A DNA stretch of 38,322 bases, taken from positions 1-38,322 of the forward strand of contig JAFYWC010000160.1 in NCBI GenBank assembly GCA_017546585.1. The letters are read 5' to 3'. Under the pieces are notes generated by a model. That model searched no databases and was not told where the DNA came from. It saw only the letters and a program-made list of their open reading frames with translations. Shown piece after piece: positions 1 through 38,322 of this stretch. Source of the stretch: Bacteroidales bacterium (lineage in GTDB: Bacteria > Bacteroidota > Bacteroidia > Bacteroidales > UBA932). Numbering within the stretch: the stretch's first letter is position 1; each line of letters opens with the position of its first letter. Both the position numbers and the translations under genes were made by a program.

Positions 1-72
1 AGATGAATAACTTTAGGACATATAAACACTCGCTGTAAATTAACAGTTAAAACATGCCACTATAATTGAAAA

Positions 73-150
73 TCGATACAAATATCAATAGTTATAATAT
101 TCAAGACTTTTATCAAAATAACACTTGATATAATACGATATTTGTATCGA
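73..150. repeat. 14-bp perfect inverted repeat in AT-rich DNA
   Basis: TCGATACAAATATC at 73-86 is the exact reverse complement of GATATTTGTATCGA at 137-150, with 50 bases between. Three further bases match beyond one mismatch. The interior is very AT-rich. No gene is visible in 1-461 apart from the toxin remnant that begins at 462. The pair could be operator sites, recombination sites or a looped regulatory element; the sequence does not decide. Confidence 0.55.
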
Positions 151-318
151 CTTTTAACAGGTTTTGTTGGAATCCAGATTACAATCCATTGATTATCTGC
201 CGATTAGCAGATTCTGCATCGGGAAGTAAAATTTGCAATTTATTGATTGTCAATCACTTACAAGATATTTCAGAAAAGCCGCAAAAACACCCAAAAGACT
301 ATATCAATAACTTACAAC

Positions 319-361
319 AAAAAAGTGTCACGTTTATTAGTACCAAACGTGGCACTTTTTT
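319..361. terminator. Long A/T-flanked hairpin, likely bidirectional terminator
   Basis: Arms at 319-335 and 345-361 are 17 bases each, complementary except for one G-T wobble, with a 9-base loop. The stem ends in A6 on the left and T6 on the right, so it would work as an intrinsic terminator on either strand. It lies downstream of the leftward antitoxin gene and its toxin remnant. Confidence 0.7.
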
Positions 362-461
362 GTTGTAAATCGCGGAATTGCATCAAAGTTCCAGATGTTT
401 TCGTAAACACTGACAAGCATTTACGGTCATTAATAAAAAATATGACAAACATCGACAAAAT

Positions 462-527
462 TCAAACTCCCAACTTATCTGTCATTGCATACTGTGACAA
501 CATCATACCATAAATCTCATTCTTCAT
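462..527 (-). pseudogene. AbiEii-type toxin gene remnant (first ~21 codons)
   Basis: An ATG at 525-527 overlaps the antitoxin stop in the ATGA arrangement typical of abiEi-abiEii pairs. It opens a frame beginning MKNEIYGMMLSQY, which resembles the start of Bacteroides AbiEii nucleotidyltransferase toxins as I remember them. The frame hits TGA at 462-464 after 21 residues, and no continuation is visible in any frame to position 1. The remaining hundreds of toxin codons are gone. Overlap and truncation are seen directly; the family assignment of so short a remnant is inference from position and recall. Confidence 0.5.
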
Positions 528-1150
528 CGTGTCAAATACTTTAATAGAGTAGCTATTGAATCAGCCTTCTTACCCACTTTTATGTATTCCTCAAGCACAC
601 TAGGATCAAATTTCAAAAACTCATCCATATCCATACGAATGTCATTCTCCAGGTAGTTTTCCACATCCTTCATATATCGAAGGTTCACCTTAGAAGAATT
701 AGCAATCAAATCACACAACGCCTTTTCTGGTGATGCAATCAAGAACGCATAATCCGCAACGCGCTCAGTTCTTACTCCCACAGCAAAAGCCTCTCTTGAG
801 ACACACTTATAATCATAATTGCCTATAGGTGTTTGGAAGCTTCTGGAATGCTTTACCGTCATTGACTGATTAACATAAACGGCTTCAGGTATTAAGCCGT
901 AATATCTCAATGCAGTTGACATAGACACATATGAGGGTGCATATAGATGGTTTGCTATCAGTTCATTTGAGAGCCTCTTTCCTGTATACTCTGGATTAAC
1001 CACATAGAGTCCCCTCTTTAACCTGATTATATACCCATTCTTCTCAAGCCATACGACCTTCTTTTCGGCCGACTTGAGATCAGGATAAAACGATTCAATA
1101 ATCGAAGTCGTTACTGGAATGACTCCTATTTCTCTTAATTCTCTGTTCAT
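524..1150 (-). CDS. AbiEi-family antitoxin (type IV toxin-antitoxin), orphan
   Basis: The 208-residue protein looks like an AbiEi-type antitoxin and transcriptional repressor. An N-terminal winged-helix-like part (about residues 1-60) carries the family-typical segment RLKRGLYVV, followed by a conserved block around YVSMSTALRYYGLIPEAV (about residues 73-91). In known AbiE systems the AbiEi protein represses its own promoter and counteracts the AbiEii nucleotidyltransferase. Here the toxin frame starts in the expected overlapping position but is cut to about 21 codons, so the antitoxin is orphaned. It could persist as a regulator or as protection against toxins from related elements. An inverted repeat lies just upstream at 1170-1210. 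It sits in the cargo zone of the conjugative element. Confidence 0.75.
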   Translation of the reverse strand: MNRELREIGVIPVTTSIIESFYPDLKSAEKKVVWLEKNGYIIRLKRGLYVVNPEYTGKRLSNELIANHLYAPSYVSMSTALRYYGLIPEAVYVNQSMTVKHSRSFQTPIGNYDYKCVSREAFAVGVRTERVADYAFLIASPEKALCDLIANSSKVNLRYMKDVENYLENDIRMDMDEFLKFDPSVLEEYIKVGKKADSIATLLKYLTR

Positions 1151-1169
1151 GCAGTAAATTTAGCAATAT

Positions 1170-1210
1170 TTTGAACAATAAAAGAAATAATTCTTCTTTT
1201 TCTGTTCAAA
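1170..1210 (-). promoter_or_regulatory. Inverted repeat upstream of the AbiEi-type gene, candidate operator
   Basis: TTTGAACA at 1170-1177 is mirrored by TGTTCAAA at 1203-1210, and the inner bases (AAAAGAA and TTCTTTT) are also nearly complementary, giving an extended imperfect palindrome. It lies 20-60 bases upstream of the antitoxin start. AbiEi proteins are known to autoregulate by binding inverted repeats in their promoter, so this is a natural candidate operator. Confidence 0.45.
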
Positions 1211-1338
1211 TATTTTCTAATAGACATACAAATATGGGACAAAATATAATACATGAAAATACAGATTCCGATAAATAAACCACACAAAATTGCCGCCTGT
1301 GATTACTCACATGCGGCAGTACATTCATCAAGCTATAA

Positions 1339-1602
1339 TCAGATTCCTCCATCCAAAGTCCAGATGTTCCAAAGATTGTCGCTGCGCATCGCGACATTGA
1401 GTTTTGTCTCTTTGCCGTTTGCCAATTTCACTTTACATGGCACAAAGACACCGGCATAAGTTCCAGATTTGAAAGCAGAATCACATTCTACAAGTGTACA
1501 ACCTTTATATGCCTTCGATATTGCTGCGAGGTCCACTCCCCTAAGGACAACTTTAAGCTGATCCTCATCCCATTCATAGCAGCGAACATCTTCTTTACAG
1601 TC
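1339..1602 (-). pseudogene. 5'-truncated gene fragment, C-terminus of unknown protein
   Basis: An open frame of 87 residues begins directly after two consecutive stops (1603-1608) and ends in LWNIWTLDGGI. No start codon fits its beginning: the first good initiator (GTG at 1536) would cut into a continuous acidic segment, DCKEDVRCYEWDEDQLK, that reads as protein. It looks like the C-terminal part of a small secreted or periplasmic protein whose front was lost. I do not recognise the family. It abuts another 5'-truncated fragment in the opposite direction at about 1603. Confidence 0.45.
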
Positions 1603-1836
1603 TCATCAGCTGATGCGTATGATGCATTGTCCGGCAATGAGGTGACAAGGACACATGAATATACTCTTGACGGCAATGTGATTACTTTGAATACAGCTTC
1701 TACTGACAGCGCACATAGCCCAAGTTATACCATCACTGAACTTGATGACAATGATATGTCCTGGCAGAAGGTCGGCACGACTTATACACCAGGCTCAAAC
1801 GACAGTGATTATAAACATTTCAAGAGAAAAGGCTAG
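1603..1836 (+). pseudogene. 5'-truncated fragment, lipocalin-like C-terminus
   Basis: The plus-strand frame reads protein-like from about 1603 (SSADAYDALSGNEVTRTHEY) through beta-strand-rich sequence such as YTITELDDNDMSWQKVG to a stop at 1834-1836. The alternating pattern and the SYTITELDD segment resemble C-terminal halves of Bacteroidales lipocalin-like secreted proteins. There is no proper start, signal peptide or ribosome site, and the frame upstream runs into the opposite-strand fragment. It is most likely a broken gene. The lipocalin link is a resemblance only. Confidence 0.4.
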
Positions 1837-1868
1837 CCCTGTATATGCTTATAGGTTGAATTTTCGGA

Positions 1869-1970
1869 ATGTATGAGACATTCAGTATCTGGAGGATGCT
1901 TCTGATTGGAGCGGTATTCTCAGGAATAATGTTAGGGTTCAGCGAGTGGCAGAATTCTAAAAAGAAGTAG
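1869..1970 (+). CDS. Possible 33-residue membrane peptide
   Basis: The frame from ATG 1869 encodes 33 residues with one hydrophobic stretch (about residues 10-24, LLIGAVFSGIMLGF) and a lysine-rich end, KKK. No ribosome site or promoter is evident. It lies between two broken gene fragments, so it may itself be debris. Confidence 0.2.
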   Translation: MYETFSIWRMLLIGAVFSGIMLGFSEWQNSKKK

Positions 1971-1981
1971 AATATCTTCCG

Positions 1982-2125
1982 ATGACCGCGTCACTATCGG
2001 CAGATGAAGATGAGACTCCATTGTATATCTGGAAGGATGACAAGTCGGTCATTGCGTTGGTCAGCTATAACTATTCCGATATGGACGGATATATAGGAAG
2101 CTATGTGACTTATATCAAGAAGTAA
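1982..2125 (+). pseudogene. C-terminal gene fragment of unknown protein
   Basis: A 47-codon frame from ATG 1982 to TAA 2123-2125 reads as well-formed protein (PLYIWKDDKSVIALVSYNYS, then GYIGSYVTYIKK). The frame stays open for only a few codons upstream before a TAA. It looks like the last 50 or so residues of a secreted beta-rich protein. Family not recognised. The terminator-like hairpin at 2145-2174 follows it closely, consistent with its being the true end of a former gene. Confidence 0.35.
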
Positions 2126-2144
2126 CGATACCGTCAAACTTTTA

Positions 2145-2174
2145 TTGCCTGCAATACGTGGCGATTGCAGGCAA
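2145..2174 (+). terminator. Hairpin terminator behind the fragment ending at 2125
   Basis: TTGCCTGCAAT (2145-2155) and ATTGCAGGCAA (2164-2174) form an 11-bp perfect stem with an 8-base loop. The downstream T-run is short (TTTCTG). The stretch from 2175 to 2404 shows no convincing gene, only the repeat copy at 2241-2260 and AT-rich sequence. Confidence 0.5.
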
Positions 2175-2404
2175 TTTCTGTATCTTGCTGCGTGGATGTA
2201 AGATTCACTTAAGGCAGTGAAAGACTGCAAAAATTTTCACTATTGATTATCAATCGTTTAAGGGGCCGGATTGAAAGATTTTTTTTGGTGTGTGTAAGAC
2301 AATTTTATGTGGATGTTCCAGACGATTTGAGTATATTGCAGACTGTATATACATTATAGTAAGACCGCTGGCGGGATTGATGAACCTTTAATTTTTAAAT
2401 CATT

Positions 2405-2716
2405 ATGAATCAAAAAGATTTTTTGATCCTGACCAAAGGCCGGGCTGTGTGCCTCTTGCTGGACACAGCAATCAGATTGCTGGCAGAGATGGACTTTAAG
2501 AACGAAGTATCAGATGCTGTACGCAATGAATGTTCTACGGATATTTACAACATCATTGTGCAGGTGGCGACAATTTCCTGCGGCAAAGACACTTGGGGTG
2601 ATGTGTATGATTTCCTGATCAGCATAGGTGTTCGCGTGTCATCCGACCTTAATCTTGAGATGATGTATATGGAATCTATATCCGAGATTAAGCCTTCTGA
2701 TGAAAGGCATAACTGA
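2405..2716 (+). CDS. Hypothetical protein in the conjugative element
   Basis: It encodes 103 residues starting MNQKDFLILTKGRAVCLLLD, mainly predicted helical, with no signal peptide, membrane segment or motif that I recognise. The ATG at 2405 is preceded by AT-rich sequence without a strong Shine-Dalgarno site, which is common in Bacteroidota. It stands alone between the degraded cargo and the candidate RNA at 2748-2939. Amino-acid composition and a clean open frame favour a real gene. Its position in front of the transfer operon suggests a link to element biology, but no function can be assigned. Confidence 0.55.
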   Translation: MNQKDFLILTKGRAVCLLLDTAIRLLAEMDFKNEVSDAVRNECSTDIYNIIVQVATISCGKDTWGDVYDFLISIGVRVSSDLNLEMMYMESISEIKPSDERHN

Positions 2717-2733
2717 TTTTCTAAAATAATTCT

Positions 2734-2741
2734 TACCTTTG
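2734..2741 (+). promoter_or_regulatory. Candidate -7 element for the RNA at 2748-2939
   Basis: TACCTTTG fits the Bacteroidetes -7 consensus TAnnTTTG exactly. No good TTTG is found at the -33 spacing (the nearest is a T-run at 2717-2720), so the promoter is only half supported. Confidence 0.45.
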
Positions 2742-2747
2742 CATCAT

Positions 2748-2939
2748 TGGTAAAAAATAACATCATCAAATATTAGCATTTGCTATTTATTCGGGCAATC
2801 TGAAACCTGAGAAATTTCAATTTGTTACGACCGGATAAGTTGGTAAATGCCTGCGCGTTTGCGTGGGCTCGACTTATCATCGTAATATGGTTTTCTCAGG
2901 ACCACAGATGCTGATAAGTTTCTGCCCACGCAATTTTTC
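2748..2939 (+). ncRNA. Candidate switch-like structured RNA before the tra operon
   Basis: Two mutually exclusive folds share one central strand. The early fold pairs GATAAGT (2834-2840) with ACTTATC (2872-2878) around GCCTGCGC (2849-2856) paired to GCGTGGGC (2861-2868), with a GTTT loop. The late fold pairs TTGCGTGGGC (2859-2868) with GCCCACGCAA (2924-2933) and ACTTATCA (2872-2879) with TGATAAGT (2912-2919), and is followed by T5. This is terminator/antiterminator geometry. In addition CCTGAGAAA (2806-2814) is complementary to TTTCTCAGG (2892-2900) in the late-fold loop, a possible pseudoknot or third competitor. No coding frame fits. It could be a leader attenuator or a free small RNA of about 190 bases, because the tra promoter lies just downstream. 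Pairings are seen; function is inferred. Confidence 0.6.
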
Positions 2940-2967
2940 GTTAAATATCCCTAAAAACCCGTAAAAA

Positions 2968-2998
2968 TTTGGAGTGTGTGACACGATGATTACCTTTG
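2968..2998 (+). promoter_or_regulatory. Bacteroidetes-type promoter of the tra operon
   Basis: TTTG at 2968-2971 and TACCTTTG at 2991-2998 are separated by 19 bases, matching the Bacteroides -33/-7 consensus. Transcription would start near 3005, about 18 bases before the traA ATG at 3023. CTGTGTAG at 2999-3006 overlaps the start site and resembles the ACTGTGTGT repeats beside the integrase. Confidence 0.8.
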
Positions 2999-3022
2999 CT
3001 GTGTAGAAATCGTGAGAGAGAT

Positions 3023-3757
3023 ATGAAGGTGTTGACATTTTTTACGGTCAGAGGTGGGTCTGGCAAGACGGTGCTGAGTGCGGCGTTTGCATCATACGTG
3101 AGTTATATTCTCGGTAAGAGGGCTATGGTGCTTGACTTTGACGGACCCGAATACAATCTATTTAATATGAGATTGAGGGAGCTGAGCCTTATGAAGGAAG
3201 GTGATGCCGAGTGCGACAGGGATGGGCTGTATATTGTGGAGAAGGTGGAGAACACCGACAGCGACAGCCTCGACAGGTTTGCAGAGAGCATCAGGAGAAT
3301 CAAGGAGCAGTTCGATTATATCATTCTGGATTTCCCAGGATCATTTTCAAAAGACGATGCCATATGCCATCTGGCTACTGCAGGAGTGATCGATATGGTG
3401 GTCATCCCTGTGGAACTGGATGCCATCAGCATTTGTTCAGCAAAGACCTTGTCGCAGATATTCGAGGAGACAGGGTTGAAGACACTACCCTTTTTCAACA
3501 GAGTGCACGGCAAGGAAGATCCTGCCTTATATGGCAGGCTGCGTGAATGGTTTGAAAGGCACGGAGTGAGAGTGTCGGAGGCTATGGTGAAGAATTCCAT
3601 TGCTATGAAGAGAGAGATGGGAGCCAAAGGGTTCCTGAGGAGCACTATATGTTTCCCGGAAAAGGAGATAAGAGCGAAGAATCCGGGCATTATTAACTTG
3701 TTTGAGGAGATTGTGAGGTATGAGGAGAGAGGAGTTCAAACGACAGAAGATTCCTGA
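3023..3757 (+). CDS. traA: Conjugative transposon TraA, ParA-type ATPase
   Basis: The 244-residue protein is of the ParA/MinD ATPase type found as the first gene of Bacteroides transfer operons. The deviant Walker A motif VRGGSGKT covers residues 9-16, with Arg10 where most ParA proteins have the signature Lys. A Walker A'-like LDFDGP follows at about 41-46, and a later segment, YIILDFPGSF, at about 95-104. ATG 3023 is chosen over the in-frame ATG at 2996, because 2996 lies inside the -7 element and upstream of the expected transcript start. The usual role is thought to be positioning or regulating transfer rather than channel formation. The next gene overlaps its last 38 bases. Confidence 0.85.
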   Translation: MKVLTFFTVRGGSGKTVLSAAFASYVSYILGKRAMVLDFDGPEYNLFNMRLRELSLMKEGDAECDRDGLYIVEKVENTDSDSLDRFAESIRRIKEQFDYIILDFPGSFSKDDAICHLATAGVIDMVVIPVELDAISICSAKTLSQIFEETGLKTLPFFNRVHGKEDPALYGRLREWFERHGVRVSEAMVKNSIAMKREMGAKGFLRSTICFPEKEIRAKNPGIINLFEEIVRYEERGVQTTEDS

Positions 3758-3938
3758 TGGCCTGGTGCCTGTTGTCTGCGTAGAGCCTATCGCTGTGCCG
3801 GAACGGTTCAAGGTGTGTTGTGATGAATCGGAAAAGGAAGCGAAGAAGGTCAAGCAGAGGAAGGAATCAATAATAGACAAGTTCGCGGTGAAGACCAGTG
3901 AACTTGATGAAATACAAGAAGTAATTAACGGACATTAG
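3720..3938 (+). CDS. Small tra-operon protein, possibly TraB-like
   Basis: It encodes 72 charged residues, beginning MRREEFKRQKIPDGLVP, with a basic and acidic middle that may form a short helix. No signal peptide or membrane segment is present. It starts inside the end of traA (38-base overlap, different frame) and stops two bases before the traE ATG, so it is translationally embedded in the operon. In CTnDOT-type operons traB, traC and traD lie between traA and traE, some of them DUF3408 proteins. This much shorter protein may be a divergent or reduced counterpart. The assignment is positional only. Confidence 0.55.
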   Translation: MRREEFKRQKIPDGLVPVVCVEPIAVPERFKVCCDESEKEAKKVKQRKESIIDKFAVKTSELDEIQEVINGH

Positions 3939-3940
3939 TG

Positions 3941-4246
3941 ATGAGGATTAGAGGAGAGAGAAATGTCGCGTTGGGATTGCTGTTTCTGGCATCTCCGGCA
4001 TTGATGGCACAGGATGCCATTTCGTTTTTGAATGAGGCGAATATGCAGATCAGGTCTGCCGGTTCGCTGATCTATCAGGTGGTGATTGCAGTTCTGAGCA
4101 TCATCGCAATCGTATCGCTGATCACAGTGGGCATCAAACTCTACAGCGGAGATCAGCAGTCTGCAAACAAGGCACTGGGATGGTGCGGAGGAATGATATT
4201 CTGCATCATTGCCGCCCTGGTGCTGAAAAACTTCATAGGACTATGA
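3941..4246 (+). CDS. traE: TraE, DUF4134 (VirB2-like membrane protein)
   Basis: This 101-residue protein has an N-terminal signal-like hydrophobic segment ending near ALMAQDA, then two further hydrophobic helices (about residues 45-65 and 80-98). The GDQQSANKALGWCGG turn between them is typical of the DUF4134/TraE family. By size and topology the family is regarded as the VirB2/pilin-like part of the Bacteroidota type IV secretion channel. ATG 3941 is preferred; an overlapping GTG at 3938 would add one residue. Its stop overlaps the traF start as ATGA (4243-4246), indicating coupled translation. Confidence 0.85.
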   Translation: MRIRGERNVALGLLFLASPALMAQDAISFLNEANMQIRSAGSLIYQVVIAVLSIIAIVSLITVGIKLYSGDQQSANKALGWCGGMIFCIIAALVLKNFIGL

Positions 4247-4539
4247 GGTGCAAGGTCTATAGGAACCTTGACCGCCCTTTTTCTCTGTTCGGGATCAAGG
4301 GTAGGTATATCATTGTCGCTGGCGTAGCGGCAGTGATTGATGTTGTGGTGGCTATGATTATCGGTTCGGTATTCGGGAGCGTAACCGGTATGGCTGCGGC
4401 TGCCGTACTGTTTGCAGCCGGATATATGGCAATCGGTGAGATTCAGCAAAGATTCGGGACAAAGGCAATTGACAGGAAGATTGCCGGGCTGAGTATTCCT
4501 AAACATATCATAATGAAATATAAAGTATGGAAAAGATAG
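4243..4539 (+). CDS. traF: TraF, DUF4133 (VirB3-like membrane protein)
   Basis: It encodes 98 residues starting MRCKVYRNLDRPFSLFGIKG, which fits the DUF4133 opening of a basic N-terminus with a PFxxFGxKG-like segment. Two hydrophobic helices follow (about residues 22-42 and 45-62) and then a basic cytoplasmic tail. It corresponds to VirB3, the small partner of the VirB4 ATPase encoded next. ATG 4243 is chosen because it overlaps the traE stop as ATGA; a longer in-frame reading to 4180 would overlap traE deeply. The last 13 bases overlap traG. Confidence 0.85.
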   Translation: MRCKVYRNLDRPFSLFGIKGRYIIVAGVAAVIDVVVAMIIGSVFGSVTGMAAAAVLFAAGYMAIGEIQQRFGTKAIDRKIAGLSIPKHIIMKYKVWKR

Positions 4540-7025
4540 ACATCAGAGATTGCTTCCCCGTGATGAACGGTGGAGATGGAGTCATCCTATCGAAGAGGGG
4601 TGACATTTGTGTCGGGTGGGAGATGTCGCTTCCTCCGGCTTTCAGATGCAACGAAGAAAAGTATGACAGCATTATCAATACGCTAAATGCGGCCATTGCA
4701 TTGCTGCCGGACTACAGTATCGTGCATAAGCAGGACATATATATGAAAAAGAAGTATGCTTCTGAAAGGGCGAAAGGACTGCTGGATGAGGCATACGAGA
4801 GTCATTTTGACGGAAGGGAGTATCTTGACCACAGGTGCAGGCTGTTCGTGACATTCTCGAATAAGAACAATGTGAAAGGCAGCCCATCAGGAATTGCCGG
4901 AATAGGTGCAGGCAAAATTCCGGGCAGCGAAGGCATTGCCAAAATGCTTGGGACGGCAGAGCAGTTCGAGAGTGTGGTAAACAGCAATCCGTTACTGGAA
5001 CTGAAAAGGCTTGCAGAAGAGGAAATATTCGGGAATGAAGACACCCCGGGCATTCTCCAGGATTATCTGAATTTCACGGATGGCGGTGAAGATGTACTGT
5101 CGGACATTGCTGCTACTGGAGCAGCTATGACTGTCGGTGACAAACGTGTGGGATGCCATCTGATTGCCGATCTGGACCAGTTGCCTGCGGAGGTGGCTTC
5201 GTGCAGAAGAGTGGCTTCGCTAAGTACTGACAGTTCTGCCGTCAATCTGTCTTTTCTTTACGATATAGGACAGGAACTTGACTGCGAGCATATTGTGAAC
5301 ACATTTATCTTGAGGGAACCGATCAAGGATGTACATAACAGCCTGGATGCGAAGAGAAGACAGATGATGTCGATGTCGGCACGGTCTGCAGAGAACAGGA
5401 TGTATGCAGATGAGATCAATGAGTTTCTTGAAAACTCTGCCTCGGAGCAGATGTTTACGGTAAAGTTCCATATAAACATATTGTCCGGCGAGCCTGCCGA
5501 TGAGTCCGGTAGGGCAAGCGACATGGTGACTGCTGCCATCTCGAAGATGGGTATCACTCCTGTGCTGGACAAATACGACACTCCTTGCCAGTTCTGGGCT
5601 TCTATTCCGGGAAATGAGGCAGGCCTTGCATACGGAGAATATATGACTATGGAACTGACCTCTGCCTTGTGCATAGGCATATATGACGGAGATGAAGAAG
5701 GTGTATCGGATGGAGTGCTGAAGATGAGCGACAGGCTGAGACTTGTGCCTCAGAGATTCGATATTCAGGAAAAGGCTCTGGAGATGGGTCTGATTGAGAA
5801 TTATAATGTGTTTCTACTGGGACCTTCAGGCAGCGGAAAGTCTTTCTTTATGAACAAATATCTGTGGTCGTGCTACACTGCAGGACAGCATGTATTTCTG
5901 ATAGATGTGGGTGATTCGTATCGTGCCCTGTGCAATATAATACGGGAAGAAAGCAAAGGCTTGGATGGCACTTATTACACTTTTGAGAAGGGTAAGCCGA
6001 TTTCGTTCAATCCTTTCAGGAATGTGGAGCGATTTAGAACTGCCGACAACCAGGCTCTGAACTTCCTGTTTACGCTGATGCTGACTTTGTGGAAGAACGG
6101 AAATGAGACTATGTCTTCTGCTTCGATGAAAATTGTAAGGGACAGCATCATTGCATTCATAGACAGGTGGGAGGCTGATGGCGACCCGGTATTCAATGAT
6201 TATTACAGATTTGTAAGGGACGAATTCTGTCTCAGTCTTGGTGAAAAGGAGATTGGGAAAGAATATTTTGACCTTAAGGATTACCTGATCTCGCTGGAAC
6301 AGTTCTATGAAGGTGGAGTGTATGATTACCTGCTGAACTCATACGATAATGCAGATATTCTGAATGACAGGTTCGTGGTATTTGAGATTGACCATATCAA
6401 AGGTGACCCTGTGATTTATCCGATTACCACGCTTGTAATTATGGATGCCTTTGCCGAGAAGATGGTATCGAACGGAGACTTCAAGGTGATGTGTATCGAG
6501 GAGGCCTGGAAAGCGATAATGGGCACTCAGATGGCTGCATATATGATGGAGTTGTGGAAGACTGCCAGAAAGCACAGGACTTCGGCAGTGGTGGTGACAC
6601 AGGAACTGAAGGATTTAATATCATCACCTATCATTAAGGACACAATCTTGGAGAATTCGGCAGTGAAGATTCTGCTTGATCAGACCAGGTATGTGAACAG
6701 GTTTGACACTCTGGCAGAGCATCTGTCTCTGAACGAAGATGACAAGGCGATGGTGCTGTCGCTCAACAGGTACAGGAGGGGCTTCGGTGCCGGACGTGAG
6801 GTATTCTTTAATCTTGGGAACAGGCATTCTTTAGTGATGAGGCTGGAGGTATCTCCAGAGGAAAGGATTGCGTTTTCTTCACAGAAAAAGGATAAAGAGA
6901 GGCTTGCCAAAGAGGTGGAGAAGGCTGGGAGTTATGTAAAAGCCGTGAAACGGATTGCCGGTCACACCGGGAGATCCCCGGTCGGAGCCGGGGATGACGG
7001 TATGAGAAGAGGAGGTTCAGTATGA
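4527..7025 (+). CDS. traG: TraG, VirB4-type conjugation ATPase
   Basis: The 832-residue TraG-family ATPase powers assembly and substrate handling of the transfer channel at the inner membrane. Walker A GPSGSGKS lies at residues 432-439 and a Walker B-like FKVMCIEEAWK at about 650-660. Further conserved VirB4-type segments follow, such as SAVVVTQELKDL (about 686-697). The length is normal for the family. The extreme C-terminus is unusual: after the conserved body ends near residue 805, the tail is encoded by palindromic GC-rich repeat DNA (6958-7000) and reads HTGRSPVGAGDDG, rich in Gly and Asp. The stop overlaps the traI start as ATGA. Confidence 0.9.
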   Translation: MEKIDIRDCFPVMNGGDGVILSKRGDICVGWEMSLPPAFRCNEEKYDSIINTLNAAIALLPDYSIVHKQDIYMKKKYASERAKGLLDEAYESHFDGREYLDHRCRLFVTFSNKNNVKGSPSGIAGIGAGKIPGSEGIAKMLGTAEQFESVVNSNPLLELKRLAEEEIFGNEDTPGILQDYLNFTDGGEDVLSDIAATGAAMTVGDKRVGCHLIADLDQLPAEVASCRRVASLSTDSSAVNLSFLYDIGQELDCEHIVNTFILREPIKDVHNSLDAKRRQMMSMSARSAENRMYADEINEFLENSASEQMFTVKFHINILSGEPADESGRASDMVTAAISKMGITPVLDKYDTPCQFWASIPGNEAGLAYGEYMTMELTSALCIGIYDGDEEGVSDGVLKMSDRLRLVPQRFDIQEKALEMGLIENYNVFLLGPSGSGKSFFMNKYLWSCYTAGQHVFLIDVGDSYRALCNIIREESKGLDGTYYTFEKGKPISFNPFRNVERFRTADNQALNFLFTLMLTLWKNGNETMSSASMKIVRDSIIAFIDRWEADGDPVFNDYYRFVRDEFCLSLGEKEIGKEYFDLKDYLISLEQFYEGGVYDYLLNSYDNADILNDRFVVFEIDHIKGDPVIYPITTLVIMDAFAEKMVSNGDFKVMCIEEAWKAIMGTQMAAYMMELWKTARKHRTSAVVVTQELKDLISSPIIKDTILENSAVKILLDQTRYVNRFDTLAEHLSLNEDDKAMVLSLNRYRRGFGAGREVFFNLGNRHSLVMRLEVSPEERIAFSSQKKDKERLAKEVEKAGSYVKAVKRIAGHTGRSPVGAGDDGMRRGGSV
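6974..7000 (+). repeat. Palindromic repeat inside the traG 3' end
   Basis: ATCCCCGG (6974-6981) and CCGGGGAT (6988-6995) form an 8-bp stem with a 6-base loop, followed by GACGG. The preceding CCGGTCACACCGG (6958-6970) is also partly palindromic. The 18 bases at 6983-7000 recur exactly in traM at 9606-9623. The element is read in frame as the non-conserved tail of TraG. Confidence 0.7.
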
Positions 7026-7651
7026 GACGGTGGATTATGGGGCTGGTTTTAAGTGTCGGTCTGCTGGCAGGGGGCAGCCAGAGAGCACAGGCTCAGTTGG
7101 CTACATTTGACTTCGGGAATCTGACTCAAGCGATCCTGTCGTTCCTTCAGGATGGCGACAATATGGCGATGAACACATCCCAGTTTCTTCAGAACCTTGG
7201 GGTGATGGAAGAGCAGTTGAAGTTTCTTCGGGAGATGAACGAGCGATACAGGGAGGTGCGTTCCGATCTGTATAGGGTTCAGGAAGTGATAAGGATTGCA
7301 CAGACTTACGAGATGACTTTACGGATGTTCTCGCATTATGTGGAGAGGATAAACAATCTTGAACGGGATGACTTGAATTATTATCAGGTGAGGAATCTGG
7401 TGAATCAGGGGTTCCAGTTTCTGCTGATTGCTTCGAGGGAGGTGAAAAGGGCAAGAGAGTATCTGGATTCCAGAAACGAGATGAGCGAAGATCAGAGGCG
7501 TAAGGGCCTGCAGGAGTGTGACAGGCAGATGTGCAGGGCTAATGTGGCTATGTACAATCACATTATGGACAGTTATGGTGCTATAGACAGGGGGCGTATG
7601 GTGGCTGATACTGTGGAAAGCATCGATGAGGCGTTTGCAATTAAATGGTAG
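7022..7651 (+). CDS. traI: TraI, DUF4141 (VirB5-like)
   Basis: The 209-residue exported protein has a signal peptide (MRRWIMGLVLSVGLLAGG, cut near AQAQ at about residues 23-26) and a long helical body with coiled-coil character around 60-110. This matches DUF4141/TraI, the periplasmic VirB5-like component of Bacteroidota conjugation channels. Its start overlaps the traG stop as ATGA. The name follows the Bacteroides CTn convention and is unrelated to the F-plasmid TraI relaxase. Confidence 0.85.
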   Translation: MRRWIMGLVLSVGLLAGGSQRAQAQLATFDFGNLTQAILSFLQDGDNMAMNTSQFLQNLGVMEEQLKFLREMNERYREVRSDLYRVQEVIRIAQTYEMTLRMFSHYVERINNLERDDLNYYQVRNLVNQGFQFLLIASREVKRAREYLDSRNEMSEDQRRKGLQECDRQMCRANVAMYNHIMDSYGAIDRGRMVADTVESIDEAFAIKW

Positions 7652-7655
7652 GGTT

Positions 7656-8669
7656 ATGATGATGAATTATCTTGAGATGCTGGACAGCATCAAGTGGGGA
7701 ATATTCACCGGAGAAATGGGTGGGCTGTATATGCTGGCTCGTGGTATTGCCTGCATTTGTGCCTGTGTATCGTTGATATGGTGGTACAATAAGTATATGA
7801 ATGATCCGTTTGCTCAGCTGGACATCAGGTCGATAATCAAGGCTCTGGCTATCCTTGCCCTTACCTGGAATTTCTATACTATGGTTCTGATGCCGTTTGA
7901 CCATCTGACCACTGCTGTGACAAGAGGAATAACCGCTTTCGTGGATTGCGACAGACAGGGATTGGATGAGAGGTATGCGGAACTGATGAGGAGTATCGAG
8001 GAGGACAGGAAAACCACCACTCTACAGGGAGAGTTCGAGCAGATGATGCAGAATGAGGTGGCCGATACTACCGTGACTTCAGGTATGTCGTTCGGCACAA
8101 GTTCCTATATGGAGTCTATTGCCGAAGAGACCGTTTCCAAAGGTGAGGAAATGGGATTCTGGGAGAAGCTTTGGGAAAGCATAAAGATGGGAGCCACGAT
8201 GATTTTCAGTGTGCCGATGAGCAACAGCACAAGCATATTGTCTTGGGTGATAACGCTGCTCGCAAAGATAGTGCAGTATATACTGCTGGCCGTAAGCAGT
8301 GTGTTTCTGATCATCCTTGGACTTATCGGGCCTTTTTCATTTGCCTTGGCTCTTATGCCCGGATTCACGGGGAACATCCGTACCTGGCTTGCGAGATATA
8401 TACAGATTTCATTCTGGATTCCTCTCGCCTCTATGGTGGATTTCGTGAATTTCAAGATGAGGGATATGATGATTTCATTCTTCTGGACTTCTACGGATGT
8501 ATGGAAATTTGCTGCACCTACTCACCTAATCATATTGGACATTGTGACGATCATCTGTCTCCTTGCGGTGCCAAGTATGAGTTCGTGGGTGATTTCAGGC
8601 TCAGGTGGCGGCGGTGTGATGAGGTCTGCCATAAATACGGCAGCGAAAGCGTTTATGTTATCTAAATAA
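7656..8669 (+). CDS. traJ: TraJ, VirB6-like inner-membrane channel protein
   Basis: This protein of about 337 residues has several membrane helices: an early one around MLARGIACICACVSLIWW, one around IRSIIKALAILALTWNFY, a central cluster (about 190-260) and another near the C-terminus. It matches the CTn TraJ family, which occupies the VirB6 position in the channel. Three ATGs follow in a row at 7656, 7659 and 7662. All are placed four to eleven bases after the traI stop with an AGGG-like site at 7650-7653, so the exact start is uncertain. A further upstream ATG at 7626 would overlap traI and is unlikely. The C-terminus is glycine-rich (SGSGGGGV). Confidence 0.85.
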   Translation: MMMNYLEMLDSIKWGIFTGEMGGLYMLARGIACICACVSLIWWYNKYMNDPFAQLDIRSIIKALAILALTWNFYTMVLMPFDHLTTAVTRGITAFVDCDRQGLDERYAELMRSIEEDRKTTTLQGEFEQMMQNEVADTTVTSGMSFGTSSYMESIAEETVSKGEEMGFWEKLWESIKMGATMIFSVPMSNSTSILSWVITLLAKIVQYILLAVSSVFLIILGLIGPFSFALALMPGFTGNIRTWLARYIQISFWIPLASMVDFVNFKMRDMMISFFWTSTDVWKFAAPTHLIILDIVTIICLLAVPSMSSWVISGSGGGGVMRSAINTAAKAFMLSK

Positions 8670-8676
8670 GTGTTGT

Positions 8677-9306
8677 ATGAATAAGATTCAATTATTGACG
8701 AAGGACATCGAGAAGTCCTTCAAGGGGCTGAACAGGCTGACGTTGGTGTGTGTCTGCCTTTCATTCATTTTTTCTCTGGTCGTGGGGCTGGCAGCCCTGA
8801 ACTACGCGGAGAGGCAGAGGGAAAAGATTTATGTGCTGGACCAGGGAAAATCGCTTCTGCTGGCATTGCAGACCGATGCGGTGATGAGCAAGGAACTGGA
8901 GATAAAGGATCACGTGAGCAGGTTTCACGAACTGATGTTTACGCTCTCACCACAGAAAAAGACCATTCAGGAGAATCTTGACAGAGCCTTCAACCTGGCC
9001 GACAAGTCGGCTTATGAGTATTCGCAGGACCTTGCAGAGAAGGGATATTATTCACGGCTTGTGTCGGCGAATATATCCCAGCAGATGATTGTGGATTCGG
9101 TGGTGTTTCAGGGTAATGGGTATCCGTATCAGGTGAAGACTTTTGCCAGGCAGTATGTGATCCGTGAAAGCACGATGAGTGAATACGCCTTTGTGAGCTC
9201 GTGCCAGGTGCTGAATGCGTCGAGGTCGGATGTGAATCCGCACGGACTGATCATTGAGAAGTTCGTTGTGCTTGAGAATAATCTTGTAGAAACCAGAAAA
9301 AGATAG
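8677..9306 (+). CDS. traK: TraK, VirB8-like protein
   Basis: The 209-residue bitopic protein has a short cytoplasmic N-terminus (about residues 1-20), one membrane helix (LTLVCVCLSFIFSLVVGLAAL, about 22-43) and a periplasmic domain. The NTF2-like VirB8 fold is expected here, with conserved segments such as TFARQYVIRES. It matches Bacteroides TraK, the scaffold linking inner and outer parts of the channel. It starts seven bases after traJ and ends six bases before traM, so it is a core operon member. Confidence 0.88.
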   Translation: MNKIQLLTKDIEKSFKGLNRLTLVCVCLSFIFSLVVGLAALNYAERQREKIYVLDQGKSLLLALQTDAVMSKELEIKDHVSRFHELMFTLSPQKKTIQENLDRAFNLADKSAYEYSQDLAEKGYYSRLVSANISQQMIVDSVVFQGNGYPYQVKTFARQYVIRESTMSEYAFVSSCQVLNASRSDVNPHGLIIEKFVVLENNLVETRKR

Positions 9307-9312
9307 TGTGAT

Positions 9313-10473
9313 ATGAAGGATAAGAAATCTTGGATGTTATTTGTGTTGATGCTGGTTGCCCTTGTAGGGTTGCTGTGGCTGGTGTTTCTGCCTGGCTGCA
9401 GAGATGAGACGGCAGCGGAAAAGGTGGCGATGGATGTGCCAGAAGGAATTGCCGAAGAGATTCCGGAGAGCAAGAGGGAGGCTTATCAGGAGAAAGGCAG
9501 GAAGAGTGTTTCGACTGATGAGTATTTTGAGATGCTGATGGCGGAGGAGGAGATTTCGCTTGTGTCGTCAGAGAAGATTCCCGGTCAAGCCGGGAATGAC
9601 GGTTACGGAGCCGGGGATGACGGGCAGGACGTATCTGGTCGGATGGATGGTGTTATGGTGCAGCCGGGGAAAGGAGGATCTGCGGCTGAAAGGGTGTTCG
9701 GGCCGGCTCCGGTAGAGCGTAGCGTGCCAAAGCAGTCGGGAGGTTCTTCAGGTTCCGGTGATTCTTCAGGGGCTGGCGGCTATTCGGGGGCTGTTCGGCA
9801 GGGGCAGATGAGTGAGGAAAAGCAACTGGAGTATGACAGGAAGAGGGCTGAAATGGTGCGTGATGTGATTACAGGTACTTCATCTGAGGCAGAGGGGGCA
9901 TCCTCTCCTGACAGCGTGGATGAGGATGAGGTGAAACTGAGATACCATTCTGATGATGATATTGTGTTCTCGTTGGATGATGAATTTACAGATGATGGTG
10001 TCAATTATCCGGAAGATAGCAAGAGGCCTTTCCGATGTATGTTCATCAGGGATGAGAAGTTGAAGGAAGGTCAGAGGGTAACTTTGAGACTTCTGGAGAC
10101 TTACGAAGAGAATGGAGTCCGTATTCCGGCGAATTCACATCTGAATGCGATCTGCAAGATAGGCAACAGGCTGGAATTGAATGTAAAGAGTGTGGAAATG
10201 AACGGGAAGATCATCCCGCTGAATCTATATGCTTATGACACGGACGGATTAAAGGGTATCTATTGCCCGGAGACATCATCGAACAAGAATGCGAAAAAGG
10301 CTGAGAACGACGTCTTGAGTGCATCGGGAGCGACATTCGGAGGGCTGGTCGGAGACATTGCGAATACGATAATCCGCACTGGAGTCAATATCGCGAGGTC
10401 TTCTTCCGGAGAGGTGTCGGTGAATGTGTCATCGGGATATGAGTTTTTTCTGGTAAAATCTGAACGGAGGTAA
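9313..10473 (+). CDS. traM: TraM, VirB10-like channel protein
   Basis: The 386-residue protein has an N-terminal membrane helix (about residues 7-28, ending LPGC), then a long low-complexity Gly/Ser/Glu linker (about 35-190) and a conserved C-terminal domain (about 225-386) of the TraM/VirB10 type with the segment GQRVTLRLLETYEENG. VirB10-like proteins span the periplasm and gate the channel. In the linker, residues about 89-103 (IPGQAGNDGYGAGDDG) are encoded by a palindromic repeat (9577-9623) sharing 18 bases with the traG tail. That insertion is tolerated because the linker is not conserved. GGAGG at 10466-10470 near its end serves as the traN ribosome site. Confidence 0.88.
   Translation: MKDKKSWMLFVLMLVALVGLLWLVFLPGCRDETAAEKVAMDVPEGIAEEIPESKREAYQEKGRKSVSTDEYFEMLMAEEEISLVSSEKIPGQAGNDGYGAGDDGQDVSGRMDGVMVQPGKGGSAAERVFGPAPVERSVPKQSGGSSGSGDSSGAGGYSGAVRQGQMSEEKQLEYDRKRAEMVRDVITGTSSEAEGASSPDSVDEDEVKLRYHSDDDIVFSLDDEFTDDGVNYPEDSKRPFRCMFIRDEKLKEGQRVTLRLLETYEENGVRIPANSHLNAICKIGNRLELNVKSVEMNGKIIPLNLYAYDTDGLKGIYCPETSSNKNAKKAENDVLSASGATFGGLVGDIANTIIRTGVNIARSSSGEVSVNVSSGYEFFLVKSERR
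9577..9623 (+). repeat. Palindromic repeat inside the traM linker
   Basis: ATTCCCGG (9577-9584) and CCGGGAAT (9590-9597) form an 8-bp stem with a 5-base loop followed by GACGG. A second partial unit (9606-9623) is identical to 18 bases in traG (6983-7000). Both insertions are in frame and lie in non-conserved protein regions. Confidence 0.7.
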
Positions 10474-10478
10474 ATGAT

Positions 10479-11243
10479 ATGAAGGGATTGATGAGTATTG
10501 TGATTATGTGTTTGTTGGGGTGCAGATGTATGGCTGCGGAGGGGTGTGATACTCTATCAGTGTCGCTTACGCAGACAGTGCACCTTCGTTTTGCGTCTGA
10601 ACTGAAATATGTGAATCTGGGAAACAGATCGATGGTGGCGAAGATCATCGACGGAAGTAAGGATATTGTTGCGATCAAGGCTCGGGAGGCATTTGATTAC
10701 TGTACGTCGGTAACCTGCCTGGAGTCGAACGGACAGATGCACACTTTTGTAGTGAGGTATGATGAATATCCTTCATCACTTTTGATTGACACCAGAGGGA
10801 AGGAGAGTGCCGGGATTGAGACGGTGTCTGAGATTGCCGATATATCCGGCCAGGGTAAGGAACTTTATCATCTGGGATGCAGCGGATATGACATTTCCCT
10901 GCAATGCGACAACATCTTCATCAAGGATGATATGCTGTATATCTCCATTTCGCTGAAGAACGGGTCGCAGGTGAGTTATGAGTTTGATGACCCGCGATTC
11001 TCGATCGAGAGCAGAAAGAAGACTAAAAGAAGTCTGGTGTATGAGAAGAGCGTGATTCCTCGTTGTGTATATGGTATGGGGCCTGTGGAGCCTGATGGAG
11101 AAGGGCATATCGTGTTTGGCTTCGACAAGATTTCGCTTGTGAAGGGGCAGGTGCTCCGGATATTCATATATGAAACTGGAGGGTCAAGGAATTTCGTGCT
11201 TACTTTGGGAATGAACGACATAAACAAGGCAAGAAGGATTTAG
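10479..11243 (+). CDS. traN: TraN, DUF4138 (VirB9-like)
   Basis: The 254-residue exported protein has a signal peptide (MKGLMSIVIMCLLGCRCMAA) and a beta-rich body. Early segments TVHLRFASELKYVNLGN and VAKIIDGSKDIVAIKA are typical of DUF4138/TraN. It occupies the VirB9 place in the outer-membrane part of the channel, working with TraM. GGAGG at 10466-10470 lies eight bases before the ATG and supports this start. It is the last tra gene visible; traO, traP and traQ homologues seen in CTnDOT are absent. Its stop overlaps the stop of the converging DUF3853 gene (TTAG, 11240-11243). Confidence 0.85.
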   Translation: MKGLMSIVIMCLLGCRCMAAEGCDTLSVSLTQTVHLRFASELKYVNLGNRSMVAKIIDGSKDIVAIKAREAFDYCTSVTCLESNGQMHTFVVRYDEYPSSLLIDTRGKESAGIETVSEIADISGQGKELYHLGCSGYDISLQCDNIFIKDDMLYISISLKNGSQVSYEFDDPRFSIESRKKTKRSLVYEKSVIPRCVYGMGPVEPDGEGHIVFGFDKISLVKGQVLRIFIYETGGSRNFVLTLGMNDINKARRI

Positions 11244-11539
11244 GCCTTCTTGTTATTGTTTTCCTGAAAGAGCTGGAGGGCGAGATCGACATCCACGATG
11301 ATTTTCCTGCCGTTCTGGGATATGGCTTCGGTGATCACATTATCCTTGAGATGTTGAGCTGTGGAATGAGCACAGCCAAAGAGGTCGCAGATGCCTTTCA
11401 ATCCATAGACATAGCGTTTGACCGGAATCGGTTCCTGAGCAGGCTGTTCTTGTTTATCGGCAAAGCAGGATGCCACCAATGCCTGGAATTGCGATACGGT
11501 GAGCATCATCAAAGGGGTGTCTGATTTAATAGTCTCCAT
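11240..11539 (-). CDS. DUF3853 family protein, helix-turn-helix-like
   Basis: It encodes 99 residues. The C-terminal part (about 43-95) holds VYGLKGICDLFGCAHSTAQH and then SQNGRKIIVDVDLALQLF, the DUF3853 signature, which looks like a winged helix-turn-helix of the excisionase or MerR type. Such genes are commonly found beside integrases in Bacteroidota elements and may act as excision or transfer regulators; that role is inference. It has its own promoter (11566-11596) and a strong inverted repeat between promoter and start codon (11540-11582). It converges on traN and shares the integrase strand. Confidence 0.75.
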   Translation of the reverse strand: METIKSDTPLMMLTVSQFQALVASCFADKQEQPAQEPIPVKRYVYGLKGICDLFGCAHSTAQHLKDNVITEAISQNGRKIIVDVDLALQLFQENNNKKA

Positions 11540-11596
11540 AAATTACTCCATCTTTACTGTGTAGGCAAAGGTGGAGTAATTTCTTTAATTCGCAAA
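11540..11596 (-). promoter_or_regulatory. Promoter and inverted repeat of the DUF3853 gene
   Basis: On the minus strand TTTG (11593-11596) and CACCTTTG (11566-11573, one mismatch to TAnnTTTG) are 19 bases apart. AAATTACTCCA (11540-11550) and TGGAGTAATTT (11572-11582) are an 11-bp perfect inverted repeat. It covers part of the -7 element and ends at the start codon. It could be an autoregulatory operator, or an RNA hairpin hiding the start. ACTGTGTAG at 11556-11564, inside the loop, resembles the integrase-side repeats. Confidence 0.6.
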
Positions 11597-11628
11597 TTTT
11601 TACAAGTATTTTGGAGTCTTTTAGAGTT

Positions 11629-12948
11629 TTATACGGTTTTTCTATCGGAAAACTTGCTCATTGCATCTGCTTTTGTCTTGTCGGTGATAGCGATGTATGG
11701 CCGCATTGCCGCTTCGTTGGCGTGTCCTGTGATCTTGCGGATCACTGTGGTCGGGATGCCCATTTCGAGGGCGGCACAGATGAATGTTCTTCTGCCACCA
11801 TGAGTGCCGAGGACAGCCCATTTCGGATGGACTTCATCGTATCTGGCGTTGTCCTTATAGTAACTGTACTTTACCGGAGTGGTGAAACCGCATAGTTCGC
11901 AAATATCTTTCAGGTATTCGTTCATCTTCTGGTTGGATATGACCGGAAGAGCGAGATTGCCGGGATAGTTCTCATCTTCGTATTTCTGAAGGATGGTGCG
12001 TGAGTAGGCGTTGAACGGCACTTTCAGGGCACAATCGGTCTTTTCGGTGATGACGTTGATTCCGTCCTCTGTGATGTCTGTCCTTTTGAGGGCTGCCATA
12101 TCGCTGTAGCGGAGACCGGTAAAGGCACAGAAGCAGAAGAGATCGCGGGTCTTGATCAGGGATGATCGGTTCTGCACGACCTTCTTATATATCTTCCCGT
12201 TAATGTCCTTCAGGCGGACTTCCGTTCCGTCTTTAGGGACATCGAAGTTGTAGAGTCTGAGCAGTTCATCCCAGGTAAGGAAAACGACTTCTTTGTCGAT
12301 GAGTTTGAATTTAGGCTTGAAGGTGATGAAGTCGGCCGGAACTTTCACGCCGATCTCCATTGCACGACGTAAGAACCATTTGAGCATCTTCAGGTCTTTC
12401 TGAATAGAGACGTCCTTCATATCGAGTTCGGCACCTTCATAGGCGACAAATTCGCTGAGTTTGTCAGAAGTCCAGTCGGCAAAGCGTGTCTTTGCTGCGA
12501 AGGATACAAGATGCTTCCTGAAGGTATTGTGCTTCTTGATCGTGCTGTCTGACCACTTGCATTCCACCCTTGCTGTGGCTACGATCTTGTCAAAAGTCTC
12601 GTAGAAGTCGTGCTGTTCCTTCTTTGGCTTGCCGGTCTTTCCATAGAGGGTATCGCGAAGAATATCCTTTAAAACCTGCCTTGTTGTGGGTGTGCCGTTG
12701 TTGCTTGTCTCGAAAGTGCTGAAGGCCTTTGCGATAGCATCAAGTTTGTCGTTGATTTCGTTGAATTTCAAACCTTTGGCATTGACGGCTCCTTTCTTAA
12801 CTTTCTGTTTGGCGTCGAGCCAGTAATCTGGATTGATGGAGATGCCGATGGTGGTCTGGATACGGGTGTTGGCGATGTGTGCAGACATCGTGATGGGTTT
12901 TTCGCCGGATTTAAGAGGGCGAGATGATAAGTAAAATTGTAGTGCCAT
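11629..12948 (-). CDS. int: Tyrosine recombinase (integrase) of the element
   Basis: The 439-residue phage-type integrase has an N-terminal arm-binding domain of the Bacteroides type (MALQFYLSSRPLKSGEKPI, about 1-85), a SAM-like core-binding domain (about 110-215) and a C-terminal catalytic domain. Catalytic features are Arg in FTGLRYSDM (about 281), HGGRRTF (about 383-389), GHANE (about 409) and Tyr in MRPYIAI (about 418). The second box has H-G-G-R rather than H-x-L-R, as in many Bacteroidota integrases. ATG 12948 is chosen because the sequence upstream, though open, lies in the repeat array and encodes no known domain. It catalyses integration and excision, presumably at the tRNA-Lys gene 440 bases away. 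Confidence 0.9.
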   Translation of the reverse strand: MALQFYLSSRPLKSGEKPITMSAHIANTRIQTTIGISINPDYWLDAKQKVKKGAVNAKGLKFNEINDKLDAIAKAFSTFETSNNGTPTTRQVLKDILRDTLYGKTGKPKKEQHDFYETFDKIVATARVECKWSDSTIKKHNTFRKHLVSFAAKTRFADWTSDKLSEFVAYEGAELDMKDVSIQKDLKMLKWFLRRAMEIGVKVPADFITFKPKFKLIDKEVVFLTWDELLRLYNFDVPKDGTEVRLKDINGKIYKKVVQNRSSLIKTRDLFCFCAFTGLRYSDMAALKRTDITEDGINVITEKTDCALKVPFNAYSRTILQKYEDENYPGNLALPVISNQKMNEYLKDICELCGFTTPVKYSYYKDNARYDEVHPKWAVLGTHGGRRTFICAALEMGIPTTVIRKITGHANEAAMRPYIAITDKTKADAMSKFSDRKTV

Positions 12949-12970
12949 AGCGCAGTTTTTTAAGGTTACT

Positions 12971-13278
12971 ACTGTGTGTAAATCCCAACAAACTGTGTGT
13001 AAATTCTTATTAAAACTGTGTGTGTTTGGGGCTACTGCCGAAACCATCAAAAACAGGGGTCAGAAGTTGCACGAACTGTGTGTAAATTTTCTGACAACTG
13101 TGTGTAGATTTCGGGCAAACTGTGGTTAAAACTGTGTGTTGTTTTTCTGTTTTCACTGTGTGTTTTTCTTCAAATTTCTAAAGGGTTTTTCACGTTACCA
13201 AATTTTTGCAGTTTTTTGGCAAGTTTCATTCACCTCTGAAAATTTACCCACAGTTTTAACCACACTTTTAACCACACT
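12971..13278. repeat. Array of ACTGTGTGT repeats beside the integrase
   Basis: Seven copies of ACTGTGTGT start at 12971, 12992, 13015, 13075, 13097, 13131 and 13155, and a variant ACTGTGGTT starts at 13119. Spacings of 21, 23, 22, 22 and 24 bases are about two DNA helix turns. Three opposite-facing variants lie at 13246-13254, 13258-13266 and 13270-13278. TGTGGTTAAAACTGTG (13121-13136) has an exact reverse complement at 13250-13265. The array fills the gap between the integrase start and the tRNA genes, where arm-type integrase and accessory-protein sites are expected. No gene is supported in 12949-13389. Confidence 0.8.
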
Positions 13279-13389
13279 TTTTGCAAATTACTTTCAAACT
13301 CTATCGTACCCTAAAAAACCAAATCGGCCTCTGAGTTATCTCAAAGACCGATTCATCATACTTTAATAGACTATATAAGACTATCTTTG

Positions 13390-13462
13390 TGCTCCCCCAG
13401 GGGCTCGAACCCTGGACCCCAACATTAAGAGTGTCGTGCTCTACCAACTGAGCTAGGGAAGC
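13390..13462 (-). tRNA. tRNA-Lys (anticodon CTT), copy next to the integrase
   Basis: The 73-base cloverleaf has acceptor stem GCTTCCC/GGGGAGC with one G-T pair and discriminator A. Anticodon loop CTCTTAA gives CTT, and the T-arm is CAGGG-TTCGAGC-CCCTG. CCA is not encoded. The 3' trailer reads CACAAAG. It is identical in all 73 bases to the copy at 13503-13575. Its 3' end faces the integrase, so this is the probable integration target or its restored copy. Confidence 0.95.
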
Positions 13463-13502
13463 TTTGCTTGAATTGCTTCAATATGTTTGCGTTACCGCTT
13501 TG

Positions 13503-13575
13503 TGCTCCCCCAGGGGCTCGAACCCTGGACCCCAACATTAAGAGTGTCGTGCTCTACCAACTGAGCTAGGGAAGC
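13503..13575 (-). tRNA. tRNA-Lys (anticodon CTT), second identical copy
   Basis: It is identical to the tRNA at 13390-13462 over its full length, including the CACAAAG trailer, while the sequence on its 5' side differs. It sits 40 bases upstream of that copy in the same transcription unit. Confidence 0.95.
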
Positions 13576-13593
13576 AGTAATTTAAGAACTTTG

Positions 13594-13666
13594 TGATTCG
13601 CATGGGGCTCGAACCCATGACCCCAACATTAAAAGTGTTGTGCTCTACCTACTGAGCTAGCGAATC
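13594..13666 (-). tRNA. tRNA-Lys (anticodon TTT)
   Basis: Acceptor stem GATTCGC/GCGAATC is fully paired and the discriminator is A. Anticodon loop CTTTTAA gives TTT. CCA is not encoded. The trailer CACAAAG is shared with the two CTT copies, so the three genes look like tandem duplicates. It is first in the operon, directly after the promoter at 13715-13746. Confidence 0.95.
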
Positions 13667-13714
13667 AATCCTTGGTCCGTATCCAGCCTCAAACGAGTTT
13701 TTTTGAATCGGACT

Positions 13715-13746
13715 GCAAAGGTACACCTTTTTTCTTAACCTGCAAA
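13715..13746 (-). promoter_or_regulatory. Promoter of the tRNA-Lys operon
   Basis: On the minus strand TTTG (13743-13746) and TACCTTTG (13715-13722) are separated by 20 bases, a full Bacteroidetes consensus promoter. It lies about 50 bases before the first tRNA. Confidence 0.85.
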
Positions 13747-13774
13747 TTTTTCTTACACTTTTTCACAAAAAAAA

Positions 13775-13848
13775 TCTTTACATTCTGCTGTTTTACCGAG
13801 ACTGCGGGCAGTAAAACGATCGGCATAGGCCGAAACAGAATGTAAAGA
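13775..13848 (-). terminator. Three-way-junction terminator of the envelope operon
   Basis: A 13-bp perfect closing stem pairs 13775-13787 (TCTTTACATTCTG on plus) with 13836-13848. It encloses two hairpins: 13790-13796 with 13811-13817 (GTTTTAC/GTAAAAC) and 13821-13824 with 13829-13832 (CGGC/GCCG, loop ATAG). On the minus strand the closing stem is followed by T8, so it terminates the operon ending at 13867. The branched shape is more elaborate than a normal terminator, so a 3'-derived small RNA is possible. Confidence 0.7.
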
Positions 13849-13866
13849 CGTTATTTTAAAGAGCCG

Positions 13867-14478
13867 CTAGAATGCGATTCCAAGCTTGAAACCGAGATTG
13901 TTCAGCCCCTCGATTCCGTAACTTTTGTTGGTATTTGTCGCATAACTGTAGTATGCCGCTACCTGAAATCCGAAATCCGCCTGATGGAATGGGAAGAATG
14001 TGAATCCCACCTCAGGTGACACATAGAATCCCCAGTTGTCATTGTTGTTGACAAATGTCGACATATATGTGCTCTGTGTAGAGTATTCAGCACCAACCTT
14101 TGCTTCAAAGTAAGGCTGGAACTCCTTATGCATAAAGCGGAGTCTCATAGTCGCGCCGAAAGGAACCTGATAGATCGAACGGTCAAGGTCGGTAGTCAAA
14201 GCCGCTCCGTTCTTGAGCTGATAGGTCTGCTTCGGAATGTACTCGTTGTTGGTTCCGAAACTTGCGAATCCACCGAATGCGATCATCGGAGAAATATAGT
14301 ATCCGGCTTCAGCATATGCACCATATCCCTGTGCGTTGGTGACAAAGTCATTGCCTACGGTACCGTTGAACTGCCATCCGCCATTGACATAATACCTCTT
14401 GCCCATCTGGGCGTTGGCTTCACCGGCAACAAAAAGCATCATTGCCGCGGCCATCAATATGTATATATACTTTTTCAT
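13867..14478 (-). CDS. Outer-membrane beta-barrel protein
   Basis: The 203-residue exported protein has a signal peptide (MKKYIYILMAAAMMLFVAG, cut after ANA) and alternating aromatic/glycine strands typical of small 8-stranded barrels. Examples are AYAEAGYYISPMIAFGGFAS and WGFYVSPEVGFTFFPF, ending in a strand with terminal Phe (LGFKLGIAF) as recognised by the BAM machinery. No specific substrate can be named. It is the last gene of a three-gene envelope operon with the DUF4136 lipoprotein and DUF4251 protein upstream (gap 43 bases) and a strong terminator downstream. Confidence 0.8.
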   Translation of the reverse strand: MKKYIYILMAAAMMLFVAGEANAQMGKRYYVNGGWQFNGTVGNDFVTNAQGYGAYAEAGYYISPMIAFGGFASFGTNNEYIPKQTYQLKNGAALTTDLDRSIYQVPFGATMRLRFMHKEFQPYFEAKVGAEYSTQSTYMSTFVNNNDNWGFYVSPEVGFTFFPFHQADFGFQVAAYYSYATNTNKSYGIEGLNNLGFKLGIAF

Positions 14479-14521
14479 ATCATCTGTTATTAATTCGTTT
14501 ATACCTTAAGTTGACACGGCA

Positions 14522-15163
14522 TTACTCTGTTCTCTTCAAATATGGAGACTGAGCAAAGGCCTGGTTGATGGCATCCTTCATTCTCGCCACATCATAAGAT
14601 GGTGTAGGGCCGGCAGGGCCGCCGATGTATACTGACCACACAACTTCAAGCTTGTTGTCAGCATTTCTGAGATTGGATTTAAGATCGACCATATCTGTGA
14701 GGAGAGCATTAGTGGTGAATGTGTAGTTCACTACTGAAGGATAATAGTATCCGTACCAGTTGCCCCAATAACCTGGAGCCCAGTAGCCGGGATAGCTCAA
14801 CCACCAATAAGGGTCATTGTAGTACTGCACATATCTCTCGGTCTTGATCATATATGTAAGCTGGATTCCAAGGTCTGCGTCAGGATTTGACGGAGTGTAG
14901 ATGTATCCAAGGTTTTCCATATTGGTCCTGTAGGCCTGAATAAGAGCCAATGCATTGTCTGACTGCGAATACACAGGCTTGTCGCTCTGTCCTATGATAA
15001 GCAGACTGTCAGCAATGTCGAAGGTCTGGTAGTCACTGAAGGTGACGTTGTCGCCAGGAGCGGTGTATACAAGATATTCATTGTCACTGTCCTGTGGTGT
15101 AGGCGCTTTATGGCAGGCTGCCGCCATAATTGCCAAAGCTGAAATAAAGAGAATCTTTTTCAT
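14522..15163 (-). CDS. DUF4136 lipoprotein
   Basis: The 213-residue protein has a lipoprotein signal (MKKILFISALAIMAAACHKA; lipobox AAAC, Cys17). The body has the DUF4136 pattern: YQTFDIADS (about 44-52), a repeat of the type GYIYTPSNPDADLGIQLTY in the middle, and a Tyr/Trp/Pro-rich stretch (YPGYWAPGYWGNWYGYYYP). It ends with a helical region close to DAINQAFAQSP. The family is common in Bacteroidota envelopes and has no established function. It lies 29 bases after the DUF4251 gene and in the same operon as the barrel protein. Confidence 0.85.
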   Translation of the reverse strand: MKKILFISALAIMAAACHKAPTPQDSDNEYLVYTAPGDNVTFSDYQTFDIADSLLIIGQSDKPVYSQSDNALALIQAYRTNMENLGYIYTPSNPDADLGIQLTYMIKTERYVQYYNDPYWWLSYPGYWAPGYWGNWYGYYYPSVVNYTFTTNALLTDMVDLKSNLRNADNKLEVVWSVYIGGPAGPTPSYDVARMKDAINQAFAQSPYLKRTE

Positions 15164-15192
15164 ATCTTTCTGTTTTGTTCGTTTGTAATTAT

Positions 15193-15822
15193 TTAGAGTG
15201 TACTTCCCTGGAATACTGTAGAGTTCTCATAAGGGACAATGTTTCCCTGAACCCATACTGTATTTGAATTGAAGTTAGGATAGACTGTGGCAGAAGCCTG
15301 GTTGGTGCCGAGATAAGTGTAGATCTCGATCTGGGCGTTGATGCCGATTCCGGTCACATTGAAGGACATATTCATATTTCCGTTCTTGTCGTGGCGGATC
15401 TGCAGACCTGAGATCGTACCCTGTACTGTCACGCCTCCCACTCCGTTAGGGCCTGAGGCGAAGTTGCTTGGAGATATCTGGACAACTGCTGTATTGCCTT
15501 TCACCGAGATGAAGTTGGTTGTCGAATTTACGAATACAGTAGTTCCGTTCCTGAACTGCACGGACTGAGCCTCGAGGACGAAATCCTGATTCATTACAGC
15601 CGCAGCAGCCTGCACTCCTGCGAGGGAATCCGCCAGGTCATTCAGCTGCCTGTCCGCTTCAGAACGGGCTCTGAAATCAGCCATATCCTTTTTCCAGGTC
15701 TCCATCATATCCTGCCTCTTGTCGGCACGACCATTGCGGCTGCCGCTCTGTGCAGATGTGTCGGGGGCAGCCAATGCCAACCCTGCGACTATAACCATAA
15801 AGGTCAGTAAAACTCTTTTCAT
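15193..15822 (-). CDS. DUF4251 exported protein
   Basis: The 209-residue protein has a signal peptide (MKRVLLTFMVIVAGLALAAP, cut near TSAQ). A charged helix (about 30-70) is followed by a beta-rich DUF4251 domain (about 82-205) with the characteristic FVLEAQSVQFRNG, NFISVKGNTAVVQI and GGVTVQGTISG segments. It is an envelope protein of unknown role, often next to lipoproteins. It is first in the leftward operon with the DUF4136 lipoprotein and the barrel. The start fits a normal signal peptide; a longer upstream reading has none. Confidence 0.85.
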   Translation of the reverse strand: MKRVLLTFMVIVAGLALAAPDTSAQSGSRNGRADKRQDMMETWKKDMADFRARSEADRQLNDLADSLAGVQAAAAVMNQDFVLEAQSVQFRNGTTVFVNSTTNFISVKGNTAVVQISPSNFASGPNGVGGVTVQGTISGLQIRHDKNGNMNMSFNVTGIGINAQIEIYTYLGTNQASATVYPNFNSNTVWVQGNIVPYENSTVFQGSTL

Positions 15823-15933
15823 ATCTATTTGTAATTTTTAATAGTTCAAAACCACCAAAGGCAAAGTACATACCAAAACGAAAAATGAAAAGGCGTGATT
15901 TTTGAAGACAGGGAGACCGAAAAACAGGTATAA

Positions 15934-16851
15934 ATGGAAAAGAAATTCTATATAAAATCCGCATTTGACGGGCTTAGGTTGTCATTGCTGGAGATCAGCG
16001 AGGGAGATTCGCCCCAGGGCACTATCCTGTTCATACACGGGCTTTGCGGATGTAAGGAAAGACACATTCCCGCAATGCGCCATTTCTGCGAAAAGGGGTT
16101 CAGATGCTTCGGTATGGACCTCAGAGGCCACGGCGACAGCATATATAAGGAGGAAGACAGAGGCTATACATACCAGGTCGGAAGCAAAGGAATGACTGAG
16201 GACATAAGGACTGTCATATCGTTCATAAAAAAGGAATTCCCAGTCTCTCCCCTCTTCATAGTCGCACACAGTATGGGCACGCTAGCCACAAGAGCGCTCC
16301 TGAAGACCGAAGACAAGGACATCGACGGCATCATATTATGCGGAAGCGTAAGCGACAGCATAATGAGCCGGGTCGCTCTATGGTTGACAGGCGCATTGGC
16401 GGCAATAGACAAAGGCAGAAGACGTTACCCTGCATTGCAGGAACTCACGACGGCCGCATACAACAGAAGGTTCAGAAAGGAAGGCAGACAGGCGTGGACC
16501 TGCTCGGACCCGGAGGTCAGGAAAGCGTTCACAGACGATCCGAGGTGCAACTTCACCCCGACCGTAGACTGCACGCTGACCCTATTGAAGATGATGAAGG
16601 AGACATACAGCAAGAAGGGCTGGAATGTTCACAATCCAGCCCTTCCGATACTTTTCATTTCAGGAGGAGACGACCCCTGCCTTATAAATCTCAAAAGGTT
16701 CCACCATTCGGCGGGTTTTATGAATACTGTAGGATACAACAACGTATCCAGCATCATATATCTAGGTATGCGCCACGAGGTCCTCAACGAAATCGGAAAA
16801 GAGGACATCTGGCAGGAGATCGAAGACTTTGTAGCCAATCGCGGAAACTGA
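15934..16851 (+). CDS. Alpha/beta hydrolase, lysophospholipase/monoglyceride-lipase type
   Basis: The 305-residue cytoplasmic hydrolase has the HG oxyanion motif in LFIHGLCG (about 32-39) and nucleophile elbow AHSMG (111-115, Ser113). The likely acid is in SGGDDP (about 248-253) and the histidine in GMRHE (about 283). A lid region around 150-200 suggests lipid or ester substrates, as in serine aminopeptidase S33 proteins. It reads divergently from the envelope operon and converges with the radical SAM gene eight bases downstream. The exact substrate is unknown. Confidence 0.8.
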   Translation: MEKKFYIKSAFDGLRLSLLEISEGDSPQGTILFIHGLCGCKERHIPAMRHFCEKGFRCFGMDLRGHGDSIYKEEDRGYTYQVGSKGMTEDIRTVISFIKKEFPVSPLFIVAHSMGTLATRALLKTEDKDIDGIILCGSVSDSIMSRVALWLTGALAAIDKGRRRYPALQELTTAAYNRRFRKEGRQAWTCSDPEVRKAFTDDPRCNFTPTVDCTLTLLKMMKETYSKKGWNVHNPALPILFISGGDDPCLINLKRFHHSAGFMNTVGYNNVSSIIYLGMRHEVLNEIGKEDIWQEIEDFVANRGN

Positions 16852-16858
16852 AACACCG

Positions 16859-17974
16859 CTACAACCTGTCGAGATGACAGAAGATCAGGTTGCCGTCCGA
16901 GTCTCTCAAATGCATAGCGCCGCCCTGGCACCAACGAAAATATTTGCAGTCGCGACAGGCATCCTTGTACATCCAACTGCGGTCGCGATATGGTTTGAAG
17001 CGATTCTTCCAGACATCCATAAAATCGTCTCCGTCGTAGATGTTGCCCTGAGTGTAGTCGGAACGTATGCTGGCACAGGCCGATATGCTTCCGTCGGCAA
17101 GAACGGAGCCGACCGTAATGCCGGCCTGGCAGGAGAAGAAGTTGTTTCTGACGTCGCCCTCGTAATCTCCCAGGAAGCCCTCACAGGCATATTCCGCATC
17201 GATCAGTCCCTCTTTCCTTGTTTCTTTTATGAACTGCATCAGCCTGCGAAACTCTTCCCTATCCATCTGCAGTTCAGGATATTGAGTCGCTCTTCCGACA
17301 GGGAATATTGTAAAGAGTCGCCAATGCTTTACTCCAAGACCGACCAGAAGTTCCTTGATTTCATTCAACTGCTCCAGGCTTCTCCTGTTCACACAAGTGA
17401 CCACATCGAAGGCAATCGCATCTGACGGAGCCAGTTTCGAAAAGCCGAGGCAAGGCTTTGATTCCTTCGCCGCAGCATTGAATCTGCACACCAGCGAAAT
17501 CGCCTCTGCAGCCCTCTTGTACGCTCCTTCTTTTCCTCTCATCCAATCGTGTACCTCTCCGATACCGTCAAGGCTGATTGTCATTCCGTGAATGCCAGCC
17601 TTGAGAAGGCCACGGAGCCTGTCCTCTGTCAGAAGCCAGCCGTTTGTGACAATTCCCCAGGCAATGCCCATATCATATATGGTCTTTCCGCAAGTTTCAA
17701 GGTCCTTCCTCACCAGAGGCTCGCCGCCTGTTATGTTCACGGTAAGCTTGGAAACGTCAGACTCACGCTTGATGCTCTCCAACACCTTCCTGAAATCTTC
17801 GAAAGGCATATCCTTTATCTTTGAACTCACCTTACAGTCGCTTCCGCAATGAATGCAGGCGAAGTTGCACCTCTGAGTACACTCCCAGAAGAGCTGAGAC
17901 AAAGGATAGCCAGAAGTCTGCATATCATACATTCTTCTGGCTATCTCCATTGCTATCTTTTTCCTGATGCCCAT
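16859..17974 (-). CDS. Radical SAM/SPASM protein of the rSAM-lipoprotein system
   Basis: The 371-residue radical SAM enzyme has the CNFACIHC cluster motif (Cys36, Cys40, Cys43), the downstream SAM-binding GGEP segment (about 83-86) and a C-terminal SPASM-like cysteine-rich end (CASIRSDY, CRDCKYFRWCQGG) for extra Fe-S clusters. SPASM enzymes modify peptides or proteins. It starts in TGATG overlap with a small lipoprotein gene containing the ECMYGQPHADF motif. That pairing matches the Bacteroidota rSAM/lipoprotein system catalogued as TIGR04133/TIGR04134 (from memory). The modification is unknown; the lipoprotein is the obvious candidate substrate. It ends eight bases from the converging hydrolase. 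Confidence 0.88.
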   Translation of the reverse strand: MGIRKKIAMEIARRMYDMQTSGYPLSQLFWECTQRCNFACIHCGSDCKVSSKIKDMPFEDFRKVLESIKRESDVSKLTVNITGGEPLVRKDLETCGKTIYDMGIAWGIVTNGWLLTEDRLRGLLKAGIHGMTISLDGIGEVHDWMRGKEGAYKRAAEAISLVCRFNAAAKESKPCLGFSKLAPSDAIAFDVVTCVNRRSLEQLNEIKELLVGLGVKHWRLFTIFPVGRATQYPELQMDREEFRRLMQFIKETRKEGLIDAEYACEGFLGDYEGDVRNNFFSCQAGITVGSVLADGSISACASIRSDYTQGNIYDGDDFMDVWKNRFKPYRDRSWMYKDACRDCKYFRWCQGGAMHLRDSDGNLIFCHLDRL

Positions 17975-18447
17975 CAGTTCTTTTTCTTAAGGGTTGCCTT
18001 GAACTCGGTTTCGTATCCTCCTGTATACCAACCGTCAGAATTCTTTACCTGCTTTGCCTCGAGATTGTTGATGACCTGTTCCTCGAATTCTCCTCCGTTC
18101 TCCTCTCCATCCACATCAATCAGAGTCACCACGATCTCTCCCGGCTTGCTGAAGGTCGTAGCCTTCCTCAATATCTGACCGTTATCATCGGTATAAAGAG
18201 TATCGCTGTAATCAAGCTGCGAATAATTGATGCCTGCGTGGTCGGTCCACTTATAATAGGCGTCAACAACTGTTTTGATTCCCTTCACAGGCTCCCCCGC
18301 TTCGTCTGTAACAGTACCTTTGACTGTAAAGTCTGCGTGTGGCTGGCCATACATACACTCCATTCCGCCATTATCGATGCCGTGACAAGAGCCGAAACCC
18401 AAAATCGTAAGTAAGCCTCCGAAAAGAGCTCTGAAAAAATTCTTCAT
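17974..18447 (-). CDS. Radical SAM-associated lipoprotein
   Basis: The 157-residue lipoprotein has the signal MKNFFRALFGGLLTILGFGS with Cys21 as likely lipidated residue (FGSC). The family-typical block ECMYGQPHADFTVKG (about 30-44) includes a second Cys. It leads into a carboxypeptidase-regulatory/Ig-like beta fold (VTDEAGEPVKGIKTVV), as in TonB-dependent receptor N-terminal extensions. It ends KKKN. Its stop overlaps the radical SAM start (TGATG at 17972-17976), so the two are translated together. Two overlapping palindromes lie in its leader (18471-18501). What the partner enzyme does to it is not known. Confidence 0.85.
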   Translation of the reverse strand: MKNFFRALFGGLLTILGFGSCHGIDNGGMECMYGQPHADFTVKGTVTDEAGEPVKGIKTVVDAYYKWTDHAGINYSQLDYSDTLYTDDNGQILRKATTFSKPGEIVVTLIDVDGEENGGEFEEQVINNLEAKQVKNSDGWYTGGYETEFKATLKKKN

Positions 18448-18470
18448 AACAATCCTTTTTAGAACCGTTT

Positions 18471-18510
18471 CATATGATGCGCAACATCATATGGATGTTG
18501 CACAAATATA
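18471..18510 (-). promoter_or_regulatory. Promoter and two overlapping palindromes of the rSAM lipoprotein operon
   Basis: The minus-strand -7 element TATATTTG lies at 18503-18510. Just downstream, CATATGATG (18471-18479) mirrors CATCATATG (18485-18493), and GCAACATC (18481-18488) mirrors GATGTTGC (18494-18501). The two hairpins share bases and cannot form together. They may be regulator sites at the transcription start or alternative leader structures. Confidence 0.6.
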
Positions 18511-18519
18511 GGAATTTTT

Positions 18520-20391
18520 TTACAGATATGCTTCCTCTACGACTTTTGCGCTGCGAGCGATGAAGTCGCTGAGTTCCTTGCCCTTGAGCATTCCGTTGGC
18601 AAGAAGCGCGAGGTCAGTGATCTGCTTGAGGATCTCGTTGCCGGAAGCGAACGCCTCAAGCGAGCTGTTATGCTCATCGCCAGACACTACTTCAGCCGCC
18701 TTGGCAGCAAGGATCTTCCCAACGAGAGGGTTCTCCATATTCACGATGATGTTGTACATCGCAGGCATCTCACCGTAGAAGTTCATTCCGCCGCCCATAG
18801 CAGACATCTCTCTGTAACGACGCATAAACTCGCTCTGAGTGATGAGGATAGGAGCCGCTGCAGCGCCAAGGTTCTCCGCCTCTACGTAATACTGGTTCTC
18901 CTTCGGAAGGACAGCCTTGAACATTGCAGAAAGATCATCCTGCTCTGCTTCAGAGAGTTCCGGCTTAGCCTTATCCTCCTTTGGAATGAGGTTGCCGATG
19001 CTGTCAGAGTCAACACGGGCGAAGCGTGCATTCTCGACCTTGTTCTCAAGAAGCTGGACGAAATGGCTGTCGAGATGACAATCCATCAGGAGCACATCAT
19101 ATCCCTTGTTCTTTGCAGCCTCGATGAACGAGTACTGGCTGTCAACATCTGTAGTATAGAGGAACACGACCTTGTTGTCCTTGTCAGTCTGCTCTCCCTC
19201 GATCGCCTTCTTGTAATCCTCGATGCTGAAGTACTTGCCGTCAGTATTCTTGAGGAGAGCGAATTTCATTGCCCTGTCACAGAACTTCTCGTCAGAGAGC
19301 ATACCGAACTCGATGAAGAGCTTGAGGTTGTCCCACTTCTCCTCGAGCTGCTGACGCTCGTTTCTGAAGATCTCGTCAAGACGGTCTGCCACCTTCTTTG
19401 TGATGTATGTAGAGATCTTCTTTACATTGGAATCACTCTGGAGATAGCTTCTTGAAACGTTCAACGGAATATCCGGTGAGTCGATCACGCCGTGGAGCAA
19501 TGTAAGGAACTCAGGAACGATGTTCTCCACAGAGTCTGTCACGAACATCTGGTTGCAATAAAGCTGGATCTTGTTGCGTGAGATCTCCACGTTGTTCTTG
19601 ATCTTAGGGAAGTAAAGAATACCTGTAAGATTGAACGGATAGTCCACATTGAGGTGGATATGGAACAAAGGCTCATCAGCCATCGGATAAAGCGCGCGAT
19701 AGAACTCCTTGTAGTCTTCCTCCTTGAGGTCTGAAGGCATTCTTGTCCAGAGCGGCTCCACCTTGTTGATCTGCTCCTCGCCGAAGAACACAGGCACTGG
19801 CATAAACTTGCAGTACTTATTCAACAGTCCAGAGATGCGGCCTTTCTCTGCGAACTCCTTCTCATCGTCAGAAATGTAGAGAGTGATGACAGTACCTCTG
19901 TCCTGCTTCTCGCACTCCTCCATATCATACTCAGGAGAGCCGTCGCAGCTCCACTTCACTGCCTTGGCACCTTCCTTCCACGAAAGTGTCTCGATAGTCA
20001 CCTTGTCAGCAACCATAAATGCAGAATAGAATCCGAGACCGAAGTGTCCGATGATGCTGTTGAGCTGGTCCTTGTATTTCTCGAGGAACTCGCCCGCACT
20101 TGAGAAAGCGATCTGGTTGATGTATCTGTCCACTTCCTCTGCAGTCATACCGATACCGTTGTCGACGATCTTGAGAGTCTTTGCAGCCTCATCAAGTTCC
20201 ACGCGCACAGCAAGTTCGCCGAGCTCGTCTGAAAAATCTCCAGATGCGGCAAGAGCCTTCATCTTCTGAGTCGCATCCACTGCATTAGCGACAAGTTCTC
20301 TAAGGAAGATCTCGTGATCCGAATAAAGGAATTTCTTGATTACCGGAAAAATGTTCTCGGTGGTTACTCCGATTTTACCTGTAGTTGCCAT
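18520..20391 (-). CDS. htpG: HtpG, Hsp90-family chaperone
   Basis: The 623-residue ATP-dependent chaperone has an N-terminal GHKL ATPase domain: FLRELVANAVDA (about 29-40, the Asn-binding box), DNGIGMT (about 77-83) and GHFGLGFYSAFM (about 115-126). A middle domain with NVSRSYLQSD follows, with a C-terminal dimerisation part. The length is typical for bacterial HtpG. It appears to be a single-gene unit, with no heat-shock repeat element recognised upstream. The terminator hairpin at 20449-20468 lies upstream of it but belongs to the preceding acyl-CoA ligase gene. Confidence 0.95.
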   Translation of the reverse strand: MATTGKIGVTTENIFPVIKKFLYSDHEIFLRELVANAVDATQKMKALAASGDFSDELGELAVRVELDEAAKTLKIVDNGIGMTAEEVDRYINQIAFSSAGEFLEKYKDQLNSIIGHFGLGFYSAFMVADKVTIETLSWKEGAKAVKWSCDGSPEYDMEECEKQDRGTVITLYISDDEKEFAEKGRISGLLNKYCKFMPVPVFFGEEQINKVEPLWTRMPSDLKEEDYKEFYRALYPMADEPLFHIHLNVDYPFNLTGILYFPKIKNNVEISRNKIQLYCNQMFVTDSVENIVPEFLTLLHGVIDSPDIPLNVSRSYLQSDSNVKKISTYITKKVADRLDEIFRNERQQLEEKWDNLKLFIEFGMLSDEKFCDRAMKFALLKNTDGKYFSIEDYKKAIEGEQTDKDNKVVFLYTTDVDSQYSFIEAAKNKGYDVLLMDCHLDSHFVQLLENKVENARFARVDSDSIGNLIPKEDKAKPELSEAEQDDLSAMFKAVLPKENQYYVEAENLGAAAAPILITQSEFMRRYREMSAMGGGMNFYGEMPAMYNIIVNMENPLVGKILAAKAAEVVSGDEHNSSLEAFASGNEILKQITDLALLANGMLKGKELSDFIARSAKVVEEAYL

Positions 20392-20448
20392 ATTTATATA
20401 TTTTTAACATTTCACATCAAGGCCCCTGTCACCATATGACATAAAAAA

Positions 20449-20468
20449 GGCCGCCCGAAAGGGCGACC
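20449..20468 (-). terminator. Terminator of the acyl-CoA ligase gene
   Basis: GGCCGCCC (20449-20456) and GGGCGACC (20461-20468) pair with one G-T wobble and a GAAA loop. On the minus strand the stem is followed by T6, at a proper distance after the stop at 20540. Confidence 0.8.
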
Positions 20469-20539
20469 TCATATAGTCAAATTATGTTCCAAGCCGAAAT
20501 ACTGACAAAAAGTCAGTCACACGGACATTTTCCGGAATC

Positions 20540-22171
20540 CTACTTGTACATAAATCTCTTGATAGACATCTTAGGAGTCTTCTCAAAAGGCTGGTCCATA
20601 TACTCCACAAGGTTGAGCTTGCTGTATGCAGGCATCGCCTTGTTCACCTCTGCCATAAGAACTGCCTTGTAAGCCTCGAGATCGACACCCTCAGACTTGG
20701 CCTTGTCAGCATCAACGTAAACGAGAGCCACGAGTCTTGGACCTCTGTCGACAACTACTGACTCGATAACGTATGGCTGGTTGTTAACCTCTGCCTCGAT
20801 CTCCTCAGGATAGATGTTCTGACCGTTTGCAGAAAGGATCATATTCTTGCTGCGGCCCTTGATGAAGATGTTGCCCTTCTTGTCAAGGAGTCCGAGGTCA
20901 CCTGTACGCATCCAGCCGTCCTCAGTGAACGCTGCTGCAGTAGCCTCCTCGTTCTTGTAATATCCGCTCATAAGGCTGATACCCTTTGCCTGGATCTCAC
21001 CTACCTTGTTGTATGGATCCTCTGAATCGATACGTACCTCAACTGAATCAACTGCCTTTCCGCAAGACTTTGACGCAAAGTCCCACCAATCCTCATATGC
21101 AAGGAGAGGAGCAGCCTCTGTCATACCGTAACCTACTGTGAAAGGAAGCTTGAACTTTCTGAACCACTTCTCCACCTCTGGGTTGAGAGCGGCACCACCC
21201 ATAACGATCTCACGCACCTTGCCACCGAACGCAGTCAGGAGTGTAGTGCGGATCTTCTTGAAGATAACCTGATTGAGACCAGGGATAGCGCAGATCACCT
21301 TCATTACAGGCTTGTTCACTACAGGAGCAACCTTGCTCTTGAAGATCTTCTCCATAACGAGAGGAACTGTGATCACGAGATATGGCTTCACCTCTGCCAT
21401 CGCTCCGAGAAGGAGAGCTGGAGTAGGAGTCTTTCCGAGGTAGTATACGGCAGCACCGTTACATACAGGATAGATGAGCTCGAACATCATTCCGTACATA
21501 TGCGCCATAGGGAGCATAGATACGAGCTGATCGCCAGGACCGCAAGGAAGTCTCTTCTGACCGAACGACACGTTCTCAGTCACGCACTCGTAACGGAGCA
21601 TAACGCCCTTAGGTGCACTAGTTGTTCCTGATGTATAGTTGATGATCGCAAGATCAGTGTCGTTATCTGTAGGGTATGAAACATTCTCTACCGAGAATCC
21701 GTCAGGATACTTTGCGTTGAAGAGGTTGTCGAGATCGTCGCAAGCTGCCTGGATCTTCTCATCTGCTGCATAAAGAAGCGAGAAGTCGCTTGAAGAGAAG
21801 ACTGCCTGAATAGTAGGCATCTTTGTAATATCGAGTTTGTTCCAGATATCAGTATCTGTGAGGAGAACCTTACTCTCCGAGTGGTCAACGAGAGAGTTGA
21901 CGCTCTCAGGATTGAAGTCAGCAAGGATAGGAACGAGAACCGCCTCGTATGTGTTCGCTGCAAAGAAAGTGATACCCCAACGTGCAGAGTTCTTTGCGCA
22001 GAGGGCTACCTTGTCTCCCTTCTTGAGACCTACCGCCTCGAAGAAGACGTGGAATCTTGCGATCTGAGTGGCAAGATCACCGAATGTAAATTTTTCACCT
22101 CTAAAGTTAGCGAGCGCTGTACCGTTCCAGTTGCTCTTGATTGTATTCTCCAATCGGGTAAAATAGTGCAT
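20540..22171 (-). CDS. Long-chain fatty acid-CoA ligase (AMP-forming)
   Basis: The 543-residue ANL-superfamily enzyme activates a carboxylic acid with ATP and joins it to CoA. The P-loop-like YTSGTTSAPKG lies at about 182-192, VGYGMTEAAP at about 341-350, the hinge-type DGWMRTGDLG at about 430-439, and a C-terminal Lys-containing segment (KTPKMSIKRF). The size and the KGRSKNMIL stretch fit long-chain FadD-like ligases rather than acetyl-CoA synthetase. ATG 22171 is chosen; the open reading upstream to 22258 has no family sequence and covers the promoter (TACTTTTG, 22200-22207). Divergent from the HAD gene. Confidence 0.85.
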   Translation of the reverse strand: MHYFTRLENTIKSNWNGTALANFRGEKFTFGDLATQIARFHVFFEAVGLKKGDKVALCAKNSARWGITFFAANTYEAVLVPILADFNPESVNSLVDHSESKVLLTDTDIWNKLDITKMPTIQAVFSSSDFSLLYAADEKIQAACDDLDNLFNAKYPDGFSVENVSYPTDNDTDLAIINYTSGTTSAPKGVMLRYECVTENVSFGQKRLPCGPGDQLVSMLPMAHMYGMMFELIYPVCNGAAVYYLGKTPTPALLLGAMAEVKPYLVITVPLVMEKIFKSKVAPVVNKPVMKVICAIPGLNQVIFKKIRTTLLTAFGGKVREIVMGGAALNPEVEKWFRKFKLPFTVGYGMTEAAPLLAYEDWWDFASKSCGKAVDSVEVRIDSEDPYNKVGEIQAKGISLMSGYYKNEEATAAAFTEDGWMRTGDLGLLDKKGNIFIKGRSKNMILSANGQNIYPEEIEAEVNNQPYVIESVVVDRGPRLVALVYVDADKAKSEGVDLEAYKAVLMAEVNKAMPAYSKLNLVEYMDQPFEKTPKMSIKRFMYK

Positions 22172-22278
22172 AGTTTTTTCTGTTTTGAAATTTCGGCCAC
22201 AAAAGTAGAAAAAATGGCCTACGCGCATATATATTTCATTATATTTGTGGTGAAACACCTATTTAAGTGGCGATTTTT

Positions 22279-23118
22279 ATGAGAAGTAAACCCATTGTAG
22301 CACTTATCTACGACTTCGACGGTACGCTGTCTCCGGGCAATATGCAGGAGTTCGGATTCATTCAGGCCATAGGAAAGAAGCCTCAGGAGTTCTGGCAGGA
22401 GAGCGATGACATCGCGATGGGCCAGGATGCGAGCAACATCCTCAGTTATATGAAGCTGATGTTCGACGAGGCGAAGAAGGCTGGCATCAAGCTTTGCCGC
22501 GAAGACTTCAAGAGTTTCGGAGCATCCGTCGAGCTCTTCGACGGAGTGAAGGAATGGTTCGGCCTCGTCAACGAATACGGCAAGCAGAAAGGTGTAAAGG
22601 TCGAGCACTACATCAACTCGTCCGGTCTGGCTGAAATGATCGAAGGCACGCCGATCGCCCACGAGTTCAAGCGTATCTTCGCCTGCTCTTTCCTATATAA
22701 TAAGGAAGGTGAAGCGGAGTGGCCGGGAGTGGCTGTCGACTACACTGCAAAGACGCAGTTCCTTTTCAAGATCAACAAGGGCATCCTCAGCGTTCGCGAC
22801 AACAAGAAGGTGAACGAGAGTCAGGAGGAGGGAAAGAAGAGAATTCCGTTCCCGCATATGATATATTTCGGAGACGGAGAGACTGACGTCCCAAGTATGA
22901 AGATCGTGAAGATGTTCGGAGGAAACTCCATCGGAGTATACAATCCGGAAAGCAAGAAGAAGGTCAATGTGGCGAAGAAGCTCCTGCGCCAGCAGCGAGT
23001 GAATTTCATCACTCCGGCGACCTACACCAAGGACAGCAGAACATACCAGATCGTCTGTTCGATCATCGACAAGATCAAGGTAGATTTCGATCTCGCCAAA
23101 CTCGCCAAAAGTCACTAA
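22279..23118 (+). CDS. HAD-superfamily hydrolase/phosphatase
   Basis: The 279-residue protein has the HAD nucleophile motif YDFDGTLSPG (Asp12, Asp14), motif II in INSSG (about residues 114-118) and motif IV in FGDGETDVPS (about 195-204), with a helical cap between. A phosphoserine-phosphatase-like fold is likely; the substrate is unknown. ATG 22279 is preferred over the in-frame GTG at 22267. A TATATTTG -7 element at 22240-22247 lies upstream. A terminator shared with purT follows at 23117. Confidence 0.8.
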   Translation: MRSKPIVALIYDFDGTLSPGNMQEFGFIQAIGKKPQEFWQESDDIAMGQDASNILSYMKLMFDEAKKAGIKLCREDFKSFGASVELFDGVKEWFGLVNEYGKQKGVKVEHYINSSGLAEMIEGTPIAHEFKRIFACSFLYNKEGEAEWPGVAVDYTAKTQFLFKINKGILSVRDNKKVNESQEEGKKRIPFPHMIYFGDGETDVPSMKIVKMFGGNSIGVYNPESKKKVNVAKKLLRQQRVNFITPATYTKDSRTYQIVCSIIDKIKVDFDLAKLAKSH

Positions 23119-23156
23119 AATAAAAAGCCCCAGCGTTTGCTGGAGCTTTTTATTTT
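23117..23156. terminator. Bidirectional terminator between the HAD gene and purT
   Basis: Arms at 23117-23134 and 23139-23156 are 18 bases with a single mismatch and a GTTT loop. A-rich and T-rich ends suit both directions. It serves the converging HAD gene and purT; the purT stop lies within the right arm. Confidence 0.85.
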
Positions 23157-24339
23157 ACTTTACAACCACCTCAAGTTTTGCGTATGCACGCTCGGCTTTT
23201 GCCAAAGCCTCTTCTACTGTGTCAGCTGTAGCGAGAATCACTCCTACGCGTCTGTGACCAGCGATCTCAGGCTTGCCGAAGATGCGGATCTGCACTCCCG
23301 GCTCCTCAAGAACCTTCTCAAGATTGCAGAACTCATACTCCTTTGTATTACCCTCGACAACGATAGCCTTCGATGCCGATGGTCCGTAGAACTTGATCTC
23401 CGGGATTGGAAGACCGAGAATCGCTCTTGCGTGAAGCGAGAACTCAGACATATCCTGTGAAATCATTGTCACCATACCTGTATCGTGCGGTCTTGGAGAC
23501 ACCTCGCTGAAGATCACCTCATCACCCTTGATGAAAAGTTCCACACCGAAGATTCCATATCCTCCGAGAGCGTCTGTAATAGCCTTCGCAATGTACTCTG
23601 CCTTCGCTATCGCTCCGTCAGTCATTGCCTGCGGCTGCCACGACTCACGATAGTCGCCGTCCACCTGATGGTGTCCTACCGGCTTGAGGAACGATGTTCC
23701 CGCGCAGTGACGTACGGTAAGAAGAGTGATCTCATAGTCGAACTTAACGAAGCCCTCAACGATTACCTTGCCGCTTCCGGCACGTCCGCCTTCCTGTGAC
23801 ACAGTCCAAGCCTTGTCGATATCCGCCTCACACTTGATTGTGCTCTGGCCGTGACCGGATGAACTCATTACAGGCTTCACAACGCAAGGGATGCCGATCT
23901 CTGCGACAGCCTTGTCAAACTCCTCACGGGTCTCTGCGAAACGGTATGGAGAAGTAGGAAGACCAAGAGTCTCAGCCGCAAGTCTTCTGATACCTTCTCT
24001 ATTCATAGTCAGACGAGTCGCCTTTGCAGTCGGAACCACATTGAATCCCTCCTCCTCAAGCGCAACAAGTCTGTCAGTAGCGATAGCCTCGATCTCAGGA
24101 ATGATGAAATCAGGCTTCTCCTCTCTGATGACAGCCTCGAGAGCGTCACCGTCGAGCATAGACAGAACGTGGCTGCTGTGAGCTACGTGCATTGCCGGAG
24201 CATTTGCATACTTGTCAAGGGCAACCACCTCAACGCCATAGCGCTGGAGTTCGAGAGCCACTTCCTTTCCGAGCTCACCTGAACCGCAGAGGACAGCCTT
24301 CTTGCCTGATTTTGTGAATGTTGTACCTATGTTAGCCAT
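23155..24339 (-). CDS. purT: PurT, formate-dependent GAR transformylase
   Basis: This ATP-grasp enzyme of about 394 residues makes formylglycinamide ribonucleotide from GAR, formate and ATP, the folate-independent third step of purine synthesis. The N-terminal part has [17 protein letters not shown], the core has [14 protein letters not shown] (ATP-binding loop), and near the C-terminus is [14 protein letters not shown] with the metal-binding Glu. The start at 24339 (MANIG) lies just after the aguB stop. An upstream ATG at 24351 would overlap aguB by 11 bases and add four residues. It is last in the aguA-aguB-purT transcription unit. Confidence 0.92.
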
Positions 24340-24340
24340 A

Positions 24341-25228
24341 TTATTTTCCATAACGCTTCAAGATTGTTTCACCATATGCATCGATACGACGGTCACGGAA
24401 GAACGGCCAGCCGCGACGGACATACTCTGTCCTGTCGAGGTCGATCTCGACTACCTTTACGCCTTCCTCGTCGTTTCCGAACTCTGCGAGGAGTTCACCC
24501 TGAGGACCTGTCGCGAACGAACGGCCCCAGAACTTGATGCCCTTTGTATTTCCTGTAGGGTCATCCTCCTGTCCTGTACGGTTTACAGTGATCACAGGAA
24601 GACCGTTCGCTACAGAGTGACCTCTCTGAACGAGCTGCCAAGCGTCGCTCTGCACCTTCTGCTCCTCGATAGGGTCAGTGTATACGCCGCCGATCGCTGT
24701 TGGATAGATGAGCACCTGTGCTCCGTTGAGAGCCATACAGCGTGCTGCCTCCGGATACCACTGGTCCCAGCATACGAGGACTCCGAGTGTACCTACAGAA
24801 GTTTCGATAGGATTGAATCCCATATCTCCAGGAGTGAAATAGAACTTCTCATAGTAGCAAGGATCATCAGGAATATGCATCTTGCGATACTTTCCTGCGA
24901 TTGTTCCGTCCTTCTCGAGAACTACAGCTGTATTGTGATAGATGCCAGCAGTTCTGCGCTCATAGAGCGAAAGAACGAGAACGATTCCGAGTTCCTTTGC
25001 AAGAGCACCGTAGGTCTCTGTAGATGGACCAGGGATAGGCTCTGCGAGGTCGCAGAGTGTAGCCTCCTCGTGCTTGCAGAAATACACTGAATTGTGGAGT
25101 TCCTGAAGAACTACCAGCTGTGCACCCATCTCAGCGCACTTTCTGATGTTGCATTTCAGTTTCTCGATGTTTGCCGGAATATCGTCACCGCAGCTCTGCT
25201 GGATCATTCCTACCTTCAAAATGTTCAT
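24341..25228 (-). CDS. aguB: AguB, N-carbamoylputrescine amidohydrolase
   Basis: The 295-residue nitrilase-superfamily enzyme hydrolyses N-carbamoylputrescine to putrescine, CO2 and ammonia. The catalytic triad is visible as Glu43 (VLQELHNS), Lys116 (YRKMHIPDD) and Cys153 ([15 protein letters not shown]). The WYPEAAR segment and length fit AguB. It directly follows aguA (gap 22 bases) and together they convert agmatine to putrescine. The end is linked to purT. Confidence 0.93.
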
Positions 25229-25250
25229 ATCTTAATCTTTTTTTCGTTTG

Positions 25251-26294
25251 CTATTTGATGTATCCGTCAGGGTACTGCATAGTGATGCAGTGGAGAGAAC
25301 CGTGTCCAGAAAGGAGAGCACGGCAGTCGATCACGATGACCTCTCTGTCAGGGAATGCCTCCTGGAGTCTCTTGCGAGCCACTTCGTCAAGCGGTGAACC
25401 TGCTCCCGGAAGAAGCACGGCGCCGTTGATGATCAGGAAGTTTGCATATGATGCAGGGAGTCTGTAATCGTCAAGGTAAAGAGCCTCAGGAAGCGGAAGC
25501 GGAATGAGGTTGTATGGCTTGCCGTCCAGAGTCTTGAATCCGCGGAGCTGCTTCTCCATAGCAGCGAGCGGCTCATAGTGAGGGTCCTCAGGATCTGTGC
25601 ACTGCATATATGCGATAGTGTCAGGCGAACAGAATCTTGCGAGGATGTCCACGTGGCTGTCGGTGTCGTCACCGACGATGGTACCGTGGTCAAGCCACAG
25701 GATACGCTCGAGGCCGAACGCTCCGCAGAGCTCCTCCTCGATCTCCTCCTGGCTCAGATACTCGTTGCGGTTCACTGAGCAGAGGCACTCGGTTGTGGTC
25801 AGCATTGTGCCGCAGCCGTCGCTGTCGATGCTGCCGCCCTCAAGCACGTAAGGACGCATATCGACGCCCATAACATCATCCTCAAAGGCACCCTGAGTGT
25901 AAATATTCTTTGTAATCTGATTGTCAAGGTCTGAAGCGAACTTGAGTCCCCATCCGTTGAAAACGAAATCGTAAAGGTACTTCTGTCCGCCGTCTCCGAA
26001 TACGCTGATTCCACCGTGGTCACGTGCCCAGGTGTCGTTGAGCGGAGACTCGTAGAATCTGATCTTCTCGACATCCAGTTCAAGACCCTTTGCAGAAGTG
26101 ATTCTTGCAATGTCAGCCTTGCACTCTTCGATGTCACGTGTAACTATCATCAAAGGCTCGAAGCGGAGAATCGCAGACGCGATCTCTACATAGCATTCCA
26201 ATACCTTCTCAAGTTCATACCACTCTGTGTCACAATGTGGCCAGGTCAGTTGCACACCGCTTTGGTGTTCCCATTCAGCAGGCAGTCTACTCAT
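25251..26294 (-). CDS. aguA: AguA, agmatine deiminase
   Basis: The 347-residue guanidino-modifying enzyme converts agmatine to N-carbamoylputrescine and ammonia. Family features are PAEWEHQSGVQLTWPH at the N-terminus, WARDHGGI (about 90-97), the metal-free catalytic histidine region DDTDSHVDILARF (about 208-220) and the catalytic Cys in GHGSLHCITMQYP near the C-terminus. ATG 26294 is chosen because the family begins MSRLPAEW; the open sequence upstream is promoter and terminator DNA. A TATATTTG -7 element lies at 26320-26327. First gene of the putrescine operon. Confidence 0.93.
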   Translation of the reverse strand: MSRLPAEWEHQSGVQLTWPHCDTEWYELEKVLECYVEIASAILRFEPLMIVTRDIEECKADIARITSAKGLELDVEKIRFYESPLNDTWARDHGGISVFGDGGQKYLYDFVFNGWGLKFASDLDNQITKNIYTQGAFEDDVMGVDMRPYVLEGGSIDSDGCGTMLTTTECLCSVNRNEYLSQEEIEEELCGAFGLERILWLDHGTIVGDDTDSHVDILARFCSPDTIAYMQCTDPEDPHYEPLAAMEKQLRGFKTLDGKPYNLIPLPLPEALYLDDYRLPASYANFLIINGAVLLPGAGSPLDEVARKRLQEAFPDREVIVIDCRALLSGHGSLHCITMQYPDGYIK

Positions 26295-26337
26295 ATTCAA
26301 AATTATTACATATAACACGCAAATATAGGAAAAAGAA

Positions 26338-26366
26338 GTGGACGTCCCAAGCCTTGGGGCGTCCAC
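26338..26366 (-). terminator. Terminator of the OmpA-family gene
   Basis: GTGGACGTCCC (26338-26348) and GGGGCGTCCAC (26356-26366) form an 11-bp stem with one wobble and a 7-base loop. On the minus strand a T-rich tail (CTTCTTTTTCC) follows. It sits immediately before the aguA promoter. Confidence 0.8.
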
Positions 26367-26390
26367 TGCGTGCATTTAGGCAAAAATCTG

Positions 26391-27623
26391 CTAGAATGTG
26401 ATTGTAACCGCTCTTTCAAGATCCGGATGAGCCTTGTCGGCAAGCACCTTTGACTGGACTACAAGCCTGTCAGGAGCGATTCCGTACTTGGTAGTGAGGA
26501 GGTTGAAGATATACTCTCCGCGGGCCTTGCTGAGATACTGGTTACGCTGCTTTGTACCTGTATTGGAATCAGCTGTACCCAAGACAGTTATATAAATCTT
26601 GGTCTGCTCGCTCACCTGCTCGACTATGTTCTTGGCGATGAAATCGAAATGCTGCATTTCCTTGTCGCCGAGCACTGTCTTGCCGATCTCGAAATATACT
26701 GTTGCCGGTCCCATTTCCTGGAAGAACTTCACAGCATCGAATGCAGGCTGACTCTTGAGCTTTGTCACTTCCTTCGAGAGCTTGGTGTTTGTCTTAGAGA
26801 GGTCGGCGTTCTCCTCCTGGAGAGCGATGTTCGCCATCTCAAGAGCAACTGCAGCAGCCTCCAAAGCAGCGATCTGGTCCACTGACGCAGCCTCTACGGC
26901 TCCAATGATTGTAGAGCTTCTCACGAAATTCGGCCAACCGAGATCCACCGCGAGTCCCATTGTAACAGAAGGGAGGATCGCGACTCCGTCAGCTCCGTGT
27001 ACCACTCCGCTCACCGCAGTCGCTCTCATATCGACGATAAGATCAAGGCGGTCAACGAGTCTGAGGTTGTGGAGAAGTCCCACACCCGCAGCCAGCTGGT
27101 TGGTCACGAATGTCTGGTCATCCATCGCATATGATCTGAAATATCCTGCGTGGATGTAAGGCACGAAATTCCAGAATCTTGTCTCCTTGTATCCGCTCAA
27201 TGCATTGGAGATGTTCCAGAGGAAGTCACCGTGGATATACATATATCCGAACTTTTCCAGATACATATTCTTCTCGGTGTCAAGGGTCGGTCCGAGGAGT
27301 GTTGCATCAGGTGACCATACCTGGGCATAGAATCCCTGGTAACCGAGGCGTGAACCTACAGATGGAGTAAACCACTTACCGAAGTTTGCATCGATGCTAG
27401 GAGAGATTCTGAGATTGTCATACCCCTCGTTCCAGAAGACGTTGATACCGCCGGCGACGCCGATGAACCAATTGTCACCGAATCGGTTAGTTTCATAAGG
27501 GCCTCGAACTATCTTACCGTTCTCATCCCTGTTTCCGTTCTCCTGTGCGTTCGCGGCAGGAGAGGCTGCCAAACAGATAGCAGCAAGAGCCGCAGCTCCT
27601 AAAAATAAATTCAGACGTTTCAT
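26391..27623 (-). CDS. OmpA-family outer-membrane protein
   Basis: The 410-residue protein has a signal peptide (MKRLNLFLGAAALAAICLAA, cut near ANAQ), an N-terminal barrel-like half (about 45-240), a helical coiled segment (about 255-290, ALEMANIALQEENADLSKTN) and a C-terminal OmpA-type peptidoglycan-binding domain (about 300-410). That domain carries VYFEIGKTVLG and the NQYLSKARGEYIFNLL block. It likely anchors the outer membrane to the cell wall. The start two codons after an upstream GTG-like reading is chosen because the signal peptide begins MKRLN. Single-gene unit with its own terminator. Confidence 0.85.
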   Translation of the reverse strand: MKRLNLFLGAAALAAICLAASPAANAQENGNRDENGKIVRGPYETNRFGDNWFIGVAGGINVFWNEGYDNLRISPSIDANFGKWFTPSVGSRLGYQGFYAQVWSPDATLLGPTLDTEKNMYLEKFGYMYIHGDFLWNISNALSGYKETRFWNFVPYIHAGYFRSYAMDDQTFVTNQLAAGVGLLHNLRLVDRLDLIVDMRATAVSGVVHGADGVAILPSVTMGLAVDLGWPNFVRSSTIIGAVEAASVDQIAALEAAAVALEMANIALQEENADLSKTNTKLSKEVTKLKSQPAFDAVKFFQEMGPATVYFEIGKTVLGDKEMQHFDFIAKNIVEQVSEQTKIYITVLGTADSNTGTKQRNQYLSKARGEYIFNLLTTKYGIAPDRLVVQSKVLADKAHPDLERAVTITF

Positions 27624-27717
27624 AACCACTAAAATTAACAGTGTGATGAAACGACCAATACAAATTTGGTGTAAAAACGGATTTCCGCTCTGAAAATTTT
27701 ATTAATTTTACTGCGAT

Positions 27718-28131
27718 ATGGCAAAGAAGGTATATTTTGCAGGGTCCATCAGAGGCGGAAGAATCGACGCCGACCTGTACAGAAGAATCATCGAATATAT
27801 GCAGAGGACATCTATCGTCCTCACTGAACACATCGGCCGTCCCGACCTCAACCTTATGGAGCAGGGCAAGCGAGACGCAGACATCTACGATCAGGATACA
27901 GCCTGGCTTCGTGAAAGCGACGTCCTCATAGGCGAATGCAGCTGTCCTTCGCTCGGCGTCGGCTACGAACTCGCCTACGCCGAGGCGCACGGCATCTCTT
28001 GCCATATCTTCTATGACAAGACGAAGACGCAGCTGTCAGCTATGCTTACAGGCAACCCGTATTTCATCATCCATCCTTATTCTTCAGAGGAAGAGATCTA
28101 CGAGGTGCTGGACGGAATTCTTACTTGTTGA
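27718..28131 (+). CDS. DNPH1-like nucleoside 2-deoxyribosyltransferase-family protein
   Basis: The 137-residue protein closely follows the 2'-deoxynucleoside 5'-phosphate N-hydrolase (Rcl/DNPH1) pattern: VYFAGSIRGGRIDADLYRRI (5-24), VLTEHIG (34-40), the AWLRESDVLIGEC block and PSLGVGYELAYAEA (77-90) with catalytic Glu84. DNPH1 cleaves deoxynucleotide monophosphates to free base and deoxyribose 5-phosphate, a nucleotide-salvage or pool-cleaning step. Some members are transferases instead. It converges with the esterase gene and overlaps its end by 11 bases. Confidence 0.85.
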   Translation: MAKKVYFAGSIRGGRIDADLYRRIIEYMQRTSIVLTEHIGRPDLNLMEQGKRDADIYDQDTAWLRESDVLIGECSCPSLGVGYELAYAEAHGISCHIFYDKTKTQLSAMLTGNPYFIIHPYSSEEEIYEVLDGILTC

Positions 28132-28930
28132 AACAACCGTTGAAATAAAGGACCTGGTACTTGATGGCATTGAGCCAATATGTCCAGTTATGATATCCAG
28201 GTCTAGTATAGAACTCGTGAGGAATCTTCTCAGCGAGGAGTTTGTCGTGCAGTGCACAGTTCACTTCGAAGAAGAAGTCCTCTGTACCGCAGTCCACGAT
28301 GATGTTCATTGCGCCCGGCTCAAGAAGATGAGTCAGATTGATGACTGTGTTCTTCTCCCAGTTCTCAGGGCATTCGGACATAGCGCCGAGTCTCTTTGAG
28401 ATGCCCCAGTTTTCAGGGAAAGGACGGATGTCCACTCCGCCTGACATCGCACCCATCGAACCGAACACATCCTGGTGTCTGGTTCCGAGATAGAGGGCTC
28501 CGTGTCCACCCATCGAAAGTCCAGTAATGGCTCTTCCCTTTCTGTCCTTGACTGTCTTGTAGTTGCTGTCCATATAAGCCACGAGTTCAGATGAAACGAA
28601 TGTTTCATACTGATACTCAGGAGTCATCTCGCTGTCGAAATACCAGCTGTCGTAACCGCCGTCAGGCAGCACGAAGATGATGTCATACTGATCTGACAGC
28701 GCCCCCACCACCCCTTTCTGAGTCCAGGTCTGCTGGTTGTCGCTGAAGCCGTGAAGGAGATAGATCACAGGGAAAGCCTTGCCTTTCTTGTAGCCGTCCG
28801 GAGTGATCACCGTCACAGGGACGTCCTTGTCCATCTTTTCACTTCTTACGTTTACCTCTTTCTGCTTGTATGCGTGGGATGTGGTGCAGAGCAGAAGAAG
28901 CCCTGCGATGACTGCGATTGTTCTGTTCAT
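28121..28930 (-). CDS. Secreted esterase (esterase D/feruloyl-esterase type)
   Basis: The 269-residue exported alpha/beta hydrolase has a signal peptide (MNRTIAVIAGLLLLCTTSHA), HG oxyanion region in YLLHGFSDN (57-65), nucleophile elbow GLSMGG (137-142, Ser139), Asp in IVDCGTEDFFF (about 223-233) and a C-terminal His in GYHNWTYW (about 247-254). The family includes S-formylglutathione hydrolases and carbohydrate esterases. With a signal peptide, a sugar or polysaccharide ester substrate is more likely than a cytosolic thioester. No polysaccharide-utilisation genes lie next to it. Confidence 0.8.
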   Translation of the reverse strand: MNRTIAVIAGLLLLCTTSHAYKQKEVNVRSEKMDKDVPVTVITPDGYKKGKAFPVIYLLHGFSDNQQTWTQKGVVGALSDQYDIIFVLPDGGYDSWYFDSEMTPEYQYETFVSSELVAYMDSNYKTVKDRKGRAITGLSMGGHGALYLGTRHQDVFGSMGAMSGGVDIRPFPENWGISKRLGAMSECPENWEKNTVINLTHLLEPGAMNIIVDCGTEDFFFEVNCALHDKLLAEKIPHEFYTRPGYHNWTYWLNAIKYQVLYFNGCFNK

Positions 28931-29080
28931 ATTGTAGTATCTCTATATTCAACGGTTAAGCGATTGTCCAAAATTAGGACATTTTTTTCAAAAAGATATT
29001 ATCTTTGGGAAATTAACACTCAAACGCCACAGCACAAACGGCAACGCAGACGCCGTTCTTGAGAACATCCACTACGGCAA

Positions 29081-29746
29081 ATGGTAATTATGAAGGAGAT
29101 CGACAATTATATCTTTGAAGAAATAGTACCACGCTATGCCGGATTCGACGCCGCGCATAAGGAAGACCACGCTCTGACCGTAATCGAGCAGTCTATGAAA
29201 CTGCTGGACGATATGCAGCCTTGGTTGGATCTTCATCCGGAGGCGGACGCAGAATGGCGTGTACCGGTTGACCATAGGATCCTCAAGATGGCGGCAGCCT
29301 GCCACGACCTGGGTCTTGTGAACGGCAGAGACAGGCATCATCTCGACTCGGGAGTGATCATTCGCGCTGACGAGACTCTCCGCAGGTGGTTCACCGCCGA
29401 GGAGATCGAGACCATAGCGCAGGCGGCGGAAGACCATCGTGCATCCGGCACTTCAGCGCCCCGCAGCATCTACGGCAAGATCGTCGCTGAAGCCGACAGG
29501 ATCATCGACACCGAAACTATCATCAGGCGCACAATCCAGTTCGGCAGGAAACACTACCCCGAACTCAATACCGAAGAGCATATAGGACGCGCCATCAGCC
29601 ATCTCAAGGAAAAATACGGCAGAGGTGGTTACCTCAAGCTGTGGATTCCTTGGTGTGACAACGCAAAACGCCTGAATGCTCTCCAGGATCTCATTGCAGA
29701 TGACAATGCTCTGGAGTCTGCAGTCAGGCGCATCAATATGCAGTAA
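29081..29746 (+). CDS. HD-domain phosphohydrolase
   Basis: The 221-residue protein has HD-type metal ligands: HKEDH (26-30), His75-Asp76 in CHDLGLV and EDHRASG further on, followed by Asp in EADRIID. The shape resembles stand-alone HD hydrolases acting on nucleotides or phosphoesters; the substrate is unknown. ATG 29081 or 29090 could be the start. A -7 element TATCTTTG at 29000-29007 implies a leader of about 65 bases, containing a small hairpin (29037-29042 with 29052-29057). It converges with the oxidoreductase gene downstream. Confidence 0.75.
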   Translation: MVIMKEIDNYIFEEIVPRYAGFDAAHKEDHALTVIEQSMKLLDDMQPWLDLHPEADAEWRVPVDHRILKMAAACHDLGLVNGRDRHHLDSGVIIRADETLRRWFTAEEIETIAQAAEDHRASGTSAPRSIYGKIVAEADRIIDTETIIRRTIQFGRKHYPELNTEEHIGRAISHLKEKYGRGGYLKLWIPWCDNAKRLNALQDLIADDNALESAVRRINMQ

Positions 29747-29750
29747 TCTA

Positions 29751-30758
29751 TCAGCCGATTATCTGTTTCACCATCCCGTCGATGATTTCAAGAACGATGA
29801 GGGATGTCTCAAGTGTGTTCACCGACGACTCTGTCTTGCCTGTCTCAACAAGATCAGCGAACTCCTTGAATTCATAATAATATTCATTGAACGGCATTCC
29901 TTCAGAGACGGTTTCACCTTTTGCTTTAGGTCCAAGGCCGGAAGTCGGAGCAGCGTGAGGAATGAAATCCGCCCTTCTGGCGATATGGATTTCATCAAGG
30001 ATGAGATTACCCTTCTCTCCTGCAATTTCAGTTGGCTGGAAACTGTCATATACCTTTGACCAGGTAAGTGTGGCATCCATTTCATCATAGCCGAGATATG
30101 CAGTTCCCTGCACATCAGCGTCTCCCTCCGCCGTCTTGACAGTGCGCAACTCACTGCGGACTACCGACGGACGTCCGAACAAAGCCACCATAGGATACAA
30201 TGTATAGACTCCTACATCACGAAGCGCACCGGCTGTGCCAGGTCTGAACGAACTCGCGATCTCGCCGCGTTTAAGTGCTTCATATTTAGATGAATACTGA
30301 CAGAAATACGAACTGTAATGGCGTACGGGCGCCACTTCATCCAGCATCGATGCCACCTTGCGGAAGTTCGGATTCAGCGTAGACACCATCGCCTCCATCA
30401 GCAGAAGTCCGCTGGCCTTTGCTGCTTCAACCATTCTGCGTCCCTCTTCAGCATTTACAGCCAAAGGCTTTTCGCACAGCACGTGTTTGCCTGCTTCAAG
30501 AGCCTTGAGAGTATATTCACAATGCGTCTGGTTCGGTGTTCCGATATAAACCGCATCCACTTCCGGATCCGCAGCCATCTCCTCCACAGAGGTATAGATT
30601 TTCGCATCAGCTGCCAACGGGTTGCGGCCGATGAAAGCCTCTGCAGCCTCCACTATTCTTGAACATACGGCAGTGACCTTCACTCTCTCATCCTGACCGG
30701 CACCTTTAAGTACCCAGTCACTGATTCGCCCCGTTCCTACTATTCCAAATCTTATCAT
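29751..30758 (-). CDS. Gfo/Idh/MocA-family oxidoreductase
   Basis: The 335-residue NAD(P)-dependent oxidoreductase has an N-terminal Rossmann fold (FGIVGTGRISD, 4-14), the YIGTPNQTH segment (about 71-79) and the catalytic EKP motif in CEKPLAVN (about 95-102). A C-terminal alpha/beta substrate domain follows. Such enzymes oxidise or reduce sugars, inositols or related compounds; no neighbour reveals the substrate. It is transcribed divergently from the acyltransferase gene and ends four bases from the HD gene. Confidence 0.85.
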   Translation of the reverse strand: MIRFGIVGTGRISDWVLKGAGQDERVKVTAVCSRIVEAAEAFIGRNPLAADAKIYTSVEEMAADPEVDAVYIGTPNQTHCEYTLKALEAGKHVLCEKPLAVNAEEGRRMVEAAKASGLLLMEAMVSTLNPNFRKVASMLDEVAPVRHYSSYFCQYSSKYEALKRGEIASSFRPGTAGALRDVGVYTLYPMVALFGRPSVVRSELRTVKTAEGDADVQGTAYLGYDEMDATLTWSKVYDSFQPTEIAGEKGNLILDEIHIARRADFIPHAAPTSGLGPKAKGETVSEGMPFNEYYYEFKEFADLVETGKTESSVNTLETSLIVLEIIDGMVKQIIG

Positions 30759-30862
30759 AATCTTTCGGTGTATTTCTCAAACTTCAAATTTAATCGTTTT
30801 ATTCCTGAATATGAGACTTTAATACACTAAAATGGTTAGATTTGTAGAAAACTACTCGGGTT

Positions 30863-31957
30863 ATGAGAAAGCACTGGATAGACAACCTTCGTTGGGTCAC
30901 TGTACTGCTTGTTCTACTGTACCACGTCATCTATTTCTATAACAACAAAGGTGTCATCGGAGGAATCGGCGGCTTCAGCGACGGTCCTCAGTATCAGGAT
31001 GTCATAATGTATATCCTGTATCCGTGGTTTATGCCACTGCTTTTCATATTGGCCGGCATAAGCGCACGCTATGCATTGGAGAAAAAGAGCGGAAAGGAGT
31101 GGTTCAGATCCCGTACGCGCAAGCTTCTCGTGCCTTCAACCATCGGCCTTTTCTTCTTCGGGGTATTCATCGGATGGTTCAATTCAAGATTTGCTCCGAC
31201 CGATGCGCTTGCAGGCCTTCCTTGGCCGGTCAAGTATTTCATATGGGCCTTAAGCGGCACAGGTCCACTCTGGTTCATCCAGGACCTATGGCTTCTTTCT
31301 CTGCTGATTCTATTGGTCAGAAAAGTCGACAGAAATAATAGACTATACTCTGCCTGCGGCAGAATCGGACTCTTCCCTCTTATTCTTTTAGGCGTACTCT
31401 TCTGGCTCGGACACCAGACACTTATAGCCGACCCTGACCCGGCAAGTGCGCAAGGACTGCTGAACCTATATAAACCTGTATTCTATGCAGTTCCTTTGCT
31501 TATGGGATATATGATCTTCTCACACGACAGAGTGCAGGAGGCATTGGGAAAGGTATGGGGAGCACTGATGGTATGCGCTGCAGTCGCAGGCACTGTGCTG
31601 ATCGTGACAACATTCGGACAGGACAACACACTCCCCCAGTATCTGGGAAGCCCGCTCAACAATATCTACGGATGGCTTATGTGCCTCGCTATGATGGGAT
31701 GGTTCAAGGCACGATTTGACAGAACCGACAGGTTTGCTTCCTATATGACTAGATCCAGCTATGGAATCTATATCGTTCATTATCTTGTCATTGCATCTTT
31801 GGGTAGCGTCCTGAAAACAAACACACAGCTGCCTCCGGTATGCATATATATGCTCCTTACGGCAGCCGTGTTCACACTTTCACCTCTCCTTTATGAAATC
31901 ATCCGACGCATTCCGTTACTGCGCTGGTGCATCTTGGGAGAGACCAAGACCCGTTAG
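30863..31957 (+). CDS. Acyltransferase-3 family membrane protein
   Basis: The 364-residue multi-spanning protein starts MRKHWIDNLRWVTVLLVLLY, with the conserved family opening (DNLR) and the likely catalytic His21 in LLYHVIYF. About ten hydrophobic helices follow. The family moves acetyl or other acyl groups onto sugars or other envelope molecules. The target is unknown, as no glycan genes lie nearby. A TAGATTTG -7 element at 30837-30844 gives a short leader. Confidence 0.8.
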   Translation: MRKHWIDNLRWVTVLLVLLYHVIYFYNNKGVIGGIGGFSDGPQYQDVIMYILYPWFMPLLFILAGISARYALEKKSGKEWFRSRTRKLLVPSTIGLFFFGVFIGWFNSRFAPTDALAGLPWPVKYFIWALSGTGPLWFIQDLWLLSLLILLVRKVDRNNRLYSACGRIGLFPLILLGVLFWLGHQTLIADPDPASAQGLLNLYKPVFYAVPLLMGYMIFSHDRVQEALGKVWGALMVCAAVAGTVLIVTTFGQDNTLPQYLGSPLNNIYGWLMCLAMMGWFKARFDRTDRFASYMTRSSYGIYIVHYLVIASLGSVLKTNTQLPPVCIYMLLTAAVFTLSPLLYEIIRRIPLLRWCILGETKTR

Positions 31958-32554
31958 TTATAAGCTCTGCAGTTCACTGATCTGCGCAAGGATTTCTGTC
32001 GACTTCTTCACAATCTTGCGGTTGATGAGGAGTCCGATTACGCCTCCGATCAGCACGCCGACAATGGTTCCCGTAAAGAAGCCCTTCTGCATAGGACCTG
32101 GTTCCATATGCTTGGCTCCCTCATAAAACAGCCAAGTCACCCATCCTAAGATCAAAGGGATTGCCACCTTGATCCACTCGTGATAGTGAGTCCTGACCTT
32201 GTTCAGTTTTTCCGCCACGTCAAGGAGATTGCCTTGAGAAAAGTCAAGATTCTTGAGGATACACCTCTGTTTGATTGTGATTCCACAGCATATCGCAACC
32301 ATAAGGCCGCTGGCAACTATGAAATACAGAGAGAATCCGAACTTATAAAAAATATAACTTGAATACGGAATCGAAATGAGACCTATGACAATTGTGGCAG
32401 CAATGGCTCTGGTCATATCAGACCTCTTGGCAATCATAGAGTTACGAATATGAATGTCGCTGATGATTGTCTGCTTGTCGAGTTTCTGTTTGAGGATCGC
32501 AACCTGCGAACGCATTTCTTCAAGTTCCTGTGAGAATATTTTATTGTCTTCCAT
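31958..32554 (-). CDS. Membrane protein paired with the ECF sigma factor, possible anti-sigma factor
   Basis: The 198-residue protein has a cytoplasmic coiled N-terminus (about 1-45, QELEEMRSQVAILKQKLDK) and about four hydrophobic helices (near 50-70, 75-95, 128-145 and 158-178). It lies 11 bases behind an ECF sigma gene, the usual place for an anti-sigma factor. It lacks the zinc-binding HxxxCxxC motif of ZAS anti-sigma proteins and the FecR domain common in Bacteroidetes. If it restrains the sigma factor, it does so through a different N-terminus. Pairing is seen; function is inferred. Confidence 0.65.
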   Translation of the reverse strand: MEDNKIFSQELEEMRSQVAILKQKLDKQTIISDIHIRNSMIAKRSDMTRAIAATIVIGLISIPYSSYIFYKFGFSLYFIVASGLMVAICCGITIKQRCILKNLDFSQGNLLDVAEKLNKVRTHYHEWIKVAIPLILGWVTWLFYEGAKHMEPGPMQKGFFTGTIVGVLIGGVIGLLINRKIVKKSTEILAQISELQSL

Positions 32555-32565
32555 TTCCGTGCAAT

Positions 32566-33048
32566 TTATTCGTTTGACATCTTCTTGAGCTGGTCCTTGA
32601 TACGTACCAGACGTACAGATACATTCTTTGGAGAGATTCCGACGATGGCTCCGATCTCATCATAGCTCAGATTCTCCAGCCACAGCAGCACTATGGCACG
32701 GTCGAAAGGGCCGAGCTTGTTGATACGGTCTCGTAACATCTGAATCTGTCTGGTGTCATCGTCAGAGTCGCTGAACAGATTGATATCCATCGTCAGCGGA
32801 AGAGTTTCGACATTGCGACGCTTCTTCCTTTCCGACGATATGCAGGTGTTCAGGCTGACACGATATATCCACGTCCTGATGTTGCTGTCTCCACGGAATC
32901 TGGAGAACCCCTTCCAGAGGTTTATCAGAATCTCCTGAAAGAGATCCGCCACCTCATCAGGGTTGTTAGAGAACATATAGCAGACGGTGTATATCGTGCC
33001 TTTATGTTCCCTCACAGCTTGTGCGAATTCAAGTTCCATTTCCTTCAT
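32566..33048 (-). CDS. ECF-type RNA polymerase sigma factor
   Basis: The 160-residue sigma-70 family protein has region 2 (YTVCYMFSNNPDEVADLFQE and LWKGFSRFRGDSNIRTWIYR) and region 4 (LGPFDRAIVLLWLENLSYDE then IGISPKNVSVRLVRIKDQL). No region 3 is present, as expected for ECF members. It probably controls a small regulon that includes its own operon with the membrane protein downstream. The start fits the usual ECF length. Confidence 0.9.
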   Translation of the reverse strand: MKEMELEFAQAVREHKGTIYTVCYMFSNNPDEVADLFQEILINLWKGFSRFRGDSNIRTWIYRVSLNTCISSERKKRRNVETLPLTMDINLFSDSDDDTRQIQMLRDRINKLGPFDRAIVLLWLENLSYDEIGAIVGISPKNVSVRLVRIKDQLKKMSNE

Positions 33049-33111
33049 TTCTTATTTTTTGCACATTAGACGCACAAGTTAGGAATTTACTACAGGAAAA
33101 TTCACAAATGT

Positions 33112-33346
33112 TTATATATCCAAAGCAGCGTGATAGCCTTCGTATACGGCCTTGGTGATGTTGGCCGGACGTACGCAGTCTCCTACCTCACGCACGAACG
33201 GCACGCTGGCCTACTGCGCAGATAACAGTCTTTCCAGGAATCAGGACTTCGTTGCCATCCGGTGACTTGCAGACCACCCCCTCTTCTGTGACTCTGAGTC
33301 CCGTGTGTCCGAGATGGGCAACAGCGTACTTCTCCACCTGCTCCAT
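33112..33346 (-). pseudogene. Remnant of an NADH:flavin/FAD-dependent oxidoreductase
   Basis: On the minus strand, ATG 33346 opens a frame reading HLGHTGLRVTEEGVVCKSP and then TVICAVGQR, which stops at 33188-33190. Shifting frame after GQR gives PFVREVGDCVRPANITKAVY and ends ALDI at 33112. Together these match the C-terminal NAD(P)/FAD-binding end of Old-Yellow-Enzyme-type multi-domain oxidoreductases. About 14 residues are missing between GQR and PFVREVGDC, so an internal deletion that broke the frame is likely. The first several hundred residues are absent. The remnant begins in TGATG overlap with the PanE-like stop. Confidence 0.7.
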
Positions 33347-34353
33347 CAGAATTGGAAATACTTCAGATTGTCGAAAGACGGCTTGAGTTCGCCTCGCTCT
33401 ATCTTATGGATGATCTCCACCACTGTGTCATTCATCGGTGTAGGCCATCCTACCTTCCTTCCGTAATCAGACACAGATCCGTTGATGGCATCAACCTCTG
33501 TGAGCTTGCCCTTCTCCAGATCCTGAAGCATACTTGCCTTGAGCTTCGCGTGCTTGCGGATAGCTATCGGGATGATGAAGAACGAAACAGCCTTCTTGAC
33601 AACACCTTTGTAATCAAGGAGTTTCACGATATCCTTACCCTGAACAGGCTCGATCACTATACCTCCCTTCGCGCACACATCTATGCACTCCTTTATGAGG
33701 GCCTGGACGATCCGACGGGACTCCTTCGGCGCAGCAGCCTCTCCGAATGTGCATCCAAGAACAGCACTCATACCTGAGAATGCCGCATTGATGAGCAGTT
33801 TGCTCCATCTTGTTCCGATGAAGTTCTCTTCCACCTCGACTGTTCCCATCAGTTCAAGAAGTTCCTTGACCTTTGCAAAGTGGGCGTTTCTGTTCGAAGA
33901 GATAGATCCCAATGAAAATGAAAGGGCATCAGGCTCGCTTGTCAGTTCGCACACTCCGGGCGACTGGAGGGTCGCTCCCCAGGCAACTGTACAGCCCAAT
34001 ACCCTATCCTCACCGAGTATATCTGCGATCTGCATTTCAGGAAGGCCATTCTGGAAAGTCACAAGCACTCCGTCAGATGCAAGATAATCTTTAAGCATCT
34101 GCACGACCTCCTTGTTGTTCTGCTGCTTGGTCATCAGGAAGATAATATCATATGTACCCGACATACAGTCAGGTGTATATGCATTAACCTTCTGGACAAA
34201 CTCAACGGTTCCTGTGACCTTGGCGCCATAGGCGTTCAATGCCTCAACGTGAGCCTTGTTACGATTGATAAGTTCCACATTTACACCGGCTCTGTTGATA
34301 TAGGCACCGAGAATCGTGCCCAAAGAGCCTGCACCATATACAGCGATACGCAT
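33346..34353 (-). CDS. PanE/ApbA-family ketopantoate reductase-like protein
   Basis: The 335-residue protein has an N-terminal NADP-binding GAGSLG (7-12), the family block FLMTKQQNNKEVVQML (about 73-88), FQNGLPE and a C-terminal helical domain with WSKLLINAAFSG. PanE reduces ketopantoate in pantothenate synthesis, but this family also contains other 2-keto acid reductases. ATG 34353 is favoured by an AGGAGG site eight bases upstream, over an in-frame ATG at 34374. Followed directly by a decayed flavin oxidoreductase, suggesting a former two-gene pathway; that makes a role other than pantothenate synthesis possible. Confidence 0.8.
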   Translation of the reverse strand: MRIAVYGAGSLGTILGAYINRAGVNVELINRNKAHVEALNAYGAKVTGTVEFVQKVNAYTPDCMSGTYDIIFLMTKQQNNKEVVQMLKDYLASDGVLVTFQNGLPEMQIADILGEDRVLGCTVAWGATLQSPGVCELTSEPDALSFSLGSISSNRNAHFAKVKELLELMGTVEVEENFIGTRWSKLLINAAFSGMSAVLGCTFGEAAAPKESRRIVQALIKECIDVCAKGGIVIEPVQGKDIVKLLDYKGVVKKAVSFFIIPIAIRKHAKLKASMLQDLEKGKLTEVDAINGSVSDYGRKVGWPTPMNDTVVEIIHKIERGELKPSFDNLKYFQF

Positions 34354-34409
34354 AATATTTCCTCCTATATTCATTACTTAGCCTCACAAATATAAGAACC
34401 TTATCTGTC

Positions 34410-34856
34410 TTATTCAAGGATCTGTGAGGTGTGATTCTTTGTATCTACTTTGTCAATGATTTTCACCAGGATTCCGTCCTCGTCAAATATGAAGGTCTTC
34501 CTGAGCGTACCCATAGTCGTCTTGCCGTACATCTTCTTTTCGCCCCAGGCTCCGAACGCCTGAAGGATCTCTGTGGATGTATCTGAAAGGAGAGTGAAAG
34601 GCAGGTCATATTTGGACGCGAAGTTCTTATGTGAATTGACGCTGTCCTTACTTATGCCGATAACATTATATCCTTTTGCCACGAGTCTCTCATAATTGTC
34701 CCTGAGGTTGCAAGCCTGTGCCGTACAGCCGCTTGTGTTATCCTTCGGATAAAAATAGATGATGGTCTTTCTGCCTAAAAGCTGACCTGAATTGAATTTA
34801 TTGCCATCCTGGTCCACGACCTCGAAATATGGCATTCTGTCACCGATCTTCAACAT
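34410..34856 (-). CDS. bcp: Thioredoxin-dependent peroxiredoxin, Bcp/PrxQ type
   Basis: The 148-residue peroxiredoxin reduces hydroperoxides using thioredoxin. The active site reads YFYPKDNTSGCTAQAC, with peroxidatic Cys44 and resolving Cys49 in the C-x4-C spacing of the Bcp/PrxQ class. The later GKTTMGTLRKTFIFD block is typical. The length is normal. It lies between the MalY-type gene and the PanE-type gene on the same strand, with gaps of about 55 bases that allow co-transcription. Confidence 0.92.
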   Translation of the reverse strand: MLKIGDRMPYFEVVDQDGNKFNSGQLLGRKTIIYFYPKDNTSGCTAQACNLRDNYERLVAKGYNVIGISKDSVNSHKNFASKYDLPFTLLSDTSTEILQAFGAWGEKKMYGKTTMGTLRKTFIFDEDGILVKIIDKVDTKNHTSQILE

Positions 34857-34915
34857 AATTTCAAAATTTAAAATGACGACCCATCAGCAAGAAAAGTTCC
34901 AAATCCTGCCGTGCT

Positions 34916-36091
34916 TTATCCTTTAATTGCCTTTTCCAGTTTTACAAGCGCTTCCTCTACAACTTTGCGAGGTGTGCCGATATTCAGTCTCATAAATCCT
35001 TCGCCTCCCGGATTGAACATCTCGCCGTCGTTGAGGGCAAGTCCAGCCTTGTCGATGAACAAGGAAACAAGATCGTCGTGATTCAGTCCGAGACCGCGGC
35101 AGTCGAGCCAGATGAGAAACGAAGCCTGGGGTCTGAGCGGCTTGACTTGACGGATCCTTTCCTGACAGAATGATTCGACAAATTTGATATTTCCTTCAAT
35201 ATAGCTGAGCATCTGCTTTCTCCATTCCTCGCCTTTGCGGAATGCAGCAATCGTCGCGATAGGTGAGAACATCGGAGCAGAACCCAGTTCGTTTGCTTCC
35301 AACCACCCGTAGAATCTATTTCGAAGCTCTTCATTAGGAACAATCGAGTAAGAACATACGATTCCCGCAATGTTGAATGTCTTGGAAGGGGCTCCAAAGG
35401 TTATGCTGCAATCGGCTGCTTTATCTGAAACGCTTGCGAATGGGATGTGCTTGTTGCCAAACAAGGCCATATCGCAATGTATTTCATCGGAGATTACAAT
35501 TATGCCCTTCTCATAACAGAAGTCTGCAAGTCTTGCCAATGTCTCTTTTGACCATACAATGCCTGCTGGGTTATGAGGATTGGAAAGAATCAGCATCTTG
35601 CAATGCGAGTCACACACCGCCACAAGATTCTCAAAGTCCATCTCGTAACTGCCGTCGGCCAGTTGCTTGAGAGTATTGAACACGACTTCATATCCGTTCT
35701 TTTGAGGTACAAGGCGGAAAGGATGGTATACAGGCGGCTGGATGATGACCTTGTCACCCTTTTTCAGTAAAGCATTGATAGCCATACCGATACCCTTTAC
35801 GATTCCTGGGATGTAACTTATCCACTCCTTCTCTATCTTCCAGTTGTGGTGGTCCTTGATCCAGTCGATTATAGCGGGACGGAAATCCTCAGGTTCAGCA
35901 GTATAGCCGAAAACAGGATGCTCCAGCCTCTTCTTAAGGGCATCCACAATGAATTCAGGAGTCTCGAAATCCATATCAGCCACCCACATCGGAGTCAGCC
36001 CTGACTTTCCGAACACCTTTTCTACGGCATCTGACTTTATCGCTCCACTGCCGGAACGGTCTATAATCTTGTCAAAATCAAATCGCTTCAT
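34916..36091 (-). CDS. MalY/PatB-type PLP-dependent C-S lyase
   Basis: The 391-residue fold-type I aminotransferase family member has NPHNPAGIVW (171-180), SDEIHCDMAL (201-210) and PLP-binding Lys237 in TFGAPSKTFNIAG (231-243). The WVADMDFETP segment (36-45) at the N-terminus marks the MalY/PatB subgroup, which cleaves cystathionine or cysteine to pyruvate, ammonia and a thiol. It may supply homocysteine for methionine synthesis or release H2S. A TATCTTTG -7 element lies at 36111-36118. Confidence 0.88.
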   Translation of the reverse strand: MKRFDFDKIIDRSGSGAIKSDAVEKVFGKSGLTPMWVADMDFETPEFIVDALKKRLEHPVFGYTAEPEDFRPAIIDWIKDHHNWKIEKEWISYIPGIVKGIGMAINALLKKGDKVIIQPPVYHPFRLVPQKNGYEVVFNTLKQLADGSYEMDFENLVAVCDSHCKMLILSNPHNPAGIVWSKETLARLADFCYEKGIIVISDEIHCDMALFGNKHIPFASVSDKAADCSITFGAPSKTFNIAGIVCSYSIVPNEELRNRFYGWLEANELGSAPMFSPIATIAAFRKGEEWRKQMLSYIEGNIKFVESFCQERIRQVKPLRPQASFLIWLDCRGLGLNHDDLVSLFIDKAGLALNDGEMFNPGGEGFMRLNIGTPRKVVEEALVKLEKAIKG

Positions 36092-36242
36092 TTCCTTAAT
36101 CTATTATTCCCAAAGATACGAAATTATTTGTTACCAAAGTTGCGTGATTTAGAACCACCTAGCAATAAGGACATTAGGCATAGGGGCCTTTGCCATCCAC
36201 CCCACCAATCATTTTAATTTTGCCCAAAACCTCAGCACTTTT

Positions 36243-36419
36243 ATGGACAAAAAAAGAGACACCCCTCGAAAGGATGTCTCCGTAAGCTCATCGTTGATGA
36301 AGAGCTGTAACGAGTTTAGGCTGAAATACGGTACAGCTGTCGGGGGAATCGCCCAAATATTAGCAAAACCTGCTGAGCTGTGCCGCAAAAACGGCAAAAG
36401 AAGGCACAGCTCTCTATAA
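36243..36419 (+). CDS. Possible 58-residue basic small protein
   Basis: An ATG at 36243 opens a 58-codon frame rich in Lys and Arg (MDKKRDTPRK, then KYGTAVGGIAQILAKPAELC). Upstream, TTTG (36189-36192) and TAATTTTG (36215-36222) are 22 bases apart, slightly long for the promoter consensus. Against it, the frame runs through two hairpins (36256-36280 and 36375-36412) and has no ribosome site. It may be chance. Confidence 0.2.
   Translation: MDKKRDTPRKDVSVSSSLMKSCNEFRLKYGTAVGGIAQILAKPAELCRKNGKRRHSSL
36256..36280 (-). terminator. Terminator on the minus strand after the hairpin-rich stretch
   Basis: GAGACACCC (36256-36264) and GGATGTCTC (36272-36280) pair with one mismatch. On the minus strand the stem is followed by T7. 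It would end a transcript coming from the CAT-like gene or from the hairpin stretch. Confidence 0.65.
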
Positions 36420-36472
36420 CTAGGCGCATCAGCGCCGCGTCATCCGCATCAGCAAGATGTTCAAAGAACATC
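36375..36472 (-). ncRNA. Three consecutive strong hairpins, candidate structured RNA
   Basis: GAGCTGTGCC/GGCACAGCTC (36375-36384 with 36403-36412), GGCGC/GCGCC (36423-36427 with 36432-36436, loop ATCA) and GATGTTC/GAACATC (36456-36462 with 36466-36472, loop AAA) follow one another. All are perfect stems. They lie in the roughly 300-base gap between the CAT-like stop and the minus-strand terminator at 36256, so they would form a structured 3' untranslated region or a small RNA. Strand is inferred from that terminator. No convincing gene is seen in 36281-36577. Confidence 0.4.
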
Positions 36473-36577
36473 GAAGCAGCAAAGAAAAAAAATTACTTAT
36501 TAAGTGCAGTAGCAACGTCAACCGCGCAAACAACGCTTAACCAACCATTGGGTTATTACAGATACCGATGAATCCCA

Positions 36578-37195
36578 TTAGACGTTTCGTATTTCCCATT
36601 GCAGGAGCTCCAAGAACATTGCTCCCTGTCCTCCATCCATCTGAACATGATGAAATTGGAAGGAGATCGGGAGTGTGGTCTTTAAGCATCCTTTACGATA
36701 CTTGCCCCACATTACCATCGGATTGCAGAACTTGTCTGTATACTGGTTAACTATGCTATCTAGTTCGGTATGAACCATTGCCGATGTTCCAACAATCATA
36801 GAATCCTCTATGAAAGAACTTTTGCACTCAGCAGCGGCCTGCAAAGTAAGAGTGTTGTATGCACGGGCAAACTTTGCGATATCCTCAGTGAACGGAATGT
36901 CGCATGAATTGATTCCTCCCTTGCTGTTGTTGACAATGACATTTACAGCAATGGAACCATACTGATATAGTTTGCCCTGCTCAGGAAGAAGGTAGAACTC
37001 CTTTACCTGGGAGGTAGCCTTTCCAATGCACCAGCAAAGAAGAGCATTGAATTTAACGCCAGACTTTCTGCTTGCCTTAAGCAGCCTGCTTACGTCAAAA
37101 GTTTTGGTAAGGGTGACCATAGGCATAGGAGAGGTCATCCACATTTCAAACGCCTCTGCCCTACTTGTGTCTTTGGGATTTACTTCTGTTTTCAT
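36578..37195 (-). CDS. Chloramphenicol acetyltransferase-like protein
   Basis: The 205-residue protein has the CAT catalytic motif HHVQMDG (182-188), with the first-position histidine acting as general base, and family segments FNALLCWCIGKA and PISFQFHH. True chloramphenicol resistance is not implied: chromosomal CAT-like proteins in Bacteroidota often have other or unknown acyl acceptors. ATG 37195 is preferred over GTG 37207, which would overlap the upstream creatininase stop. The two genes nearly touch, so they are likely co-transcribed. Confidence 0.8.
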   Translation of the reverse strand: MKTEVNPKDTSRAEAFEMWMTSPMPMVTLTKTFDVSRLLKASRKSGVKFNALLCWCIGKATSQVKEFYLLPEQGKLYQYGSIAVNVIVNNSKGGINSCDIPFTEDIAKFARAYNTLTLQAAAECKSSFIEDSMIVGTSAMVHTELDSIVNQYTDKFCNPMVMWGKYRKGCLKTTLPISFQFHHVQMDGGQGAMFLELLQWEIRNV

Positions 37196-37203
37196 ATTCG
37201 AGA

Positions 37204-38088
37204 TCACTGCTTTGTCTCTAACGGATTCTCTGCCGCATTGTAGAATTGCTCGAGGAGAGCTGGCGCAACCTTGTCTTCTTTGATATCCTTGATCACTTCT
37301 GCAAATTGTGAGACAAGGCTATCCAGAATGAGTTTTCCTGCTTCAGCATTTGCTTTTGAGCCATCTCCTGCGTAGTGGTTCGGGAATCTAGCGTACCACC
37401 AGATGCTGGTATACACATTGTCAAGATGTTTAAGTCTTTCGAGATCCTCTCCGGATTGAATTCCTGCAAGTTCCGGACGAACAAGATCCGGCACGATAGA
37501 CTCTACCATAGATGTCTCTCTGTTGCCGGCGTGCTGATTGATTGGATCATCCATTGTCAAAGCCTTAGCCTTCTTGATGACCTCTTTATCATAACTTTGC
37601 TTGTACCAATAAAGTGTATAGTCCCTCTTTTCAGACAGCTGAGCCATTGTGAAATACTCCAGGAAAGCTCCGTTACCTCCATGGCCATTGATGAGGATGA
37701 TCTTCTTGAAGCCGTTGCGATTCAATTCATCCAGAGTTTCCTGCAGTATTCTCCAAATGAGTTCCGGTGAATATGCGATAGTTCCCGGCTGCTGCCTTGC
37801 CTCGTTGATCTGGCTGAAATAATACCAAGGGAACACCACTGCATATTCTATTTCTGCTGCTCGAACGGCTATTTCCCTTGCGGTATACAAGTCTGTTCCA
37901 AGCGGCATATGAGGGCCGTGCTTTTCAAAGACTCCGATCGGAATAATGACGGTTTCCGAACTTTTTTTGACTGCATCTTTGAACTGTACTGCTGTAAGTT
38001 CCTGCAATTGTACCGGAAGATCCTGTGCTGCTGACTTTAATCCGATAATGCATAATGACAGGATTAAAAGTGTCTTTAAATGTCTCAT
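37204..38088 (-). CDS. Secreted creatininase-family amidohydrolase
   Basis: The 294-residue protein has a signal peptide (MRHLKTLLILSLCIIGLKSA, cut near AAQD) and a creatininase fold: GVFEKHGPHMPLGTD (52-66) with metal ligands Glu55, His57 or His60 and Asp66, INGHGGN (133-139) with His136, and a later Glu in AGNRETSMV (about 187-195). Family members open cyclic amides or act in cofactor synthesis. Export is less usual and suggests a periplasmic substrate. It is followed without gap by the CAT-like gene. Confidence 0.85.
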   Translation of the reverse strand: MRHLKTLLILSLCIIGLKSAAQDLPVQLQELTAVQFKDAVKKSSETVIIPIGVFEKHGPHMPLGTDLYTAREIAVRAAEIEYAVVFPWYYFSQINEARQQPGTIAYSPELIWRILQETLDELNRNGFKKIILINGHGGNGAFLEYFTMAQLSEKRDYTLYWYKQSYDKEVIKKAKALTMDDPINQHAGNRETSMVESIVPDLVRPELAGIQSGEDLERLKHLDNVYTSIWWYARFPNHYAGDGSKANAEAGKLILDSLVSQFAEVIKDIKEDKVAPALLEQFYNAAENPLETKQ

Positions 38089-38195
38089 AGTGCTGTTGTT
38101 TTGGTTATCGATTATCAGTTAGTTCCTCAAATATAGCATTATTTGCAGATATCTGGTACTGTTATATCAGGAGGTTCATATAAAATCGAGTAGGA

Positions 38196-38234
38196 GGAAA
38201 ACAAAAGTAGGTTTTCCTCCTACTTTTGTTTTCC
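38196..38234 (-). repeat. Competing hairpins in the intron domain VI
   Basis: GGAAAACAAAAGTAGG (38196-38211) and CCTACTTTTGTTTTCC (38219-38234) are a 16-bp perfect stem. An alternative 13-bp perfect stem pairs 38190-38202 with 38211-38223. Both cannot form together. Confidence 0.65.
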
Positions 38235-38279
38235 GACCTCTCACACCACCGTACATGCGGGTCCGCATACGGCGGTTCC

Positions 38280-38321
38280 TTATCTGCAATGATACTTTTC
38301 GTAGTATCCCATCAGCGACGG
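38280..38321 (-). CDS. ltrA: Group II intron reverse transcriptase/maturase, C-terminal end only
   Basis: Thirteen codons, PSLMGYYEKYHCR, then TAA at 38280-38282. This is close to the usual C-terminus of group II intron maturases (GYYEKYHCR-type ending). The body of the gene lies past the window edge. The symbol is generic for the family. Confidence 0.7.
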   Translation of the reverse strand, partial: PSLMGYYEKYHCR

Positions 38322-38322
38322 G

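Follow-up and report, generated by a model that had tools for sequence, protein, structure and literature searches.

The RNAs that come closest to the element considered here are of several kinds. In an attenuator of the trp type, segments of a leader transcript engage in exclusive pairings, 1:2, 2:3 and 3:4, the last of which is a terminator with a U-run. Riboswitches of the purine class also reside in 5' leaders; they consist of a junction and two hairpins with paired loops, with a terminator as platform. In Bacteroides, FopS (RF04319; PMC11697453) is reportedly a multi-copy family of paralogous small RNAs, and RteR is a small RNA of the conjugative transposon CTnDOT that acts on tra transcripts in trans. 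As for restriction-modification genes, to our knowledge their control is mostly known through protein regulators.

The window, that is the whole stretch of 38,322 nucleotides analysed here, carries just upstream of a conjugation (tra) operon an RNA in which four competing strands, A, B, C and T, occupy positions 2775-2939 of the forward strand; the pairings A:B, B:C and C:T are mutually exclusive. Judging from sequence comparison, this RNA is a member of a real, conserved family of structured RNAs in Bacteroidota that is not matched in Rfam. In our opinion, the family likely consists of cis-acting transcription attenuators with an aptamer-like core, found mainly in 5' leaders, and the copy in the window would belong to an accessory module composed of a 103-aa ORF and the RNA.

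The central strand of the element reads TTGCGTGGGCTCGACTTATCA at 2859-2879 and contains strand C (segment 3, 2861-2879). With a partner arm that ends at 2933 it gives a two-part stem followed by T5; this arm is strand T (segment 4, 2913-2933, with the T5 run at 2934-2938), and the C:T duplex has an energy of -29.8 kcal/mol. The same strand can pair upstream with strand B (segment 2, 2831-2856), which takes either A or C as its partner. In the window B:C (2833-2858 with 2861-2880) reaches -25.5 kcal/mol and would form an antiterminator arm. Both pairings of the central strand had been proposed in a preliminary description of this DNA, and they hold up well: none of 200 dinucleotide shuffles of 2775-2939 produced a central strand with two equally good partners (observed -25.3, best shuffle -18.7), and none of 200 shuffles matched the fold energy of 2748-2939 (z -5.7). 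Overlooked at that time was a fourth strand, A (segment 1, 2775-2794), which pairs with B in a duplex of -17.9 kcal/mol. A further segment, 2806-2814, had been said to be complementary to the terminator loop. Indeed CCTGAGAAA at these positions can pair over 9 bp without a mismatch with TTTCTCAGG (2892-2900; -12.9 kcal/mol), and the two are the loops of hairpins H1 (2802-2818, GAAA/TTTC) and H2 (2889-2903), which makes this a loop-loop pairing. A short helix, P1, joins 2798-2801 to 2906-2909. A simple terminator scan found no terminator; its rule admits loops of 3-8 bases only, and the loop of this stem is about 30.

The half-promoter formerly noted at 2734 and the tra promoter noted 29 bases after 2939 are both present. 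The first is the -7 box TACCTTTG at 2734-2741, from which transcription of the RNA would start near 2748; the second, separate promoter spans 2968-2998, with TTTG at 2968 and again TACCTTTG at 2991. We take TTTG and TAnnTTTG, the latter as the -7 box, to be the promoter consensus. A TAnnTTTG box is found upstream of 113 of 150 copies of the RNA, against 18.0 expected by shuffling.

The fold reads, in order, A, P1 enclosing H1, a long arm (P3/P4) made of B and C, H2, T and the U-run. Its conservation was examined in two alignments. In A1, which comprises 27 copies from 26 genomes and was made with MAFFT blind to structure, 94.7% of the cells are paired under the proposed fold, with both sides changed in 22 of 37 pairs; when partners are slid by one column, pairing falls to 47-48%. 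P1 is paired in 93.9% of cells of A1, with all four of its pairs changed on both sides. In A2, 71 copies aligned to a covariance model, which favours its own pairs, 94.0% of cells are paired and both sides have changed in 31 of 39 pairs; for the loop-loop helix the values are 99.8% and 7 of 7. Of the helices outside the model, H1 is paired in 95.1% of cells (A2), and A:B, which co-varies as C:T does, in 94.7% (A1) and 86.9% (A2); in 7 copies of A1 one A-U pair of A:B is replaced by G-C. For the H2 stem, likewise outside the model, only 61% is found (A2), a low count that we think comes from gaps falling inside H2. Because the stem counts so poorly, H2 rests on the loop pairing and on inspection. 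Many G-U pairs occur in the fold (A2). What emerges is a conserved folded core in a 5' leader, as is expected of a riboswitch.

The competing pairings were further examined by a swap test on 153 copies, in which each strand was offered either its own partner or partners from unlike copies of the same subfamily; similar copies were omitted and ancestry was otherwise ignored. The own partner was better for A:B in 54 of 65 copies of what we call the restriction-modification (first) subfamily and in 75 of 88 of the other, for B:C in 64/65 and 83/88, for C:T in 57/64 and 81/88, and for the loop-loop helix in every copy (65/65 and 88/88). Two control pairings, A:C and loop 1 with T, made no difference between own and swapped partners in the 153 copies (p 0.08 to 0.98). 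Since own partners win for A:B, B:C and C:T, the pairings 1:2, 2:3 and 3:4 are each maintained, and three mutually exclusive and individually conserved pairings are what one expects of an attenuator. So is a terminator stem with a U-run upstream of a gene, seen at 2913-2938 in the window and in other copies; U-runs follow T in the copies examined, some of them interrupted or absent by the rule of our script. Absence of covariation, or of conservation of the pairings, had been named beforehand as an outcome that would speak against the RNA; covariation and conserved pairings are both present in the 153 copies. Together with the lack of a match in Rfam 15, this agrees with the original idea of a terminator/antiterminator RNA of no catalogued class. 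In our view the family has a well-supported switch layout, a predicted terminator/antiterminator.

How would such a switch operate? In the nascent leader A would be the first partner of B. After C and the remainder of the core have been transcribed, B:C would win. When T emerges, either C stays with B, giving read-through and an active gene, or T captures C and A retakes B, giving termination and a silent gene. The choice would be set by some factor, either a protein or a small molecule, that makes the loop-loop core more or less stable. The controlled gene would lie about 86 nt downstream in most copies examined and would often encode a restriction-modification or an exported protein. Folding of the growing window transcript gives the same succession: A:B is formed at lengths up to 2880, gives way to the B:C core between 2895 and 2930, and is back, together with C:T, from 2935. 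According to the energy model, the B:C state is more stable than C:T in 140 of the 153 copies, hence termination may need help. The window copy is reversed, its terminated state being better by 2.9 kcal/mol. Further, T by itself folds into a hairpin with an energy of -5 kcal/mol or lower in 33 of 65 restriction-modification copies against 4 of 88 in the other subfamily (it is almost nil in the window, -1.5). Such a hairpin could terminate without C, thus the simple switch may not hold in those copies of the restriction-modification subfamily.

The family is widespread. Used as a DNA query, 2700-3060 has matches in 36 of the 299 genomes of its taxonomic family, some by short stretches outside the RNA only, and the window's own genome holds a second copy (G000:C161). 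The covariance model R1 has matches in 122 of 393 genomes at the level of the order, with up to 8 copies per genome where no more than 8 candidates per genome were scored; these copies are the strongest listed matches (to E ~1e-10), and the copies per genome are thereby lower bounds with weak members under-represented. Among 395 genomes at the level of the phylum 37 match, 34 of them outside the order. When named genomes were scanned with an exact pattern, at least 114 stretches turned up; among the matches listed are records from Muribaculaceae, Prevotella, Segatella copri, Phocaeicola faecicola and Mediterranea massiliensis, as well as from Pedobacter, Mucilaginibacter oryzae and Algoriphagus. 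The same kind of pattern found two stretches in viral contigs. All 16 pattern-found loci tested with the covariance model, 14 from the named genomes and both viral ones, match it. By DNA similarity the element has no match in phages; a Prevotella plasmid has a single match, 42 bases long and without obvious meaning. The 153 copies used remain from 155 model matches after dropping two in locus L124, one cut off and one weak. Three loci with short DNA matches and no RNA (L028, L029, L030) are in no alignment, and L032 is not in A1 and was used later. In two loci the copies are crowded: L184 has two back to back, and L124 has its three matches within 3.2 kb.

At gathering score Rfam 15 has no match over the element, either in a search of the whole window or in two sets of 18 loci. 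Permissive searches likewise gave nothing credible over the RNA, one of them returning three matches far below gathering scores. The sole FopS match in the searched loci is below gathering and lies at L253 6027-6107 (+), away from the RNA of that locus (1648-1785, -). The letters of the RNA were not found in published papers by a text search. We recognised no description of the family in passages of PMC8040213, PMC2864571 and PMC7160235, or otherwise in titles and abstract openings. Human microbiomes yielded 3161 candidate RNAs in the study PMC8040213, some of them in Bacteroidetes, and the family may be among those of its candidates that are without a function.

As to position relative to genes, 132 of 153 copies are followed on their strand, after 38-165 nt, by the start of an ORF of at least 70 codons; the median distance is 86 nt. 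A stricter test used ORFs of at least 100 codons and the 64 copies that are flanked by 600 nt to either side. Of these, 55 have such an ORF in that range and 1 has it at the mirrored place, and among 320 random points it is found for 67. Such placement suggests that members of the family act mainly as cis 5' leaders.

Two subfamilies can be distinguished by strand A, and that of the window falls into the restriction-modification subfamily. For this subfamily we scanned 60 first downstream proteins (A4), chosen by hand by strand A and cut to 420 aa. Pfam finds MmeI_Mtase in 10, EcoRI_methylase in 9, N6_N4_Mtase in 7, N6_Mtase in 7 and a C5 methylase in 3, with overlaps, and PADLOC agrees with this tally. 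In total we count 39 of 60 as methyltransferases: 25 identified individually (six of them by a weak MmeI_Mtase match, below the Pfam cut-off in five), nine of the EcoRI type from the tally, and five relatives judged by eye from their starts (L022, L025, L079, L090 and L102, the first without a Pfam match of its own). As a control we used upstream neighbours, in a grouping made by script that is slightly unlike the one made by hand (65 copies, 56 with an ORF). Among 55 such neighbours (A6) no DNA-modification methyltransferase appears in the best 25 of 62 families; a YhcG-type nuclease is found in 4 of 55. Two leaders stand before genes of another sort, a dynamin-like GTPase in L143 and a SNF2-type helicase with C3a139/DrmD-like matches in L119; the first subfamily therefore reaches beyond methyltransferases. 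In the second subfamily (72 proteins) the commonest matches are BspA-type leucine-rich repeats (8) and the Por secretion tail (5). By a crude rule a start resembling a signal peptide is found in 40 of 76 of its proteins against 5 of 56 in the first subfamily, and many of its downstream genes can be predicted to encode exported proteins.

Further elements lie between the U-run and the start codon. Restriction-modification leaders contain two pre-start stretches of this kind, D, a complement of A (the own combination wins in 44 of 53, p = 6e-5), and F, a complement of the H2 loop (47 of 53, p = 4e-8), and in the second subfamily a pre-start stretch pairs with T (41 of 62, p = 6e-4); these are statistical associations, with p values from 14 comparisons left uncorrected. 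Weaker signals are positive in the first subfamily for C (C:post, p = 0.02) and the P4 arm (P4arm:post, p = 0.01), and negative in the second for B (B:post, p = 0.02). The three complementary stretches suggest that a second fold exists, one that spans the full length and may influence translation. In the window the stretch before traA pairs with A weakly (-8.8 kcal/mol vs a mean of -16.4), and D is absent. A different addition is seen in eight loci picked for a shared motif: in six (L056, L072, L096, L100, L135, L164) the candidate cis-regulatory motifs DUF805 or DUF805b (RF03081, RF02914) lie downstream of the RNA, although in L135 and L164 it is DUF805 alone that reaches gathering score, the DUF805b match closest to the RNA being below it. 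In several of the six, the motif is located between RNA and gene, that is, there are two motifs in one leader. At gathering score neither motif is present in 18 other loci of the family.

The copy in the window is atypical in that it follows the 103-aa ORF, lacks D, and is succeeded by a traA that has its own promoter. The ORF (2405-2716, +) precedes the RNA also in G000:C161 and G288:C18; it has no match in Pfam or PADLOC, is present in 3 of 299 genomes of the taxonomic family, and has no relative in viral contigs or plasmids. In G288:C18 (L316, 4739-9171) the ORF and the RNA are followed on the same strand by a viperin-like gene (pVip), which starts 446 nt past the RNA, and by PtuA and PtuB (Septu). 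In G000:C161 the pair is found behind a candidate defence gene, PDC-S53, and G295 has, where one of its contigs ends and close to an AbiEii-like gene, a partial relative of the ORF. In the window itself an AbiEi-like antitoxin gene (524-1150, -; PADLOC E 2e-73) lies 1.3 kb upstream, and no AbiEii toxin gene was noticed beside it among the ORFs listed. It seems that the window copy belongs to a defence-type module which was placed ahead of tra. An integrase gene (11629-13047, -) with three adjoining tRNA genes (13390-13666, -) is likely the attachment region of the tra-carrying element. At the end of the contig Rfam matches a group II intron (38185-38277, -).

Does the RNA regulate transfer, as was initially suggested? 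It lies directly upstream of traA, a gene for a ParA-type ATPase that is the first of the tra operon (3023-3757, +; AAA_31 and ParA-type Pfam matches), on the same strand and 113 nt from its start; its terminator could be bypassed, and read-through from the promoter of the RNA would then add to tra expression under some condition. We regard this as rather improbable. A traA homologue at E <= 1e-20 is found in 10 of 299 genomes of the taxonomic family, and of ten such loci, one taken from each genome, only the window's own has the RNA before it; traA is served by a promoter of its own behind the terminator; and neither of the two other copies that follow a relative of the 103-aa ORF stands at tra genes, although one of them ends at a contig end. 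Other members of the family precede genes for restriction-modification or exported proteins. Because nine other traA-bearing genomes are without the RNA at that place, control of conjugation by it is not supported by the comparison. Since the tra operon has its own promoter, the window copy probably gives a separate short transcript or is a leader that lacks its gene, perhaps through loss, and is not a dedicated tra regulator.

It is possible that this particular copy is a stand-alone small RNA, which the preliminary description had also suggested. To extend that to the family as a whole is in our opinion unlikely. The terminated transcript would then be the product, and its strand A and loops would bind to mRNAs in the same or in a recipient cell, for example at the D element ahead of restriction-modification start codons. 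The window copy does have its own promoter and terminator and no gene of its own behind it, the complementarity of pre-start stretches to A and to the H2 loop is what targets would display, and the self-contained hairpin of T in about half of the restriction-modification copies would terminate such a transcript. On the other hand, the genome of the window has no further match to the complement of A, with up to 3 mismatches, outside its two RNA copies, and the spacing between a copy and the following gene of its strand is constant, as expected for cis action. We also considered a folded DNA recombination site that would mark mobile gene cassettes, like attC of integrons. Copies do lie beside exchangeable genes, in multiple numbers and some near contig ends, and they do cluster, as in L184 and L124; but a promoter box before the element, a U-run after it, the covariation of T with C and the many G-U pairs are features of an RNA, and we set this very improbable candidate aside. 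The reading as cis-acting attenuators is the one that we retain.

If one RNA leader is shared by unrelated methyltransferases (EcoRI-type, MmeI-type, N6, N6/N4 and C5), this would suggest a common signal for defence expression, and one that spans a major gut phylum. As this fold also precedes genes for exported proteins, one may ask which signal is common to both classes of genes. We put forward, tentatively and as something we doubt more than we believe, that the family is a phylum-wide RNA switch triggered by a ligand or a protein, an on/off leader that unrelated restriction-modification and other anti-phage systems adopted separately and of which free copies travel on mobile elements beside genes for defence and conjugation. 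Were this true, defence, and perhaps the entry of DNA, would answer to one shared signal at the level of RNA. Irrespective of that, the family, with about 135 nt, a loop-loop core and many natural variants, is a well-supported orphan riboswitch candidate.

It remains to set the family against the systems named at the outset. Like RteR, the present RNA is found on a conjugative element of this group of bacteria; by description the two are apart, since the present RNA is not tied to tra operons. Like FopS it forms a multi-copy family in Bacteroidetes, but FopS is a short small RNA of 71 model positions. DUF805 and DUF805b also stand just before genes in Bacteroidota; they are a separate and shorter motif and do not match over the element. 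With purine-class riboswitches the family shares the junction of two hairpins with paired loops, the terminator platform and the position in a 5' leader. It differs from them in sequence and in the order of helices, it has no Rfam match, and its downstream genes encode defence or exported proteins and not one metabolic pathway. With trp-type attenuators it has in common three exclusive pairings, of which the last is the terminator, and the U-run. No conserved ATG or frame of a leader peptide over segment 1 was seen by eye in the upstream stretches, and segments 2 and 3 form instead an arm of the conserved loop-loop core.
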